DNA of 64,000 nt from Methanoculleus oceani (lineage in GTDB: Archaea; Halobacteriota; Methanomicrobia; Methanomicrobiales; Methanoculleaceae), in NCBI RefSeq assembly GCF_023702065.1, contig NZ_QFDM01000001.1, positions 372,001 to 436,000 on the forward strand. Reading direction: 5' to 3'. The translations under genes and the position numbers were made by a program. The notes beneath the pieces are model-generated. The model ran no database searches, was not told the DNA's origin, and saw nothing but the letters and a program-made list of their open reading frames with translations. This document shows, one piece after another, positions 1 through 64,000 of the stretch. Numbering within the stretch: position 1 is the stretch's first letter; the number at the start of each line of letters is the position of its first letter.

Positions 1-184
1 CCGGGAAGGGAGTCGCCGTCGTTACCGGTGTGGGCGGGACGTATACGGCCGGTTTCGGGATAGAAGCCGGTCCGGGAGAGGCGAGGCCGATCGGCTCCCC
101 GAGGAGCGCGGGTTTCACTACGAGGGCGACGACCAGGATCACGAGCCCGCCCGCGAGAACCGGGACAATATCCTTCCATTCCAT
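1..184 (-). CDS. Membrane-anchored protein, N-terminal fragment (3' end outside window)
   Basis: The reading frame starts at an ATG at 184 and runs off the left edge, leaving about 61 residues. It begins MEWKDIVPVLAGG, followed by one hydrophobic segment (about residues 8-24), then a Pro/Thr/Ala-rich stretch containing VYVPPTPVTTATPFP. A single N-terminal anchor followed by a Pro/Thr linker is common in methanogen surface proteins, so an extracellular domain probably follows outside the window. A purine-rich GGAGGG lies a short way upstream of the ATG. The function cannot be told from this fragment. Confidence 0.65.
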   Translation of the reverse strand, partial: MEWKDIVPVLAGGLVILVVALVVKPALLGEPIGLASPGPASIPKPAVYVPPTPVTTATPFP

Positions 185-258
185 CTCCGGGGTCCCTCCG
201 CGTATCGGTAAGTAGGTATGGGCGACCTCCCGCTAAAAATACGTCGATCCCCAGTCGC

Positions 259-480
259 TTACGATGCCCGGACACCAAAGAACGCGGCGATGAACCGGAA
301 CACGGCGTAGAGGAAGTAGAGGCCGAAGACCCCGGCGACGATGCCGACCGCAAAGAGGAGGAGGGCGGCCGCCGGCATCACCGACGGTAACGCCGGGGGG
401 ACGAGGGCGAACGCCGCCCAGAGCATCGCCGCGATAACGGTGGAGAGCAGTGCTTTCCGGACGATTCGGGCTTTCGTCAT
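259..480 (-). CDS. Small membrane protein, 73 aa
   Basis: The protein starts MTKARIVRKALLS and has two strongly hydrophobic segments (about residues 10-32 and 37-69), with a basic N-terminus and the end FFGVRAS. Its ATG lies 2 nt beyond the stop codon of the upstream acetyltransferase gene, so the two are probably co-translated. I recognise no family. The start was chosen because longer versions would read back through the acetyltransferase gene. Confidence 0.6.
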   Translation of the reverse strand: MTKARIVRKALLSTVIAAMLWAAFALVPPALPSVMPAAALLLFAVGIVAGVFGLYFLYAVFRFIAAFFGVRAS

Positions 481-482
481 CT

Positions 483-1010
483 TCAGTTCTCGTCGCAGAG
501 CTCGAACACAGGCGGATAGAGGACGAGTCCCCCGACGGTCTCGGCGGCCCCGGGCCGGAGTTCGAGCATCATGAACGCCTCGTCCGGGACCGGGAAGGGC
601 GCTGCAAAGCCTTTCTCGCGTGCCGGGACGAACCCGAATCGGGGGTAGTAACCGGGGTGCCCGACGACTATGACGACGCCGTAGCCGAGCCGCCGGCATT
701 CGGCGAGTCCCTGGAAGACGAGCGCGGAACCGATCCCCTGCCGCTGAAAGGACGGATCCACCGCCACCGGGGCGAGAGCGAGCACCGTGCCGTCTTCGAT
801 CGTTCTCACGGGGGAGAAGAGGATATGGCCGACGACCCGGCCGTCCGTCTCCGCGACCAGGGAGAGATCGGGAATGAATCCTGGTGACTTCCGGAGGGCT
901 TCGACCAGCCGGGCCTCGCCTTCACGCCCGAACGCACGCCGGATCAGGTCATGGACCGCCGGGTAATCCTCTCTCGCTTCAGGCCGGATCGCTACCGGAT
1001 GGGGCGCCAT
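483..1010 (-). CDS. GNAT-family N-acetyltransferase
   Basis: The 175-residue protein has the GNAT fold pattern: an N-terminal substrate-binding half, then VAVDPSFQRQGIGSALV (about residues 86-102), which holds the acetyl-CoA pyrophosphate-binding Q/RxxGxG/A motif. The later segment VVGHPGYYPRFGFVPA is typical of the YhbS-like subgroup. The substrate cannot be deduced. It lies 51 bp downstream of the glycogen phosphorylase gene on the same strand and directly upstream of a small membrane protein, so the three may share a transcript. Confidence 0.85.
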   Translation of the reverse strand: MAPHPVAIRPEAREDYPAVHDLIRRAFGREGEARLVEALRKSPGFIPDLSLVAETDGRVVGHILFSPVRTIEDGTVLALAPVAVDPSFQRQGIGSALVFQGLAECRRLGYGVVIVVGHPGYYPRFGFVPAREKGFAAPFPVPDEAFMMLELRPGAAETVGGLVLYPPVFELCDEN

Positions 1011-1061
1011 GTACCGTACGTAACCCCCGGTACTCCTTGAACCTGCCGGACCGGTTCCGGA

Positions 1062-3287
1062 TCACCTCACTCCAGGCTCGGGGCCTGTGGGGCAGACGCC
1101 CTCGACGCCGGCCAGCTGCCTTGCCGGCCCGGCCGCATACATGCAGACCGAAGGATAATACCTGGTGACATATTCCTTGAGCATCCGGTGGGAGCAGTAC
1201 TGCGGGGTGATGCTCTTCATCGACTCCTTCATCATCCGGACCCACCTGTGCGGGACGTCGTCCATCGTCCGCGAGTAGTAAAGCGGCGAGATCTCGTTCT
1301 CGATGAGATCGTAGAGCACCTCTGCGTCCGCCCGGTTCTCTCCCGCATAGGGTGCGCGGCCCTCGAAGCCCCAGCCGTTCCTTCCGTTGTAACCCTCGAT
1401 CCACCACCCGTCGAGAACCGAGAGGTTCAGTACCCCGTTCATCCCCGCCTTCATACCGCTCGTGCCGCTCGCCTCCATGAGCGGGACAGGGGTGTTCATC
1501 CAGACATCCACCCCATGTACCATGTAGCGTGCAATTTGCTCGCCGTAATCCTCGACAAATGCGATCCGGCCCCCGAACCGGGGGTCCTGGCAGTACTGGT
1601 AGATCTTCTGCAGGATACGCTTGCCCGGCTCGTCGGCCGGGTGGGCCTTCCCGGCGAAGATGAACTGCACCGGCCTCCAGCGGTTGTTCACGATCCGGTC
1701 AAGCCGGTCCAGGTCCTCGAAGATGAGGTCCGCCCGCTTGTACTCGGCGAACCGCCGGGCAAACCCGATCGTCAGCGCCGAGGTATCGAGCATGAGCCCT
1801 TCGGCCGCGAGATTCGCGGGCTCTTCGCGCAGATTCGCCCATTTGCGGCGTTTTCGATCCCGGATCCGGGCAAAGAGTTTCATCTTCAGCCACTGATGCT
1901 CGCGCCAGAGTTCTTCGTCCGGGATCTCGTCGACCACCTCCCAGAGGATCGGGTTATCGTAGTCCTCCCGCCAGTTCGGGTGGACCGGGTCCATGTACCG
2001 GTCGAAAAGCCCCTCGATCCGGTGGTTCAGCCAGGTCGGCACGTGAACGCCGTTCGTGATGGCGTCGATCGGCACCTCCCGGGGAGTGAGGTCGGGCCAG
2101 AGGGGCTGCCACATCTCCCGGGCGACCTCGCCGTGCTTCTGGGAGACTCCGTTGTGGAAACGGCTCATCCTGAGCGCAAAGGCGGTCATGTTGAACCCGG
2201 CGCCCGGGTTATGCGGGTCATCTCCGAGCGCCATGAACTCGTCCCAGGTAAGCCCGAGCGACGAGCAGTAATTGCGGAAATACTTCGCCATCAGGTCTTC
2301 TGGGAAGACGTCGTGGGCGGCCGGAACGGGAGTATGGGTGGTGAAGACCGAGGTGCCCCTGACCCGCTCGAGCGCCTCTTCACGCGGCATTCCGGACGCG
2401 AGCCGCTCACGAAGCCGCTCGAGGATGGCAAACGCAGAATGGCCCTCGTTCAAGTGCATCGCCGAGTAGTCCACGCCCAGGGCATGGAGGACCTTCCTCC
2501 CGCCGATACCGAGCACCAGTTCCTGCCGGAGCCGGCACTCGAGCTCCTTTAAGTAAAGGCGATGGGAGATGCTCCGGTTCTCGGGGAGGTTCTCGTCGAT
2601 ATGGGTGTCGAGGAGGTAGAGGGGGACCCGTCCCACCTGCACCTTCCAGACCGCGACATAGATGGGCGGCTCGATCAGGGGGACCTGCACCACAAGCTGC
2701 TTCCCGTCGTCGCCGATCACCCGGAGAACCGGGGCGGCGTCGCGATCCAGGATCTCCGCGACGTTCTTCTGCCACCCGTCCCCCTCGATATGCTGGTGGA
2801 GATAGCCTTCGGCGTACATGAACCCGACGGCGACCGTCGGCACGCCGAGGTCGCTCGACGACTTGACGTGGTCGCCCGCGAGGATCCCGAGCCCCCCCGC
2901 GTAGAGCGGGAGCGAGTGGTGCAGCCCGAACTCGCTTGAGAGGTAGGCGATCGTCAGCGGCGCCCGTCCGGGATAGTGCTGCGCAAACCAGCTCGTCCCC
3001 GGCACCATATACTCCTTGAACCGGTGCATGATGATATCGTAACGGCGGAGGTACTCCGGATTCGCTGCCGCCCGCTCGAAGAACCGGGGCGGGGTATCGA
3101 GAAGCATCCTGACCGGGTTATGGCGGCTCATCTTCCACTCCGCCCGGTTCAGCATCTTGAAGAGCACGCTCGCCGAGGAGTGCCAGCTCCACCAGAGGTT
3201 GTACGCGAGGTCGACCAGCCCGAAGATCCGTTCCGGGACGTGGGCGAACCGGTCGTAGGGTATCTCCGTCTTCATCGCGACGGGCAT
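1062..3287 (-). CDS. glgP: Alpha-glucan (glycogen) phosphorylase, short form
   Basis: This is a GT35 phosphorylase that cleaves alpha-1,4-glucan with phosphate to give glucose 1-phosphate. The 741 residues include the N-terminal DUF3417-like segment of the short archaeal/bacterial form (FGLVDLAYNLWWSWHSSA), the glucan-site segment AYLSSEFGLHHSLPLYAGGL, and the PLP-site region EASGTSGMKAGMNGVLNLS, whose Lys carries pyridoxal phosphate. I chose the ATG at 3287 because GAGG sits 6 nt upstream; a GTG at 3299 is also in frame. With the ROK kinase and GAPDH nearby it suggests glycogen storage and use. Confidence 0.93.
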   Translation of the reverse strand: MPVAMKTEIPYDRFAHVPERIFGLVDLAYNLWWSWHSSASVLFKMLNRAEWKMSRHNPVRMLLDTPPRFFERAAANPEYLRRYDIIMHRFKEYMVPGTSWFAQHYPGRAPLTIAYLSSEFGLHHSLPLYAGGLGILAGDHVKSSSDLGVPTVAVGFMYAEGYLHQHIEGDGWQKNVAEILDRDAAPVLRVIGDDGKQLVVQVPLIEPPIYVAVWKVQVGRVPLYLLDTHIDENLPENRSISHRLYLKELECRLRQELVLGIGGRKVLHALGVDYSAMHLNEGHSAFAILERLRERLASGMPREEALERVRGTSVFTTHTPVPAAHDVFPEDLMAKYFRNYCSSLGLTWDEFMALGDDPHNPGAGFNMTAFALRMSRFHNGVSQKHGEVAREMWQPLWPDLTPREVPIDAITNGVHVPTWLNHRIEGLFDRYMDPVHPNWREDYDNPILWEVVDEIPDEELWREHQWLKMKLFARIRDRKRRKWANLREEPANLAAEGLMLDTSALTIGFARRFAEYKRADLIFEDLDRLDRIVNNRWRPVQFIFAGKAHPADEPGKRILQKIYQYCQDPRFGGRIAFVEDYGEQIARYMVHGVDVWMNTPVPLMEASGTSGMKAGMNGVLNLSVLDGWWIEGYNGRNGWGFEGRAPYAGENRADAEVLYDLIENEISPLYYSRTMDDVPHRWVRMMKESMKSITPQYCSHRMLKEYVTRYYPSVCMYAAGPARQLAGVEGVCPTGPEPGVR

Positions 3288-3344
3288 TATCTGCCTCACA
3301 AGATAAGTGCTTCTGTCAGGAGGGGCGGGCGGGCAGGGATCGGC

Positions 3345-3623
3345 TCACCGCCGCTCTTCACGCTCCATGTACTCCCGGATCTTTTTCTCCTCCCAGTCTC
3401 TCCCGAGGAACCGGTCCCTGCCGAAGACCTGGAGCGCGTGGAAGAACACGCCCACCCCCCAGAAGATGGTTACCCAGTAGAACCAGAGCGCCCCGGGGCT
3501 GGAAACCATGTTGATCGTGAAGAGGAGGAGGTTGACGGCGATGTAGACCGCAAGGTGCATGTAGAACCCCCGGATCTCCTCGACCCGCCTCTTCGCACGA
3601 GCATAACTGTTCTGTTCGTCCAT
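3345..3623 (-). CDS. 2TM-domain protein, 92 aa
   Basis: This small membrane protein has two transmembrane helices (about residues 22-40 and 46-66) between charged ends, RAKRRVEEIRGFYMHLAVY at the start and DWEEKKIREYMEREERR at the end. The pattern matches the 2TM domain family (PF13239), whose function is not established; in bacteria the domain also occurs next to histidine kinase domains. It is 57 bp upstream of glgP on the same strand. The TATA box 27 bp before the ATG suggests a leaderless transcript that may continue into glgP. Confidence 0.75.
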   Translation of the reverse strand: MDEQNSYARAKRRVEEIRGFYMHLAVYIAVNLLLFTINMVSSPGALWFYWVTIFWGVGVFFHALQVFGRDRFLGRDWEEKKIREYMEREERR

Positions 3624-3646
3624 ATATTCCGGTTACGAACCCTGAC

Positions 3647-3654
3647 GTTTATAC
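3647..3654 (-). promoter_or_regulatory. TATA box of the 2TM-protein/glgP unit
   Basis: On the minus strand the sequence reads GGTATAAACG, centred about 27 bp upstream of the ATG at 3623. This spacing places transcription start at or next to the start codon. Confidence 0.55.
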
Positions 3655-3825
3655 CTGCCTATGCCGTTCCTCATGGTTTTCCCGGGGGTATCGCGAGAGT
3701 GAAGGGTATCGCTGCCCGGCACCGGCAAGACCTGCGCGGCGTGCGGGCCCCTGCCGGGATAACAGGGGGATTGAAGAGACAGTTTCGACGCATTCTGCCG
3801 CAAGATGGCCGAAAGGAATGGAAAG

Positions 3826-3835
3826 GTATTATATG
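3826..3835 (+). promoter_or_regulatory. TATA box of the ABC-2 exporter operon
   Basis: AAAGGTATTATATGCA is an A/T-rich element in otherwise GC-rich DNA, preceded by a purine-rich stretch that could act as the TFB recognition element. It predicts a start near 3860 and a leader of about 25 nt that contains GGAGGAG (3868-3874). I see no gene in the rest of 3655-3885. Confidence 0.5.
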
Positions 3836-3885
3836 CACCTTTTGCCGATGTTCCTTCATTATAACCCGGAGGAGCGTGTATTCGA

Positions 3886-4611
3886 GTGCGGCAGATGATC
3901 GAGGCGAACGACCTCACGAAAGACTACGGTAATGTTACTGCGGTGAACAGGGTATCGTTCTCCGTCGCGGAAGGGGAACTTTTCGGCCTGCTCGGGCCGA
4001 ACGGCTCGGGCAAGACGACGATGATCCGGATGCTGACCGGGCAGGTCCGGCCGACCTCCGGGTCGGCCCGGGTGATGGGGCTCGATGCGGCGAAAGACCC
4101 CATCGGGGTCCGTGGACTCGTCGGGATCATCCCCGAACAGGAGACGCCGCCGAGTTTCCTCACCGCGGAGGAGTACCTCCGCTTCGTGGCCAGCATCCGC
4201 AACCTCGATTCGGTGGACGAGCGGTGCGACCGCTGGTTCGACCTGCTGGAGTTCGGGGACAAAAAGGACGTCCTCTGCAAGGACCTCTCGCGGGGCACCC
4301 GGCAGAAACTGATGTTTGCGCAGGCGTTCCTCCACGAACCAGAGCTCGCCCTCATCGACGAGCCGCTGATCAACCTGGACCCCATCATGCAGCGGACAGT
4401 GAAGGACTTCCTGCAGGAATACGTCCGTGACGGCGGGACCGTCTTCTTCTCCACCCATATCCTCGAGATCGCCGAAGAGATCTGCGACCGGATCGGGATC
4501 ATCCACAACGGCAGGCTCCTTCACGCCGGTCGGGTCGAAGACCTCGTCGGGTCGGACAGGCACCTTGAGCCCTTCTTCCTCGACCTGGTCAAGGGTGATG
4601 CCGGTGCCTGA
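3886..4611 (+). CDS. ABC transporter ATP-binding protein (ABC-2 exporter type)
   Basis: The 241-residue cytoplasmic ATPase has Walker A GPNGSGKTT (about residues 37-45), a degenerate signature segment LSRGTRQKLMFAQAF in place of LSGGQ, Walker B ALIDEPL with the usual catalytic Glu, and the H-loop STH. The ATPase drives the membrane protein encoded next, whose start overlaps this gene by 14 bp. The GTG at 3886 follows GGAGGAG by 11 nt; the in-frame ATG at 3895 is an alternative. The cargo is unknown. Confidence 0.88.
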   Translation: MRQMIEANDLTKDYGNVTAVNRVSFSVAEGELFGLLGPNGSGKTTMIRMLTGQVRPTSGSARVMGLDAAKDPIGVRGLVGIIPEQETPPSFLTAEEYLRFVASIRNLDSVDERCDRWFDLLEFGDKKDVLCKDLSRGTRQKLMFAQAFLHEPELALIDEPLINLDPIMQRTVKDFLQEYVRDGGTVFFSTHILEIAEEICDRIGIIHNGRLLHAGRVEDLVGSDRHLEPFFLDLVKGDAGA

Positions 4612-5998
4612 CCTCTTCCTCGCGATGATGAAGGAGGAGTGGCGGATCCACTCGACGATCTTCGGGAGCCTCGGGTTCGCCCTCTTCCCGGCGGTCGTCG
4701 CGGTCTTTGCCCTTCTCGGGTCGCTCACCCTCCCGCTCTTTGCTGACGTGCTCCCGTACGCCGCGGTCGCGCTCCTCGCGCACGCCCTCTTCCTGCTCAT
4801 GGGCGTGATGGTGGGGTCGTTCGGTCTCATGGGGCGGGAGTTCATGAACCGCCGGTTCGGGCAGGCGAGCCTCGTCGCTTACGCCTCCAGGAGCCTCCCG
4901 GTCTCGGAGCGGCGAATATTTGCGGCGTTTCTCGTGAAGGACACGGTCTACTATATCCTGCTCTACGTCCTCCCCTTCGCGGCCGGATTTGCCGCGGCGA
5001 CGCCGTTCATCGGCCTCGATCCGGGTCTGGGGCTCCTCGCGTTCGTCTCTCTCGCGCTCGCCTTCCTCCTCGGACTCTCCGTCGTCTGCTTTCTCTCGAC
5101 CCTCTACGCACGCTCTGTTGCGCTCCTCGCCGGAACCGTAATTGTGCTCGCAGTCGCCGGGGTCGCGGCTTCACGCTCCGGCCTCGCCGTCCTTCCCCCG
5201 TATGCCTTCTTCCTCGACCCGGCACCGGAACCGTTCGCGCTCTCGCTCCTCCTCATCCTGGTCCCGGCAGCCGTCTCGGTGCTCTTCGTCACCGTCGAAT
5301 ACCCGGATCGGACGAAGCGGTTTAAAAACAGCCTCGATCCCCTCGCGGAGAGGGTCCGCGCCCTCGGGAGCGCGCACTTCATCGCCAAGGACGCCCTCGA
5401 CCTCCTGCGCAGCGAAGGAGGCGCGGGGAAGGTGATCTTCTCGTTCCTCTTCCCCCTCGGCCTCATCTGGGTCTGTCTCCGGGTCCTGATCCGGTTCATC
5501 CCGGGGATCGATCCCCTCGTGGTCTTTGCGGTCCTCCTCGGGGTGATATCGGCCACCATCTACAACTGGCTGACCGAGTTCGACTCCTTTACGTCCTACG
5601 CCTTCCTGCCGGTAAGGGTCTCGGAGGTGATCGACGCAAAACTGAAGAGTTACGGCCTCGCAAACCTCCTCCCGGCCACGGTGCTCGCGCTTGCGGCAGC
5701 GACCGCCGGCGGGGCGGGGACGTTCATCCCGGCCCTTGCCGCGTTCCTCTCGGTCTCGGTCTACACCCTCGCGGTGACGGTCTACCTCACCGGCCTCCAC
5801 CCGAACGTGATGCTGTACTCCGCCGGGGTCTTCCTCCGCTACCTGCTCGCGATAAGCCCGGCGCTCCTTCTCCTGATCTTCGCGTCGATCCTCGACCCCT
5901 GGTACGCAGCCTTGAGCCTCCTCCTCATCGCGCCGGCGGCGTTCCTTCTTTCCCGCGGCCGGGCGAAGTGGCAGGCGTGGGAGATGCCGGGATATTAA
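4598..5998 (+). CDS. ABC-2 type transporter permease
   Basis: This protein of about 466 residues begins MPVPDLFLAMMKEEWRIHS and is mostly hydrophobic, with around ten to twelve predicted membrane segments. A soluble stretch near the middle (EYPDRTKRFKNSLDPLAERV) separates two membrane halves. The ATG lies inside the end of the ATPase gene, a typical coupled ABC operon. The family exports lipids, drugs or ions, or regulates membrane proteins; nothing here identifies the cargo. Confidence 0.8.
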   Translation: MPVPDLFLAMMKEEWRIHSTIFGSLGFALFPAVVAVFALLGSLTLPLFADVLPYAAVALLAHALFLLMGVMVGSFGLMGREFMNRRFGQASLVAYASRSLPVSERRIFAAFLVKDTVYYILLYVLPFAAGFAAATPFIGLDPGLGLLAFVSLALAFLLGLSVVCFLSTLYARSVALLAGTVIVLAVAGVAASRSGLAVLPPYAFFLDPAPEPFALSLLLILVPAAVSVLFVTVEYPDRTKRFKNSLDPLAERVRALGSAHFIAKDALDLLRSEGGAGKVIFSFLFPLGLIWVCLRVLIRFIPGIDPLVVFAVLLGVISATIYNWLTEFDSFTSYAFLPVRVSEVIDAKLKSYGLANLLPATVLALAAATAGGAGTFIPALAAFLSVSVYTLAVTVYLTGLHPNVMLYSAGVFLRYLLAISPALLLLIFASILDPWYAALSLLLIAPAAFLLSRGRAKWQAWEMPGY

Positions 5999-6071
5999 AC
6001 CCCCGCTGCACCTCTCACTTTCACCCCCCGCACGGCGCAGCTTCAAGAGCATTGCGGGAGACCCAGGGAGT

Positions 6072-6464
6072 ATGCTACGAAGAGCCGGCTACCTCGAGAG
6101 GTGCAGGTCCGCCGCAGTCGACGAGGAGGGGAGAGCCTGCCGGATCGTCGAGGTCGCACTCGACGGCCGGCGGTTCGGAGTCCGGGTCGGCGAACTCCTG
6201 CAGGCGCTCGACGGGCGGCGCCCCGCCCGGGTCGGGCCGCTCCGCCGGGACCGGGGGCCGGTCCTCGGCGATACGGTCGGCCACGCGGAGCGGTCCCGAA
6301 CGGGGGCGGCGATCGTCTTCGAGTTCCTCACCGGGGAGCGTTACACGGTACCGGCGGCGGCACTCCGGGCGGTCCTCGCCCGGGCCTCCACCTTCGCGCC
6401 CGTCGCGGCGATCCTGCCGGGGGCGAGGCCGGCCGCCCGGCAGCAGGTTCTCGTCACCGGGTAG
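6072..6464 (+). CDS. Hypothetical protein, 130 aa
   Basis: The frame starts MLRRAGYLERCRSAAVDEE, contains a beta-rich middle (IVEVALDGRRFGVRVGELL) and ends LPGARPAARQQVLVTG. GGGAG lies one base before the ATG, closer than ideal. Third positions are mostly G or C, as in neighbouring real genes. No family was recognised. It lies between the ABC permease gene and the convergent phosphatase-like gene. It is probably real but could be a spurious GC-rich frame. Confidence 0.5.
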   Translation: MLRRAGYLERCRSAAVDEEGRACRIVEVALDGRRFGVRVGELLQALDGRRPARVGPLRRDRGPVLGDTVGHAERSRTGAAIVFEFLTGERYTVPAAALRAVLARASTFAPVAAILPGARPAARQQVLVTG

Positions 6465-6493
6465 CCGCCTCGCGGTCCCGAGAGGCTCTGCGG

Positions 6494-7003
6494 TCACGCC
6501 GTGACCCGCTTCCTCGCGTACTCGTCCCAGTGCGCCTCGATGAAGCCCCGGATCCCCCGGCCCGGCCTGTACGGCGGGTATATCCGGCGGTAGGCCGCCT
6601 CGGCGTCGGCAAGGCTCTCCGTCGGCAGGACGTCGGTGTAGGCCGCAAGGTAGAGGAGCCCGATCGCCGCCGACCGGGAGACCCCGAAGCCGCAGTGGAC
6701 CAGCACCGGCCGGCCCTCCGAAAGACACCGGTGGATGAAGCGCAGGGCGGCATCGATCGCCTCTTTCGGGACATCGGCGGGATCCCTCGAGTCGACCAGG
6801 TTGAGCATCAGCCGGTTCCCCCGCCGGGCGACCAGATGCTCGGGGTGATCCGGGGGCACCGTGCCGAGGGGCGAGTAGGTAACCGCCAGGCAGTGGTAGG
6901 GGTTCCGGCAGGCGTGCACCACGCACCAGGTCTCGTGGGCCTCTACCGCGACCTCGTAGTCCTCCTGCGTCCCGATATACAGGTTCTGGTAGATCTCGAT
7001 CAT
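6494..7003 (-). CDS. Dual-specificity/tyrosine phosphatase-like protein
   Basis: The 169-residue protein contains the Cys-based phosphatase loop HCGFGVSRSA (Cys104, Arg110), matching HCxxGxxR, and an upstream Asp-containing loop NLVDSRDPADVP that could supply the general acid. It is probably a small cytoplasmic protein-tyrosine or dual-specificity phosphatase. The gene starts 15 bp after the ROK kinase gene on the same strand, so the two are probably co-transcribed. Its substrate could be protein, lipid or a sugar phosphate. Confidence 0.8.
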   Translation of the reverse strand: MIEIYQNLYIGTQEDYEVAVEAHETWCVVHACRNPYHCLAVTYSPLGTVPPDHPEHLVARRGNRLMLNLVDSRDPADVPKEAIDAALRFIHRCLSEGRPVLVHCGFGVSRSAAIGLLYLAAYTDVLPTESLADAEAAYRRIYPPYRPGRGIRGFIEAHWDEYARKRVTA

Positions 7004-7018
7004 GCTTCCCGTCCCGTT

Positions 7019-7945
7019 TCACCGTGTCTCGAGCGCGTACGCCGCCGCCCCGAGGAGCGGCGCCTGTCCTGCAAGGTCGGAGACGACAAGCCGGGGGAGG
7101 GCGAGGTAGCGGTCGATGCAGGGCTCCATGTGCCGGATCACGACATCTCCGTAGTAGAGGGCGAGCGGCCCGTCGAGCACGATCACCTCGGGGTTGTAGG
7201 CGACGATGACCGCCGAGACCCCCCGGGCGTTCACTTCCCCGAGCGTCCCCATGAAGGCGAGGGCGACCGGGTCCTCCGCCCGGGCCGCCTCGAAGATCGC
7301 CCTGGTGGAGCCGGCGTCGAACGCTACCTGCCGGACGTCGGCCGCCTCCCGCCACGCCGCGAAGAAGCGGGGGACGTTCTTTGCAGAGGCGTAGGCCTCC
7401 CAGTGGCCGGCAAACCCGCATCCGCAGACGAGGTTGTAACGGGTATCGACGGGGATGTGCCCGATCTCCCCGGCATTCCCGTTCACTCCGAGCAGCAGGC
7501 GGCCGTTCACCACCGCTCCGCCGCCGATGCCGGTCGAGAGGGTGACATAGACGACGTTATCGGAGCCGCGGGCGGCGCCCGCCCACCGCTCGCCGAGAAC
7601 GCCCGCCCGGGCGTCGTTGATCAGGGCGACCTCAAGGCCGAACCGCTCCCGGAGCGGCTCGACGACCTCCACGACCGGGAAAGCGATGTTCGGTGAGTCG
7701 ACGACCCACCCGCGGCCGAGATCCAGGGGTCCGGCCGACGCGACGCCGATGGCCGCGGCCTCCCGTCCTTGCGGCGACGCGAGGAGGGCCTCGATCCGGG
7801 CGACGATCGCCGCGGTGATCACCTCCCCGGAAGGCCCCGTGGCCGGCGTCGGGACGGCGTCGTGGGCGAGTACGGTCGCGTCGGAATCTACCAGGGCAGC
7901 GCGGAGGTTGGTCCCGCCGAGGTCAACGGCAATCACGGTGGTCAT
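7019..7945 (-). CDS. ROK-family sugar kinase (glucokinase-like)
   Basis: The 308-residue protein has the ROK/ASKHA phosphate motif VIAVDLGGTNLRAALVD at the N-terminus, the second phosphate motif STGIGGGAVVNG, and the zinc-site signature EIGHIPVD followed by CGCGFAGHWEAYAS, whose final Cys is replaced relative to CxCGxxGCxE. ROK members phosphorylate glucose, fructose or N-acyl sugars. I chose the ATG at 7945 because AGGAG ends 8 nt upstream; a GTG at 7954 is in frame. With glgP nearby a glucokinase role is plausible. Confidence 0.85.
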   Translation of the reverse strand: MTTVIAVDLGGTNLRAALVDSDATVLAHDAVPTPATGPSGEVITAAIVARIEALLASPQGREAAAIGVASAGPLDLGRGWVVDSPNIAFPVVEVVEPLRERFGLEVALINDARAGVLGERWAGAARGSDNVVYVTLSTGIGGGAVVNGRLLLGVNGNAGEIGHIPVDTRYNLVCGCGFAGHWEAYASAKNVPRFFAAWREAADVRQVAFDAGSTRAIFEAARAEDPVALAFMGTLGEVNARGVSAVIVAYNPEVIVLDGPLALYYGDVVIRHMEPCIDRYLALPRLVVSDLAGQAPLLGAAAYALETR

Positions 7946-8032
7946 ATGGGTCACTCCTTTCGATGGCAGGTGCTTCTCTTCTCGAATTGCGCGGACCAGC
8001 GGGATAAACCTACCCTTCTCCCCATTCCCGGA

Positions 8033-8269
8033 TCAGACGTCCTCCCCCACCGCCAGGCAGGGATACTTCTCCCGGGGATACCTGCCCTCTATGGAATCGC
8101 GGACGAACTGTTCCCTCGATGCGGCCGCGAGGAGACCGTTGTAGACCTCTTTTGTGACGCCGGCATAGCGGTAGGCGTCCCCGGTCGAGCAGATGACGAG
8201 AAGCGCCTTCGTTGTCGGATCATAGCCGACGGACCTGACGCCTGCGCGTCCGGCTGACTGTTGAGACAT
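8033..8269 (-). CDS. KTSC-domain protein, 78 aa
   Basis: The protein begins MSQQSAGRAGVRSVGYDPTT and carries the KTSC pattern: V-x-S-V-G-Y-D, then LLVICSTGDAYRYAGVTKEVYNGLL, and a C-terminal SIEGRYPREKYPCL. Small KTSC proteins (PF13619) are widespread and of unknown function, sometimes linked to nucleic-acid enzymes. It is paralogous to the gene just upstream on the same strand (8328-8540), with which it shares the domain throughout. Confidence 0.75.
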   Translation of the reverse strand: MSQQSAGRAGVRSVGYDPTTKALLVICSTGDAYRYAGVTKEVYNGLLAAASREQFVRDSIEGRYPREKYPCLAVGEDV

Positions 8270-8327
8270 GCGAACCGGGTGTGGTCGGCGGGGATGATAG
8301 CGGTTGCGGCGGGTACCGCCGGAAGCC

Positions 8328-8540
8328 TCACCGGACCTTCTCGTAGGGGTAGCGCAGCCGGATGAACTCCCCGAAGTAGCGGCCCTTCGACCGGGCCGCG
8401 AGCATTCCTTCGTAGACCGCGGGCGGCACGCCGACGTAGTGGTAGACACCGCCGCTGTGGAACTCGACCTCCAGGACCTCGTCTTCCGGGTCGTAGCCGA
8501 TGGATTTGATGTTGGTGGACTCGACGGTCTGGCGTTGCAT
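8328..8540 (-). CDS. KTSC-domain protein, 70 aa
   Basis: This is a complete KTSC domain: VESTNIKSIGYDPEDEVLEV, then FHSGGVYHYVGVPPAVYEGML, and the C-terminal FIRLRYPYEKVR. It is closer to the family consensus than its downstream paralogue, from which 58 bp separate it. The tandem pair looks like a local duplication. The function is unknown. Confidence 0.8.
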   Translation of the reverse strand: MQRQTVESTNIKSIGYDPEDEVLEVEFHSGGVYHYVGVPPAVYEGMLAARSKGRYFGEFIRLRYPYEKVR

Positions 8541-8619
8541 GGGCGGAAGTAGAGGGGTTGTGAGGGATAAGAGTTGTGGGGGATGGGGCTCAACGGTCGG
8601 CGGCGATCGGTCGGGAGAT

Positions 8620-9018
8620 CTATAGCGCCACGGTGAAGGCCGCGAACGTTGCGAGCGCCGCGAGCGTGAGAAGTGCGAACGCCCCGACCGTCCAGACGAC
8701 CATGAAGAGGACGACCGCGGCGAGGCGCACCTCCCGGAACGGGACGATTCCCGCGTTCATCCGCCGCGCCGTTGCCCAGGCGTCGTAGATCCCGAAGATC
8801 CAGACGGCCACCCCGGGAATGAGCATCACGAGAAGCCCCGCGAGCACCCCGAAGAGCACCAGGATACCCTTACCCGTCTCTCCGTTGCAGACCTGACCGA
8901 GCCCCGGGAAGAGGAGGGAGAGTCCCGCCGCAAACACCGGGTTCTTCTCCTCCCGCACCGGGCCACCATCTCCAGCCCCCCTGGTGCCCGCTCCAAAGAG
9001 TTCAACCGGTTCCGTCAT
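8620..9018 (-). CDS. TM2-like membrane protein, 132 aa
   Basis: After a polar N-terminus the segment NPVFAAGLSLLFPGLGQVCNG matches the TM2/DUF5683-like motif (small helix, then PGLGQ-x-YNG). Three further hydrophobic segments follow, ending in an Ala-rich helix. I start it at the ATG at 9018 (MTEPVELFG), which fits the family; an upstream in-frame GTG would add 19 residues. It is a close paralogue of the product of 9419-9763, sharing GIYDAWATARRMNAG-type segments. The function is unknown. Confidence 0.75.
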   Translation of the reverse strand: MTEPVELFGAGTRGAGDGGPVREEKNPVFAAGLSLLFPGLGQVCNGETGKGILVLFGVLAGLLVMLIPGVAVWIFGIYDAWATARRMNAGIVPFREVRLAAVVLFMVVWTVGAFALLTLAALATFAAFTVAL

Positions 9019-9131
9019 GGTTTCCGTATGTGTACTGCTCTCCGGGGAAGGAAAGAGGTTCCGGCTCATCCGCACCGGAGCTCCGTCAGGCTCATAACCT
9101 CAAGAAGCCATCCTTCGTTGAGGAGATCCGC

Positions 9132-9413
9132 ATGGCACGAAGAGACGTAACTTACGAAGAGGCAAAGGCGATGGGCGCGCAACTCGGTATCACCTGGAAG
9201 GAGTTCGACGTCGAACAATTCCGGCGCGGCATGGTCGTGGAACTCGAACACGGCCTCCATGACCCGGCGACGAACGTCACCGACGACGACCTCTATCTGA
9301 CGGCAAAGATTGCGCTTGCGCATTTGAACGAGTTTCCGGACTACTACGACCGGCTCGAGGGGATGGAGGAGAAGGCCGAGGCCTACTGGGCGGAGCACAG
9401 GGCGCAGGGCTGA
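9132..9413 (+). CDS. DUF5661-like protein, 93 aa
   Basis: The product, MARRDVTYEEAKAMGAQLGI onward, has the DUF5661 core: GMVVELEHG, DPATNVTDDD, TAKIALAHLNEFPDYYDRLE. The segment is acidic and helical, with no membrane helix. AGGAG lies 6 nt before the ATG at 9132. The family is common in environmental bacteria and archaea and has no known activity. It lies between two TM2-like genes on the opposite strand. Confidence 0.75.
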   Translation: MARRDVTYEEAKAMGAQLGITWKEFDVEQFRRGMVVELEHGLHDPATNVTDDDLYLTAKIALAHLNEFPDYYDRLEGMEEKAEAYWAEHRAQG

Positions 9414-9418
9414 GACGC

Positions 9419-9763
9419 TTACCACCACGACAGCCCCGCCGTAACGGTCGATACGGCCGGCAGGAGGAGAAGACCGATCAGCCAGACCGCAAGGAAGAGG
9501 AGGACGGCCGCAATGCTGCTCTCCCGGTACGGCACCGTGCCGCCGTTCATCCTCCGCGCGGTGGCATAGGCGTCGCAGGCGCCATAGAGCCAGACGGCCG
9601 CACCGGCGGGAGCAAAGTAGATACCCCAGAGCAGCGTCCCGACGAGGATCAGCACGCCTCGCAAAAACTGCCCGTTATACGCCTGGCCGAGCCCGACGAA
9701 GACGAGCGAGAGGAGAGCGGAGAATCCTGGATTTTTTGATTCACCGGTAACCGGGGTGTTCAT
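9419..9763 (-). CDS. TM2-like membrane protein, 114 aa
   Basis: The protein starts MNTPVTGESKNPGFSALLSL and continues with VFVGLGQAYNGQFLRGVLIL, the TM2-like GLGQ-x-YNG motif, then two or three more membrane helices. The cytoplasmic loop ACDAYATARRMNGGTVPYRE closely resembles that of its paralogue at 8620-9018, so both face the membrane in the same way. No strong Shine-Dalgarno sequence precedes the ATG; a perfect hairpin lies 23 bp upstream. The function is unknown. Confidence 0.78.
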   Translation of the reverse strand: MNTPVTGESKNPGFSALLSLVFVGLGQAYNGQFLRGVLILVGTLLWGIYFAPAGAAVWLYGACDAYATARRMNGGTVPYRESSIAAVLLFLAVWLIGLLLLPAVSTVTAGLSWW

Positions 9764-10070
9764 TCTGCAGGTCACGAGTAGACACCGGCACCGGAAAGGG
9801 TGCCGTGATGAGAAATGCTTTGTGGGTGGTGGGGGGAGGGCGGGTGCCGGGGCTGCGCCGTCTTTGCCGGAAGATAAGGTTCCTGACGCCGCACAGGCAG
9901 CCGCCCGGCTGTCTGTCCGGTGGAGGGCTAATTCAGCACAGGCGGATGCCTTCGGCGGGGGCGATAACAGAGTGGTGGGGCGAACCCCGTCCACATTCCC
10001 CATTACTTCGTCGCGTGGAGGAGTAATATATTCCCCGGGTGCCGTGAGCTCGAGGGTTGAACCGGCCGGT
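9764..10070. other. Intergenic stretch with two palindromes
   Basis: No convincing gene. Positions 9786-9805 form a perfect 7-bp stem (CGGCACC/GGTGCCG) with a 6-nt loop upstream of the TM2-like gene. Positions 10056-10075 are a perfect 20-bp palindrome, GTTGAACCGG and its complement, which covers the stop codon of the acetyltransferase gene ending at 10071 and may act in termination. A TATA-like AATATATTA lies at 10024-10033. Confidence 0.5.
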
Positions 10071-10658
10071 TCAACATACCCGGCACTCCCGGATCGCCGG
10101 GACCGTCCGCCGCTCCCGCCACTCGTCGTGGAGGACCCCCCGGACGTCGACGTCCTCAAAGACACCCCACTTCCGGTCATGCTCCCGGAGGTGCGCCTCA
10201 TGTGCCATCCCGCACTTCTCCATCACCCTGCCCGACGCCGGATTTCTGGAGAAATGCATGGCATAAATCCGGTGCAACCCGAGGACGGAGAACCCGTACT
10301 CGATCGCCGCCCGGGCGGCCTCGGTCGCATACCCCCGGCACCAGCAGGGTCTCGCGACCCAGTAGCCGAGCTCCGCCCGCCCGTGACGGCGGTTGATCTC
10401 CACGAGCCCGACCGCGCCCACGAGATCCCCGATCCGGGCCCGGGTGACGGCGTAGACGACGTGCACTCCATTTTCGAACCCGGGACGGTGGGTGGCAACC
10501 CAGTTCTCAGCCGCTCCGTCGGGGTAGGGGTAGGGTATCTCGAGCGTGCTGGACGCGACCTCATAATCGCCGGCGAGCCGCTGCACCTCCGGGGCATCCG
10601 CGAGGGTGAAGGGCCGCAGGAGCAGGCGGTCGGTCACGAGGACGGGCTGTTGCGTCAT
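10071..10658 (-). CDS. RimJ/RimL-type GNAT N-acetyltransferase
   Basis: The 195-residue protein has the RimJ/RimL pattern: LVTDRLLLRPFTLADAPEV at the N-terminus, YWVARPCWCRGYATEAARA (acetyl-CoA site RGYATEA), and RNPASGRVMEKCGM near the C-terminus. Such enzymes acetylate protein N-termini or small amines. Its ATG overlaps the stop of the upstream gene (ATGA), so the pair is translationally coupled. The two proteins are clear paralogues over their whole length, which indicates tandem duplication. Confidence 0.88.
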   Translation of the reverse strand: MTQQPVLVTDRLLLRPFTLADAPEVQRLAGDYEVASSTLEIPYPYPDGAAENWVATHRPGFENGVHVVYAVTRARIGDLVGAVGLVEINRRHGRAELGYWVARPCWCRGYATEAARAAIEYGFSVLGLHRIYAMHFSRNPASGRVMEKCGMAHEAHLREHDRKWGVFEDVDVRGVLHDEWRERRTVPAIRECRVC

Positions 10659-11239
10659 ACAGGCGTTCTTCGCAGCGGTGAGGGGATCTGCGCCTCCCCA
10701 TGAGGGGGCGGCTCCCGGACGATCCCCCAGAGATCAACGTCCTCGTAGACTCCCCATTTCCTGACATGGTGCCGGAGTCGGCCTTCGTATACCATCCCGC
10801 ACTTCTCCATCACTCTTCCCGATGCCGGGTTCCGGGAGAAGTGGTGGGCATGGACGCGGTGCAGCCCGAGGGTCGAGAACCCGTACTCGATCACCGCACG
10901 GACAGCCTCGGTCGCATACCCCCGGCCCCAGCAGCGCCTCGCGACCCAGAACCCCAGCTCGCCGCGGGCGTGATCGGTGTCGATCCGCAGGCGGACGCCG
11001 CCGATAAGCCCCCCTTCCCCGGCGAGCGTGACGGCGAAGGCCGCGGCGTCGCCGCGCTCGATGCCCTCGCGGAGGGAGGCGATCCATACCTCGGCGAGGC
11101 CGTCCGGGTAGGGGTAGGGGAGGAGAGTCGTCGCGGCAACAGCGTAGTCTCCGCAAAGCCGCTGAACCTCCCGGGCGTCCCCGGGATCGAACGCCCGCAG
11201 GAGGAGGCGGCGGGTTGCGAGGATGGGCTGTTTCTCCAT
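10655..11239 (-). CDS. RimJ/RimL-type GNAT N-acetyltransferase
   Basis: This paralogue of the downstream acetyltransferase has 194 residues: LATRRLLLRAFDPGDAREV, then FWVARRCWGRGYATEAVRA (acetyl-CoA site) and HFSRNPASGRVMEKCGM. I chose the ATG at 11239 because a TATA box sits 29 bp upstream, which predicts a leaderless mRNA. The N-terminal PYPYPDGLAE segment is also shared with the paralogue. The substrate is unknown. Confidence 0.88.
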   Translation of the reverse strand: MEKQPILATRRLLLRAFDPGDAREVQRLCGDYAVAATTLLPYPYPDGLAEVWIASLREGIERGDAAAFAVTLAGEGGLIGGVRLRIDTDHARGELGFWVARRCWGRGYATEAVRAVIEYGFSTLGLHRVHAHHFSRNPASGRVMEKCGMVYEGRLRHHVRKWGVYEDVDLWGIVREPPPHGEAQIPSPLRRTPV

Positions 11240-11263
11240 GGATATATGCTCATAGCACCGGCC

Positions 11264-11273
11264 TGATATAAAT
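11264..11273 (-). promoter_or_regulatory. TATA box of the acetyltransferase pair
   Basis: The minus strand reads GGATTTATATCAGG. Its centre is about 29 bp before the ATG at 11239, so the transcript probably starts at or next to the start codon. Confidence 0.55.
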
Positions 11274-11425
11274 CCTGCCGCACCGCAGCCCGGACCGAAG
11301 GAGGGGACGACCCGAAGACCTCCGGCAGGAGCCTCTCTCCCCTGTTCGCGGCCCGGATGGAAACAATCCGGGTTTATATCCTGCGTTCCCTTTTGCCGGG
11401 ATTGCACTCCAGAATAGACATTATG

Positions 11426-11460
11426 GGCACTCAGAGGTCCCCGTTAGGGCTAAGAGTGCC
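11426..11460. repeat. Inverted repeat upstream of gap
   Basis: GGCACTC (11426-11432) and GAGTGCC (11454-11460) are perfect inverted arms separated by 21 bp. The element lies about 30 bp upstream of the gap TATA box, where an archaeal activator or repressor could bind. It could also be a terminator for upstream transcription. Confidence 0.35.
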
Positions 11461-11491
11461 TTATATCACTGTTATTTGCAAACCAGCAACC

Positions 11492-11499
11492 TTTATAAA
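11492..11499 (+). promoter_or_regulatory. TATA box of gap
   Basis: CCTTTATAAATTTTT is a near-ideal archaeal TATA box. Its centre is about 28 bp before the ATG at 11524, predicting a leaderless or nearly leaderless transcript, which agrees with the absence of a Shine-Dalgarno sequence. Confidence 0.7.
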
Positions 11500-11523
11500 T
11501 TTTTGTTCTGTATTCCATCATGC

Positions 11524-12549
11524 ATGATCAAAGTCGCGATCAACGGGTACGGCACCATCGGTAAACGAGTCGCCGATGCGGTCGCCGCACAGCCCGACAT
11601 GGAAGTGATAGGGGTCTCAAAGACAAGCGTCTCCGCCGAGGCGTACATCGCAAAAGAACGCGGATACCCCCTTTACATCGCAGATCTCAGTAAAAAGCCG
11701 GCGTTCGAGAAGGCCGGCCTTGAGGTCGCCGGCGACGTCGATGCGATGCTGAAAGCCGCCGACATCGTCGTGGACGCCACCCCCGGCGGCGTCGGGGAGA
11801 AGAACCGCCCGATCTATGAGAAGCTCGGGAAGAAGGCAATCTTCCAGGGCGGCGAGGATCACGAGGTCGCCGGGTTCTCCTTCAACGCCCACGCGAACTA
11901 CAACGAGGCTGCCGGAAAGCAGTTCGCCCGGGTCGTCTCGTGCAACTCCACCGGGCTCGTCCGGATCATCCACGCCATGGACCAGGCCTTCGGCGTCGCG
12001 CGGGTCCGGGCGGTGATGGTCCGGCGCGGAGCGGACCCCGACGACATCAAGCGGGGACCGATCGACGCCATCGTCCTCAACCCGGCGACCATCCCGAGCC
12101 ACCACGGTCCCGACGTCAAGACCGTCCTCCCGCAGATCGACATCGTCACCCTCGCGATGATCGTCCCGACGACGTTTATGCACATGCACACGATCCAGAT
12201 GGACTTGAAGAAGGAGACCACCCGCGAGGAGGTGCTGAAGGTCTTTGAGGACCACAGCCGCATCGGCCTCGTCCGCAAGGCCACCGGCATCAAGAGCAAC
12301 GCCGAGCTCCGGGAGTACACCCAGGACCTCGGCCGGCCGAGGACGGACCTCTGGGAGAACGGCGTCTTCGAGGAGTCCGTCTCGGTGCTGAACGGGAAGG
12401 AGTTCTACTGCTTCCAGGCCATTCACCAGGAGGCCGATGTCATCCCCGAGAACATCGACTGCATCCGCGCCCTGATGGGAACCGTGAAGGATCCGCAGGA
12501 GTCCATCCGGATGACCAACAAAGCGCTCGGCCTCGTCGCCATCGGGTGA
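11524..12549 (+). CDS. gap: Glyceraldehyde-3-phosphate dehydrogenase, archaeal type II
   Basis: The 341-residue enzyme interconverts glyceraldehyde 3-phosphate and 1,3-bisphosphoglycerate with NAD(P). It opens MIKVAINGYGTIGKRVADAV (dinucleotide-binding fold) and has the archaeal active site VVSCNSTGLVR, whose Cys forms the thioacyl intermediate, followed by the archaeal features MHMHTIQMDL and NGKEFYCFQAIHQE. In methanogens it works mainly in gluconeogenesis, which fits the glycogen phosphorylase nearby. The ATG at 11524 was chosen from the TATA position. Confidence 0.95.
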   Translation: MIKVAINGYGTIGKRVADAVAAQPDMEVIGVSKTSVSAEAYIAKERGYPLYIADLSKKPAFEKAGLEVAGDVDAMLKAADIVVDATPGGVGEKNRPIYEKLGKKAIFQGGEDHEVAGFSFNAHANYNEAAGKQFARVVSCNSTGLVRIIHAMDQAFGVARVRAVMVRRGADPDDIKRGPIDAIVLNPATIPSHHGPDVKTVLPQIDIVTLAMIVPTTFMHMHTIQMDLKKETTREEVLKVFEDHSRIGLVRKATGIKSNAELREYTQDLGRPRTDLWENGVFEESVSVLNGKEFYCFQAIHQEADVIPENIDCIRALMGTVKDPQESIRMTNKALGLVAIG

Positions 12550-12605
12550 ACGGCGGGACCAGGGGAGGAAGAAGCATTAACTCCCCGGCAAACCCACTCT
12601 TTTCA

Positions 12606-13553
12606 ATGGATCCGTACGAACTGGTGACGCGGAATACCGTAGAGGTCGTCACCGACGAGGAACTGCGCGCGCTCATCGACCGTCCGGTCAGGCGGGTCTA
12701 CACCGGCTACGAGCCGAGCGGGGAGATCCACCTCGGCCACATGGTGACGGTGAACAAGCTGATGGACCTGCAGCAGGCAGGGTTCGAGGTGACCGTGCTC
12801 ATCGCCGACCTCCACGCGTTCTTAAACCGCAAAGGGACCATGGAGGAGATCCGGGAGACGGCCGAATACAACCGCCGCTGCTTCGAGGGGCTCGGTCTGG
12901 TCGGCGCAAACTACGTCCTCGGGTCGGACGTGCAGCTCACGCCGGAGTACGAACTCCGTGTCCTCGAACTCTCCCAGGCGATCACCCTCAACCGGGCGAA
13001 GAGGAGCATGGACGAGGTCGGGCGGCAGATGGAGAACCCCACGGTCTCCCAGATGATCTACCCGATCATGCAGATGGTCGATATCGCGACCCTCGAGGTG
13101 GACGCCGCCGTCGGGGGGATCGACCAGCGAAAGATTCACATGCTCGCGCGGGAACACCTCCCCTCGATCGGGTATCCGGCGCCGGTCTGCATCCATACGC
13201 CGATCATCAACGGCCTCGACGGAAAGAAGATGTCGTCGTCGGCCGGAAACGTCATATCGGTCGCCGACTCCGAGGAGGATATCAGGCAGAAGATGAAGAA
13301 GGCGTTCTGCCCGCCAGAGGTCGAGAACAACCCGGTGCTCCAGATCCTGCGGTACCATGTCTTCCCCCGGGCCGGGGCGGTCGTCATCCGCCGGCCCGCG
13401 AAGTTCGGCGGGGACCGGGAGTTTGCCGTCTACGAAGACCTCGAGCGGGCCTATGCCGCCGGCGAGGTACACCCGCTCGACCTGAAATCGGCGGCCGCCG
13501 CTCACCTCATCGATATCCTCGCCCCCGTACACGATTACGTCTGCAGCAGGTGA
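12606..13553 (+). CDS. tyrS: Tyrosyl-tRNA synthetase
   Basis: This 315-residue class I aminoacyl-tRNA synthetase charges tRNA-Tyr. The HIGH-type motif is HLGH (residues 42-45, in YEPSGEIHLGHM) and the KMSKS-type motif is KMSSS (about residue 206, in GLDGKKMSSSAGN). Its length and sequence match the short archaeal/eukaryotic type without the bacterial C-terminal S4 domain. It is 56 bp downstream of gap and followed after 7 bp by rio1, suggesting an informational operon. Confidence 0.95.
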   Translation: MDPYELVTRNTVEVVTDEELRALIDRPVRRVYTGYEPSGEIHLGHMVTVNKLMDLQQAGFEVTVLIADLHAFLNRKGTMEEIRETAEYNRRCFEGLGLVGANYVLGSDVQLTPEYELRVLELSQAITLNRAKRSMDEVGRQMENPTVSQMIYPIMQMVDIATLEVDAAVGGIDQRKIHMLAREHLPSIGYPAPVCIHTPIINGLDGKKMSSSAGNVISVADSEEDIRQKMKKAFCPPEVENNPVLQILRYHVFPRAGAVVIRRPAKFGGDREFAVYEDLERAYAAGEVHPLDLKSAAAAHLIDILAPVHDYVCSR

Positions 13554-13560
13554 TCCGGCC

Positions 13561-14337
13561 GTGAGCCTTGAAGATGAGCACGAGCGGTTCGACCGCAAGA
13601 TCGAGGCGATGGGCGTCAGGATAAAAGACGCCGATACGGTGAAGGTACGGGACGATGTCTTCGACGAGGTCACCCTCATGGCCCTCTACAAGCTCGTCCA
13701 CAAAAAACTGATCACGGTCATCGGGGGGCCGATCAGCACCGGGAAAGAGGCGAACGTCTTTTACGGCGAGCGCGACGGGCAGGGGATCGCCATCAAGATC
13801 TACCGTATCCAGACCGCGAACTTCAAGGCGATGACCGAGTACATGGCGGGAGACCGCCGGTTCTCGAGCGTCCGGGGAACGCGCAAGGGCCTCATCTTCG
13901 CCTGGACCAAAAAGGAGTTCAGCAACCTTGCCCGGGCGCACGATGCGGGGATCCCGGTCCCCGAGCCTCTGGCGTTCGACCGGAACATCCTCCTGATGAC
14001 GTTCCTCGGCGAAGATGAGGTGCCGTATCCGCAACTCAGGAACGCCGAAGTCGAGGATTACGGAGCGGTATACCGGCAGATCCTCGGCTACGTGGAACGA
14101 CTCTACCGGGAGGCGCGCCTGATCCATGCCGACCTCTCCGAATACAATATCCTCTACCACGAGAAACCATACCTGATCGATATGGGACAGGCGGTCACCC
14201 CGGATCACCCGCGAGCGCCCGTGTTTCTGATCCGGGATATAAAGAACCTCAACAGATATTTCTCACGCTACTGCGATGTGCCCGACGAGCAGGAGATCAT
14301 CAGAACGATCGTCGGCACCGGACACCGGGAACCCTGA
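13561..14337 (+). CDS. rio1: RIO1-family atypical serine protein kinase
   Basis: The 258-residue cytoplasmic kinase acts in maturation of the small ribosomal subunit in archaea and eukaryotes. It has the Rio1 nucleotide loop GGPISTGKEANVFYG (about residues 55-69), the catalytic loop LIHADLSEYNIL and the metal-binding LIDMGQAV. The flexible-loop region FSSVRGTRKGLIFAWTKKEF is also characteristic. It starts with GTG, 7 bp after the end of tyrS. The KH-domain ribosome biogenesis protein encoded next probably acts in the same process. Confidence 0.93.
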   Translation: MSLEDEHERFDRKIEAMGVRIKDADTVKVRDDVFDEVTLMALYKLVHKKLITVIGGPISTGKEANVFYGERDGQGIAIKIYRIQTANFKAMTEYMAGDRRFSSVRGTRKGLIFAWTKKEFSNLARAHDAGIPVPEPLAFDRNILLMTFLGEDEVPYPQLRNAEVEDYGAVYRQILGYVERLYREARLIHADLSEYNILYHEKPYLIDMGQAVTPDHPRAPVFLIRDIKNLNRYFSRYCDVPDEQEIIRTIVGTGHREP

Positions 14338-14359
14338 ACACCGGAGAAGGGATGCAACC

Positions 14360-14902
14360 ATGACCACACAGGAGATAAAAGTTTCAACGGCGAGGATCGG
14401 TGTACTCATCGGCAAGAGCGGGTCCACGAAACGCGAGATTGAGGAGAAGACCGGGATAACCCTCCGGATCGACAGCGAGGAGGGGATGGTGACGATCGAG
14501 GGCGAGGACCCCGTCGGCGTCATGACGGCGACAAACGTCGTCTCCGCAATCAACCGGGGGTTCTCGCCGGAGCGTGCGTTCCGGCTTCTCGAGGACGAGG
14601 ACATGATGCTCGACGTCCTCGACCTCGCCGACCTCTCGGGGACGACCCGGCAGCTCGAACGGCTCCGGGGCCGGATCATCGGGAAGGCGGGGACGTCCCG
14701 CGCCCAGATCGAGGATATGACCAGCACGGAGATCTCGGTCCACGGGAAGACCGTCGCGATCATCGGTCTCCCGGACCAGGCCGAGACCGCGAGGAAGGCG
14801 GTGGAGATGCTGATCCAGGGCGTGCCCCACGAGCACGTCTACGGGTTCCTCGACCGGAAGAAGAAAGAAGCCAAGCAGACGATGCTGGAGTACTATTCGT
14901 GA
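14360..14902 (+). CDS. KH-domain RNA-binding protein (archaeal Pno1/Krr1-like)
   Basis: The 180-residue protein has two KH-type segments: IGVLIGKSGSTKREIEEKTG near residues 12-31 and LRGRIIGKAGTSRAQIEDM near 103-121, each with a GxxG loop (GKSG, GKAG). Eukaryotic Pno1 and Krr1 help cleave and assemble the small ribosomal subunit, and the archaeal homologue usually sits beside rio1, as here. ATG at 14360. The C-terminal FLDRKKKEAKQTMLEYYS is conserved in the family. Confidence 0.9.
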   Translation: MTTQEIKVSTARIGVLIGKSGSTKREIEEKTGITLRIDSEEGMVTIEGEDPVGVMTATNVVSAINRGFSPERAFRLLEDEDMMLDVLDLADLSGTTRQLERLRGRIIGKAGTSRAQIEDMTSTEISVHGKTVAIIGLPDQAETARKAVEMLIQGVPHEHVYGFLDRKKKEAKQTMLEYYS

Positions 14903-14987
14903 TACGGGCGGGAAGGAGGACCGACCCCGCCCATGGCCATGACGATACGTGGAATATGCGGTTTGCAGTGGAAATGAAGGGGTATAC

Positions 14988-17126
14988 ATGGAGATAGCCG
15001 ACCTCCCCGTCCCGCCGGATCTCGCCGCCGGCTACGCTCGGTGCGGGATCACGGAACTCTACCCGCCGCAGGCCGCCTGCGTCGAAGCAGGCCTTTTTTC
15101 GGGGAATAACCTCCTGATCTCCATCCCGACCGCGAGCGGCAAGACCCTGGTCGCCGAGATGGCGATGCATCATCAGGTCGGGCGGGGGGGCAAGTGCCTC
15201 TATATCGTTCCTCTGCGGGCGCTCGCGAGCGAGAAGTTCGAGGAGTTCTCGGGGAAGGGCCTCCGGGTCGGGATCGCCACCGGCGACTTCGACCGGCGGG
15301 ACGACTACCTGGGGAGAAACGACATCATCGTGGCGACGAGCGAGAAGGTGGACTCGCTCCTCCGGAACCGGACGCCGTGGCTCGCCGAGATCACCCTGCT
15401 CGTCGTCGACGAGGCTCACCTGATCGACGACCCCTCAAGGGGGGCGACGCTCGAGATGGTGATTGCAAAACTCCGGCACAAAAACCCGGAGATGCAGATC
15501 ATCGCCCTCTCCGCCACAATCGGCAACCCCGAGGACCTCGCCGGGTGGCTGGATGCCGAACTCGTCGAGAGCGACTGGCGGCCGGTCGACCTCCGGGAGG
15601 GGGTCTTCTTCCAGGATGGCATCCGGTTTGCCGACACCACCCGGGAGGTCGGGCGCCGGAGCAAGTACGAGGACCTGGACCTCGTCCTCGACACGGTCGC
15701 GGAGGGAGGGCAGTGCCTGGTCTTCGTCAGTTCACGCAAAAACGCCGAGGCGTTTGCAAAGCGGGCCGCTTCAGGGCTGAAACTCGCAAACCCGGTCCTC
15801 GCCGGCTACGCCGATAAGCTGCGCTCGAACGCAGGGACCGATATGGGGAGGACGCTCGCGGCCTGCGTCGCGCAGGGAGCGGCTTTCCACCACGCCGGGC
15901 TCGCGCGGGAGGAGCGGCAGATCGTTGAGGCAGGGTTCCGGGAGGGACATATCAAGGCGATCGCCTCGACCCCGACGCTCGCGGCCGGACTGAACCTGCC
16001 CGCCCGGCGGGTGATCGTCCGCGACTACCTCAGGTTCAACGCGGGGGAGGGGATGGTCCCGATCCCGGTCCGGGAGTACCGGCAGATGGCCGGGCGGGCC
16101 GGGCGGCCGCACCTCGACCCCTACGGCGAGGCCGTCCTGATCGCGAAGTCCGAGGAGATGGTCGAGGAGCTCTTTGACTACTACATCGGGGCGCCCGCCG
16201 AGGACGTCCGGAGCCGGTGCGCGAACGAAGCGGTCCTCTGTACCCACATCCTCTCGCTCATCGCGACGGGGTTCGCCCGCGAGCGCGATGAGGTGCTGGG
16301 GTTCATGGACAAGACGTTCTACGCCCACCAGGGCGAGAGCCCGCTCGCGCTCTCGCGGGCGGTCAACCGGGTGCTCGAGTTCCTGCGCGAGAGCGAGATG
16401 ATCACCGAGGTGGGGGAGTGGCTCGAGGCCACCGAGTACGGCTCGCTCGTCTCCCGGCTCTACATCGATCCCAGGAGCGCCGAGACAATCGTGACGGCGA
16501 TGGTCGGGCGGAAGGAGTACACCGATATCGGGCTCCTGCATCTCCTCTGCTCAACCCCGGATATGCCGACGCTCTATGTCAGGAGAGACGACATGTACGC
16601 CCTCGACCGGTTCCTCGCCGACCACCGGGACGACCTCTGGATGGAGATCCCCTGGGACGCAGGCGAGGGGTTCGACCGGAGTCTCAAGACCGCGCTCCTC
16701 CTCGGCGACTGGGCCGACGAAGTGGGCGAAGACGTGATCTGCGAGCGCTACAACGTTGGTCCGGGCGACGTCTACGGGATGGTGGAGAGCGTTGCCTGGC
16801 TGGTCCACGCGAGCCGGCACCTCGCGGGACTCTTTGCCCCGCACCTCAAGGCCCCCATCGAGGAGATGGAGCTCCGGACCAAGCACGGTATCAGGAAGGA
16901 ACTCCTGCCCCTCATCAGGCTCCGCGGGATCGGCCGGGTCCGGGCGCGCCGGCTCTTCAACAGCGGCATCGGGTCGCTCGAGGCGCTCCGCGCAGCGGGG
17001 CCGGAGAAGGTCGGGAAGGTTCTCGGCCAGGGGATCGCCGCCCAGATATTCGAGCAGCTCGAGGGGACGCGCGACGAGATCGGGGAGGTCGGCGAAGAGC
17101 AATCGACCCTCTCCCGGTTCGGGTGA
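14988..17126 (+). CDS. hel308: Hel308-type ATP-dependent DNA helicase
   Basis: This 712-residue Ski2-like superfamily 2 helicase unwinds lagging strands at stalled forks. Motifs run in order: Walker A PTASGKT (47-53), [10 protein letters not shown] (Ia), DEAH in [15 protein letters not shown] (III), [14 protein letters not shown] (V) and QMAGRAGR (VI). The winged-helix and ratchet domains follow, and the C-terminal helix-hairpin-helix is [23 protein letters not shown] lies 5 nt before the ATG at 14988. It is followed after 5 bp by cgi121. Confidence 0.94.
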
Positions 17127-17131
17127 AAGGA

Positions 17132-17650
17132 ATGACGGAGATAACATGCGAGATCTACCGGGCGGTCTTTACGGTCGATGAAAATGCCGGATTCTTAAGC
17201 AAGGTCCGCAAGGTAGCCGACGAGTACGGGACCCACATCATCCTCTTCGACGCCGACCGCCTGGCAGGACGGGATCACGTCGAGGCGGCGCTCCGGCACG
17301 CCTGGCGGTCGTGGACCGGCGGCGAGCCGATAGCGAACTCGCTTGAGATGGAAGCGCTCCTCTACGCCGCGGGGACCCGGCAGTGCCAGACGGCCGCGTC
17401 CTTCGGGATTCATCCGGGAGAGAACCGTTCCTACATCGCCGTCTGCCCGGCGGCAGCAGGCGTCCGGGACCGCCTTGCCGACCTCGTGACGTTCGTCGAC
17501 ACTGACCGGGAGGAGAGGATCGATCCCGCGAAGCGGGCGCGCCTCGCGGAGCTCTTCGGCATCACTCCAGAAGAGGTTTCGGTGGTCGGGGAGGACCGGT
17601 TCCGGGAACTGGTCCTCGAGCGAGTGGCGCTCCTCGACGTCTACCGCTGA
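17132..17650 (+). CDS. cgi121: KEOPS complex subunit Cgi121
   Basis: The 172-residue protein matches Cgi121/TPRKB, the subunit of the KEOPS complex that helps Kae1 and Bud32 make t6A at position 37 of ANN-decoding tRNAs, including by recruiting tRNA. Family features include ILFDADRLAGRDHVEAALRH, the conserved NSLEMEALLYAAGTRQ segment and the later GENRSYIAVCP. GAAAGGA precedes the ATG. The final 10 bp overlap the convergent moaB gene. The other KEOPS genes are not in this window. Confidence 0.88.
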   Translation: MTEITCEIYRAVFTVDENAGFLSKVRKVADEYGTHIILFDADRLAGRDHVEAALRHAWRSWTGGEPIANSLEMEALLYAAGTRQCQTAASFGIHPGENRSYIAVCPAAAGVRDRLADLVTFVDTDREERIDPAKRARLAELFGITPEEVSVVGEDRFRELVLERVALLDVYR

Positions 17651-18138
17651 CCCGCCGAGGCGTGGGTGAGGATGTGCCGGATCTCGGGAATGATGATCTC
17701 CCGGGCGGCGAGCGTCACGGCCTTCGTGGATCCCGGGATGCAGAAGACCGCCCGGCCGTCGACGACGCCCGCGATCGCCCGCGAGAGGATCGCGGCGGTC
17801 CCGATCTCCTCGTAGCTCTTCAGGCGGAAGAGTTCCCCGAACCCGTCGATCGTCTTTGCGAGCAGCGGCGCGACCGCCTCGATGGTCACGTCGTCGGGGG
17901 TGAGCCCGGTGCCCCCGGTGATGATGACGCAGGTTGCACGCGAAAGCGCCGTAGAGACCTCGGAGCGGATTCGCTCCAGATCGTCGGGGATCACGGCGTA
18001 GTGGGTCACCTCGATCTCCGCGGCGGAGAGGAGGTCGATGAGTGTCTTTCCGCTGGTATCGGTCTCCGGTTTCCGGGTCGAGGAGACTGTGATGACGGCA
18101 CCGGTCACGATGAGAGGTTTAAGATGGTTACTCTCCAT
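17641..18138 (-). CDS. moaB: Molybdenum cofactor biosynthesis protein MoaB (MogA/MoaB family)
   Basis: The 165-residue protein is a molybdopterin adenylyltransferase-type enzyme. It shows the MoaB/MogA core: GAVITVSSTRKPETDTSGK, the pterin-site segment CVIITGGTGLTPDDVTIEAV, and AVFCIPGSTKAVTLA. Methanogens need this cofactor for formylmethanofuran dehydrogenase and formate dehydrogenase. The ATG at 18138 was chosen over an upstream start because the family begins near this position and a GGA lies before it. Its 3' end overlaps cgi121 by 10 bp. Confidence 0.92.
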   Translation of the reverse strand: MESNHLKPLIVTGAVITVSSTRKPETDTSGKTLIDLLSAAEIEVTHYAVIPDDLERIRSEVSTALSRATCVIITGGTGLTPDDVTIEAVAPLLAKTIDGFGELFRLKSYEEIGTAAILSRAIAGVVDGRAVFCIPGSTKAVTLAAREIIIPEIRHILTHASAGQR

Positions 18139-18210
18139 AAGATCTTCCAGTACCCCTGTACCGCGTATTTTACTTCTTTCTATCCCCTGATTGGAGGGGT
18201 TCAATCCCCG

Positions 18211-18232
18211 ACCCCTTTGTTTCGACTGGAAC
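18211..18232 (-). promoter_or_regulatory. Origin recognition box ORB-1
   Basis: On the minus strand it reads TTCCAGTCGAAACAAAGGGG followed by T, matching the archaeal ORB core (TTCCASTGGAAAC-AAGGGG) at nearly every position. Orc1/Cdc6 binds such boxes through its winged helix and AAA+ domains. It points left, opposite to ORB-2 and ORB-3. Confidence 0.8.
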
Positions 18233-18417
18233 TATGAGGGGGCGCCCGGGTCCGGGGATGTGGTCGATGCAGGAGGAGGGAGGGAATTCCCGGATCCCCG
18301 GCGGGCAGATCAGGTTCATGAGAGGTAGTTGACAGGAGCCGGGCCGGCAGAAGAACCGTCCAACCGGGGATTGTCGACCGCATCCCGGAAGGGAGGTGGT
18401 TGCGATCCATGGGTACC

Positions 18418-18637
18418 GACGATCCGACCCACCAGGACAGAAGTCCGGTTCACGCGGGAGAGACGATCCGATCCACCAGGACAGAAGTCCGGTTCCGGGA
18501 GGAGTGACGATCCGATCTTCCGGGACAAAAGTCCGGTTCACGCGGGAGAGACGATCCGATCCACCGGGACAGGGGTCCGGTTCAGGGTGAAGTGACGATC
18601 CGATCTTCCGGGACAAAAGTCCGATTCAGGGAGGGGT
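18418..18637. repeat. 44-bp tandem repeat array, five full units
   Basis: Units begin at 18418, 18462, 18506, 18550 and 18594, each exactly 44 bp, and a sixth partial unit starts at 18638. Each unit opens with GACGATCCGA and contains GGACARAAGTCCGGTTC or a one- or two-base variant; that segment includes the short inverted repeat GGAC...GTCC. Units alternate in the middle (CCACCAGG/CTTCCGGG) and at the end. There are no spacers, so this is not a CRISPR array. It lies between ORB-1 and ORB-2. Confidence 0.9.
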
Positions 18638-18712
18638 GATGATCCGATCCGGCCAGAATAATAACCGGATCTCACCTGATGGCCGATCGATCCGGCGATA
18701 AAAGATCCCGAT

Positions 18713-18862
18713 CTATCCTTTCTCCTTCCTCATTCTGCATCCTCTCCTTCCCACGTTGCACCCTTTCCTTCCCGCTCTGCACCCTTCTTTGCTCACTCCA
18801 TACTCTCCCCTTCCCCCTTTGCGCTCTTCTTCGCTTTCCTCTTACTCTTCTCCTCCTATCCT
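18713..18862. other. Pyrimidine-rich tract in the origin region
   Basis: About 150 bp are roughly 85 percent C or T on the plus strand, with quasi-repeats of the form CTTCCC-N4-TGCACCC. An A/T-richer stretch (18863-18950, including CCATAAAACTTTATATCATG) follows. Strand-asymmetric tracts of this kind can form unusual structures or melt easily. No gene is supported. Confidence 0.6.
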
Positions 18863-18946
18863 GTACACTTACCATAAAACTTTATATCATGAATTGCAGA
18901 GGTACACATGACTATCATCATCACCTTTGATTAGATGATACACCCT

Positions 18947-19007
18947 CCCGTATCATCATCACCCTCCAGTCGAAACAAAGGGGTGGGGGTGATCCCGTAT
19001 CATCATC
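18947..19007. repeat. CCCGTATCATCATC direct repeats flanking ORB-2
   Basis: The 14-bp sequence CCCGTATCATCATC occurs at 18947-18960 and 18994-19007, on either side of ORB-2. A shorter TATCATCATC lies at 18913-18922. They may be auxiliary origin sites or remnants of a duplication. Confidence 0.6.
18964..18984 (+). promoter_or_regulatory. Origin recognition box ORB-2
   Basis: The box reads CTCCAGTCGAAACAAAGGGG followed by T and a further GGGGG run, which resembles the G-string of extended ORB elements. It points toward orc1. Confidence 0.8.
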
Positions 19008-19079
19008 CTGATCTGCTCCCCGATACCATTCTCATCCTGAGCAGTTCATCGCTATTCCGCCGGCAGTCAACGGCGCCTC

Positions 19080-19101
19080 GTTCCACTGGAAACGAAGGGG
19101 T
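19080..19101 (+). promoter_or_regulatory. Origin recognition box ORB-3, next to the orc1 promoter
   Basis: GTTCCACTGGAAACGAAGGG followed by GT is essentially the archaeal ORB consensus. It ends about 20 bp before the TATA-like element of orc1, so Orc1 bound here could also repress its own gene. Confidence 0.82.
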
Positions 19102-19120
19102 TATCAGTCTCGAAAACAAT

Positions 19121-19129
19121 CATATTAAG
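19121..19129 (+). promoter_or_regulatory. TATA-like element of orc1
   Basis: AATCATATTAAGAG lies about 55 bp before the orc1 ATG at 19180. It predicts a start near 19150 and a leader of about 30 nt containing GGTGA. Confidence 0.4.
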
Positions 19130-19179
19130 AGTCCTCGACACGAAAATTTCCTGTCCTGGCAACCCCCTCCGGTGACATT

Positions 19180-20463
19180 ATGTCGGACGATAAAACAAAC
19201 CCAATGGGACTATTCAAGAAATACCTGACCAATAGACGTATATTTAAGAACAGGGAAGTGCTCCGACACAGTTATCGTCCCCAGATTCTTCCTCACCGGA
19301 AACCGCAGATCGACGAACTCGCCTCCATCCTTGCCCCTGCCCTCACGAACGAGACCCCTTCAAATATCCTCATCTACGGTAAGACCGGGACCGGGAAGAC
19401 TGCGTCGGCCCGGTATGTGGGAACGGAGCTCGAGAACGCCAGCGCACTCGCCGGGACGAAGTGCAGGATCGTCCACCTCAACTGCGAAGTGATCGACACC
19501 CAGTACCGGGTCCTCGCCCAGATCGCGAACGGCCTCGACGATGCCGACGAGCACCCGAGCGACAGCACGAGGAACCACATCCCCATGACCGGGTGGCCGA
19601 CCGACCAGGTCTACATGGAGCTGAAGAACCAGCTCGAGAGCAGCGGCGGGGTCATGGTCATCATCCTCGACGAGATCGACAAACTCGTCAAGAAGAGCGG
19701 CGACGACACCCTCTACAACCTCACCCGGATCAACTCCGACCTCAAGTTCGCGAAGGTCAGCATCATCGGGATCTCGAACGACCTCCGGTTCACCGACTTC
19801 CTGGACCCCCGCGTCCTCTCTTCCCTTTCCGAGGAGGAGATCGTCTTCCCCCCCTACAACGCCCCGCAACTCTGCGACATCCTCCAGCAGAGGGCCGAGC
19901 TGGCGTTCGTCGAGGGCGCGCTCGGCGAGACGGTCATCCCGCTCTGTGCGGCACTCGCGGCGCAGGAGCACGGCGACGCCCGGCGGGCGCTCGACCTCCT
20001 CCGGGTCTCGGGCGAACTCGCGGACCGCGAGAACGCCACGGGCGTGGATGAGAAGCACGTCCGGATGGCCCAGGAGAAGATCGAGACCGACAGCATGGTG
20101 GAGTGCATCTCCACCCTCCCGACCCAGAGCAAGGCGGTCCTCTACGCGATGCTGATCCTCGAGCAGATGGGCAAACGGATCTTCACGAGCGGCGAGGTCA
20201 CGGTGGTCTACCGCGAGATCGCCCGGATCATCGATCTCGACGTCCTGACGCACCGCCGGATCACGGACCTCATCTCCGAGCTCAACATGCTCGGCGTCAT
20301 CAACACCCGGGTCATCTCGCGGGGCCGCTACGGCCGGACGAAGGAGATGTGGTTCGACGCAACGACGAGTAAGATCGAAGAGGTCGTTACGCGCGACCCG
20401 AGGCTCGACGATGAGAGACTTAAAAAGCTCGACATCAACCGCTTAAGAGCAATGTTCAGGTGA
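19180..20463 (+). CDS. cdc6: Orc1/Cdc6-type replication initiator
   Basis: The 427-residue AAA+ protein binds origin recognition boxes and loads the MCM helicase. It has Walker A YGKTGTGKTAS (about residues 66-76), Walker B VIILDEID, sensor 1 IGISNDLRF and sensor 2 GDARRALDLLR. A C-terminal winged-helix domain (about 320-427, including VVYREIARIIDLDVLTHRRI) inserts into ORB DNA. Five ORB-like sites within about 3 kb on both sides mark this as an origin-linked initiator. It is followed after 4 bp by an Lrp-type regulator gene. Confidence 0.96.
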   Translation: MSDDKTNPMGLFKKYLTNRRIFKNREVLRHSYRPQILPHRKPQIDELASILAPALTNETPSNILIYGKTGTGKTASARYVGTELENASALAGTKCRIVHLNCEVIDTQYRVLAQIANGLDDADEHPSDSTRNHIPMTGWPTDQVYMELKNQLESSGGVMVIILDEIDKLVKKSGDDTLYNLTRINSDLKFAKVSIIGISNDLRFTDFLDPRVLSSLSEEEIVFPPYNAPQLCDILQQRAELAFVEGALGETVIPLCAALAAQEHGDARRALDLLRVSGELADRENATGVDEKHVRMAQEKIETDSMVECISTLPTQSKAVLYAMLILEQMGKRIFTSGEVTVVYREIARIIDLDVLTHRRITDLISELNMLGVINTRVISRGRYGRTKEMWFDATTSKIEEVVTRDPRLDDERLKKLDINRLRAMFR

Positions 20464-20467
20464 AGCC

Positions 20468-20959
20468 ATGAATGAAAAGGACCGTATCCTCCTCCATCTC
20501 CTGGAGGAGAACTGCCGCACCCCGTTAAGCGAGCTCGCGGTGCTGGCCGAGGTGAGCGAGCAGGATGCAAAGGACCGGATCGGCCGGCTGGAAGCGTCCG
20601 GCGCCATCCGCCGTTACGGAGCGGTCGTCGACTGGGAGCAGGCCGGCAACGGGAATGTCGCCGCGGTGATCGAGCTGAAGGTCTCGCCTGAGCGGGACTT
20701 CGGCTACGACCGGATCGCGGAACGGATCTCCCGGTTCCCGCAGGTCCGGTCGCTCCGGCTCATGACCGGGACCTACGATCTCCAGCTCCTGGTCACCGGG
20801 CCGAGCATGCACGAGATCGCGCGGTTCGTAGCCGAGCAGATCGCCCCGATGGACCGGATCCGTGAGACGGCGACGCACATTATCATGAAGACCTACAAGG
20901 AGAACGGCACCACCTTCGCCGAGCGCGAAGAGGTCGAGCGTCTCCCCTACTCGTTCTGA
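20468..20959 (+). CDS. Lrp/AsnC-family transcriptional regulator
   Basis: The 163-residue protein has an N-terminal winged helix-turn-helix (NEKDRILLHLLEENCRTPLS, then DRIGRLEASGAIRRYGAVVD) and a C-terminal RAM ligand-binding domain (VAAVIELKVSPERDFGYDRI, then RLMTGTYDLQLLVTGPSMHE). Lrp proteins usually sense amino acids. The gene precedes an aminotransferase gene by 11 bp, a pairing seen in other methanogens, so it probably regulates amino-acid metabolism including that gene. Confidence 0.92.
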   Translation: MNEKDRILLHLLEENCRTPLSELAVLAEVSEQDAKDRIGRLEASGAIRRYGAVVDWEQAGNGNVAAVIELKVSPERDFGYDRIAERISRFPQVRSLRLMTGTYDLQLLVTGPSMHEIARFVAEQIAPMDRIRETATHIIMKTYKENGTTFAEREEVERLPYSF

Positions 20960-20970
20960 GGTGAGGTGCG

Positions 20971-22131
20971 ATGAGGGACTTCGTCTCGGAACGGGCCCGT
21001 GCCATACCCCCTTCGGGCATCAGGCGGTTCTTCGACATCGCCCAGACGATGGAGGACGTCATATCCCTGGGTGTCGGCGAACCGGACTTCGTGACCCCCT
21101 GGTGCGTCTGCGAGGCATCCATCTACTCCATCGAGCAGGGGTCGACCGCCTACACCTCGAACAAGGGGACGCCCCAGCTCCGGGGCGCCATCAGCCGCTA
21201 CCTCGACACGCGGTTTAACACCCGCTACGACCCTGAAGCGGAGATCATCGTGACCTGCGGCGTCTCGGAAGCCGCCGATATCGCCATCCGGGCCGTCGTC
21301 GACCCGGGCGACGAGGTGCTGGTGGCGGAGCCGAGCTACGTCTCCTACACCCCCTGCGTCTCCCTCGCCGGCGGTATCCCGGTGCCCGTCCCCTGCCGGG
21401 CGGAGGACGAGTTCCGGCTGACGGCCGACGCGCTCGCGGAACGCATCACCCCGCGGACGAAGGTTCTGATCGCAAACTTCCCGAACAACCCTACCGGCGG
21501 GGTGATGCAGGAGGCGGACTGGCGCGGGATCGCCGATCTCCTGGTCGACCACGACCTTCTCCTCATCAGCGACGAGGTCTACGCCGAACTCACCTACGCC
21601 GGCGACCACTTCTCGCCGGCGACGATCCCCGGGCTCTTTGAGCGGACGATCACCTTGAACGGGTTCTCGAAGGCCTTCGCCATGACCGGGTGGCGGATCG
21701 GCTACCTCTGTGCCCCGCCGGCAATCGCCGCGGCGGCCTTGAAGATCCACCAGTACGTCGCGCTCTGCGCCCCCGTCATGGGACAGATCGCGGCCTACGA
21801 GGCGCTCAGGATCGGAGAAGCCGAGAAGGACGCCATGGTCAGGGAGTACCGGCTCCGGCGGAACCTCTTCGTCGACGGGCTGAACAAACTCGGTCTCGCC
21901 TGCCACGTCCCGAAGGGTGCGTTCTATGCCTTCCCCTCGGTGGAGAGCACCGGCATGACCGACGTCGAGTTTGCAGAAGCGCTCCTCCGCGAGCAGCATG
22001 TGGCCGTCGTCCCCGGGAGCGTCCTCGGATCTTCCGGTACCGGGCACGTACGGTGCGCCTACGCGGTCTCGCGGGACGATCTCAAGGAGGCACTCTCCCG
22101 GATGGGGGCCTTCCTGGAATCGATAAAATAA
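20971..22131 (+). CDS. Class I/II pyridoxal-phosphate aminotransferase
   Basis: The 386-residue fold-type I enzyme has ISLGVGEPDFVTPW at the N-terminus, the substrate loop NFPNNPTGGVM, the PLP-phenol contact SDEVYAEL, and the PLP Lys in [17 protein letters not shown]. It most resembles archaeal aspartate/aromatic aminotransferases; the exact substrate pair is not resolvable here. It is 11 bp downstream of the Lrp-type gene, its probable regulator. A second related aminotransferase lies at 55661-56791. Confidence 0.92.
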   Translation: MRDFVSERARAIPPSGIRRFFDIAQTMEDVISLGVGEPDFVTPWCVCEASIYSIEQGSTAYTSNKGTPQLRGAISRYLDTRFNTRYDPEAEIIVTCGVSEAADIAIRAVVDPGDEVLVAEPSYVSYTPCVSLAGGIPVPVPCRAEDEFRLTADALAERITPRTKVLIANFPNNPTGGVMQEADWRGIADLLVDHDLLLISDEVYAELTYAGDHFSPATIPGLFERTITLNGFSKAFAMTGWRIGYLCAPPAIAAAALKIHQYVALCAPVMGQIAAYEALRIGEAEKDAMVREYRLRRNLFVDGLNKLGLACHVPKGAFYAFPSVESTGMTDVEFAEALLREQHVAVVPGSVLGSSGTGHVRCAYAVSRDDLKEALSRMGAFLESIK

Positions 22132-22190
22132 AAATAACTCCATAAATATCTTCAAAAGAAAATCGAAACTCTTTTATGGAATATCCCTGC
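22132..22190. other. AT-rich stretch, possible DNA unwinding element
   Basis: About 60 bp are clearly A/T-rich in a GC-rich chromosome, including AATAAAAATAACTCCATAAA, and lie directly before ORB-4. Such a stretch could be the melting site of a second origin half, or simply a terminator region of the aminotransferase gene. Confidence 0.45.
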
Positions 22191-22237
22191 CCGGGCAACT
22201 GATAGTTTGATGTCCGACAGGAGAATGACGGGCGGAC

Positions 22238-22259
22238 AACCCCTTTATTTCCACTGGAG
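22238..22259 (-). promoter_or_regulatory. Origin recognition box ORB-4
   Basis: On the minus strand it reads CTCCAGTGGAAATAAAGGGG followed by TT, one substitution from the ORB core. It points left, opposite to ORB-5. Confidence 0.75.
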
Positions 22260-22456
22260 ATGTGGATTTATTCAGGGATTTTGGGTGCCCGGGATCCCGT
22301 CGCGCTCGTATCGGGCATACGTATCCTGTCCTCCAAACCCCGGGCAGATCTTCGGGTTCGCATCCGCGCTCCGGCAAACGATCTGATTACAGATCGCCAT
22401 GCCGCTCCGGAGGGAAAAACTCCAAGCGATGGTCTGGAATACCCATGAAATGAAAA

Positions 22457-22477
22457 TTCCACTGGAAACAAAGGGGT
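22457..22477 (+). promoter_or_regulatory. Origin recognition box ORB-5
   Basis: TTCCACTGGAAACAAAGGGG followed by T is an almost perfect archaeal ORB. It forms a diverging pair with ORB-4, about 200 bp apart. I see no gene in 22478-22790. Confidence 0.8.
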
Positions 22478-22809
22478 CCAGATCCCGATGTCAACCGTGC
22501 CGGGGGATGATCCGCGGATACCAGGATTGATATATGATGACCGCTGTCCGCGAAAACGTGGAATAGACGGGAATATCGAAGTGCAACCCCGGAGACACCT
22601 GCCCGGGAGTCCGCGCCTGCCGGGAGATGTGGCCGACCACGCGGGATGCCCTCTGTTGCCCGCGCCCCGGGCGATCCCGCCAGCGCTCCCTCCTGCGGGC
22701 GCAAAACGGCGTTGAGCGAGCGGTGCGGGGGCTGCCGGAACCCTGTTGCCTTTAAGCGGGGTGACTGCTCTCCCGGCATCACATTGTAACGTTTATCACC
22801 CAGTATCGC

Positions 22810-22827
22810 TCTATCCTACTTGATAGA
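22810..22827. promoter_or_regulatory. Palindromic operator candidate before purA
   Basis: TCTATC-N6-GATAGA is a perfect inverted repeat ending 3 bp before the purA ATG. It follows a TATA-like GTTTATCA (22791-22798), so it covers the predicted transcription start, where a bound repressor would block polymerase. Confidence 0.45.
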
Positions 22828-22830
22828 ACA

Positions 22831-23841
22831 ATGAGTTGTACTATTATCGTCGGCGGGTTCTTTGGTGACGAGGGAAAAGGAAAGATCGTAGCCCACATCG
22901 CTCACCAGGACAGACCATCCATCATCTCCCGGGGCGGCGTCGGCCCGAACGCCGGGCATACCGTCTGTATCGGAGAGAAAGAGTACGGTGTCAGGATGGT
23001 CCCCTCGGGGTTCGTCTACCCGGAAGCGGCCCTCATGGTCGGGAGCGGCGTGCTCGTCGACCCCAGGGTCTTCCTGCGGGAAGTCGACCTGCTCGGCGTC
23101 CGGGGCAGGATCTTTGTCGACGGGCGGTGCGGCATCATCGAAGAGGATCATATCGCCCGGGACAGGGCGAGCGAGCACCTCAGGGATAAGATCGGGAGCA
23201 CCGGAACCGGGTGCGGCCCGGCCAACGCGGATCGCGTCCTCCGGACGTCCCGGCAGGCGAAAGACGTCCCGGAGCTTGCGGGGTTCATCACCGACGTGGC
23301 GCAGGACGTCAATGGCGCCCTGGACCGGGATGAGGTGGTCCTCCTCGAGGGGACCCAGGGCTTCGGGATCTCGCTCTACTTCGGGACCTATCCGTTCGTG
23401 ACGAGCAAAGATACCTCCGCCTCGCAGATCGCCGCCGACAACGGCGTCGGCCCGACCCGGATCGACGATGTCATCGTCGTCTTCAAGGCCTACCCGACCC
23501 GGGTCGGCGAGGGTCCCTTCTCCACCGAGATGTCGGCGGAGCGGTCGCACGAACTCGGGATCGAAGAGTTCGGCACCGTCACCCATCGCCAGCGCCGCAT
23601 CGGCACCTGGGACGGGAAGATGGCCCGTTACTCGGCGATGATCAACGGATGCACCCAGGCGGCGATCACCGGCATCGACCGGATCGACCCGGCCTGTTTC
23701 GGCGCGACAGACTACGACCGGCTGACCCGGAAGGCGAAGGACTTCATCGCACAGGCCGAAAGAGACATCGGCAAACCCGTCACCCTGATCTCGACGGGTC
23801 CCGAGATGTCCCAGATCATCGATCTGCGGGGAGAACGATGA
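22831..23841 (+). CDS. purA: Adenylosuccinate synthetase
   Basis: The enzyme joins IMP and aspartate using GTP, the first committed step to AMP. The 336 residues match the compact archaeal form. The GTP loop is GGFFGDEGKGKIVAHIA (about residues 8-24), with the catalytic Asp in it. RGGVGPNAGHT and the IMP-site GSTGTGCGPANADRVLR follow, then EGTQGFGISLYFGTYPFVTS. Its stop codon overlaps the start of the trm112-like gene (ATGA). The closing STGPEMSQIIDL is typical. Confidence 0.95.
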   Translation: MSCTIIVGGFFGDEGKGKIVAHIAHQDRPSIISRGGVGPNAGHTVCIGEKEYGVRMVPSGFVYPEAALMVGSGVLVDPRVFLREVDLLGVRGRIFVDGRCGIIEEDHIARDRASEHLRDKIGSTGTGCGPANADRVLRTSRQAKDVPELAGFITDVAQDVNGALDRDEVVLLEGTQGFGISLYFGTYPFVTSKDTSASQIAADNGVGPTRIDDVIVVFKAYPTRVGEGPFSTEMSAERSHELGIEEFGTVTHRQRRIGTWDGKMARYSAMINGCTQAAITGIDRIDPACFGATDYDRLTRKAKDFIAQAERDIGKPVTLISTGPEMSQIIDLRGER

Positions 23842-24023
23842 GAAGGAACCTGATGGAGATACTCTGCTGCCCGGTCTGCAAGGGCGAACTTTCGCTGACC
23901 GTGACCGAAGAGAGCGGTGAGGAGGTGCTGGAAGGCACCCTCCGGTGCGCGGCGTGCAGCGTCGACTACCCTATCAGCGAGGGCATCCCGAATCTCCTCC
24001 CGCAGACCGCCTGTGAGGACTGA
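23838..24023 (+). CDS. Trm112-like zinc protein, methyltransferase activator
   Basis: The 61-residue protein MRRNLMEILCCPVCKGELSL has two Cys pairs (CCPVC and CAAC in TLRCAACSVDYPISEGIPNLL), the zinc knuckle of the Trm112/YcaR family. In archaea and eukaryotes Trm112 binds and stabilises several RNA and protein methyltransferases. The gene starts in a 4-bp overlap with purA, so it is translated with it, although the functions are unrelated as far as is known. Confidence 0.85.
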   Translation: MRRNLMEILCCPVCKGELSLTVTEESGEEVLEGTLRCAACSVDYPISEGIPNLLPQTACED

Positions 24024-24031
24024 GCTGGCCG

Positions 24032-24556
24032 ATGTCGGAGATATTTCTCAACCGCCGGGGGATTAACTCCATCGAGGTTCCGGACGAGGTCGAGGCGACG
24101 CCGGGGAGCGACCTTGCCCTCCATATCGTTAACCACGGCTCGCCGCTCCACATCACCCTCGCCTCACCGAACTCCTCGACCTTCACCGACTTTTTCCACG
24201 AGAACCTCTACGTGAACAGAATCGAGGAGTTCCGGATCCCCATCCGGGAGAATGCCTACCCGGGGGTCTTCAACGTCGAGGTCATCGCCGGATACGGCGC
24301 TAAAAAGGCGGAGTTCCGGGTCGTCGTCAGGGAGCGGGCGGCACCGGAGCCCGGGCCGGTCGAGGTCCCTCCGAAAACGGCCGCCCACCGGGCCTCGTTC
24401 CGGTGGCAGTCTTCCATCCCGGCCCTCGCCCTCGTCGCCGCCGCCCTGGTGCTCTACGGGCTGTGGCTGGCCTACCGGGTTGATCTCTTAAACGCCGCTG
24501 CGTTTGGGGCGTTGCTCATCGGGGTCATCCTCGCATGGCTGCGGCAGCGGTCGTAG
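24032..24556 (+). CDS. Membrane protein with extracytoplasmic-like N-terminal domain, 174 aa
   Basis: The first 100 residues look like a beta-sandwich domain (EVPDEVEATPGSDLALHIVN, GVFNVEVIAGYGAKKAEFRV). A Pro-rich linker and two transmembrane helices (about residues 129-146 and 150-168) follow, ending in LRQRS. It resembles archaeal proteins grouped as DUF7524, but I hold that name weakly. The last 22 bp overlap the start of cbiB. The function is unknown. Confidence 0.7.
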   Translation: MSEIFLNRRGINSIEVPDEVEATPGSDLALHIVNHGSPLHITLASPNSSTFTDFFHENLYVNRIEEFRIPIRENAYPGVFNVEVIAGYGAKKAEFRVVVRERAAPEPGPVEVPPKTAAHRASFRWQSSIPALALVAAALVLYGLWLAYRVDLLNAAAFGALLIGVILAWLRQRS

Positions 24557-25455
24557 TCGCCGCGTCGCTGCTGGTGGACCGGCTGATCGGCGACCCGCAC
24601 TCACGGTATCACCCGGTGGCGGTCCTCGGCAGGTTCATCGGATGGTGGGGGGTTCCGGGCCGCTACCCGGTCCGCATCCAGCGGGCGGCCGGAGTCGCCG
24701 GAACCGTTCTGACCGCATCGCTCTTTGCCGTCCCCTTCGTTCTCGTCCAGTTCGCGGCCCCCTGGTACCTCTACCTCCTCCTCGCGCCATTCCTGCTCAA
24801 GACCTGTCTCGCCTGGCGGGCGCTCGAGGAGCATGCCGCCGCCGTGGTCCGGGCGCTCGAGGACGGCGGCATCGATGCGGGCCGCTCAGCGGTCGGGATG
24901 ATGGTGAGCAGGGATACGGCGCGCCTCGAGCGCGAGCACGTCCTCTCGGCCGCCTACGAGTCGATGACCGAGAACCTGGTGGACAGCATCGTCTCCCCGC
25001 TCTTCTACTTCGGGGTCTTCGGCCTCGCCGGGGCCGCGGTCTTCCGGGCGGTCAACACCCTGGACGCGATGCTCGGCTACCGGGACGAGCGGCTCCGGAT
25101 CGGCTGGTTCCCGGCACGCGCCGACGACGTCGCAAACTTCATCCCGGCCCGGCTCACCGGCTTCATCCTCCTCGCCTACTTTGCGGCGAAGGGCCGGTTC
25201 GCCCCGGCCTGGGCGGTGCTCCGCCGGGATAGAAAGAAGCGCCCGGGGTTCAACGGCGGGATCCCGATGGCCGTCATCGCCGGCGGCGTCGGGATCCGGC
25301 TCGAGAAGCCCGGTTTCTACACGATCGGGGACCCTGAACGGACGCTTGCCGAGGCGGGCGCCGGGATCGTCCATGCGGTCCGGGCGGCGACGATCATCTT
25401 CGCCCTCGCCGAGATCGCCGCACTATTTTTATTGGGGTTCATGAGCTATACATAA
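24535..25455 (+). CDS. cbiB: Adenosylcobinamide-phosphate synthase CbiB/CobD
   Basis: This integral membrane enzyme attaches the aminopropanol phosphate arm to adenosylcobyric acid in cobamide synthesis. Over 306 residues it shows the family motifs [20 protein letters not shown] at the N-terminus, [50 protein letters not shown] and [20 protein letters not shown]. Methanogens need cobamides for methyltransferases. The start overlaps the upstream membrane protein gene by 22 bp. The downstream pdxS gene is 5 bp away. Confidence 0.93.
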
Positions 25456-25460
25456 GAATA

Positions 25461-26357
25461 ATGAAACTCGAGGAACTGAGATTTGGCACCGAGCTGATCA
25501 AGCGCGGCTTTGCGTCGATGCAGAAGGGCGGCGTCATCATGGACGTGGTCAACGCAGAGCAGGCGCAGCTCGCCGAGGAGGCCGGTGCCGTCGCCGTCAT
25601 GGCGCTTGAGAGGGTCCCTGCCGATATCAGAGCGGCCGGAGGCGTGGCCCGTATGGCCGACCCGCAGAAGATCGTCGAGATCATCGATGCGGTCTCCATC
25701 CCGGTGATGGGGAAGGCCCGGATCGGCCACTTCGTCGAGGCGCAGATCCTGGAAGCGCTCGGCGTGGACATGGTCGACGAGAGCGAGGTGCTGACCCCGG
25801 CGGACGAGCAGTTCCATATCGATAAGACCAGGTTTGGTGTCCCGTTCGTCTGCGGCGCCCGGAACCTCGGGGAGGCGCTGCGCCGGGTGAACGAGGGGGC
25901 GGCGATGATCCGGACGAAGGGCGAGGCCGGCACCGGCAACGTCGTGGAGGCGGTCCGCCACATGCGGGCGATCATGGGCGGGATCCGGGCGCTGAAAGGG
26001 ATGGACAGCCAGGAGCTCGTCGACCGGGCCCGCGAGATCGAGGCGCCCGTGGAACTCGTCATCGAGTGCGCAAACCTCGGCCGCCTTCCCGTCGTGAACT
26101 TCTCCGCCGGCGGCATCGCGACGCCCGCCGACGCGGCGCTGATGATGCAGCTCGGGGCCGACGGGGTCTTCGTCGGGTCGGGGATCTTCAAGTCCTCAAA
26201 TCCCGAGGAGACCGCCCGGGCGATCGTGGAGGCGGTGAACCACTACGATGAGCCGAAGGTCATCGCCGAGGTGAGCAAGGGTCTCGGCGAGGCGATGAAG
26301 GGCCTCGATGTCCATCTTCTTCGGGAAGAAGAGGTGTTGCAGACCCGTGGGCGTTAA
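25461..26357 (+). CDS. pdxS: Pyridoxal 5'-phosphate synthase, PdxS (lyase) subunit
   Basis: PdxS condenses ribose 5-phosphate, glyceraldehyde 3-phosphate and ammonia to pyridoxal 5'-phosphate. The 298-residue TIM barrel shows [39 protein letters not shown] (with the first catalytic Lys region preceding), [18 protein letters not shown] and [18 protein letters not shown] (second Lys). The C-terminal [20 protein letters not shown] is the phosphate site. It overlaps pdxT by 11 bp, as expected for a 1:1 glutaminase complex. Confidence 0.96.
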
Positions 26358-26925
26358 GGTCGGTGTTCTCGCGCTCCAGGGCGACGTTGCCGAACACATC
26401 GCGGCGTTCCGCGGTGCTCTCGCGGACAGGCCGGGCTCCTCGGTCGTCCCGGTCCGGCAGGCGCGCGACCTCGCGGGGCTCGATGCCCTCGCGATACCGG
26501 GCGGTGAGTCCACCACCATCTCCCGGCTGATCGGGAAAAACGGGCTCCATGAGCCGCTCGCGGAGTTCGCGGGCGGAGTATTCGCCACCTGCGCGGGGAT
26601 GGTCCTCGCGGCGGACCGGGTGGACGATGCCCGGGTGCGGCCCCTCTCCCTCATCCCGATGCACGTGGCGAGGAACGCCTTCGGGCGCCAGGTCGACTCC
26701 CGCGAGGCGTTTCTCAATGTCGCGGGCCTCGCGGACCCTTTCCGGGCGATCTTCATCCGGGCCCCGGTGGCGACCGAGGTCGGACCCGGCGTTGAGGTGC
26801 TCGCCCGCATCCCGGAAGGGATCGTGGCGGTCAGGAGCGGCCGGCACATGGCGTTCGCCTTCCACCCGGAGCTTGGAGGAGACCTGCGCCTGCACCGGAT
26901 GTTCTTAGAGGGTCTCGGGGTATAG
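26347..26925 (+). CDS. pdxT: Pyridoxal 5'-phosphate synthase, PdxT (glutaminase) subunit
   Basis: The 192-residue class I glutamine amidotransferase supplies ammonia to PdxS. It has [18 protein letters not shown], the oxyanion region [13 protein letters not shown], the nucleophile Cys in [12 protein letters not shown], and the His/Glu pair in [14 protein letters not shown]. It starts with GTG at 26347 inside the end of pdxS. A longer start would lie deep in pdxS and is unlikely. Confidence 0.95.
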
Positions 26926-26935
26926 GACCCGGGAT

Positions 26936-27331
26936 TCACCCTTTTTTACGACTCCCGGCGTCGCCTGTCACCTGTCTTGTCCAGGCAGTGCCATCGGCGG
27001 TCAGCCGGTAGATGATCCAGTTTCCCTGCGCCTCGCCGGCGATCAGTCCCGCCTTCTTCAGGACGGAGAGGTGGTAGGAGAGCTTCGAGTCCGCTATCCC
27101 GAGCACCGCCTTGATGACGCAGACGCAGAGCGGCTGGACGGCAAGCATCGCGAGGATCTTGAGACGGAGGGGGTCGGCGAGTGCGCGAAAAAGAGCGCTC
27201 TCTCTTTTGAGGTGTTCGTCTCCCGGCAGCCTCCCCGTCAGCCCCGCGATGCCCCCGCACCGGCAGAGCGACTCCTCGACCTCCGGGGGGAGGGGCAGCG
27301 TCTCTTCCCGGCACTCTCTCTTCTCTTCCAC
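26936..27331 (-). CDS. arsR: ArsR-family metalloregulatory repressor
   Basis: The 131-residue winged-helix repressor has SALFRALADPLRLKILAMLA, followed by the metal-site segment PLCVCVIKAVLG (the CVC pair typical of As(III)/Sb(III)-sensing ArsR) and the recognition helix DSKLSYHLSVLKKAGLI. Additional Cys residues near the N-terminus (ESLCRCGG) could add a third thiolate. It is transcribed away from the resistance units it probably controls. The start is GTG at 27331. The TTCAA-N6-TTGAA sites to its right are its likely operators. Confidence 0.92.
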   Translation of the reverse strand: MEEKRECREETLPLPPEVEESLCRCGGIAGLTGRLPGDEHLKRESALFRALADPLRLKILAMLAVQPLCVCVIKAVLGIADSKLSYHLSVLKKAGLIAGEAQGNWIIYRLTADGTAWTRQVTGDAGSRKKG

Positions 27332-27371
27332 GATATTCCCGTCCTTTTCACACTGGTATGAAACGAGGCGA

Positions 27372-27379
27372 CATATACC
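27372..27379 (-). promoter_or_regulatory. TATA box of arsR
   Basis: The minus strand reads AAAAGGTATATGTCG, a purine-rich element followed by a TATA box about 45 bp before the GTG start. The leader would be about 18 nt. Confidence 0.5.
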
Positions 27380-27540
27380 TTTTCCGGGCTGTCATGTCCT
27401 TTATCACCCGCGCATTCCACCCCGGACACATGTCCTCTCGCGCGGGAACCGGAAGCAGTACGGTCACAAATCGCCCCCGATGAGTCAAGCAGAGAGCTCG
27501 GCAGGGTTGTCCTGCCGCACCCGGCACCGGGTTTCATAAC

Positions 27541-27583
27541 CTTTATGCCCGACCCCGCACACATTACTTCAAAATAATTTGAA
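27541..27583 (+). promoter_or_regulatory. Promoter and ArsR-type operator of the first resistance unit
   Basis: CCTTTATGCC (TATA-like, 27541-27548) is followed by TTCAA-N6-TTGAA at 27568-27583, a perfect inverted repeat. Its centre is about 30 bp from the TATA box, so it covers the transcription start of the permease gene beginning at 27618. Confidence 0.65.
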
Positions 27584-27617
27584 TTTGCAGATCCCGGACC
27601 CTCTGCGAGGTAGACTC

Positions 27618-28697
27618 ATGATCGACATACTCATCAGCGCCCTCTCATCGGGGCTTGCCTCCGTGCTCGACTACCTCTCGGCGCACGTCCTCACCTGCCT
27701 GGTCCCGGCGTTCTTCATCGCCGGCGCCATCACGGCCTTCGTCAAAAAAGACGCTATCCTGAGATACTTCAGCCCGGACACGCCGAAGCCGATCTCCTAC
27801 GGGATCGCATCGGTCTCGGGGACGATCCTTGCGGTCTGCAGCTGCACCATCCTCCCGATATTCGCGGGCATCCTCAAGAAAGGGAGCGGGATCGGTCCGG
27901 CAACGACGTTTCTCTTCGCAGGGCCCGCCATCAACATCCTCGCGGTCATCTACACCGCGTGGGTCCTCGGGTTCGACCTCGGGATAGCACGGGCGGTCTC
28001 TGCGGTTGTGCTCGCCATCGTCATCGGGCTTGCCATGGCGCTGATCTTCCGGTCCACCGACGTCGAGACGCTCAAGAAGAAGGCGATGGCGCCGAGCGTC
28101 GCCGGGGCGTGCGAGGAGGAGAAGCCGCGCTGGGTTACGCCCGCCTTCTTCGCCCTCCTCGTAGGGGTGCTGGTCTTCGGCGCCTCGCCGCTCGACTGGA
28201 CGCTCCGGCTCGGCATCGTCTACGTCCTGACCCTCGCCATCGCCGTCCTGCTCATCTACTATTACGACCGCGACGAGGTGACCGACTGGGGGCTCGAGAC
28301 CTGGGACCTGACGAAGAAGATCTTTCCCATCCTGATCGGGGGGACGTTTCTCGTCGGGATCATCGCCTTCTTCCTCCCGCCGGAGACCTTCCAGCCCTAC
28401 TTCGGGGACAACTCGCTCGCGGCGAACTTCCTTGCGGCAGTCGTCGGGATGATTCTCTACATGCCGACGCTGCTCGAGGTCCCGATCATCGGCACGACCT
28501 TCGGCTACACCACCGGGCACATGGCTGCAGGACCGGCGCTCGCCCTCCTGCTCGCCGGCCCGACGGTCAGCCTCCCCTCGGTCCTCGTCATTTACCGGAT
28601 CGTCGGGGCGAAGAAGACGGCGGCCTACGTGGCACTGGTGGTCGTTTTCGCGACCGTTGCCGGGTTCGTCTACGGGAACGGGATGCTGCTTATCTAG
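27618..28697 (+). CDS. ArsP-type (UPF0718/PF03773) permease
   Basis: The 359-residue inner-membrane permease has about ten hydrophobic segments and the family's Cys motif AVCSCTILPIFAGIL early (about residues 66-80). LFAGPAINILAVIYTAW and a matching second half (TLLEVPIIGTTFGYTTGHMA) follow. Characterised ArsP proteins export trivalent methyl- or aromatic arsenicals. GAGG lies 8 nt before the ATG at 27618. It opens an operon with mini-thioredoxins and ArsC. A distant relative is encoded at 32870-33775. Confidence 0.87.
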   Translation: MIDILISALSSGLASVLDYLSAHVLTCLVPAFFIAGAITAFVKKDAILRYFSPDTPKPISYGIASVSGTILAVCSCTILPIFAGILKKGSGIGPATTFLFAGPAINILAVIYTAWVLGFDLGIARAVSAVVLAIVIGLAMALIFRSTDVETLKKKAMAPSVAGACEEEKPRWVTPAFFALLVGVLVFGASPLDWTLRLGIVYVLTLAIAVLLIYYYDRDEVTDWGLETWDLTKKIFPILIGGTFLVGIIAFFLPPETFQPYFGDNSLAANFLAAVVGMILYMPTLLEVPIIGTTFGYTTGHMAAGPALALLLAGPTVSLPSVLVIYRIVGAKKTAAYVALVVVFATVAGFVYGNGMLLI

Positions 28698-28707
28698 GAG
28701 AGGGTCT

Positions 28708-28977
28708 ATGAAGACGGAGAAGAGAGAGAAGCCCTGCTGCGCCGCCGAAGCCCTGCGACGCATCCGCCGGATCGAGGTCGGGGGTGTCGTCGTCGGGCTC
28801 GCGATGCTCGACGACGTCCTGGACGACGTCATCGATCGCGGTCTTGCCGGGGAAACCGCTATCGGCGATGAACTGGTGAGACAGGTGAAGATCTACAACT
28901 ACATCCCGAAGGAGGCGGAACCGCTCTACCGGGAGGCGCTCCTTTTAGCGTATCAGAACGAGGTGAAGAAACGATGA
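28708..28977 (+). CDS. Small protein of the resistance operon, 89 aa
   Basis: MKTEKREKPCCAAEALRRIR and onward has a CC pair near the N-terminus and is soluble and largely helical, ending NEVKKR. No family name is certain. Its start resembles the 54-aa protein encoded at 33796-33960 (LCRAADALRQVRR), which also sits next to a permease gene. The end overlaps the next mini-thioredoxin gene by 4 bp. It may be a thiol-binding partner of the permease, which is inference. Confidence 0.75.
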   Translation: MKTEKREKPCCAAEALRRIRRIEVGGVVVGLAMLDDVLDDVIDRGLAGETAIGDELVRQVKIYNYIPKEAEPLYREALLLAYQNEVKKR

Positions 28978-29207
28978 AGGTTGAAGTGCTCGGAACCGGC
29001 TGCGCCAAGTGCAAGCGGCTCACGAAGAACGTGGAGGCAGCGATCAAAGACCTCGGCATCGAGGCCGAACTCGTCAAGGTCGACGACATCACCGAGATCA
29101 TGGACCGCGGCGTGATGCTGACGCCGGCGCTCGCCGTCGACGGGGAACTCAAAGTCTCCGGCCGGGTGGCGGACGTGAAAGAGATCAAGGAGATCCTGCA
29201 GGGGTGA
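28974..29207 (+). CDS. Mini-thioredoxin/glutaredoxin-like protein, 77 aa
   Basis: MKVEVLGTGCAKCKRLTKNV carries a CxxC redox motif (Cys10, Cys13) in the GTGCAKC context of the small archaeal thioredoxins (the MTH895 type). The cis-Pro loop is VMLTPALAVDGEL. Such proteins reduce disulfides or pass electrons to reductases, here plausibly ArsC. Its ATG overlaps the preceding stop. The next gene is a paralogue, which suggests duplication with divergence in partner use. Confidence 0.87.
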   Translation: MKVEVLGTGCAKCKRLTKNVEAAIKDLGIEAELVKVDDITEIMDRGVMLTPALAVDGELKVSGRVADVKEIKEILQG

Positions 29208-29234
29208 GATGCCTTTCGCCCCCGTGGAGGAAAA

Positions 29235-29477
29235 ATGGTGCTGATAGAGGTATTCGGGACCGGCTGCGTCAAGTGCAGGCGGATGCTGAAGAATGTCGAG
29301 ATCGCGGTCAGAGACCTCAAGATCGATGCGGACGTCCACAAGATCGAAGATCTCGATGCGATGATCGATCGGGGGGTGATGCTGACGCCGGCGCTCTACG
29401 TCGACGGCGAGGCCAAGGTCGTCGGCCACGTCCCCTGTGTCGAGGATATCAAACAGATACTGCTGGGAGAGAAGTAA
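29235..29477 (+). CDS. Mini-thioredoxin/glutaredoxin-like protein, 80 aa
   Basis: MVLIEVFGTGCVKCRRMLKN has the same CxxC fold as the previous gene product (GTGCVKC, then VMLTPALYVDGEAKV), plus an extra Cys in HVPCVEDIKQ near the C-terminus that the paralogue lacks. It lies 27 bp downstream of its paralogue and 3 bp before the DGC-DUF2703 gene. The probable role is a thiol reductant for arsenate or metal handling. Confidence 0.87.
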   Translation: MVLIEVFGTGCVKCRRMLKNVEIAVRDLKIDADVHKIEDLDAMIDRGVMLTPALYVDGEAKVVGHVPCVEDIKQILLGEK

Positions 29478-29480
29478 ACC

Positions 29481-30347
29481 ATGACGGAACAGAACATACC
29501 CCGGTGCGCCTGTGAATCCGGGATAGAGACGGAAGGCGGCACGAAACGGATCATCTTCGCCTGCGCCGGCGCATCGAAGGCCGGACAGCTCTCGAATGAG
29601 GCCGCTGTTCAGTTAACGAAGGAAGGATACGGGAATATCGCCTGCACGGCCTCCCTCGCCGTCTCTACACCCTCGATCAAGAAGAAGGTCGAGGCAGCGG
29701 ACAAGGTGATCGTCATCGACGGCTGCCCGGTCGGCTGCGCCCGCCAGATCGCTGAGAAGGCCGGCATCACGCCCGACCAGGAGATCGTGGTCACGGACCT
29801 CGGGATCGAGAAAGGCGGGAGCCTCGACCTCTCCGAAGAGGACATCGAGACGGTCGTCTCCGCCGCCTGGGAGGGACGGGGGAGAGAGAAGCAGGAGCAG
29901 AGGGCTGAGGTCTCCGGTGGATGCGGCTGCGGTACCGATTGCGGTTGCGGGGGATCGACGGACACCCTCGTCGTTGAATGGCGGCATATCGGAAGAGACG
30001 TCGAGAACACCTGCGAGCGGTGCGGCGAGACCGGACGGGCGGTGATGGACGTCATCGAAGAGATACGCCCCATCCTCGAGGAAGGGGGCGTCGCGGTCCG
30101 GGTCGTCGAGACGATTCTCACGAACGAGGAGATCGGAGAGTCGAACAGCATCCTCTTCAACGGCGTGCCGCTCGAGGACCTGATCGAAGGGATGGAGGTG
30201 ACCACCACGCCCTGCGCTTCCTGCGCCTGCATCACCGGGCAGGACGATGCAGCGTGCCGTGCGGTCGAGTATAACGGCGAGCGTTACGAGTCGATCCCGC
30301 CGGAGCTGATCGCCCGGGCGGCACTCAGGGCACTCGGGCTGGAGTGA
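29481..30347 (+). CDS. DGC-domain/DUF2703 fusion protein
   Basis: The 288-residue protein fuses two Cys-rich modules. Residues about 20-135 are a DGC putative zinc-binding domain: IIFACAGASKAGQLSNEAAV, VIDGCPVGCARQIAEKAG, EIVVTDLGIEKGG. A linker GGCGCGTDCGCGGSTD follows. Residues about 160-288 are DUF2703: VVEWRHIGRDVENTCERCGE, SILFNGVPLEDLIEGMEVTT, CASCACI. The second module occurs alone at 35082-35474. No biochemical role is known to me; metal or arsenic binding is inferred from the Cys pattern and the operon. Confidence 0.85.
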   Translation: MTEQNIPRCACESGIETEGGTKRIIFACAGASKAGQLSNEAAVQLTKEGYGNIACTASLAVSTPSIKKKVEAADKVIVIDGCPVGCARQIAEKAGITPDQEIVVTDLGIEKGGSLDLSEEDIETVVSAAWEGRGREKQEQRAEVSGGCGCGTDCGCGGSTDTLVVEWRHIGRDVENTCERCGETGRAVMDVIEEIRPILEEGGVAVRVVETILTNEEIGESNSILFNGVPLEDLIEGMEVTTTPCASCACITGQDDAACRAVEYNGERYESIPPELIARAALRALGLE

Positions 30348-30351
30348 TACC

Positions 30352-30759
30352 ATGAAGAAGAGAGTGCTCTTCGTCTGCACCCATAATTCCGCCCGCTCGC
30401 AGATGGCGGAAGGCTACCTGAACACCCGCTACGGCGACCGCTACCAGGCTTTCTCCGCCGGCACCGCGCCGGGAACCCTGAACCCCCATGCCATCCGCGC
30501 GATGGCCGAGATCGGGATCGACATCTCCGGCCACCGCTCAAAGGATCTCGGTGAGTTCGACGAGCAGGAGATGGACCTTCTCGTCGCCGTCTGCGAAGGA
30601 GGGCTCTGCCCCTTCTTCCCCTGGGCGAAGGAGGAGATCCATCAGGAGTTCCCCGACCCGTCGAGACTCACCGGCACCGACGAGGAGATCATGGCGGGCG
30701 TCCGGCGCATCCGCGACGAGATTACGGGCTGGATTGATGCGACGTTCGGGGGGGTCTGA
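30352..30759 (+). CDS. arsC: Arsenate reductase, low-molecular-weight phosphatase type
   Basis: The 135-residue enzyme reduces arsenate to arsenite using a thiol cascade. The P-loop is FVCTHNSARSQMAEGYL (Cys9, Arg15), and the later Cys-containing segment CEGGLCPFFPW supplies resolving thiols as in thioredoxin-linked ArsC. The mini-thioredoxins encoded just upstream are likely electron donors. Its TGA is followed without a break in the same frame by a DGC-domain coding sequence. A paralogue without the catalytic Cys is encoded at 52641-53045. Confidence 0.94.
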   Translation: MKKRVLFVCTHNSARSQMAEGYLNTRYGDRYQAFSAGTAPGTLNPHAIRAMAEIGIDISGHRSKDLGEFDEQEMDLLVAVCEGGLCPFFPWAKEEIHQEFPDPSRLTGTDEEIMAGVRRIRDEITGWIDATFGGV

Positions 30760-31107
30760 ACGGCATTCACCGTCATCGCCTGTTCGGGGATATCGAACAC
30801 CGGGAAACTGACGGCCCAGACCGGGGCGATGCTCCTCCACTGCTCCTGCGGGGCGGTCGAGGCCTGTATCGCGGCCACCCGACCGACGGCGTCGCTGGAG
30901 GCTGCGGTCCGGCACGCGGATCGTGTCCTGGTGCTGGACGGGTGCGCCGACTGTTGCGGGCAGAAGAAGCTCCAGGCGCTCGGGGTCGAGCCGCACCTGC
31001 ACCTTGTCGCAACTGACTGCGGCATCGAGAAGAACGGGATGGCCGAACCCCGGTTCGATGAGATCGAGCGCCTTTCAGCCGCCGTGCTGGAGGCGATCCG
31101 GCGGTGA
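30760..31107 (+). CDS. DGC putative zinc-binding protein with no standard start codon
   Basis: Directly after the arsC TGA and in the same frame, the sequence encodes TAFTVIACSGISNTGKLTAQ and a full DGC domain: CSCGAVEACIAATR, LDGCADCCGQKKLQALGVEP, ATDCGIEKNG, ending EAIRR. The first ATG (30829) would remove the N-terminal CSGISNTGKLT strand, and no ATG, GTG or TTG precedes it in frame. It may use ACG at 30760 after the G-rich arsC end, arise by readthrough, or be a damaged gene. The intact codon pattern favours a translated protein. Confidence 0.6.
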   Translation, partial: TAFTVIACSGISNTGKLTAQTGAMLLHCSCGAVEACIAATRPTASLEAAVRHADRVLVLDGCADCCGQKKLQALGVEPHLHLVATDCGIEKNGMAEPRFDEIERLSAAVLEAIRR

Positions 31108-31193
31108 ACCGCGTTTTGTCCCCGACACGCAGTGGAGAGACGTCGATATCTTCGGCAGGGGAATGCAGTGATGAAGCATCACTGGAGAAAGCG

Positions 31194-31243
31194 TATATAT
31201 CAACCTGTACAAGAACACAGAATCATTTCAAACTAAATTGCAA
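31194..31243 (+). promoter_or_regulatory. Promoter and imperfect operator of the arsF-arsG unit
   Basis: GCGTATATATCAAC is a clear TATA box (31194-31200). About 27 bp from its end, TTCAA-N6-TTGCA (31227-31242) matches the operator seen elsewhere in the island except for one position in the right arm. It covers the expected transcription start. Confidence 0.55.
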
Positions 31244-31272
31244 CAGTCAATCCAGCGACAGGAGCGTCCCTG

Positions 31273-31812
31273 ATGAAAACAAAACAACCATGCAGTCCTG
31301 AGGCCCCGCGCGTGCGCCGGGGGCTTGCCTGCAGCATAACCGGACGAAAGGTCCTGCCGTTAGTTGCGCTGTCGGTTCTCCTGGCCTTTGCCACCCTCTT
31401 TGCAGGATGCATGACAGAACCCGGCGGAGCGGATGCCGCCACCGTCTCGCCGCTCAACGGCACCGTCACGAACGTCGAAGTCATCCACTTCACCGCACCG
31501 AACCAGTGTTATTCCTGCGTGGTGCTCGGCGACTACGCCGAAGAGACGGTGAAGACACACTTCCCCGGTGAACTCGGCTCCGGGAAGGTGATCTTCGATC
31601 ACGTCGACGTCGCCGACCCGGAGAAGAAGGAGATCGTCGAGCGCTACGGCGCGACCGGCTCGTCGCTCTGGATCGGCACCTACGACGACCAGGGCGGATT
31701 CTACAAAGAAGAGGATACCCGGGTCTGGTACAAACTCAACGACAAACCCGGCTACATGCAGTATCTCAAGACGCTGATCGGGATGCGTCTCGCCGGGGAC
31801 TTCTCGCAATGA
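31273..31812 (+). CDS. arsF: ArsF-like thioredoxin-fold lipoprotein
   Basis: The 179-residue protein has a basic, Cys-containing leader, a hydrophobic segment (VLPLVALSVLLAFATLFAGC) ending in a lipobox-like LFAGC, and an extracytoplasmic thioredoxin-like domain with CxxC in FTAPNQCYSCVVLGDYAEE. It matches the family annotated as the ArsF subunit of an arsenical nitroreductase system, of which ArsG is the partner permease. That name comes from recalled family knowledge of bacterial arsEFG operons. Its end overlaps arsG by 4 bp. Confidence 0.75.
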   Translation: MKTKQPCSPEAPRVRRGLACSITGRKVLPLVALSVLLAFATLFAGCMTEPGGADAATVSPLNGTVTNVEVIHFTAPNQCYSCVVLGDYAEETVKTHFPGELGSGKVIFDHVDVADPEKKEIVERYGATGSSLWIGTYDDQGGFYKEEDTRVWYKLNDKPGYMQYLKTLIGMRLAGDFSQ

Positions 31813-32525
31813 GCCTGATGGGGTTCATGGAGACGATGGGGACGAGCAGTGTTCCCCTCGTCGCCGCGTCCTTCATCGGGTTGATGATGGCCCTCTCGCC
31901 CTGCCCGCTCGCGACGAACATCGCCGCGATCGGCTACCTCTCCCGCCGGATCGGCAGCCCGGGGCAGACCCTCCTCGCCGGGGTGCTCTACAGCGCGGGA
32001 AGGGTGGTCGTCTACGTCGGCATCGCCGCAGCGATTGTGACCCTCGGGCTCTCCGTCCAGGGGATCTCGCTCTTCCTCCAGACCTGGAGCGAGGTGCTCG
32101 TCGGCCCGTTGCTGATCGTGATCGGGGTCGTGATACTCGATCTCGTCCCGCTTCCCTCCTTTCAGGGCGGCAGCAGGCGATTTGCCGCGTTCAAGGAGCG
32201 GGTCGCCGATCAGGGGCTCGCGGGAAGTTTCATCCTCGGCGTGCTCTTCGCACTGACTTTCTGCCCGTTCTCGGCGGTGCTCTTCTTTGCGATGCTGGTC
32301 CCGCTGGCGCTCCGGACCTCTGACCCGCTCGGGGTGCCGGCGGTCTTTGCCGTCGCGACCGCTCTGCCGGTGATCGCGTTCTCGCTGATCATGGTGACCG
32401 GGATCGCGAAGGTGGGGAGCGCGATGAAGGCGGCGGAGAGGTTCGAGTACTGGATGCGACGCATTGTGGGGGTGCTCTTTATCGGGATCGGGATATACCT
32501 TCTTGCGGCAATGCTGCTCGCGTGA
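31809..32525 (+). CDS. arsG: ArsG-like CcdA/DsbD-type membrane transporter
   Basis: The 238-residue membrane protein has six predicted helices and two conserved Pro-Cys elements, MALSPCPLATN and LTFCPFSAVLF, as in CcdA/DsbD thiol transporters. The repeated half-structure supports electron or substrate transfer across the membrane to the partner ArsF-like lipoprotein. In the arsEFG literature ArsG is described as an aromatic arsenical exporter; a purely redox role is equally possible here. The ATG overlaps the arsF stop. Confidence 0.8.
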   Translation: MSLMGFMETMGTSSVPLVAASFIGLMMALSPCPLATNIAAIGYLSRRIGSPGQTLLAGVLYSAGRVVVYVGIAAAIVTLGLSVQGISLFLQTWSEVLVGPLLIVIGVVILDLVPLPSFQGGSRRFAAFKERVADQGLAGSFILGVLFALTFCPFSAVLFFAMLVPLALRTSDPLGVPAVFAVATALPVIAFSLIMVTGIAKVGSAMKAAERFEYWMRRIVGVLFIGIGIYLLAAMLLA

Positions 32526-32585
32526 GGCCGGATGCTACCGGGTGCGAGTCGCTCCCGGCGGCGCCCATCTGCCATGCCGTATAGA

Positions 32586-32652
32586 TTCAACTTTTATTGA
32601 AACAGAAATATTCATAACCTATACGACCAACAGTAGTTCAAACCAGGTTGAA
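32586..32652 (+). promoter_or_regulatory. Promoter with two ArsR-type operators
   Basis: Two perfect TTCAA-N6-TTGAA sites lie at 32586-32601 and 32637-32652, 51 bp apart, on either side of the A/T-rich ATATTCATAACC (32608-32619), a probable TATA region. Both spacing and arms equal those of the site at 27568. The second site covers the expected start of the unit beginning at 32690. Confidence 0.65.
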
Positions 32653-32689
32653 ACACTCCGGCGAACCCGCCGGGGCGGACGTGAAGACC

Positions 32690-32845
32690 ATGACAGGCGA
32701 GAATGAGAAAAAAGGCGAAGCAAAGATCGGATCACGGATAAAGAACCTCTTCTCTTCCGGCTGTGGCTGCGGTGGCGGCGGCTGTTGTGGGACGAAGATC
32801 GTCCCGAAGGCGAAGAAGGAAGAGCCCGAGACGAAGGAGGAGTAA
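32690..32845 (+). CDS. Small Cys-rich protein, 51 aa
   Basis: MTGENEKKGEAKIGSRIKNL leads into SSGCGCGGGGCCGTK (four Cys) and a charged tail ending KEEPETKEE. The CGCGG pattern recurs in the DGC-DUF2703 linker and in the 54-aa protein downstream. It could be a soluble chelator or chaperone delivering thiophilic metal to the permease encoded 24 bp later. I chose the ATG at 32690; a GTG at 32681 is in frame. No family was recognised. Confidence 0.7.
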   Translation: MTGENEKKGEAKIGSRIKNLFSSGCGCGGGGCCGTKIVPKAKKEEPETKEE

Positions 32846-32869
32846 CGCACCTATCCGGGAGCGGGCCCC

Positions 32870-33775
32870 ATGGATGTTCTCTCGACGCTCATCACCGCCG
32901 GGCAGTTCTTCGTCGTGATAACCGCCGAACTGATCCTCCTCTTTGTCGGGATCACGTTCCTCGTCGGGCTGCTCCAGGCCTACATCCCTGAAGAGCGGAT
33001 ACGCCGCGTGCTTGCCGGGAGGCGGGAGGGTGTCGGGAATGTCCTTTCTGCCGGGTTCGGGGCGCTCACCCCCTTCTGCTCCTGCTCGACCATTCCCATC
33101 CTCCTCGGCCTCCTCGATATCGGGATACCGTTCGGGGTCTGCATGTCGTTTCTGTTTGCGTCGCCGCTCTTGAACCCGGTGATCCTCGCCCTCCTCGTCG
33201 CGCTCGTCGGGGTCGTCCCGACCGCGATATATGCCGCCGTCACGTTTGCCGCCGCCGTGGTCATAGGCTGGCTCCTCGGCCGGCTCGGCTACGAGCGCTA
33301 CGTCAGGGACGTGATGGTCGAAGGGCGGCCGGAGCCCTGTGACTGCGCCGCGGGCCACACAGTCCGCATACGGGGAGCGTTCTCCTTCGCGGTCAGCCTC
33401 TTTCGGCAGGTCTTCCCCTACCTTCTCCTCGGCGCGGGGATCGGGGCGTTCATCTACGGGTTCATTCCCGAAGACCTGATCGTCTCCCTCGCGGGACCGG
33501 ATAACCCGCTCGCCATCCCGGTGGCGGCGGTGATCGGGGTGCCGATGTACATCCGGGCGGAGACGCTCATCCCGGTGAGCGCTGTCCTCCTCGAGAAGGG
33601 TATGGGGATCGGCGCCGTGATGGCCCTGATCATCGGCGGCGCGGGGGCGAGCATCCCGGAGGTGACGCTTCTCTCGGCGATCTTCGAGCGGCGGCTGGTC
33701 GCCGCCTTCGTGGCGACGATCCTCACGGTCGCCGTCCTCGCCGGCATACTCTTCCAGGTGCTCAGCGTGATCTGA
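32870..33775 (+). CDS. ArsP-type (PF03773) permease
   Basis: The 301-residue membrane protein has about eight helices. The family's Cys motif is ALTPFCSCSTIPILLGLLDI (about residues 63-82), followed by SPLLNPVILALLV. A central cytoplasmic loop, EGRPEPCDCAAGH, carries an extra Cys pair. The second half repeats the first (VIGVPMYIRAETLIPVSAVL). It is shorter than and divergent from the product of 27618-28697. The likely role is export of reduced organoarsenical or a related thiophilic compound. Confidence 0.87.
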   Translation: MDVLSTLITAGQFFVVITAELILLFVGITFLVGLLQAYIPEERIRRVLAGRREGVGNVLSAGFGALTPFCSCSTIPILLGLLDIGIPFGVCMSFLFASPLLNPVILALLVALVGVVPTAIYAAVTFAAAVVIGWLLGRLGYERYVRDVMVEGRPEPCDCAAGHTVRIRGAFSFAVSLFRQVFPYLLLGAGIGAFIYGFIPEDLIVSLAGPDNPLAIPVAAVIGVPMYIRAETLIPVSAVLLEKGMGIGAVMALIIGGAGASIPEVTLLSAIFERRLVAAFVATILTVAVLAGILFQVLSVI

Positions 33776-33795
33776 CCACGTTATGAGGTGAAAGA

Positions 33796-33960
33796 ATGGA
33801 TCCGAACATACTCTGCCGTGCCGCGGACGCCCTGCGGCAGGTCCGTCGGGCGCGCGAGCATAAGTATATCCTACCCGGTGCCGGGGCGGTGTATGCCGCC
33901 GCGCCGGCGAGGGAGTTTCGGGCCGACCGGCGCCCCGGCGGCTGCGGCTGCTCGAGGTGA
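33796..33960 (+). CDS. Small Cys-tailed protein, 54 aa
   Basis: The frame is MDPNILCRAADALRQVRRAR, then EHKYILPGAGAVYAAA, and ends GGCGCSR. GAGGTGAAAGA precedes the ATG and the gene lies 20 bp after the permease gene, 6 bp before acr3. The N-terminus resembles that of the product of 28708-28977, and the C-terminus repeats the Gly-Cys pattern of the island. The role is unknown; a metal-handling peptide is inference. Confidence 0.7.
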   Translation: MDPNILCRAADALRQVRRAREHKYILPGAGAVYAAAPAREFRADRRPGGCGCSR

Positions 33961-33966
33961 CCGGTG

Positions 33967-35085
33967 ATGGGCACCGTCGACCAGATCCACTCACAGGCCG
34001 CCGGCTCGCGGCTCTCGTTCCTCGACCGCTACCTGACAGCCTGGATCGTCCTCGCCATGGTCGCCGGCGTCGCCGTCGGCTATCTTTTCCCCGCGGTGCC
34101 TGCAGCGATCACCGGCTTCGCGGTCGGGACGACATCGATCCCTATCGCGGTCGGGCTGATCCTGATGCTGTACCCGCCGCTCGCGAAGGTCCGCTACGAG
34201 GAGCTTGGCCGGGTCTTCCGGGACACCCGGGTACTCGGCCTCTCCCTCGTCCAGAACTGGGTCGTCGGCCCGGTCCTGATGTTCCTCCTCGCGGCAGTCT
34301 TCCTCTTCGACCGGCCTGAGTTCATGTACGGCCTGATCCTCGTGGGCCTCGCCCGGTGCATCGCGATGGTGATCGTCTGGAACGACCTTGCCTGCGGCGA
34401 TTGCGAGTACTGCGCCGCGATCGTGGGCTTAAACTCCGTCTTCCAGGTCCTCTTCTATGCCCTCTACGCTTACGTCTTCATCACCGTCCTCCCGCCGCTC
34501 CTCGGGATCGGGGCCGGGACGGCGGTGCCGATCACGATCGCGGGCGTCGCCGTGACGGTCTTCGTCTACCTCGGCATACCGTTCATCGCCGGGCTTCTGA
34601 CCCGGTTTACGCTCATCCGGGCACGATCGAAGGCGTGGTACCAGGAGCAGTTCATCCCGAGGATATCGCCGATCACCCTTGTCGCCCTGCTCTTTACGAT
34701 CGTCGTGATGTTCTCGACCCAGGGGGCAAACATCGTCGCCCTCCCCTTAGATGTCGTCCGGATCGCCATTCCGCTCACGATCTACTTCCTTGTGATGTTC
34801 TTCTTCTCGTTCTGGATGTCCTGGAAGGTCGGCGTCGACTACGGCCGGTCTACCGCGCTCTCGTTTACTGCGGCAAGCAACAACTTCGAACTCGCCATCG
34901 CCGTCGCCATCGGGGTCTTCGGGATCGGCTCGGGTGTGGCGTTCGCCACGGTCATCGGCCCGCTCCTTGAAGTGCCGGTGCTGATATCGCTCGTGAACGT
35001 TGCCCTCCGACTGCGGGACCGGTGGTATGGCGGGGAGGCGACAGTGACATGTCCCGTCGGTGCCAATGGAGGAGGTACACCATGA
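33967..35085 (+). CDS. acr3: Arsenite efflux permease Acr3
   Basis: The 372-residue ten-helix transporter exports arsenite using the proton gradient. It has [20 protein letters not shown], the Acr3 family region [20 protein letters not shown] with the essential Cys, and [20 protein letters not shown]. The ATG at 33967 follows GAGGTGA by 7 nt; a GTG at 33964 is in frame. Its stop overlaps the DUF2703 gene by 4 bp. With ArsC and ArsR this gives a complete inorganic arsenate resistance set. Confidence 0.95.
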
Positions 35086-35474
35086 AGAAGGAACTCGTCA
35101 TCGAATGGAAACACATCGGAAGCGAGATCGAGAAGACCCGCGAAGAGTTTGAGGAGACCGGGATGACGCTCAAAGCGGTCCTCGCAGAGATCAGCATGCT
35201 CCTCGAGATGGAGGGGGTCGGCGTGCGGATGGAGGAAACCGTCCTCCCCGATGATGCCCCCGCGGGATCGGAGAGCCTCCTCTTCAACGGGGTCCCGGTC
35301 GAGGACCTTCTCGAGGGGGTCGAGGTGACCGCCGCGTCCTGCTCCTGCACATCCTGCGAAGACTGCGGGGGGGAGACGGAGTGCCGGATGCTCCGCTACA
35401 GCGGCGAGGAGTACAGAGTTATCCCGCCGGAACTGATCGGGCGGGCGGCCGCAAAAGCGCTTGAACTGGAGTGA
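35082..35474 (+). CDS. DUF2703-domain protein, 130 aa
   Basis: [20 protein letters not shown] is a stand-alone DUF2703 domain homologous to the C-terminal half of the fusion protein at 29481-30347 ([20 protein letters not shown], then [11 protein letters not shown] and [18 protein letters not shown]). The central Cys cluster could bind metal. It overlaps acr3 by 4 bp. A short DGC-like fragment follows its stop codon, echoing the DGC-DUF2703 association elsewhere in the island. Confidence 0.85.
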
Positions 35475-35478
35475 AGGC

Positions 35479-35550
35479 GTGGCGGAGCCGCGCTTCGATG
35501 AGATCGAGCGGCTCAGCGGGGCGATCCGGGCTCACCCTTCCGGGCCGTAG
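35479..35550 (+). pseudogene. Remnant of a DGC-domain gene
   Basis: From a GTG at 35479 the frame reads AEPRFDEIERLSGAIRAHPS and then stops. The first 12 residues equal the C-terminal part of the DGC protein at 30760-31107 (AEPRFDEIERLSAAV). Only this tail is left; the rest of the domain is missing. It overlaps the end of the opposite NTPase gene. Confidence 0.65.
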
Positions 35551-36230
35551 CATCGTCTGAGGATTGCCGGGGGTGCTCCGGCGGCCGCCCCCGCGAGCAG
35601 GGGGGGATCGCCGGCGATATAATCCATAAACGGGACCGTTGGCGTCGTGGAGATTGCCTGCGCCTCCCGCCACTCCCAGACGGCGTCCATCACATCGCCT
35701 GCCGTCGCCATCACGCTCGCGGTCCCGACGTCCACAACGACCGGGTTCGTGATCTTCCAGCGTTCGACGACCGTATCGAGGAGCCGGCGCCGGACGGTCC
35801 AGACCATCGGCGGGTGCGGGTGCGTGAGCAGCCGGTCGAGTTGCTCCGCCCAGACCGCGCCCTGGAGCTCGAACCTTCCCACCTCGTCGACGACCATCAG
35901 ATCGGTCCTGTAAGGATCCGGCGGCGCGAGCGCCCGGCGGCCGAACGCGAGCCCTTCCGGCCGAAAGTAGAATCGACCGTGGACCTCGCACCGGGGATCG
36001 GGATCGATCGAAGAGAGCTCCTCGTGCCCGCCGGTGGCAAGGTCGACGAGGGTGAACCCCGATCTGCGGCCGTCCCGCATATGCCCGGGAGCGAGCACGC
36101 CCCTGACCCGGACGTGCAGCCCGACGGTGAGCCCGAGGACCAGGTGCAGAAACGTCGTCTTGCACTGGCCCTGCCCGCCGGTGATGATGAAGACCGGCTC
36201 ATCACGGGAGGCGTTCACTCCGGAGTACAT
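35532..36230 (-). CDS. P-loop NTPase, THEP1-like, with atypical Walker A
   Basis: The 232-residue protein has IITGGQGQCKTTFLHLVLGL at residues 15-34. The Walker A pattern GxxxxGK[ST] has Cys23 where Gly is expected before Lys. A Walker B-like LMVVDEVGRFELQG and the segment VRGVLAPGHMRDGRRSGFTL resemble the THEP1 nucleoside-triphosphatase family. Start: ATG 36230, because a TATA box lies 26 bp upstream. The substrate and role are unknown; reduced or altered nucleotide binding is possible. Confidence 0.7.
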   Translation of the reverse strand: MYSGVNASRDEPVFIITGGQGQCKTTFLHLVLGLTVGLHVRVRGVLAPGHMRDGRRSGFTLVDLATGGHEELSSIDPDPRCEVHGRFYFRPEGLAFGRRALAPPDPYRTDLMVVDEVGRFELQGAVWAEQLDRLLTHPHPPMVWTVRRRLLDTVVERWKITNPVVVDVGTASVMATAGDVMDAVWEWREAQAISTTPTVPFMDYIAGDPPLLAGAAAGAPPAILRRCYGPEG

Positions 36231-36251
36231 GAGGATACATTGTGGCCGCGA

Positions 36252-36259
36252 GTATAAAA
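36252..36259 (-). promoter_or_regulatory. TATA box of the P-loop NTPase gene
   Basis: The minus strand reads GTGTTTTATACTCG. Its centre is 26 bp before the ATG at 36230, implying a leaderless mRNA. Confidence 0.55.
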
Positions 36260-36272
36260 CACTTTTACTCAA

Positions 36273-36480
36273 ATGCTTTGTTAAAGTTAAATTGTTTACC
36301 GGTTAGATGCGTCCGGGGCCCGCAGCCCTCATGCGGGGTCCGATGCCAGGGGTCCCCATGGACCGGGAGAAGGCCCCTTTGGCCTGCAGAACCTCGTCCC
36401 GCGTGAGAGGGGACCGGAACCGGCGCCGCCGGGGGAGGAGACCGGTGCGTGAGGGGGCATACCCCCGCATATCATATAAG
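36273..36480 (+). promoter_or_regulatory. Intergenic region and TATA box of the cyclophilin gene
   Basis: CATATAAG at 36473-36480 is a good TATA box, 37-44 bp before the ATG at 36517. The preceding 36301-36470 is very GC-rich and contains short hairpins such as CCCGCA/TGCGGG, but I see no gene or recognisable RNA in it. Confidence 0.5.
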
Positions 36481-36516
36481 TAGCAACGGCGGACAATACC
36501 TTACGGAGATTTTCTT

Positions 36517-37014
36517 ATGACAGACCAGAAGAACGGAACAAAGGTCGTGCTCCACACGACCATGGGAGCTATCACGATTCGCCTCTACGACGACATGCCG
36601 GTGACCGCGGGCAACTTTGCAAAACTGGCGAAATCCGGGTTCTACGACGGCACGATCTTTCATAGGGTGATCGCGGGATTCATGATCCAGGGCGGCGACC
36701 CGACCGGCACCGGGACGGGCGGCCCGGGATACACCATCACCGACGAGTTCGTGAAGGGTCATTCGAACACCCGCGGGACGATCGCCATGGCGAACACCGG
36801 CCGCCCGAACAGCGGCGGCAGCCAGTTCTTCATCAATCTGGTGAACAACGACTTCCTCGACTGGGACAACCCCAAGACGCCGAGCGCCCACCCGGTCTTT
36901 GGCGAGGTGGTTGAGGGGATGGACATCATCGACAGGATCGCGAAGGTGAAGACGAGCTCTTCCGATAAGCCGAAGGTCCCCGTCCGGATCGAGAAGGCCG
37001 AAGTCGTGGAGTAA
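36517..37014 (+). CDS. Cyclophilin-type peptidyl-prolyl cis-trans isomerase
   Basis: The 165-residue protein catalyses prolyl isomerisation during protein folding in the cytoplasm; there is no signal peptide. It shows the cyclophilin core GTIFHRVIAGFMIQGGDPTG (catalytic Arg in FHRV), RGTIAMANTGRPNSGGSQFF and HPVFGEVVEGMDIID. It has its own TATA box and is 13 bp upstream of the RNase III-domain gene, perhaps in one transcript. Confidence 0.95.
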   Translation: MTDQKNGTKVVLHTTMGAITIRLYDDMPVTAGNFAKLAKSGFYDGTIFHRVIAGFMIQGGDPTGTGTGGPGYTITDEFVKGHSNTRGTIAMANTGRPNSGGSQFFINLVNNDFLDWDNPKTPSAHPVFGEVVEGMDIIDRIAKVKTSSSDKPKVPVRIEKAEVVE

Positions 37015-37027
37015 CGTCCCTCTACCC

Positions 37028-37498
37028 ATGAGCGACGCCGGCGCCGGCCGCAAGAATCCGGGCTTGATCGAGGAGCGGATCGGCTACACCTTCAATGACC
37101 GCGCACTTCTTACGCGGGCACTCACCCGCCTCGCGTACACCCTGGAGGCGGGTCTCCCCCCCGAGACCCACATGGACGCTCTTGCCACCCTCGGCGATGC
37201 GGTCATCAACGTGGTCGTCGTGGAAGCGGTTGTTGCGGGCGGAGCGCACGACAAGGGCGCGATAACCAACAGAAAGATGAACCTGGTGAATATGACCCGG
37301 CTCAGAGGGCTCGCGGAAGACCTCGACCTCGCCGACTACGTCCGCTGGGGAAAAGGGGAGGCCGCCCAGCGGGTCTGGACCTCCGGCCGGGTCCTCGCCG
37401 AGTGCCTGGAGGCGCTCGTCGGCGCCGTCTACCTGGACGGCGGGATGGCCGCGGCCGCGGGAGTGCTCCGGCGGCTCGGGCTCACGGAGAAGGGGTAA
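37028..37498 (+). CDS. Stand-alone ribonuclease III-domain protein
   Basis: The 156-residue protein has an RNase III endonuclease domain without the C-terminal double-stranded-RNA-binding domain of bacterial RNase III. EERIGYTFNDRALLTRALTR is the N-terminal helix pair, HMDALATLGDAVINVVVVEA is a variant of the signature (with the catalytic GDAV Asp), and ECLEALVGAVYLDGG carries the second acidic pair. It could process rRNA or other structured RNAs. It follows the cyclophilin gene by 13 bp and converges on the MFS gene. Confidence 0.82.
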   Translation: MSDAGAGRKNPGLIEERIGYTFNDRALLTRALTRLAYTLEAGLPPETHMDALATLGDAVINVVVVEAVVAGGAHDKGAITNRKMNLVNMTRLRGLAEDLDLADYVRWGKGEAAQRVWTSGRVLAECLEALVGAVYLDGGMAAAAGVLRRLGLTEKG

Positions 37499-37508
37499 GT
37501 TCTCGCCT

Positions 37509-38801
37509 TCATTCCTCCGTCGCCGTCGCCGACACGGCCTCTCTCGCCGGAACCCCCGCCGGCGGCCGCATCAGGAGCCAGGCGACGACGAACCCCACAG
37601 CGGCGAGGGCCGCGACCCACGGGAAGACCCCGAGGTAGGTCCCGGTCGCCGTCCGGATGAATCCCGCGAGCTGCGGCCCGACGATGGCGCCGGCGCCGTA
37701 GGCGAGGAAGACGACCCCGTAGCACCGCGGGTAGTCGCACGTCCCGAAGTAGGACGCCGTCGCCGCCGGAGCGATGGCGAGCCAGCCCCCGAGGCATCCC
37801 CAGAGGACGGCGAACGAGAGGATGTAGGCCGGTGCCCCCGGCGCGAGCCACATCAGGACCGATGCCGCCGCGATCAGCGCAAACGTCAGCATCGCCGTGG
37901 TGCGGGGGGATATCCGGTCGGCGAGACCGCCGAACGCCGGCCTCCCTGCACCGTTGAAGACGGCGAAGAACCCGACGAGGAGCGTCGCGAGCCCCGCGTC
38001 GACTCCGGCGAGCTCGGTCCCGACCGGTTTTGCGATCGATATCGCCATCAGCCCCGCGAGGCATCCGACGAAGTAGCAGGCGAAAAGGCCGTAGAACGTC
38101 CCCGTCCGGAGCATTGCACTGCGGTCGCACTCGCAGACCGGCGTCGTGCCGACCCCGGGCGCGGGCGCCGTCCATCCCGCCGGCCGCCAGCCCTGCGGCG
38201 GGAACCGGAGCGGCAGGGCCGAGATGACCAGCACGGCGATGAGCGTCACCCCGAAGACCTGAAACGTCGTCATCACCCCGTAGGCGGCGATCAGGGCACC
38301 TGCAGCGTTTGCGGTGACAAACGCCGAGAAGCCGAACCCGAGGAGGGCGAGCCCCACCGCGAGCCCCCGCCGGTCCGGGAACCACCGGGCTGCCACGGCG
38401 ACCGGCGCCCCGTAGGCGATCCCGACCCCGAGGCCGCCGATGACGCCGTAGACGACGTAGAGGGCCTCGACCGACGTCGCCGTCGAGGCGAGGAGCCACC
38501 CGAGGCCGGTGAGGATCCCGCCGACGATCGTCACCCTCCGCGGGCCGTAGCGCTCGATATACTTCCCGGCGAGCGGCATCGCTATCGCGAAGAAGGCGAG
38601 GAAGACCGAGAACGGGAGGAGGACCTCTCCCGCCGTCACCTCCCGACCGAGCGCCGCGGTGAAGTGCGCCGCAAGCGGCGCGACGAAGACGCTCCATGAG
38701 TAGATGCTCCCGAGGCAGAGGTTGATGACGAGGCCGAGGGCGACGAGCCCCCAGCGCCCCTTCTCGGCAGGCATGCCGAAGACCTTCGGTGTGTCGGACA
38801 T
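37509..38801 (-). CDS. MFS transporter, oxalate/formate antiporter (OFA) family
   Basis: The 430-residue 12-helix carrier shows the OFA start ALGLVINLCLGSIYSWSVFV and the MFS loop AGKYIERYGPRRVTIVGGIL, then GGLGVGIAYGAPVAVAARWF and FGGLADRISPRTTAMLTF. Such carriers move small carboxylates. It lies 28 bp downstream of acetyl-CoA synthetase on the same strand and probably shares its transcript, so acetate or another acyl-CoA precursor is a plausible substrate. This is inferred from context only. Confidence 0.85.
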   Translation of the reverse strand: MSDTPKVFGMPAEKGRWGLVALGLVINLCLGSIYSWSVFVAPLAAHFTAALGREVTAGEVLLPFSVFLAFFAIAMPLAGKYIERYGPRRVTIVGGILTGLGWLLASTATSVEALYVVYGVIGGLGVGIAYGAPVAVAARWFPDRRGLAVGLALLGFGFSAFVTANAAGALIAAYGVMTTFQVFGVTLIAVLVISALPLRFPPQGWRPAGWTAPAPGVGTTPVCECDRSAMLRTGTFYGLFACYFVGCLAGLMAISIAKPVGTELAGVDAGLATLLVGFFAVFNGAGRPAFGGLADRISPRTTAMLTFALIAAASVLMWLAPGAPAYILSFAVLWGCLGGWLAIAPAATASYFGTCDYPRCYGVVFLAYGAGAIVGPQLAGFIRTATGTYLGVFPWVAALAAVGFVVAWLLMRPPAGVPAREAVSATATEE

Positions 38802-38829
38802 GATGTTCCCTCACGAAAGAAGAGGAGGG

Positions 38830-40719
38830 TTACTCCTCCAGAGTGGAGATGTCCCCCGGGTCCATGCCGAGCTCCCGGGCCTTTAAGACCCGGCGCATGA
38901 TCTTGCCGCTCCGGGTCTTCGGGAGCCTATCCATGTACTCGATCTCGGCCGGCACCGCGACGGGCCCGAGGCTTTTCCTGACATGGCGGGCGAGTTCGTC
39001 GGAGAGGCCGTCGCCGGGGTCCGCACCCATGCGGAGGGTGACGAAGGCCTTGATGACGTTCCCCTTCAGGGGATCGGGCTTCCCGATGACGGCCGCCTCA
39101 GCCACCGCGTCGTGGGAGACGAGCGCACTCTCGACCTCCGCGGTCCCGATGTTGTGCCCGGAGACGACGATCAGGTCGTCGGCCCGCCCGATGACCATGA
39201 TGTAGCCGTCCTGATCCTTCACCGCGAGATCGCCTGCGGTGTAGCATCCCGGGATGGTGTTCCAGTAGGCGCGGTAGCGCTCGTCGTTGCCGTGGACCGT
39301 CCGGAGCATCGCGGGCCAGGGTTCCTTGATGACCAGGAACCCGCCGGTGCCGGGCGGGACCGGGTTGCCCGCTCTGTCGACCACGTCCACGACGGCGCCG
39401 GGGATGGGCTTTCCGGCAAACCCCGGCTTCATCGCCTCGCCGATCATCGTCGTCACCATCTGCATCCCGGTCTCGGTCTGCCACCAGGTATCCACGATCG
39501 GGCACCGCCCGCCGCCGATCGCGCGGTAGTACCACTCGAATGCCTCGGGGTTGAGCGGTTCGCCGACCGAGCCGAGCACCCGGAGCGTTGAGAGGTCGTA
39601 CTTCGCCGGCCACCCGTCGCCGTAGCGCATGAACATCCGGATGGCGGTCGGGGCGGTGTAGAAGATCGTCACCCCGAGGTCCCGGATCAGCTGCCAGTAG
39701 GCGCCCGGGTCCGGGTAGTCCGGCGTCCCCTCGACGAGGACGACGGTCGTGCCGACCGCGAGCGGGCCGTAGACGATGTAACTGTGGCCGGTGATCCAGC
39801 CGGTGTCGGCGGTGCACCAGTAGACGTCGTTCTCCTTGATGTCGAAGACGTGGCGGGTGGTGTAGTAGGTCCCGACCATGTAGCCGCCGCAGGTATGCAC
39901 GATGCCTTTCGGTGCGCCGGTCGAGCCGCTCGTATACAGGATGAAGAGCGGGTCCTCGGCATCCATCGTCTCCGCGGGGCATTCCGGGGCGGCGTGGACC
40001 ATGAGGTCGCCGTAGTCGACCTCCCGGGCGGGATCGAGGTCGACGGCCGGGGTTTCGCGCCGGAGGACGACGACCCGCTCGACGCACGGGGCGTGCGTGA
40101 GCGCTTCCCTCGCGATCCCCAGGAGGGGGATGGCTTTTCCACGACGGTAGCCGGCGTCTGCGGTGATGAGGACTTTTGCCTCCGCGTCGTTGATCCGCAT
40201 GGCAAGCGCATCGGGCCCGAACCCACCGAAGACGACCGAGTGGACTGCCCCGATCCGCGCACAGGCGAGCATCGCGATGACCTGCTCGGGGACGAGCGGC
40301 ATGTAGATGCAGACCCGGTCGCCCTTCCCGACACCGAGGCTCGCGAGACTGTTTGCAAACCGCATCACCTCGCGGTAGAGGCCGTCGTAGGACAGGACCC
40401 GCTCCTCTCCCTGCTCGCCGCGCCAGACGATCGCCGGCTTATCCTTCCGGTCGCCGGCGACATGACGGTCCAGGCAGTTGTAAGTGATGTTCAGGTGCGC
40501 ATTGACGAACCACTTCGCGTAGGGGTAGTTCCATTCCCTGACTCGATCCCACGGCTTGAACCAGACCAGTTCCCGGGCGATCCGGTCCCAGAAGGCCTCC
40601 GGGTCGCGCACGAATTCCTGGTACGCCCGGGTGTAATCCGGTGTCCAGGCGGTCGCCTTACACCGGGGGTCGGGGAGGTAGCTTTTCTCCTCCAGTTTCA
40701 CGGCAAATGTCTCTGCCAT
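38830..40719 (-). CDS. acsA: Acetyl-CoA synthetase, AMP-forming
   Basis: The 629-residue enzyme makes acetyl-CoA from acetate, ATP and CoA, releasing AMP and PPi. The adenylation motifs are LFILYTSGSTGAPKGIVHT, GSVGEPLNPEAFEWYYRAIG and DTWWQTETGMQM. The C-terminal Lys needed for adenylation is in LPKTRSGKIMRRVLKA. The chain is close to the family length. Hydrogenotrophic methanogens use it to assimilate acetate. Its promoter region holds three palindromic sites. The membrane pyrophosphatase encoded at 42087 could reclaim the PPi. Confidence 0.96.
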   Translation of the reverse strand: MAETFAVKLEEKSYLPDPRCKATAWTPDYTRAYQEFVRDPEAFWDRIARELVWFKPWDRVREWNYPYAKWFVNAHLNITYNCLDRHVAGDRKDKPAIVWRGEQGEERVLSYDGLYREVMRFANSLASLGVGKGDRVCIYMPLVPEQVIAMLACARIGAVHSVVFGGFGPDALAMRINDAEAKVLITADAGYRRGKAIPLLGIAREALTHAPCVERVVVLRRETPAVDLDPAREVDYGDLMVHAAPECPAETMDAEDPLFILYTSGSTGAPKGIVHTCGGYMVGTYYTTRHVFDIKENDVYWCTADTGWITGHSYIVYGPLAVGTTVVLVEGTPDYPDPGAYWQLIRDLGVTIFYTAPTAIRMFMRYGDGWPAKYDLSTLRVLGSVGEPLNPEAFEWYYRAIGGGRCPIVDTWWQTETGMQMVTTMIGEAMKPGFAGKPIPGAVVDVVDRAGNPVPPGTGGFLVIKEPWPAMLRTVHGNDERYRAYWNTIPGCYTAGDLAVKDQDGYIMVIGRADDLIVVSGHNIGTAEVESALVSHDAVAEAAVIGKPDPLKGNVIKAFVTLRMGADPGDGLSDELARHVRKSLGPVAVPAEIEYMDRLPKTRSGKIMRRVLKARELGMDPGDISTLEE

Positions 40720-40734
40720 CTTCCCACTCTTCTA

Positions 40735-40978
40735 CATGATTAATCATGCCGGATTGCCCCGGTCGATTCCCGTGCGGGTTCGACACAGTGCAAAAGCGGC
40801 TCATTTCGGGTCCGTCATTTTCCGATCGGTCGGCCCGTGGTCGTGTTGCTGTACATGCGGTCGCCGGCAACCTGTGCCGGCCCCCGCCGGGAGCGTGGTT
40901 TCTCCGGGCGCCTCCTCCCGTGTGGCCGCCCCAGATTATACATGATCTATCATGTATAATTTGACATGATCAATAATG
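40735..40978. promoter_or_regulatory. Three CATGAT-N2-ATCATG operator candidates upstream of acsA
   Basis: Sites are at 40735-40748 (perfect; 15 bp before the acsA ATG), 40941-40954 (perfect; extended to 12-bp arms with a 2-bp centre), and 40965-40978 (one mismatch, ATAATG). The last two are adjacent and overlap the only A/T-rich stretch of the region, where the acsA TATA box most likely lies (minus strand AAATTATACATG). The leader would then be over 200 nt. I see no gene in 40720-41045. Confidence 0.65.
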
Positions 40979-41045
40979 TAGGATTTGGAGATAAACCTTA
41001 TGGTCTGCCGGAAGGCCGGAGCCGGGGTTTTGCCCCGGGAGAGTG

Positions 41046-41987
41046 TTACAGCCACCCTTTCCGGTTGATGGCCACCGCGAGGAGGGAGGAGACGATCAGG
41101 GAGAGGATGATGATGATGACGAATCCGTAGGGGTGATCCTCAAGGGGAACGGGGACGTTCATCCCGAGGAAACTTGCGATCATCGTGGGGATAGCGAGGA
41201 TGATGGTTATCGAGGTGAGGAGTTTCAAGATGTTGTTGAAGTTGTTCGATATGATCGAGGCGAAGGCGTCCATTGTCTCGGTGAGGATCGTCGAGTAGGT
41301 GTTCGCCATCTCGATCGCCTGCTTGTTCTCGATGATGACGTCCTCGAGGAGGTCGGTATCGTCCGCGTACATCCGGAGCGGCTGGAACGTCAGGGTCTTA
41401 TCGAGGACGATCTGGTTGCTTCGAAGCGACGTCGAGAAGTAGACCAGGCTTTTTTTGAGGTTCATCAGCTGGATCAGTTCCCGGTTCCGCATCGACTGGT
41501 TCAGTTCGGCCCCGATCCGGTCGGATACCCGCTCGATCTGGCGCAGGTACTGGAGGAAGTAGGATGCGTTTAAAAAAAGGATCTGCAGTACGAACCGGGT
41601 CTTTTTGAAGGTGTAGAAGTGTTTCACCCGGCCGTTCGTGAAATCCTGGACGATCGCGTTCTCGCGGAGGCAGACGGTGACGATGGTATCGGGCGTAACG
41701 ATGATCCCGAGCGGCATCGTCGTGTAGAGGATCGTCTGCTCGGGGTACGGCATCGGGATATCGATGACGATCAGGGTGACGCCGTCCTCGGTCTCGGTCC
41801 GCGGACGCTCCTCCTCGTCGAGTGCCGCACGGAGGTAATCCCCCGGGACGGAGAGTCTTGTCGCGACCTCCTCGATCTCCTCCCCCGACGGATTGATCAT
41901 GCAGACCCATGAACCGGGCTCGAACCGCCCGGTCTCCTCCGTCCGGAGAGCCGGTGCTGCCTCAACCGTGCGGTATATGTGGATCAT
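41046..41987 (-). CDS. corA: CorA-family divalent cation transporter
   Basis: The 313-residue protein has a long cytoplasmic N-terminal domain and two C-terminal helices, with the family signature GMN in SFLGMNVPVPLEDHPYGF between them. It probably forms a pentameric Mg2+ (or Co2+/Ni2+) channel. GGAGGTGA lies 9 nt before the ATG at 41987, supporting this start over a GTG at 41999. It is upstream of the acsA regulatory region on the same strand but ends before it. Confidence 0.92.
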   Translation of the reverse strand: MIHIYRTVEAAPALRTEETGRFEPGSWVCMINPSGEEIEEVATRLSVPGDYLRAALDEEERPRTETEDGVTLIVIDIPMPYPEQTILYTTMPLGIIVTPDTIVTVCLRENAIVQDFTNGRVKHFYTFKKTRFVLQILFLNASYFLQYLRQIERVSDRIGAELNQSMRNRELIQLMNLKKSLVYFSTSLRSNQIVLDKTLTFQPLRMYADDTDLLEDVIIENKQAIEMANTYSTILTETMDAFASIISNNFNNILKLLTSITIILAIPTMIASFLGMNVPVPLEDHPYGFVIIIILSLIVSSLLAVAINRKGWL

Positions 41988-42086
41988 GCGGTCTCTCACC
42001 TCCTGAACCCGGGCTCACAGGATTACATTATCTGCGCGGCGGGAAGAAGGTATGGCCTCCCGGGAGGCATCGAGCTTAAAAAAAGG

Positions 42087-44111
<2,025 letters not shown>

Positions 44112-44201
44112 CTCTCTGCATTCCTCCGATTGAGTACCATATACAAAGGGATTCAACATTTTTAAATATGTGGAAAAGATCCGGGGAGATCTGATGGAAA
44201 T

Positions 44202-45614
44202 TCAGCTAAAATCCAGCACTTCGGGCTGGAGTGTCTGGAGATCGACGACGAACGCCCGCGCGGGCGTAGGGTGGATATTCATCTGTTTCTGAAACGCAGT
44301 CTGGGACTGCCAGGTGCCGGTGTTCACTCCGAGGACGCCCCGGTAGCGGGTGATGCCGCAGATGTGGACGTGCCCCGTGAGGAGGATCTCCGGGAGCGGA
44401 TCGATGACGAGCCGGTCGGTCTTCATCGCTGCGATGGGGGTCCGCATACCGTAGGGAGAGGCCAGCAGCCGACGTTTCAGCATCTCCTCCATGATCTCGC
44501 CGGGCCGCTCGTAACTCGCTCCCGGAATGAGCCCGATCATGTCGTCGATCGACCGCCCGTGGTACATCAGGACCCGGACGCCCTGGAGGTTCAGCAGGCA
44601 GGGGTTCTCGACGAGGGTGCAGTTTGCCGGGAACTTCCCGGTGAACTCCGGCGGGATCGCCGGCTGCGGCTCGGCCATCCTGACGACGTCGTGGTTCCCC
44701 GGGGCGGCGACGATCCGGATCCGGGAGGGCAGGTCCCGGAGCATCTCTGCAAAGACGTCGTACTGCTCGTAGATGTTCTTGATCGTCAGTTCGTTCTCCT
44801 GCCCGGGGTAGATCCCGATGCCGTCGACGAGGTCTCCCGCGATCAGGAGGTAGCCGGCGTCGGAGTCCTGGAGCCAGTCGGCGAACCGGTTCCACCCCTC
44901 CTCGAGGAACGTGTCGCTCCCGACATGAACGTCGGAGATCAGGACCGCCTTGCCCGGCCGGTCGCTCCTGAACGGGGCGTTGTTGATGGGAACGTCCGGG
45001 CGGGAGAGTTGCTCGGCGAAGAAGAGTCCCCCGTCGTTTGAGAGTTTTCCCTTGACCCCGATCACCTCGTCGGGGAGGATCCGCTCCGCCTCCGCGAAGG
45101 AGTCGTCCCTTCCTTTATTGAAGAGCACCCGCATGGCCCCGGTGGGATCCTCCACCTCGACGAGCCGGTGCCCTTTGGCGGTCGTCCGCACGTCGGCCAC
45201 CATCCCGATGACGTTGCACTCCTCGTCCCGGTAGCGGTGGGGGGATTTGACCAGCGCCTCGATCGGCATCACGTTCATCCGGCTCCGGATCATGGAGGAG
45301 AGGCTGTTGTAGCGGTCCCGGAAGTAGTGGACGGCGTCCTCGTGGCCGCTGACGCTGCCCGTGGTTCCGGGGTTCCCCATGATCACCTCGAGTTCCGGAT
45401 CGACGAGGAACCGGGTCCCGTCACGGACCTTCCGGAGGCCCGGGATATGCTCCGCTGAGATGACCAGGGTGCCGCCGGGGACCCCCGCTGCTATCCGGTC
45501 GATGAGCGTCGGGTCGTCCTGCTCCCGGATGTAACTCACCACATCAGGATGGACCTGATGCTTCAGCTCAAGGAACCGGCGTACGATCTCGGCGTTGGCG
45601 AGCATGGACTTCAT
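44202..45614 (-). CDS. dp1: DNA polymerase D small subunit (DP1), 3'-5' exonuclease
   Basis: The 470-residue protein is the proofreading subunit of the archaeal replicative polymerase PolD. An OB-fold region (GMVADVRTTAKGHRLVEVED) precedes the Mre11-like phosphoesterase with all metal motifs: LISDVHVGSDTF, LIAGDLVDGIGIYP, VAAPGNHD, and LLTGHVHICG. The large catalytic subunit DP2 is not encoded in this window. It is transcribed away from the signal peptidase gene. Confidence 0.95.
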   Translation of the reverse strand: MKSMLANAEIVRRFLELKHQVHPDVVSYIREQDDPTLIDRIAAGVPGGTLVISAEHIPGLRKVRDGTRFLVDPELEVIMGNPGTTGSVSGHEDAVHYFRDRYNSLSSMIRSRMNVMPIEALVKSPHRYRDEECNVIGMVADVRTTAKGHRLVEVEDPTGAMRVLFNKGRDDSFAEAERILPDEVIGVKGKLSNDGGLFFAEQLSRPDVPINNAPFRSDRPGKAVLISDVHVGSDTFLEEGWNRFADWLQDSDAGYLLIAGDLVDGIGIYPGQENELTIKNIYEQYDVFAEMLRDLPSRIRIVAAPGNHDVVRMAEPQPAIPPEFTGKFPANCTLVENPCLLNLQGVRVLMYHGRSIDDMIGLIPGASYERPGEIMEEMLKRRLLASPYGMRTPIAAMKTDRLVIDPLPEILLTGHVHICGITRYRGVLGVNTGTWQSQTAFQKQMNIHPTPARAFVVDLQTLQPEVLDFS

Positions 45615-45672
45615 GTTATTCTCCCCCCGGCAATATGGGTTTATCTTTTTCGCGCTTCACCCCCGGACAACC

Positions 45673-45682
45673 TATGTATATG
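45673..45682 (+). promoter_or_regulatory. TATA box of the signal peptidase gene
   Basis: CCTATGTATATGAAGG lies with its centre about 30 bp before the ATG at 45708, so the leader is at most a few nucleotides. Confidence 0.5.
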
Positions 45683-45707
45683 AAGGATAGCAATCTCTTT
45701 AGAACAG

Positions 45708-46376
45708 ATGTCGGATACCACCTGGCTGCAGCGTGCAGCATCGGCCCTCGCGGCGTTCCGGGAGAGTGACCGCCCGGTCGTCTCCCTCGCCCGGGATCTC
45801 CTCTGGGTCGTCGCGGTCGTGGGCGGCATTGCTCTTCTTCTCTACCTCTTCGCCGGCACCTGGCCGGCGGTGGTCACGATCGAGTCGGAGAGCATGGTCC
45901 CGAACATGAACGTCGGCGACCTGGTGCTCGTCGTCGACGAGGACCGGTTCGGCGGTCTCACGACGTGGGTCGAGGGGCAGAGGATCGGACACTCGTCCTT
46001 CGGGGACTACGGCGACGTGATCGTCTACCGCCCGAACGGCGCCGACTCCGTCCACCCGATCATCCATCGGGCGATGACCTACGTCGATACCGCCGCCGTG
46101 GAAGAGTCGGGACTCGGGCAGTACTACGAAGACCCGCACGGCGGCTACATCACCCGGGGGGACAACAACCCCTACATCGACCAGGGAAACCTCCGGATAT
46201 CCGGCGTCGGGGTGGTCGAGCCGGTGAAGAAGGAGTGGATCGTGGGTAAAGCCCTCTTCGCGGTGCCGCTCATCGGCTACCTGCCCCTGCATCTCGTCGA
46301 GTTTGCCGTCATCGTCATCCTGATCATCCTCATCCACGATTTCGTCCTTGCGCGGCGCAAAGAGAAAGAGGAATAA
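45708..46376 (+). CDS. Signal peptidase I, archaeal (Sec11-like)
   Basis: The 222-residue membrane protease (family S26B) removes signal peptides. After one N-terminal helix (about residues 28-50) comes the catalytic Ser motif TIESESMVPNMNVGDLVLVV, then the archaeal/eukaryotic catalytic His in HPIIHRAMTYV, and the Asp region GYITRGDNNPYIDQG. A second helix lies near the C-terminus, followed by LARRKEKEE. The His in place of the bacterial Lys base supports the Sec11-like type. Confidence 0.93.
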   Translation: MSDTTWLQRAASALAAFRESDRPVVSLARDLLWVVAVVGGIALLLYLFAGTWPAVVTIESESMVPNMNVGDLVLVVDEDRFGGLTTWVEGQRIGHSSFGDYGDVIVYRPNGADSVHPIIHRAMTYVDTAAVEESGLGQYYEDPHGGYITRGDNNPYIDQGNLRISGVGVVEPVKKEWIVGKALFAVPLIGYLPLHLVEFAVIVILIILIHDFVLARRKEKEE

Positions 46377-46404
46377 ATCCGGAATTACAAGAGAGTTGCT
46401 TACG

Positions 46405-47493
46405 ATGCCGTATTCGCTGAAAAATCTCCTCGACGACACGCTCGCCGGCCACCGGCTCACGGAGGAGGAGGCCGTCCGCCTCCTTTCGACGCGCGACCGG
46501 GGCATCTGGGATATCGCCGCCGCCGCAGACGAGCTCCGGGAGCGGAAGGTCGGCGACGTCGTCACCTACGTCCGGAACCAGAACATCCACGTCACCAACA
46601 TCTGCAAGAACCTCTGCGGGTTCTGCGGGTTCGGGCGGCGGGCGACCGACCCGGATGCGTTCTGCGACGGGAGGGACGCTATCCGGGAGAAGGCGCGCCA
46701 GGCCGCGGCCCGGAACGTCACCGAGATATGCCTCCTCTCCGGCGTCCACCCGGACTACACCCTCGACTCCTACATCGACCTCATCTCCTGTGTCCGGGAG
46801 GTGGCGCCCGGCGTGGACATCCACACGGCGAGCCCGGACGAGATTGCCTGGGCGGCGAAACGGAGCGGTCTCTCGACGAAGGAGGCGATCGATCGCCTGC
46901 GGGATGCGGGCCTCGGCACCCTGCAGGGCACGGCGGCCGAGATCCTGGTCGACGACGTCCGGCGGGTGATCTGCCCGAACAAGTGCGACACGGCAACCTG
47001 GGTCCGGATCATCAAGGAGGCGCACCGTCTCGGTCTCCGCTCGACGGCGACGATCATGTACGGCTCCTGCGAGAGCGAGGCGGACCGGGTCCGGCACCTC
47101 GCGGTCCTCCGGGAGATCCAGGACGAGACCGGTGGGTTTACCGAACTGGTGCCGCTCTCCTACCTCCACGAGAACACCGACCTCTACCTGAGGGGCCTCG
47201 CGCCTGCGGGCGCCACCGGTCGTGAGGATCTCCTGCTCTTTGCGGTCGCGCGTCTCTTCCTGGACAACTTCGACCACATCCAGATCTCCTGGGGTAAGGT
47301 CGGGAGGAAGACGGCACAGCTGGGGCTGTTCGCGGGCGGCGACGACCTGGGCGGGACGATGTTCTGCGACGACGTCAGCACGGATGCCGGCGGCGAGGGC
47401 GCCGACTACCTGGATCCGGACGAGATGCAGCGGATCGCAAGCGACCTCGGCCGGATCCTCAGGCAGCGGACGACGACCTACGAGATGGTGTGA
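46405..47493 (+). CDS. cofH: CofH-type radical SAM enzyme of F420 synthesis (copy 1)
   Basis: CofH couples 5-amino-6-ribitylaminouracil to tyrosine on the way to 7,8-didemethyl-8-hydroxy-5-deazariboflavin, the F420 chromophore. The 362-residue protein has the radical SAM cluster CKNLCGFCGFGR and a TIM barrel with LSGVHPDYTLDSYIDLI, GTAAEILVDDVRRVICPNK and STATIMYGSCESEADRV. It begins 28 bp after the signal peptidase gene. A second copy at 48133-49227 shares most of the sequence. Confidence 0.92.
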   Translation: MPYSLKNLLDDTLAGHRLTEEEAVRLLSTRDRGIWDIAAAADELRERKVGDVVTYVRNQNIHVTNICKNLCGFCGFGRRATDPDAFCDGRDAIREKARQAAARNVTEICLLSGVHPDYTLDSYIDLISCVREVAPGVDIHTASPDEIAWAAKRSGLSTKEAIDRLRDAGLGTLQGTAAEILVDDVRRVICPNKCDTATWVRIIKEAHRLGLRSTATIMYGSCESEADRVRHLAVLREIQDETGGFTELVPLSYLHENTDLYLRGLAPAGATGREDLLLFAVARLFLDNFDHIQISWGKVGRKTAQLGLFAGGDDLGGTMFCDDVSTDAGGEGADYLDPDEMQRIASDLGRILRQRTTTYEMV

Positions 47494-47512
47494 AGTGCGA
47501 CGGGCCGAAGGG

Positions 47513-47657
47513 CCGGAGCATGAGAAAACGCGCAGCGTTTTCGAGTTGCGACTGGTGGCGGGCCGAAGGGTGCGACTGCCGGAACGGCAGGAGCTTGAGA
47601 AGGGCGAAGGCCTTCGAGCCGGAGCTCGAGAAAACGCGCAGCGTTTTCGAGCAGCGA
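47513..47657. repeat. Palindromic hairpin repeats downstream of cofH
   Basis: The sequence GAGAAAACGCGCAGCGTTTT, continuing CGAG, occurs twice (47522-47545 and 47628-47651). Each contains the perfect stem GAAAACGC-GCA-GCGTTTTC and is followed by N2-GCGAC. A related hairpin with a different stem (AAGG-GCGAAGG-CCTT) sits between them, and GGGCCGAAGGG is also duplicated. The elements may act as terminators of the two convergent genes or belong to a REP-like family. Confidence 0.75.
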
Positions 47658-47705
47658 CGCTCCGTCGTTGCCGGACGCCGGAATCGGTGAACTACTGAGA
47701 CCGCG

Positions 47706-48017
47706 TCACATCCTGTTCAGGGCCTCCCTCCCGGGCATCCCGATCTCGACGCGGCGCTGCACCGCCGGGAGGTTTGCCGCCTTCACCTCGGCATCCATCA
47801 GGCCGTCGAGGTCTTCCAGGGTGGACTCCGAGGCACCGACGATCGCTGCGGGAACCCCGGCGTTTGCCAGCGCCTCGATATCGAACCCGTCCGTCCCGAT
47901 CATCCCCTCGTCGGTCACCCAGGCCATCAGGCTGGTGCTTCCGACCGGGATGACGTATCCGTATGCATCCTTGTAGCTGAGTCGCGTCCGCTGGTGACAC
48001 AGGATCTGCTGAGCCAT
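47706..48017 (-). CDS. DUF1805-family protein, 103 aa
   Basis: MAQQILCHQRTRLSYKDAYG is followed by the DUF1805 (YunC-like) core: VIPVGSTSLMAWVTDEGMIG, DGFDIEALANAGVPAAIVGA, and ends PGREALNRM. The family is small and soluble, with no established activity. It lies between the two cofH copies on the opposite strand, which separates what might otherwise look like a direct tandem duplication. Confidence 0.8.
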   Translation of the reverse strand: MAQQILCHQRTRLSYKDAYGYVIPVGSTSLMAWVTDEGMIGTDGFDIEALANAGVPAAIVGASESTLEDLDGLMDAEVKAANLPAVQRRVEIGMPGREALNRM

Positions 48018-48132
48018 GGCTGCCGGGGTACCCCGGGAACTGATAAGTGTATGCACCACCACCGGGCGCACCCGAAGGTTCTTGCCCTGACCGTGCCAGA
48101 TCAACGTACCGCATCGGGGAAGGATGAGAGGT

Positions 48133-49227
48133 ATGACGCCGCCACTGCGACAGATGCTTGGAGACGTGCTTGCCGGCCACCGGCTCACGGAGGAGGAGGC
48201 CATCGACCTCATGAGAACGCGTGACCGGGGCGTCTGGGATATCGCCGCCGCCGCAGACGAGCTCCGGGAGCGGAAGGTCGGCGATGTCGTCACTTACGTC
48301 CGGAACCAGAACATCAACGTGACCAATCTCTGCGTGAACGCCTGTGGGTTCTGCGGGTTCTCCCGGAAACCGGGAGACGCCGATCTCTTCTTCCACGACG
48401 AGGCCGTTGTGCGGGAGAAGGCCCGGACGGCGCGTGAGCGCAACGTGACCGAAATCTGCACGGTGAGCGGCCTTCACCCGGAGTTCGACGCCCAATCCTA
48501 CGCAGATATCTATTCCTGGATACGGGACGAGGCTCCCGGGGTTCATATCCACGCGAGCAACCCGATGGAGGTGGCCTACGCCGCGAAGAGAAGCGGTCTC
48601 TCCACCCGTGAGGTGCTGCTGGAGATGCAGGCCGCGGGACTCGGGACGCTCTGCGGGACGGCGGCCGAGATCCTGGTGGACAGCGTCCGCGCGGCGATCT
48701 GCCCGGACAAGATCGATACGGCGACCTGGGTCCGGGTCATCAAAGAGGCGCACGATCTGGGCATCCGCTCGACGGCGACGATCATGTACGGCCACTGCGA
48801 GAGCGAGGCGGACCGCGCCCGGCACCTCGCGGTACTCCGGGAGATCCAGGACGGGACCGGAGGGTTCACGGAGTTCGTCCCACTCTCGTTCATCCACCAG
48901 AATACCCCCCTCTACCGGGCGGGGCTCGCGCGTCCCGGGGCGACCGGCAGGGAGGATCTCCTGATGTTTGCGGTATCAAGGCTCTTCCTCGACAATTTCG
49001 ATCACATCCAGGCTTCCTGGGTGAAACTGGGGACGAAGATGGCGGGGATAGCACTTCTTTCGGGTGCGGACGACCTCGGGGGAACGCTTTTTGAGGAGAG
49101 TATCTCGCGGGAGGCGGGCGCCCGGGATACCGATTATCTGGATCCGGCCGAGATGCGGCGGATGGCCGCGGACCTCGGGCGGACGCTCCGGCGACGGACA
49201 ACGACCTATGCCCTCCTTCCGGACTGA
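48133..49227 (+). CDS. cofH: CofH-type radical SAM enzyme (copy 2)
   Basis: This 364-residue paralogue of copy 1 has CVNACGFCGFSR as its SAM-cluster motif and the same barrel segments (GTAAEILVDSVRAAICPDK, STATIMYGHCESEADRA). The N-terminal region, including AGHRLTEEEA and RTRDRGVWDIAAAADELRER, is nearly unchanged between copies. Differences include SGLHPEFDAQSYADIYSWI for LSGVHPDYT. Two CofH-like genes are frequent in methanogens; whether both make F420 precursor is unclear. I chose the ATG at 48133 by alignment with copy 1; 48124 is possible. Confidence 0.9.
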   Translation: MTPPLRQMLGDVLAGHRLTEEEAIDLMRTRDRGVWDIAAAADELRERKVGDVVTYVRNQNINVTNLCVNACGFCGFSRKPGDADLFFHDEAVVREKARTARERNVTEICTVSGLHPEFDAQSYADIYSWIRDEAPGVHIHASNPMEVAYAAKRSGLSTREVLLEMQAAGLGTLCGTAAEILVDSVRAAICPDKIDTATWVRVIKEAHDLGIRSTATIMYGHCESEADRARHLAVLREIQDGTGGFTEFVPLSFIHQNTPLYRAGLARPGATGREDLLMFAVSRLFLDNFDHIQASWVKLGTKMAGIALLSGADDLGGTLFEESISREAGARDTDYLDPAEMRRMAADLGRTLRRRTTTYALLPD

Positions 49228-49277
49228 TCCCCGGGAATGGCCGGATCGCTTCGTCCGCCCGCCGTATTCTGGGAAAA

Positions 49278-49285
49278 TTATAAAT
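49278..49285 (+). promoter_or_regulatory. TATA box of the small membrane protein gene
   Basis: GGGAAAATTATAAATG is a strong TATA box, predicting a start near 49306. A leader of about 43 nt follows and carries GGGGGGAG just before the ATG at 49349. Confidence 0.6.
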
Positions 49286-49348
49286 GTCCCAAAATAGATT
49301 GTGGCTCCTCAACGTCGGCCGGACGCCGGCGATTGGGGGGAGTAAAAG

Positions 49349-49507
49349 ATGGTAAATGGTCTTGTAGGCCTTGCAATCCTCTTCTTTGTACTGGCACTTA
49401 TCTTCGCCATACTCGGGGCACGGGGCATTGCAGGGATGTCGATGTCGATCGCGAAGTGGCTGGTCATCATCTTCATAGTCCTCGCGATAATATCGCTGCT
49501 GCTCTGA
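49349..49507 (+). CDS. Small two-helix membrane protein, 52 aa (DUF1328-like)
   Basis: [20 protein letters not shown] is the first helix; [20 protein letters not shown] follows, with a second helix ending IISLLL. Length and the GARGIAG turn resemble the DUF1328/YtjA family of tiny membrane proteins. A strong TATA box and GGGGGGAG support expression. It is preceded by its own promoter and followed by about 195 bp with no gene that I can support (49508-49703). The function is unknown. Confidence 0.75.
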
Positions 49508-49703
49508 CCGCCGGCCGGGTCCATCGGCAGATGAACGGCCCTCATGGGCCCGGTATCCGGGCGGGCGGAGGATACCGGGTCTTCGGCAACGACGACGGCA
49601 TCCTTTTTCCTGAAGGGCCCCGGCCTCACCTGGTGGGCGCGCCCGCCCCCGTGAACATGAGAAAGCCGCGGGCGTGCCCCTCCGGTACCGCGAGAGCCGG
49701 CTC

Positions 49704-50255
49704 TCAGTCCTCCGGCCGGAGATACCTGACGATTGTATCCGCGACCCCTGCGGCCCTCTTCATCGCCTGCTCGTCCTTCCGGACGTCTCCCGGCGCATAG
49801 CCCCTGCCGCAGACGTAGCCGAGATACGAGAACTCATGGGCGTTCAAGAACCCCTCCATGGTCTCGAGGGAGCGTTCCCCTCCCCGGTCGGCGCAGACGG
49901 CGACGGCCACGGCCCTCCTCCCCGAAAGCCTCCTGTCGTGGAAGAGGGAGTAGGTCCGGTCGATCAGGTTCTTCGTCTGGCCGTTGATGTCGTAGTAGTA
50001 GGTCGGGGCGCCGAGGACCAGCACTTCGCAGCCGATCATCTTCTCCGCCACGTGGGACCAGTCGTCATCCTCCGTCACGCACCACTTCGCATCCTTGCAG
50101 GCTTCGCAGCCTGTGCAGGGCCGGATGTCCATATCGGCAAGCGAGAGGTACTCGGTCTCGATGCCCGCCTCCCGCACCCGGTCGAGGATGGTAGTGACCA
50201 GCAGCGCGGTGTTGCCGTTCTTCCGCATGCTTCCGGAGATACCGAGAACATTCAT
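49704..50255 (-). CDS. Iron-sulfur flavoprotein (NADPH-dependent FMN reductase fold)
   Basis: The 183-residue protein has the flavodoxin-like start VLGISGSMRKNGNTALL and the compact Cys motif CTGCEACKDAKWC (about residues 47-59) that binds a 4Fe-4S cluster in Isf. LGAPTYYYDINGQTKNLIDR is the second FMN contact region. Methanogen Isf reduces oxygen or hydrogen peroxide with ferredoxin. Its ATG overlaps the stop of the DUF123 gene (ATGA), making a three-gene unit with the metallo-hydrolase. Confidence 0.9.
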   Translation of the reverse strand: MNVLGISGSMRKNGNTALLVTTILDRVREAGIETEYLSLADMDIRPCTGCEACKDAKWCVTEDDDWSHVAEKMIGCEVLVLGAPTYYYDINGQTKNLIDRTYSLFHDRRLSGRRAVAVAVCADRGGERSLETMEGFLNAHEFSYLGYVCGRGYAPGDVRKDEQAMKRAAGVADTIVRYLRPED

Positions 50256-50707
50256 ACCCTATGCTCGCCCCCCGCGTTCTTGATTCTTGTGATCCGGGCA
50301 TCCAGATCCAGACCCCGGAAGCAGGCGAGGAGCTCCGGGACCGGGTCGCCGGAACGGTGGAAGAGGTGGGAAGGGCAGGCACAGTCGCTGCACCCGAATC
50401 CGGGGACATGTGTCCCGCCTACGGCGCGGGCGAGGTCGCACTCGCAGTCCCGGTCTGTCGCGGCGGTGACGACGACGGCAGGGGCGAAGTGCGGGTCGAG
50501 GAGGAGGTAGTCGATGTGCCACCGGGGAGGGCGGTCGCGGCGAAGGGCGAGCCTCACGTGCCGGTCCGCACGGGCGAGGCCACCGCTTCCCTGCGCCGAA
50601 CCGACGTAGACATGCCTGCCCGGCGCGAATTCCCTTGCCCCGAGGGCGCCGATGCGGACCTCGCACCGTGGGTTTTCGAGGATCAGGACGTAGACTCCCT
50701 TATCCAT
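50252..50707 (-). CDS. DUF123/GIY-YIG-like protein, 151 aa
   Basis: MDKGVYVLILENPRCEVRIG is followed by GREFAPGRHVYVGSAQGSGGL-type residues (positions about 25-45), the DUF123 pattern, then ADRHVRLALRRDRPPRWHID and a Cys-rich stretch CECDLARAVGG...CSDCACPSHLFH. The family is related to GIY-YIG nuclease folds and is sometimes fused to endonuclease III. The activity is unproven. It overlaps the metallo-hydrolase gene by 8 bp and the flavoprotein gene by 4 bp. Confidence 0.82.
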   Translation of the reverse strand: MDKGVYVLILENPRCEVRIGALGAREFAPGRHVYVGSAQGSGGLARADRHVRLALRRDRPPRWHIDYLLLDPHFAPAVVVTAATDRDCECDLARAVGGTHVPGFGCSDCACPSHLFHRSGDPVPELLACFRGLDLDARITRIKNAGGEHRV

Positions 50708-51302
50708 AAAACCGGAGCGCCTCCCGGGCGGCCGCGATATGCCTCCCGCCGCCGCGGGCGACGGGCTCCCCGTGCCCGGGGTAGAGCCCCTCGACCGCAA
50801 GCGCGCTAAGTCGCTCGATGGATGCCGCGAGCAGCCTCCGGTCCCCGCCCGGGAAGTCGTAGCGGCCGAAGGACCCGCCGGTAAAGACGGTGTCCCCCGA
50901 GAAGAGCACCTTCGCTGCTTCGTCGTAAAGGCAGATCCCGCCCGGTGTATGCCCGGGGGTGTGGATCACGCGAAGGCTCCCGACCCGGTCGCCGTCGGAA
51001 AGGATGGTCTCGGGGACGATCCCGGGCGACCGGGCCCCAAAGTGCATGGCGAGGCTCCGGGTATCGTCGGCAAGGCCGGGCGCGTCCGCCTCGTGGATGC
51101 AGACGGCCGCATCGCCGCAAAGCCGGGCGATCTCCCTGACGTGGGCGATGTGGTCGTAGTGGGCATGGGTGATGACGATCGTCTCGATCGCTTCGGCATA
51201 CGGCTCCACTGCCATCGGGAGAACGCCTGCGTCCACAAGGACGTTTCCGTAAACGAACGAATTAGCGTAAGTCGTGCCGCTCGAGATCCACCGGACTGGC
51301 AT
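50700..51302 (-). CDS. Metallo-beta-lactamase-fold hydrolase
   Basis: The 200-residue hydrolase has the dinuclear metal motif THAHYDHIAHV (about residues 45-55), the second His ligand in VIHTPGHTPGGICLY, the bridging Asp in LFSGDTVFTGGSFGRYD, and the last His in LYPGHGEPV. The FGRYD element resembles glyoxalase II-type and related thioester hydrolases. The substrate is unknown. It is transcribed divergently from thiC, whose promoter must overlap its 5' end. Confidence 0.88.
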   Translation of the reverse strand: MPVRWISSGTTYANSFVYGNVLVDAGVLPMAVEPYAEAIETIVITHAHYDHIAHVREIARLCGDAAVCIHEADAPGLADDTRSLAMHFGARSPGIVPETILSDGDRVGSLRVIHTPGHTPGGICLYDEAAKVLFSGDTVFTGGSFGRYDFPGGDRRLLAASIERLSALAVEGLYPGHGEPVARGGGRHIAAAREALRFYG

Positions 51303-51336
51303 GCAGACTAATATGGCTTCCGGACAAATGGTTCTT

Positions 51337-52617
51337 ATGCACACCCTGATCTCTGCATGCCTGCGCGGGGTTCCCCCGGAGGTGGAGGCGATCGCCCGGG
51401 AGGAGGCCCTCGTCCCGCACCGTGCCGCGCGGGCCGTCACCCGCGGGCGGATCGTCATCCCAGCGAACCCCGTTCGGCCGCACCGGCTCTGCGCCATCGG
51501 GGAGGGCTGCAGGGTGCGGGTCAACGTGAACGTCGGGACGTCGGGCGCCCGGTGCGACGAGGACCTCGAGGTCGAGAAGGCGAAGGCTGCCCTCCGGGAG
51601 GGGGCGGACGCCCTGATGGACCTCTCGACCGGGGGAGATCTTGCCCGCATCCGGCGCCGGATCCTCGAACTCGATGCGCCCGTCGGCACGGTCCCGGTTT
51701 ACGAAGCGGTCCGGCGGGCGGGGAGTGCCGCGGACGTCGACGCCGATCTGCTCTTTAAGGTGATCCGGGAGCATTGCCGGCAGGGCGTGGACTTCCTGAC
51801 CCTGCACTGCGGCGTGAACCGCGATGCCCTCGCGTCGCTCCAGGCCGACCCCCGGACGATGGGCGTTGTTTCCCGGGGCGGGGCGTTCCATGTGGCGATG
51901 ATGGCCTCGACCGATGAGGAGAACCCGCTCTATGCCGAGTACGACTACCTGCTCGAGATCCTCGCCGAGCACGACGTCGTCGTGAGCCTCGGCGACGGGA
52001 TGCGCCCGGGTGCGCTCGTGGATGCCGGCCGCCTCGCGAAGACGACCGAGTACCTGACGCTCGGGCACCTGGCGAAGAGGGCGCTCGCCGCCGGGGTGCA
52101 GCGGATGATCGAGGGGCCGGGACATCTCCCGGCCGACCAGATCGGCTACAACGTCCGGATGCTCAAGGAACTGACCGACGGTGCTCCGCTCTACCTGCTC
52201 GGTCCGCTCGTGACCGACGTGGCGCCGGGCTACGACCACGTCGTGGGGGCGATCGGCGGCGCGATCGCCTGTATGCACGGCGCCGACTTCCTCTGCATGG
52301 TCTCCCCGAGCGAGCACCTGGCGCTGCCGGACCTCCGCGACATCGTTGAGGGGACCAGGGTGGCGAAGATCGCCGCGCACGTCGGGAGCCTCTCCCGCGC
52401 CGCGGCGAAGACGAAGAACCGCGAGATCCGGATGGCGGAGGCGCGCCGGGCGCTCGACTGGGATAAACAGTTCGAGGCGGCGCTCGTCCCGGAGGAGGCC
52501 CGGCGCATCCACGAGCGGGACGGGGAGATCGAGACCTGCTCGATGTGCGGCGACCTCTGCGCCGTAAAGATGGTGCGGGATATCCTCAAGGCCCCACAGG
52601 AGCGAATGGAGCCGTGA
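51337..52617 (+). CDS. thiC: Phosphomethylpyrimidine synthase ThiC
   Basis: ThiC is a radical SAM enzyme that rearranges aminoimidazole ribotide to the thiamine pyrimidine. The 426 residues show ALMDLSTGGDLARIRRRILE, DFLTLHCGVN, GVVSRGGAFHVAMMAS, EGPGHLPADQIGYNVRM and the C-terminal cluster motif CSMCGDLCAVKM. I start it at the ATG at 51337 (MHTLISACLRG) since a TATA-like ACTAATATGG lies about 25 bp upstream; 51328 is an alternative. I see no TPP riboswitch in the short upstream region. Confidence 0.94.
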   Translation: MHTLISACLRGVPPEVEAIAREEALVPHRAARAVTRGRIVIPANPVRPHRLCAIGEGCRVRVNVNVGTSGARCDEDLEVEKAKAALREGADALMDLSTGGDLARIRRRILELDAPVGTVPVYEAVRRAGSAADVDADLLFKVIREHCRQGVDFLTLHCGVNRDALASLQADPRTMGVVSRGGAFHVAMMASTDEENPLYAEYDYLLEILAEHDVVVSLGDGMRPGALVDAGRLAKTTEYLTLGHLAKRALAAGVQRMIEGPGHLPADQIGYNVRMLKELTDGAPLYLLGPLVTDVAPGYDHVVGAIGGAIACMHGADFLCMVSPSEHLALPDLRDIVEGTRVAKIAAHVGSLSRAAAKTKNREIRMAEARRALDWDKQFEAALVPEEARRIHERDGEIETCSMCGDLCAVKMVRDILKAPQERMEP

Positions 52618-52640
52618 AAGGGTTCCGCTGAATATCCTCC

Positions 52641-53045
52641 TTATTTTCCAAATTTTCCATCGATCCAGACGGTTATCGCGTCCCGGCTCCGCCGGTAGGC
52701 GGCGAGTACCTTGTCGGGGGTTCCGGTGGCCCGACCCGGGTCCGGGAAATCGACGTGGAGCGTCTCCTTTGTCCAGGGAAACATCGGGCAGACGCCACCT
52801 GCACAGAGCGCGACCACGTAGTCCATCTCGGTTCCATCGAAGAGGGTGAGATCCTTCGCCCGTTGCTCTGAGATACTGATCCCGATCTCATCCATCACTC
52901 TTGCGGCGAGGGGATCAAGGGCGGTGGGGGCAATTCCGGCGGAGCAGGCCTCGTAGCGGTCGCCGTAGCGGGCGCGGAGGTAACCCTCCGCTATCTGGGT
53001 CCGGGCAGCGTTGTTCGTGCCGATGAAGAGCACTCTCTGCTTCAT
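52641..53045 (-). CDS. ArsC-like protein lacking the catalytic cysteine
   Basis: The 134-residue protein aligns along its whole length with the arsenate reductase at 30352-30759, but the P-loop reads FIGTNNAARTQIAEGYL: Gly9 replaces the nucleophilic Cys and Asn replaces His, while Arg15 is kept. The later Cys segment ALCAGGVCPMFPW is retained. It therefore cannot work by the usual phosphocysteine or thiol-arsenate chemistry. It may bind an oxyanion without turnover. The gene lies alone between thiC and purE. Confidence 0.85.
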   Translation of the reverse strand: MKQRVLFIGTNNAARTQIAEGYLRARYGDRYEACSAGIAPTALDPLAARVMDEIGISISEQRAKDLTLFDGTEMDYVVALCAGGVCPMFPWTKETLHVDFPDPGRATGTPDKVLAAYRRSRDAITVWIDGKFGK

Positions 53046-53082
53046 GCCCCTCTCTTGCCGGCCGGATCGTGAAAAAGGTATT

Positions 53083-53475
53083 TCAGGCGCTGTGCGCGCC
53101 GAGGATCCGGACTGCGAGCAGGGCGGCGTTCTCGCCGTTATCCACCCCGACGCAGGCCACGGGGACCCCCCGTGGCATCTGGACGATGGAGAGGAGGGCG
53201 TCGAGACCCATAAGTTTCCCGCTCACCGGGACCCCGATCACCGGCCGCTCTGTTTTCGAGGCGACCACTCCGGGGAGCGCCGCCGAGAGTCCGGCGATCG
53301 CGATGAAGACATGGGCAGTGCTCCCTTTCACGTACTCGTCCAGTTTGTCGGGGTCACGGTGCGCCGAGATCACCCGGTAGTCGTAGGATACATCGTGCTC
53401 CTTTAAGACTGCAAACACCCTCTCCGCAACGGGGCCGTCCGAGGCGGAACCGCAGATAACCGCGACGTCAACCAT
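53083..53475 (-). CDS. purE: Phosphoribosylaminoimidazole carboxylase, PurE
   Basis: The 130-residue enzyme makes the carboxylated imidazole intermediate of IMP synthesis. The active-site loops are [29 protein letters not shown] and [20 protein letters not shown]. The protein is shorter than bacterial PurE. Whether it uses AIR and CO2 (class II) or N5-CAIR (class I) cannot be settled here. It has no adjacent purK. Confidence 0.93.
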
Positions 53476-53610
53476 ATCTAACTTCGGTATGCCTTCGCCT
53501 CTTCTTCTCTCTGCCGGTATCGCATGGTGGAGAGGTTGATATGAATCCACATCCAAGTTCCTTGCAGGAACAGCGTCTGTCCTCGACGAGACGATATGGA
53601 CTGATCTCTC

Positions 53611-55199
<1,589 letters not shown>

Positions 55200-55256
55200 C
55201 GCAAAAAGTGAGGATTATCAATAACCGGTGCGAGTAGTACCACAGGAAGGATTAAA

Positions 55257-55664
55257 ATGACGGTAAAACTTGGATTCGTCGTCGCGGAGTTCAACCGCGA
55301 CATCACCTATATGATGGAAATCGAGGCCCGGGAGCACGCCGGTTTCCTCGACGCGGAAGTTGCCGATACGATCTATGTCCCCGGCGCCTACGACATGCCG
55401 CTCGCGATCAAGAAGTTGCTCGGACGCGGGGATATCGACGCGGTCGTCACGATCGGGTGCGTCATCGAGGGCGCCACCCAGCACGATGAGATCGTCGTCC
55501 AGCATGCCGCGAGGAAGATCATCGACCTCTCTCTCGAGTTCGGCAAGCCCGTCGCCCTCGGCATCTCCGGGCCGGGGATGACCCGGATGGAAGCGACCGA
55601 GCGTATCGACTACGCGAAGCGTGCCGTCGAATCGGCCGTGAAGATGGTCCAGCGATTGGGATGA
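55257..55664 (+). CDS. ribH: 6,7-dimethyl-8-ribityllumazine synthase
   Basis: The 135-residue enzyme condenses 5-amino-6-ribitylaminouracil with dihydroxybutanone phosphate. It shows [40 protein letters not shown] and [20 protein letters not shown] (catalytic His). The uracil substrate is the same precursor that CofH uses for F420. GGAAGGA precedes the ATG. Its end overlaps the aminotransferase gene by 4 bp. Confidence 0.95.
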
Positions 55665-56791
55665 GGAGCCTCTCGGAGAAGATTGCGGCCATCGCTCCCT
55701 CCGCGACGATCGAGATCTCGAACGCCGCAAAGCGGATGGCCGCGGAGGGCGTCGACGTCATCAGCCTCTCGATCGGGGAGCCGGACTTCGATACCCCGGC
55801 CCACATCAAGGACGCCTGCGTCGACGCCCTCTGCCGCGGGGAGACCCACTACGCCCCGAGCGCCGGAATACCTGCACTGACGGGCGCGATCGCGGAGAAG
55901 ATCACCCGGGAGAACGGCTTTGCCGTGCAGCAGGACGAGGTGCTCGTCACCTGCGGGGCGAAGGACGCCATCTACGAGGCGATGGAGGCCGTCCTGAATC
56001 CCGGGGACGAGGTGCTCATCCTCGATCCGGCGTGGGTATCCTACGAACCCTGCGCCCGTCTCGCGGGCGCCGGCGTCCGGCACCACCCGCTCTCTCCCGC
56101 GACCTTCCAGGTCGACGATACTCTGCTTGACGCCGTCGGCCCCCGGACGAAGATGGTCGTGGTCAACTCCCCCTCGAACCCCTCCGGCGCGGTGCTTGAT
56201 GCGGCTTCAATCCGGCTCATCGCCGATATCTGCCGTGACCACGACCTCTACGCTCTCTCCGACGAGATTTACGAGAAGCTGGTCTACGGGAAGGAGCACG
56301 TCTCCCTCGCCTCCCTCGAGGGCATGGCCGAGCGGACGATCACCGTCAACGGGTTCTCGAAGGCCTACGCGATGACCGGGTGGCGGATCGGCTACGCGGT
56401 CGCTCCCCGGCCGATCATCCGGCAGATGGAGAAGGTGCAGCAGCACACCATATCGCACCCGACGACGTTTGCGATGTTCGGCGCGGTCGCTGCGCTTCGA
56501 GGCAGCCAGGACTGCGTGGAGGCGATGCGCCGCGAGTTCGAACGCCGGCGCGACTACGTCATCCCGGCGCTCCGCGACCTCGGCTACGTCACCGCCCCGG
56601 CGGACGGCGCCTTCTACGCCTACGTGAAGGTCGACGGCGACGATATGGCGATTGCCCGGTCGTGGCTCCGGGACGCTCATGTGGCGGTCACCCCGGGAAC
56701 CGCGTTCGGCACCCCCGGCTGGCTCCGCGCCTCCTACGCGACCTCGATGGAGAACTTAAAGGCTGCGATCGGGCGGATCGCCCGGGTCTAG
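55661..56791 (+). CDS. Class I/II aminotransferase (aspartate aminotransferase-like)
   Basis: The 376-residue PLP enzyme has [20 protein letters not shown], the N-V-PxNP equivalent [31 protein letters not shown], and the PLP Lys in [18 protein letters not shown]. It resembles archaeal aspartate or broad-specificity aminotransferases. It shares the fold with the product of 20971-22131 but is not its duplicate. The gene starts inside ribH and ends in the first copy of a 45-bp duplication. Confidence 0.92.
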
Positions 56792-56870
56792 AACCCCTTA
56801 CTTTTCCCCAGCTCCGGGTTTGCAGCCCGGGTCTAGAACCCCTTACTTTTCCCCAGCTCCGGGTTTGCAG
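56781..56870. repeat. Perfect 45-bp tandem duplication at two convergent gene ends
   Basis: Two identical 45-bp copies (56781-56825 and 56826-56870) begin CCCGGGTCTAGAACCCCTTA and end GGGTTTGCAG. The first contains the stop of the aminotransferase gene (TAG, 56789-56791) and the second the stop of the convergent TPR gene. As 45 is a multiple of 3, either gene could gain or lose the unit without a frame change. Confidence 0.9.
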
Positions 56871-58527
56871 CCCGGGTTCGGTTCGACAGCCGTTGTGCCC
56901 TCTCGTGGTATTTGACCGCCTCGGTGGGGCGGTCAAGATAGACGAGCGCCATCGCCTTTCCGTTGAGCGCTTCGGCGTCGTCGGGGCTGAAGGCGAGCGC
57001 CTGGTCATAGCAGTCGAGGGCCTCCTCGTAGCGTTCCAGGAGCACGAGAGCGTTCCCCTTCGTGCTCCAGACCTCGTGTTTCGAAGGGTCGATCTCGAGC
57101 ACGTGCGAGTAGCAGGCGACGGCTTCGCCGTACCGCCCGAGGATGAAGAGCGCAAGGCCTTTATTATACCAGGCGTCCGCGTTCTCCGGGTGGGCCAGGA
57201 GTTCCTGGTCGTAGCAGACGAGTGCCTTGTCGTAGTGCGAAAGAATGGAGAGGACGCTCGCTTTGTTGTTCCAGACCCCGCGGTTCTCAGGGTCGACCTC
57301 GAGCGCCCGCTCGTAGCAGACGAGCGCCTCTTCGTAGCGTTCGAGCTGGTAAAGTGCGTTGCCGTAGTTGTTCCAGGCGACGGCGTTCCCGGGGTCCTTC
57401 CGGACCACGGCCTGGTAGCAGGTAATCGCGGCCCCGCAGTTTCCGAGGGCATAGTAACACTCGCCCCGGTAGTAGTCTGAGTCCGTGTAGTCGGCCCGGA
57501 TCCTGAGCGCCTGGTCGAAGCACTCTACCGCCTCCCCATAGCGCTTCAGGACGAAGAAGAGAAGGCCCTTCTGGTACCAGATCTCCGCATCGACGGCGTT
57601 TTCCCTGAGCGCCCGGTCGAAGCAGGCGAGCGAGAGGTCGTAACGCTTCAGTTTCTTCAGCACTATGGCCTTCTGGTACCAGATCCCCGGATGCTCGGGG
57701 TTGATCCGGAACGCCCGGTCATAGGCTTCGAGGGCCTCCTTGTAGCGTTCGAGGTTCTGCAGTGCCCTGCCCCGGTTGTAGCAGGCGCCGGCGTCGTCGG
57801 GACGGAGAGCGAGCGCCCGGTCGAAGCATCCCACGGCCTCGTCATAGCGCTGAAGCGCCGCAAGCGTGCATCCCCGGGTGTACCAGGTGTCGGCGTGGTT
57901 CGGGTCGATGACGACGGCCCGATCATAGGAGGCGAGCGCGTCCTCGTAGCGGGAGAGGAGGATCTGGATCGTTCCCCTGGCATACCAGGCGTTTGCGTTC
58001 CCGGGATCGAGCGCGATGACCCGATCGTAACAGTCGATAGCCGCGTCGTACCGGCGCTCGGCAGCGAGCGCCGTTCCGCGGGCGAGCCAGGCCTCGACCC
58101 AGCCCGGTTCGAGCGCGACGACCCGGTCGTAGCAGGCGATCGCGTCAGGGGCTCGCCCGATCTTTCGGAAGGCGTGGCCCCGGATGAGCCAGCCACTCGC
58201 GGAATCCGGCGCGAGTTTCACTGCCTGACCGCAGGAGCCGGCCGCTTCCCGGTACTCCCGGAGATCGTACAGCACCTGCCCCCGGGCGTGCCAGAGCCGG
58301 GCGCAGGTGGGGTCGATCCTGATCCCCTGGTCGAAACATTCGGCCGCTTCCCGGTAGCGCCGGGCGTCTCTGAGGGCGAGTCCTTTGTGATACCAGGCTG
58401 CGGTGACGTTGGCGTTCAGGCTGATCGCCCGGTCGTAGCACTCGACGGCCCGGTCGTACTGCCCCTGCTCGGCGTATGCCCGTCCCTTCCCGCACCAGGT
58501 TTCGGCGCTCTTCCAGGGGAGTTCCAT
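56833..58527 (-). CDS. Tetratricopeptide-repeat protein, 16 TPRs
   Basis: The 564-residue protein consists almost entirely of 16 consecutive 34-residue TPR units. Each begins like AWYxKG and ends like YDRALALDP; examples are TAAWYHKGLALRDARRYREA and NAWYARGTIQILLSRYEDAL. No signal peptide or other domain is visible. TPR solenoids mediate protein-protein contact. The end [12 protein letters not shown] lies in the 45-bp duplication, so the original C-terminus may have differed. The ATG at 58527 opens the first repeat; longer frames lack repeat character. Confidence 0.88.
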   Translation of the reverse strand: MELPWKSAETWCGKGRAYAEQGQYDRAVECYDRAISLNANVTAAWYHKGLALRDARRYREAAECFDQGIRIDPTCARLWHARGQVLYDLREYREAAGSCGQAVKLAPDSASGWLIRGHAFRKIGRAPDAIACYDRVVALEPGWVEAWLARGTALAAERRYDAAIDCYDRVIALDPGNANAWYARGTIQILLSRYEDALASYDRAVVIDPNHADTWYTRGCTLAALQRYDEAVGCFDRALALRPDDAGACYNRGRALQNLERYKEALEAYDRAFRINPEHPGIWYQKAIVLKKLKRYDLSLACFDRALRENAVDAEIWYQKGLLFFVLKRYGEAVECFDQALRIRADYTDSDYYRGECYYALGNCGAAITCYQAVVRKDPGNAVAWNNYGNALYQLERYEEALVCYERALEVDPENRGVWNNKASVLSILSHYDKALVCYDQELLAHPENADAWYNKGLALFILGRYGEAVACYSHVLEIDPSKHEVWSTKGNALVLLERYEEALDCYDQALAFSPDDAEALNGKAMALVYLDRPTEAVKYHERAQRLSNRTRAANPELGKSKGF

Positions 58528-58726
58528 TTTGTGAGTGATTGCGGTCCTCGGGCAAAAAGGGTTTCGATAGAGTTCGCGGGAATGTCTCCGCCTGGAAGGA
58601 AAACCCTTCCCTGCAATGCTTCCTTCCCGGGACCCGATCGGCCCGGTGCGTGGGATCGATTGGCAATGTATACATGCTCCGGGATCAAAACCGGGAATCA
58701 GGGTAGCCCGATCGGGCCGGATGAGT

Positions 58727-59395
58727 ATGAAGAGGATGCGCGATACCCCGAACCGCGATCGTCCGCGCGAGAAACTGGCAGAACGGGGACCGCAGGCGCT
58801 CACCGATGCCGAACTGATTGCTCTTCTCCTCGGGCGGGGCACAAAGGCGCGGGACGTCCGGCAGGTTGCCGGCGACGTCGAACGCTACCTGAAGAGTGTC
58901 AAAGACAGTCCATCCTATAACGAACTCCTTGAGATAGACGGGATCGGCTCGGCGAAGGCCTGCGAGATCATGGCCTGCTTCGAACTCGGGCGGCGGTATC
59001 TCGGGAACGACGGCGTCTCCGGGCACCGGATCGCCTGTCCCGAAGACGTCCTCCCGCTTGTTGCGGAATGGCGGGACAGGAAGCAGGAGTACTTCTTCTG
59101 TATCACCCTCAACGGCGCCGGCGAGGTGATCGAACGCCATATCGTCACCGTCGGGATCTTAAACCAGAGTCTCGTCCACCCCCGGGAGGTCTTTGCCGAG
59201 GCGATCGCCGACCGCGCCGCCTCGGTGATCCTGGTTCACAACCACCCATCGGGCACGCTCGAGCCTTCCACCCAGGATCTCGGCATCACCCGGCAACTCG
59301 TCGAGGCCGGATCGATCCTCGGCATCAGGGTGCTCGACCACGTCATCGTCACGAAGAAAGGCTACGTGAGCCTGAAAGAACTCGGGCATCTTTGA
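58727..59395 (+). CDS. radC: RadC/MPN-domain protein
   Basis: The 222-residue protein has an N-terminal helix-hairpin-helix region (LLEIDGIGSAKACEIMACFE) and a C-terminal JAMM/MPN metalloprotease-like domain with HNHPSGTLEPSTQDLGIT, the H-x-H-PSG-x4-S-x2-D motif. Early family features are RPREKLAERGPQALTDAELI and ALLLGRGTKARDV. RadC was named for DNA repair, but that role is doubted. ATG at 58727; ATG at 58721 is equally possible. It is mainly a bacterial family, present in some methanogens. Confidence 0.9.
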   Translation: MKRMRDTPNRDRPREKLAERGPQALTDAELIALLLGRGTKARDVRQVAGDVERYLKSVKDSPSYNELLEIDGIGSAKACEIMACFELGRRYLGNDGVSGHRIACPEDVLPLVAEWRDRKQEYFFCITLNGAGEVIERHIVTVGILNQSLVHPREVFAEAIADRAASVILVHNHPSGTLEPSTQDLGITRQLVEAGSILGIRVLDHVIVTKKGYVSLKELGHL

Positions 59396-59455
59396 CCTCC
59401 GGGAGCGGTATGAGCACTCATTTTCGGAACTGCCGGATCGGAAACGTTATATTTT

Positions 59456-59472
59456 TCTAACATCATGTTAGA
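59456..59472. promoter_or_regulatory. Palindromic operator candidate TCTAACAT-N-ATGTTAGA
   Basis: A perfect 8-bp inverted repeat with a 1-bp centre lies between two TATA-like elements, TTATATTTTTC (59447-59457) and ATATAAATA (59472-59480). It is directly upstream of the gene beginning at 59493, so a bound protein would cover the promoter. Confidence 0.5.
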
Positions 59473-59492
59473 TATAAATAACAGGTGAATCG

Positions 59493-59834
59493 ATGAAAAT
59501 GGGATACGCGGTACAGATTGCAGCGGGAACGGTTCTCGGGGCTGCCGGACTTCTCCTCCTGTTCCTCATCGACGGGACAGAGGTGATCTCCCCGATCCCG
59601 GTGACGATCGGCGCGGCGCTCCTTGCGGCGGCTCTCGTGCGGTACCGGGTGTCCCCGGGCGAACCTCCCGTGAGTCCCGGTCGATGCCCCGGCAGGGCCG
59701 GTTCTATTCCCCGGTTCGGGTTGAATTCCTCTGGAGGATCCCCGAAATCCGATAGATACCCCATCATTCGCCACCGTGATCCTGAAAAAAGTTTATCACT
59801 TCCCATCGGCCAAGAATACACGAGGCGTACTTAA
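59493..59834 (+). CDS. Hypothetical membrane protein, 113 aa
   Basis: MKMGYAVQIAAGTVLGAAGL opens two hydrophobic segments (about residues 7-25 and 33-48), followed by a long basic, Pro- and Ser-rich tail. AGGTGA lies 4 nt before the ATG. The membrane part looks real; the C-terminal tail has little structure, and a promoter of the next gene lies within it, so the true end could be disturbed by a frame error. No family was recognised. Confidence 0.5.
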   Translation: MKMGYAVQIAAGTVLGAAGLLLLFLIDGTEVISPIPVTIGAALLAAALVRYRVSPGEPPVSPGRCPGRAGSIPRFGLNSSGGSPKSDRYPIIRHRDPEKSLSLPIGQEYTRRT

Positions 59835-59836
59835 CC

Positions 59837-60493
59837 ATGGAAACAGGATTTCTCCGGGTACTGCTCAACCCCGGGCGCTTCTTTGAGGCGCGCATGCAGG
59901 ATGAGCCGAGCCTGAAGATACCGGCGCTCATCGCGCTCGTCATCGGACTGATCGGCGTGGTCTCTGCCGTGCTGATGGCGAATATCACCATTGCCATGCT
60001 TCCCGATGAGATGCAGGGGCTCGGGGTGCTCATAACAATCTTCTCCGCCGCTATTGCCTTCATCGGGGGGCTCCTGGTGTGGGTCATCTACGGCTTCGTC
60101 TTCTACCTCGTCTCGATGGTCTTCAAGGGCTCAGGAGACCTCAAGCGGACACTGGAGTTCACGGGCTACGGGCTTCTGCCCCAGGTATTCGGGGGCATCA
60201 TCGGGACGTTCTTCACCTATCAGCTTCTCTCGGGCCTGACCGTCCCGCCCATGACAAGCCCCGAGCAGATCGCGGAGTTCTCCGAGAGCCTGGTGAGCAT
60301 TCTGACGACCGATCCCCTGGCGCAGATCGCCGGGCTCGTGAGCATCCTCTTCATGATCTGGAGCGCGAACATATGGGTCTTCGGCATGAAGTACGCACGG
60401 AACCTCTCCACGCGGGACGCGGTCCTCACCGTCGGGATACCCATAGGTCTCTACATCCTCTATACGCTCATTACACTTGCCGGATGGCTGTAA
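59837..60493 (+). CDS. Yip1-family membrane protein
   Basis: METGFLRVLLNPGRFFEARM is the characteristic amphipathic start (NPxxFF) of archaeal and bacterial YIP1-domain proteins. Five membrane helices follow, with the loop FKGSGDLKRTLEFTGYGLLP between two of them. The role is unknown; homologues often sit next to transporters. A TATA-like AAAGTTTATCAC about 40 bp upstream suggests its own promoter. The S-layer-like protein gene begins 1 bp after its stop, then an ABC exporter, so a four-gene unit is likely. Confidence 0.83.
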   Translation: METGFLRVLLNPGRFFEARMQDEPSLKIPALIALVIGLIGVVSAVLMANITIAMLPDEMQGLGVLITIFSAAIAFIGGLLVWVIYGFVFYLVSMVFKGSGDLKRTLEFTGYGLLPQVFGGIIGTFFTYQLLSGLTVPPMTSPEQIAEFSESLVSILTTDPLAQIAGLVSILFMIWSANIWVFGMKYARNLSTRDAVLTVGIPIGLYILYTLITLAGWL

Positions 60494-60494
60494 C

Positions 60495-61631
60495 ATGAAA
60501 CCACTCTATCTTGTCATCATATCACTCCTCTGCGCCGTGATAGCGGTCGCCGCACCGGTGAGCGCCGCTCCTGCAGACATCACCGTCGTCTCCTCGTCGC
60601 TCGACCCGCCGGTCCTGATGAAAGGGGATACCGGGACGCTGACAGTCGTGATCCAGAACAACGGTGCCGAGACCGTGGCCATCAAGAGCGCCCGGCTCTA
60701 CGGCAGCGGGGTCGTGCCGCTGAGCGAGCCCTACCCCTCGGTCGGGGAGATCGGCGCCGGGAACAGCAAGACGTTCACCTTCACCGTCCGGGCGGACGGG
60801 GGCGAGGGGACGTTCTACCCGCAGTTCGTCCTTGACTTCCGCGACGGTGCCGGCAGCCTCCGCTACCCGGTCCCGGTCCAGGTCGAGAACACCCCACTCA
60901 GCGCGTCGGTGATCGGCAAGCCGGACGCCTTCGCCGCAGGCCGGACGGCCGAGATTACCGTCCGAGTGGGCAACCCCCGCCCGAACGCCGCCTCCGGCGT
61001 CCAGGTGATCCCGCAGGGGACCGGCTTTTCCGCCACCCCGACCGGCGGGTTCATCGGTGCTCTCGCCCCTGACGCGTCCGGGACCGTCGTCTTCAACCTG
61101 ACCCCGACCACGGAGACGGCCGTCACGTTCCAGGTGGTCTGGCGCAACGGGATCAACACCCACACCGCCGATCTCGTGCTGCCGGTCGCCTTCGGCGAGG
61201 ACAAGCGGCAGGCGGACCCCATCATCACCAACGTCGAGGTCGCGCCCGTCGCCGGCGGCTACCGGATCGTGGGCGACGTCATGAACGCGGGCCTCGAGTC
61301 CGCCCGGTCGGTGCTCGTCACCGCCGGCGCGCCCGCGACCCCCATCGATCCCTTCCGGGTCTACGTCGTCGGGACCCTCGACCCTGACGACATCTCCTCG
61401 TTCGAGGTGACGTTTAAGGCCGATGCGACCACGACCGAGATCCCGGTCGTCGTCGAGTACCGGGACGACGACGGGAACCGATACGCCGCGACGACGATGG
61501 TCGGGCTCGGCGGCACCACGGCGCCGCTCGAGGAGCGGGACGGCGAGTTCCCGGTTGCCGGGATCGTCGTCGTGGTGCTGGTCGCGCTCGGGATCGCCGG
61601 GGCAATCTACTACTCGTGGAAGCGGACGTAA
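60495..61631 (+). CDS. Secreted membrane-anchored S-layer-domain-like protein (COG1361)
   Basis: The 378-residue protein has a cleavable-looking signal peptide (MKPLYLVIISLLCAVIAVAA, cut likely after VSA). About three beta-sandwich domains follow, of the kind with GDTGTLTVVIQNNGAETVAI and GRTAEITVRVGNPRPNAASG, and a C-terminal helix (about residues 353-374) ending YYSWKRT. It is probably an extracellular adaptor of the following ABC system. The architecture matches COG1361 proteins that accompany MacB-like exporters in methanogens. Confidence 0.85.
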   Translation: MKPLYLVIISLLCAVIAVAAPVSAAPADITVVSSSLDPPVLMKGDTGTLTVVIQNNGAETVAIKSARLYGSGVVPLSEPYPSVGEIGAGNSKTFTFTVRADGGEGTFYPQFVLDFRDGAGSLRYPVPVQVENTPLSASVIGKPDAFAAGRTAEITVRVGNPRPNAASGVQVIPQGTGFSATPTGGFIGALAPDASGTVVFNLTPTTETAVTFQVVWRNGINTHTADLVLPVAFGEDKRQADPIITNVEVAPVAGGYRIVGDVMNAGLESARSVLVTAGAPATPIDPFRVYVVGTLDPDDISSFEVTFKADATTTEIPVVVEYRDDDGNRYAATTMVGLGGTTAPLEERDGEFPVAGIVVVVLVALGIAGAIYYSWKRT

Positions 61632-61636
61632 CGACG

Positions 61637-62308
61637 ATGCCGGTCATCAGTTTCGAGCACGTGAGCAAGGTCTACCCCCTCCCCGCCGGCGACGTCGTGG
61701 CGCTCGACGGGGTCGATATCGCCATCGAGCAGGGCGAGTTCGTCCTGGTCATGGGGCCGTCGGGGTCGGGGAAGTCGACGCTCTTAAACATCATGGGGTC
61801 GCTCGACGTCCCGACCTCGGGCGAGGTCACCATCGCCGGCAACCGGATCGGCGGGATGGACGACGACGACCTGACCCTGCTACGGCGGGACCACATCGGG
61901 TTCGTCTTCCAGCAGTTCAACCTGATCCCGCTGCTCTCGGTGGTCGAGAACGTCGAGTATCCGCTCATCCTCAAAGGCCGGCAGGACGGGTCCCGCGAGC
62001 GGGCACAGGAGGTCCTCGCCGCGGTCGGGATCGCGGAGACGCACTTCACCCACAAGCCGGGCGAACTCTCCGGCGGGCAGCAGCAGCGGGTCGCGATCGC
62101 CCGGGCACTCGTCAACGACCCCGACTTCCTCCTCTGCGACGAGCCGACCGGGAACCTGGACTCGAAGACCGGCACCGCCATCATGGACCTCCTGGACCGG
62201 ATGAACCGCGAGGAGGGCAAGACCGTCGTCATGGTCACCCACGACCCCCACATGACCGACTACGCCGACCGGACGATCCGGCTCGTCGACGGGAGGGTGG
62301 CAGAATGA
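61637..62308 (+). CDS. MacB/LolD-type ABC transporter ATPase
   Basis: The 223-residue ATPase has Walker [21 protein letters not shown] (residues about 39-58), the LolD-type Q-loop [20 protein letters not shown], signature [20 protein letters not shown], Walker [13 protein letters not shown] and H-loop VTHD. It drives the permease encoded in the ATGA overlap. Such systems act by mechanotransmission on extracellular partners and not by classic transport, so the preceding S-layer-like protein is a likely partner. Confidence 0.93.
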
Positions 62309-63450
62309 CTTTCTTCAACCTTGCCCGCCGGAACGTCAGCCGTCACTGGCTCCGGTCGGTCCTTGCGGTCATCGGTATCGTCATCGGGGTGATCGCGATC
62401 GCCACCCTCGGGATCATGGGCAACAGCATCGGCCTCATGTTCGGCGACATGGTCACCGACGTCGGCGACACCCTCATCGTCTCTCCGGCGACGGGCGTGG
62501 GCGGGGGAAAACTCACCGAACGGCAGGTTGCCGATATCACACGGGCGGTCGGCTCCAACCTGGTCATACCGTTCTCGAGCACCGCCGATAAGATCTCCGT
62601 GGGCGAAAAGGAGGGCGGCGCGATGCTCTACGCGATCCCTGCCGGGGATATCCCCTCTCTGCTCGAGGTGGAGTCGGGAGCCTACCCGAGGGATACGGGC
62701 GCCGGGTGCCTGATCGGGAGTCAGCTTGCCGCGAACAGCAGGGAAAACGGCCTGAAACTCGGTGCCCGGGTCAGGATAGGCGGCGAAACCCTCCGGGTCG
62801 TCGGCGTGCTCGAAGAGCGGGGGATGGGGTTCGACATCAACCCCGACTACGCCATCGTCGTGCCCTACTCCTGGTACTCGAGTCACTACGACGAGGACGA
62901 TTACGACCAGGTGATCGTGAAGGTCAGAGACGTCAAGGATATCGACGCGGTCAAGGAGTCGATCGAGCAGAGGATGAACCGGCGGGAGGACGTCGTCACC
63001 GTCATGGACACCAGGGGGATCCTCGAGAGCATCTTTGAGGCCACCGAGTCGATCACGGTCTTTCTGATGGGCATCGGTGCGGTATCGCTCATCGTCGCCG
63101 GCGTCTCGATCCTAAACGTGATGCTGATGTCGGTGACCGAGCGGATCAAGGAGATCGGTGTCCTGCGGAGCATCGGCACCCGCCGGAGCGAGGTGATGCG
63201 GATGTTCATCTACGAGGCCCTCTTCCTCGGCCTTGCGGGTGCCCTCATCGGGGGAATGCTCAGTTTCGGCGCTGGCTACGTTGTGACGGCAATCTTCGTC
63301 GGGAACGCGGATTACCTCTTCGACCCGACGAGTCTTCTCTACATCATCTTCGGGATGGCCTTCGGCGTCATCACGAGCGTGGCCTCCGGCCTCTACCCGG
63401 CCTGGAAGGCGGCGAACTTAAACCCGATCCAGGCGTTGCGCCACGAGTGA
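62305..63450 (+). CDS. MacB-type ABC permease (FtsX domain)
   Basis: The 381-residue protein shows MacB architecture: one helix (RSVLAVIGIVIGVIAIATLG), a periplasm-facing domain of about 190 residues (VGDTLIVSPATGVGGGKLTE onward), and three C-terminal helices with the FtsX signature RIKEIGVLRSIGTRRSEVMR. The end is PAWKAANLNPIQALRHE. It works with the ATPase overlapping its start. The cargo or signal is unknown. Confidence 0.92.
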   Translation: MTFFNLARRNVSRHWLRSVLAVIGIVIGVIAIATLGIMGNSIGLMFGDMVTDVGDTLIVSPATGVGGGKLTERQVADITRAVGSNLVIPFSSTADKISVGEKEGGAMLYAIPAGDIPSLLEVESGAYPRDTGAGCLIGSQLAANSRENGLKLGARVRIGGETLRVVGVLEERGMGFDINPDYAIVVPYSWYSSHYDEDDYDQVIVKVRDVKDIDAVKESIEQRMNRREDVVTVMDTRGILESIFEATESITVFLMGIGAVSLIVAGVSILNVMLMSVTERIKEIGVLRSIGTRRSEVMRMFIYEALFLGLAGALIGGMLSFGAGYVVTAIFVGNADYLFDPTSLLYIIFGMAFGVITSVASGLYPAWKAANLNPIQALRHE

Positions 63451-63454
63451 CGAC

Positions 63455-63709
63455 TTACCCCGCACACTTCTTTTTTTCCCGCTCGATCGCGTCGCGAAGC
63501 GTGCCGATGGTGTCCCCGGTTTTTGCGGGTGCGTCCGGAAGGAGGGTGAGGTACTCAAGTTCTCCCTCGGTGACGAGGAGTGCAACCGGTGTCAGGCTGA
63601 CCGTGGCGGCTCCCTCCATGCAGATCGCGAACGTCCTGACGATGGGGATGATGCACCGGTCGCCGACCCTGCGGCCGCCGCCGACGACGAGGTCGGTCTC
63701 TTCACGCAC
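63455..63709 (-). CDS. GerW/YtfJ-like protein, 84 aa
   Basis: The frame from a GTG at 63709 reads VREETDLVVGGGRRVGDRCI, then IPIVRTFAICMEGAATVSLT and PVALLVTEGELEYLTLLP. The central pattern matches the GerW/YtfJ family (PF09579) known from Bacillus spores, in a short archaeal form. GAGGTG lies upstream of this GTG; a GTG at 63718 is in frame. The DUF2953 gene just upstream overlaps it, the same pair as ytfI-ytfJ. The archaeal function is unknown. Confidence 0.72.
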   Translation of the reverse strand: MREETDLVVGGGRRVGDRCIIPIVRTFAICMEGAATVSLTPVALLVTEGELEYLTLLPDAPAKTGDTIGTLRDAIEREKKKCAG

Positions 63710-64000
63710 CCGGAGCACCTCTTCCCGATACCCGGCGAAGCCGCTGCCGCACCTGTTTCTGCAGGAGAGCCCTCACCACCGGGATGAGGATCAGGAGCGG
63801 GCGGCGGATCCGCATCTTAAGCGTGAAGGTGCCTTCGAAGATCCTCTGATTGAAGACCGGGGTCATCACGAAGTCGACCGCCTCAACCGGCCAGAGGGCG
63901 TAGCGGACGGCGGTGCAGTAACCGTAGACGACGCCGGTGTCGGCGGGACTCTCGAGGCCAAGGGTGACGTCGCCCCGGAGCGTCTCGAGGCAGAGGGACC
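63702..64000 (-). CDS. DUF2953/YtfI-like membrane protein, C-terminal part (5' end outside window)
   Basis: About 99 residues are visible, including LETLRGDVTLGLESPADTGV, VYGYCTAVRYALWPVEAVDF and FEGTFTLKMRIRRPLLILIP, ending SGRGAPGA. The segment matches the C-terminal part of DUF2953 proteins (membrane-anchored beta-rich). The stop lies inside the GerW-like gene. In Bacillus DUF2953 (YtfI) precedes YtfJ, supporting the call. Confidence 0.7.
   Translation of the reverse strand, partial: SLCLETLRGDVTLGLESPADTGVVYGYCTAVRYALWPVEAVDFVMTPVFNQRIFEGTFTLKMRIRRPLLILIPVVRALLQKQVRQRLRRVSGRGAPGA

Follow-up and report, generated by a model that had tools for sequence, protein, structure and literature searches.

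Two origin recognition boxes (ORBs) lying beyond the orc1/cdc6 gene of Methanoculleus oceani, ORB-4 and ORB-5, are genuine, long-conserved predicted initiator docking sites in the genus Methanoculleus. From sequence comparison and analogy with known origins, and with slightly less than even confidence, they are interpreted as an origin-linked distal Orc1-binding module that is most likely regulatory, an initiator sink beside a single origin core. A complete second origin at this position is unlikely.

Little is understood of how archaea stop an origin from firing a second time, and the one tested downstream ORB sink found in the literature belongs to a haloarchaeal origin. A conserved two-box module next to what is probably a methanogen's main origin offers a small, well-bounded target for the sink idea, and Methanoregula, which naturally lacks the module, serves as a comparison. 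A second start point of replication at ORB-4/5 would also be worth knowing if it existed, but the evidence from sequence is against it. No description of the origins or ORB arrangement of this genus was found in the literature searched, though one may still exist. ORBs on both sides of orc1/cdc6 are already known from other archaea, having been published for haloarchaea (PMC3528665; PMC3936714) and for a Methanomassiliicoccales species (PMC4153887).

The orc1 locus and its boxes

The window, meaning the whole stretch of 64,000 nucleotides that was analysed, comes from a 2.46-Mb genome in three contigs with three Orc1/Cdc6 homologues. An earlier, sequence-only reading had placed this DNA in the Methanomicrobiales, which is borne out by the closest relatives of the window's Orc1, those of Methanoculleus. 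The genes run in the order KH protein, Hel308-type helicase, MoaB-like gene (minus strand), orc1, lrp/AsnC regulator, aminotransferase and purA, where the KH and MoaB-like labels are putative and taken from a reading of the translations. A known RNA gene was discarded as a candidate, as there is no Rfam match in 18000-23000. The features of the locus, in window coordinates, are:

14964..14983, plus strand: ORB-0 (19-base core 14964-14982), one mismatch, with 5 bp between its end and the helicase ATG
18211..18230, minus strand: ORB-1, TCCAGTCGAAACAAAGGGGT then CGGGG, left arm of the proposed origin core
18874..18933: candidate unwinding element, the most AT-rich 60-mer between ORB-1 and ORB-2, 70% A+T
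18965..18984, plus strand: ORB-2, TCCAGTCGAAACAAAGGGGT then GGGGG, right arm of the proposed origin core
19082..19101, plus strand: ORB-3, without an extended G-string, located 98 bp upstream of the orc1 start
19180..20463, plus strand: orc1/cdc6, 427 aa, with Cdc6 lid and winged-helix domains
20468..20959, plus strand: lrp/AsnC-type regulator gene
20971..22131, plus strand: class I/II aminotransferase gene
22123..22190: AT-rich stretch that takes in the last aminotransferase codons and lies outside the ORB-4/5 pair
22239..22258, minus strand: ORB-4, TCCAGTGGAAATAAAGGGGT, 19-base core 22240-22258, extended to 22239-22258 by the T of GGGGT
22458..22477, plus strand: ORB-5, TCCACTGGAAACAAAGGGGT, 19-base core 22458-22476
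22831..23841, plus strand: purA (adenylosuccinate synthetase), the next gene past the ORB-4/5 cluster, a neighbour that is not constant in relatives

ORB-4 and ORB-5 are exact matches to the 19-base ORB pattern TCCASTSGAAAYRAAGGGG, although this pattern was built from the boxes of the earlier reading and its matches there are thus no independent test. Across the whole 2.46-Mb genome the pattern has five exact matches, all within window positions 18212-22476. When up to three mismatches are allowed, six sites are seen in the window against 0.13 expected from shuffles, and a reversed-pattern control finds two matches in total in the whole genome. Both boxes are also matched exactly by the published Methanomicrobia ORB motif of Ori-Finder 2, TCCA[GC]T[GT]GAAA[CT][AG]A[AT]GGGGT, which derives from other genomes and is independent of the present window. 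The shuffle, genome-wide and reversed-pattern counts rule out chance repeats, and the identification of the two boxes as real ORB-type sites stands on both the pattern and the published motif. Orc1 presumably binds at both. The layout originally described is likewise confirmed: ORB-4 and ORB-5 diverge, with their G-strings facing outward and 218 bp apart, and together with the upstream cluster they bracket the orc1-lrp-aminotransferase block, a 3-kb segment between the end of ORB-3 (19100) and the start of ORB-4 (22240).

ORB-like sites are found elsewhere as well. ORB-0, at the start of the Hel308-type helicase gene, is kept in Methanoculleus, and several other Methanomicrobiales have ORB-like sites 27-42 bp before this gene; ORB-0 may be an Orc1 operator. 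A lone one-mismatch ORB (TCCAGTGGAAATCAAGGGG) lies at G000:C1:944365 (L099:4366-4384), between convergent SET-domain and hypothetical genes and 4-7 kb from the second orc1. It is conserved in many Methanoculleus genomes, including the complete genome G008 (L105:12896).

The upstream origin core

We read positions 18212-19100, upstream of orc1, as one origin core in which ORB-1 is inverted with respect to ORB-2 and ORB-3 around an AT-rich element. Cumulative GC skew has its minimum at the orc1 locus in G008 (40 sampled 20-kb stretches), a weak contrast just above the 95% level of shuffles and without resolution between clusters 3 kb apart. The DNA from ORB-1 to the core's AT-rich element contains a 44-bp tandem repeat of 5.3 copies at 18418-18650, which is followed by a pyrimidine-rich tract at 18700-18830. 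Many relatives carry repeats of 41-50 bp at the same place in the core, with different unit sequences.

In oriC1 of Haloarcula hispanica, an AT-rich region between two inverted ORBs constitutes the minimal origin, and mutation of either G-string abolishes it (PMC3936714). This haloarchaeal design matches the ORB-1/ORB-2 core. ORB-4/5 share its inverted geometry and spacing but lack both the extended G-string and the AT-rich interval.

ORB-4/5 as a second origin

The sequence-only reading had proposed either two origins served by one initiator or a bipartite origin. The former, in which ORB-4/5 would be a second, self-sufficient origin using the same Orc1, is improbable. It draws on the geometry of the pair: oriC1-type origins have at least two inverted ORBs, an arrangement that ORB-4/5 show in the Methanoculleus group only, and the outward G-strings are spaced at 218 bp, compared with 200-236 bp in most probable haloarchaeal oriC1 pairs. 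A very AT-rich 60-mer also adjoins ORB-4 in the window. Base composition within the pair argues in the opposite direction. The maximum A+T content of a 60-mer is 0.67-0.78 between ORB-1 and ORB-2 in every Methanoculleus-group locus with both boxes, whereas it is 0.48-0.62 between ORB-4 and ORB-5. Because the two intervals differ in length, the comparison was redone at equal lengths, and the core interval is the more AT-rich one in 19/19 genomes (p ~1e-4, which overstates the evidence as the genomes are related). An AT-rich element between the inverted boxes is absent at ORB-4/5 in all 19.

The G-strings differ as well. An extended G-string, essential in H. hispanica oriC1, is found on ORB-1 (GGGGTCGGGG) and ORB-2 (GGGGTGGGGG) and is missing from ORB-0, 3, 4 and 5, a contrast that holds within Methanoculleus-type loci, given that not all ORB-1/2 sites in the order have the extended form. 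G-rich sequence follows GGGGN at none of 24 plus-strand ORB-5 sites and at 1 of 37 ORB-4 sites. Moreover, the inverted geometry is not conserved beyond the Methanoculleus group, and some lineages have the upstream core but no trace of the cluster.

The AT-rich stretch reported beside the pair is real, the 60-mer at 22123 having 80% A+T (top 0.01% of the window). It lies, however, on the outer side of ORB-4, and its AT-richness is not kept in all relatives, which disqualifies 22132-22190 as a conserved unwinding element. Judged by eye, 22123-22190 may be terminator or promoter sequence. A hairpin TGTCCG...CGGACA before ORB-4, also picked out by eye, was rejected as it is disrupted in relatives. 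Also preceding ORB-4 is TGTCCGACA (22212-22220), the GTCYGAC form of which recurs there in most relatives, as if bound by another factor.

Conservation and descent

ORB sites are present in 40/40 family genomes searched, that of M. oceani included. The downstream module was surveyed in 77 loci with enough sequence past the aminotransferase gene. The (-,+) pair of ORB-4 and ORB-5 occurs in 24/24 Methanoculleus-group loci, a count that allows up to two mismatches in ORB-5 and takes in L033 (Methanoculleus sp. FWC-SCC3), where the boxes are ~850 bp apart. In this last locus, ~850 bp of extra DNA separates ORB-4 from ORB-5 (+3078 to +4123 from orc1). An alignment with 27 relatives resolves ORB-4 as 23 near-invariant columns (22239-22261) amid drifting flanks. 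In Methanofollis, Methanogenium and other lineages, ORB-4 is either the sole downstream box or one of several, the others mostly sharing its strand, with up to four boxes in L065 and L072, while the plus orientation of ORB-5 is restricted to the Methanoculleus group.

Downstream ORBs were not found in 38 of the 77 loci. Every Methanoregula, Methanolinea, Methanocalculus and Methanocorpusculaceae locus surveyed has none and keeps the upstream boxes. A three-mismatch hit in L077 lies inside purA and was for that reason put down to chance. The gap between the aminotransferase gene and purA is ~100-220 bp in most Methanoregula loci versus ~620-700 bp in most Methanoculleus. Both clusters are retained in all Methanoculleus-group relatives. 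Loss in close relatives, named in advance as evidence against the proposal, is not seen within the genus and is seen at the family level.

On a tree of Orc1, Lrp and the aminotransferase (a quick method, with support of 94 for the (-,+) group and the root not fixed), presence or absence of the module requires two changes and the (-,+) form one. We therefore read ORB-4 as probably the older element and plus-strand ORB-5 as a feature of the Methanoculleus group, with two gains also possible. A recent arrival of the pair was rejected, since on the tree it is kept by descent.

A proposed distal regulatory module and its alternatives

As a module beyond the orc1-lrp-aminotransferase operon, ORB-4/5 would hold Orc1 near the origin, leaving less free Orc1 to occupy the core. 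Situated 3 kb from the core, the module would be copied almost at once upon origin firing; the holding sites would thereby be doubled and re-firing discouraged. The restraining effect is proposed by analogy with oriC2D of H. hispanica, and its timing is inferred. Because the module has just two boxes, its effect may be slight, which limits confidence in the sink reading.

The closest precedent is oriC2D of H. hispanica, a 722-bp region with 11 ORBs directly after cdc6E at the secondary origin oriC2 (PMC3936714). It has no origin activity itself and lowers the activity of oriC2 in a manner graded by box number, a negative effect demonstrated by deletion and plasmid assays; a homologue has three ORBs (PMC3936714). 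Like oriC2D, ORB-4/5 are set apart from the core by the nearby gene of the initiator that would bind them. Unlike oriC2D, with its 11 ORBs, they number two in Methanoculleus (up to four in L065 and L072) and follow a three-gene operon at an oriC1-type locus. A similar arrangement in a methanogen is that of 'Ca. Methanomethylophilus alvus', where an ORB pair lies on either side of the main initiator gene, orc1/cdc6.1 (PMC4153887, Table 2), although these bracket orc1 alone and are ~1.9 kb apart, compared with a three-gene block and 3.1 kb in Methanoculleus. A further comparison is with datA of E. coli, a DnaA-titrating site (cited in PMC3936714). The likeness is one of working principle only, namely initiation held down by initiator-binding sites that are not part of the core; initiator and sites are unrelated. 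In E. coli, datA is located far from oriC, and the ORB-4/5 module is 3 kb from the core.

Several observations favour the regulatory module: the confinement of the genome's five exact ORBs to this locus, the near-invariance of ORB-4 amid drifting flanks and its retention by descent across several lineages, the contrasts in A+T content and G-string between core and pair, and the retention of the core in every lineage without the module. An inverted pair is evidently not required, as other lineages have one to four same-strand boxes here, and ORB-4 persists where the next gene is not purA. The reading is weakened by the small number of boxes, two compared with 11 in oriC2D and perhaps too few against the Orc1 pool, by the lineages that do well without the module, and by the origin-like resemblance of the outward-facing 218-bp pair to probable haloarchaeal oriC1 pairs. 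No weight was given to the constant distance from ORB-3 to ORB-4 or to the roughly symmetrical placement of ORB-0 and ORB-4 on either side of the core, both being set by gene lengths.

The bipartite origin of the earlier reading survives in so far as ORB-4/5 could be distal accessory boxes on one core, a form that the sequence analysis does not set apart from a regulatory sink. Orc1 on ORB-4/5 would then act positively with the upstream core, perhaps through a loop over the 3-kb operon, and would aid MCM loading at the core AT-rich element. The joint occurrence of both clusters in 24/24 Methanoculleus-group loci at near-constant distance agrees with this, as do the G-strings of ORB-4 and, on the other side, ORB-0, which face the core. 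Yet conserved gene lengths account for the constant distance, ORB-5 can shift by ~850 bp (L033) and the module is absent in lineages keeping the core, so that an extended origin is rather unlikely. Somewhat more doubtful is a transcriptional role, whereby Orc1 at ORB-4/5 would affect the end of the orc1-lrp-aminotransferase transcript or an adjacent promoter, which ORB-3 and ORB-0 may parallel at the orc1 and helicase promoters. In most loci ORB-3 occupies position -98 relative to the orc1 start, ORB-0 is close before the helicase start, and most relatives have T-rich or TATA-like sequence, visible by eye, in the gap from the aminotransferase stop to ORB-4. The boxes vary in number and orientation, however, and the conserved lone ORB at C1:944365 lies between convergent genes rather than at a promoter. 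An operator of purA specifically was rejected, since ORB-4 stays while the downstream gene changes (flavodoxin-type in L028, DUF475/TerC in L029, others in L070 and L085). That ORB-4/5 are a remnant of an older, larger origin without present role would fit their loss at least twice, or absence, in about half of the loci, but the near-invariance of ORB-4 in the genus amid drifting flanks points to continuing selection and makes this highly improbable.

Distal ORB-like sites in other Halobacteriota

In most of the probable haloarchaeal oriC1 loci, so classed from their Orc1 and from the form of their ORBs, the ORBs are inverted and carry extended G-strings (GGGGTGGGGG) that face outward. Over 24 such loci, the interval 2.4-4.7 kb past the orc1 match contains 23 ORB-like sites (up to three mismatches), distributed over 16 of the 24; the interval was chosen after the first seven loci, so that the result is partly post hoc. 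The reversed pattern gives no match in this interval, and 158 kb of other flanking sequence contains 7 sites. Among loci added later, 12 of 17 have a distal ORB-like site.

It is conceivable, if unlikely, that oriC1 in Halobacteriota generally (here Methanomicrobiales, haloarchaea and some Methanosarcinales) has as its third component a distal ORB module 2.4-4.7 kb beyond orc1, without extended G-strings, which acts as a replication-timed initiator sink. Six of the probable haloarchaeal loci (L144, L145, L161, L165, L168 and L169) have two ORB-like boxes in (-,+) arrangement, separated by 54-57 bp and lying 2.6-3.8 kb past the orc1 match; these boxes lack the extended G-string of the core pair. 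In L148, L149, L177, L147 and L179, which are probably Methanosarcinales, single weaker ORB-like sites (one to two mismatches to a relaxed motif, with none in the reversed control) occur 3.5-4.3 kb beyond orc1.
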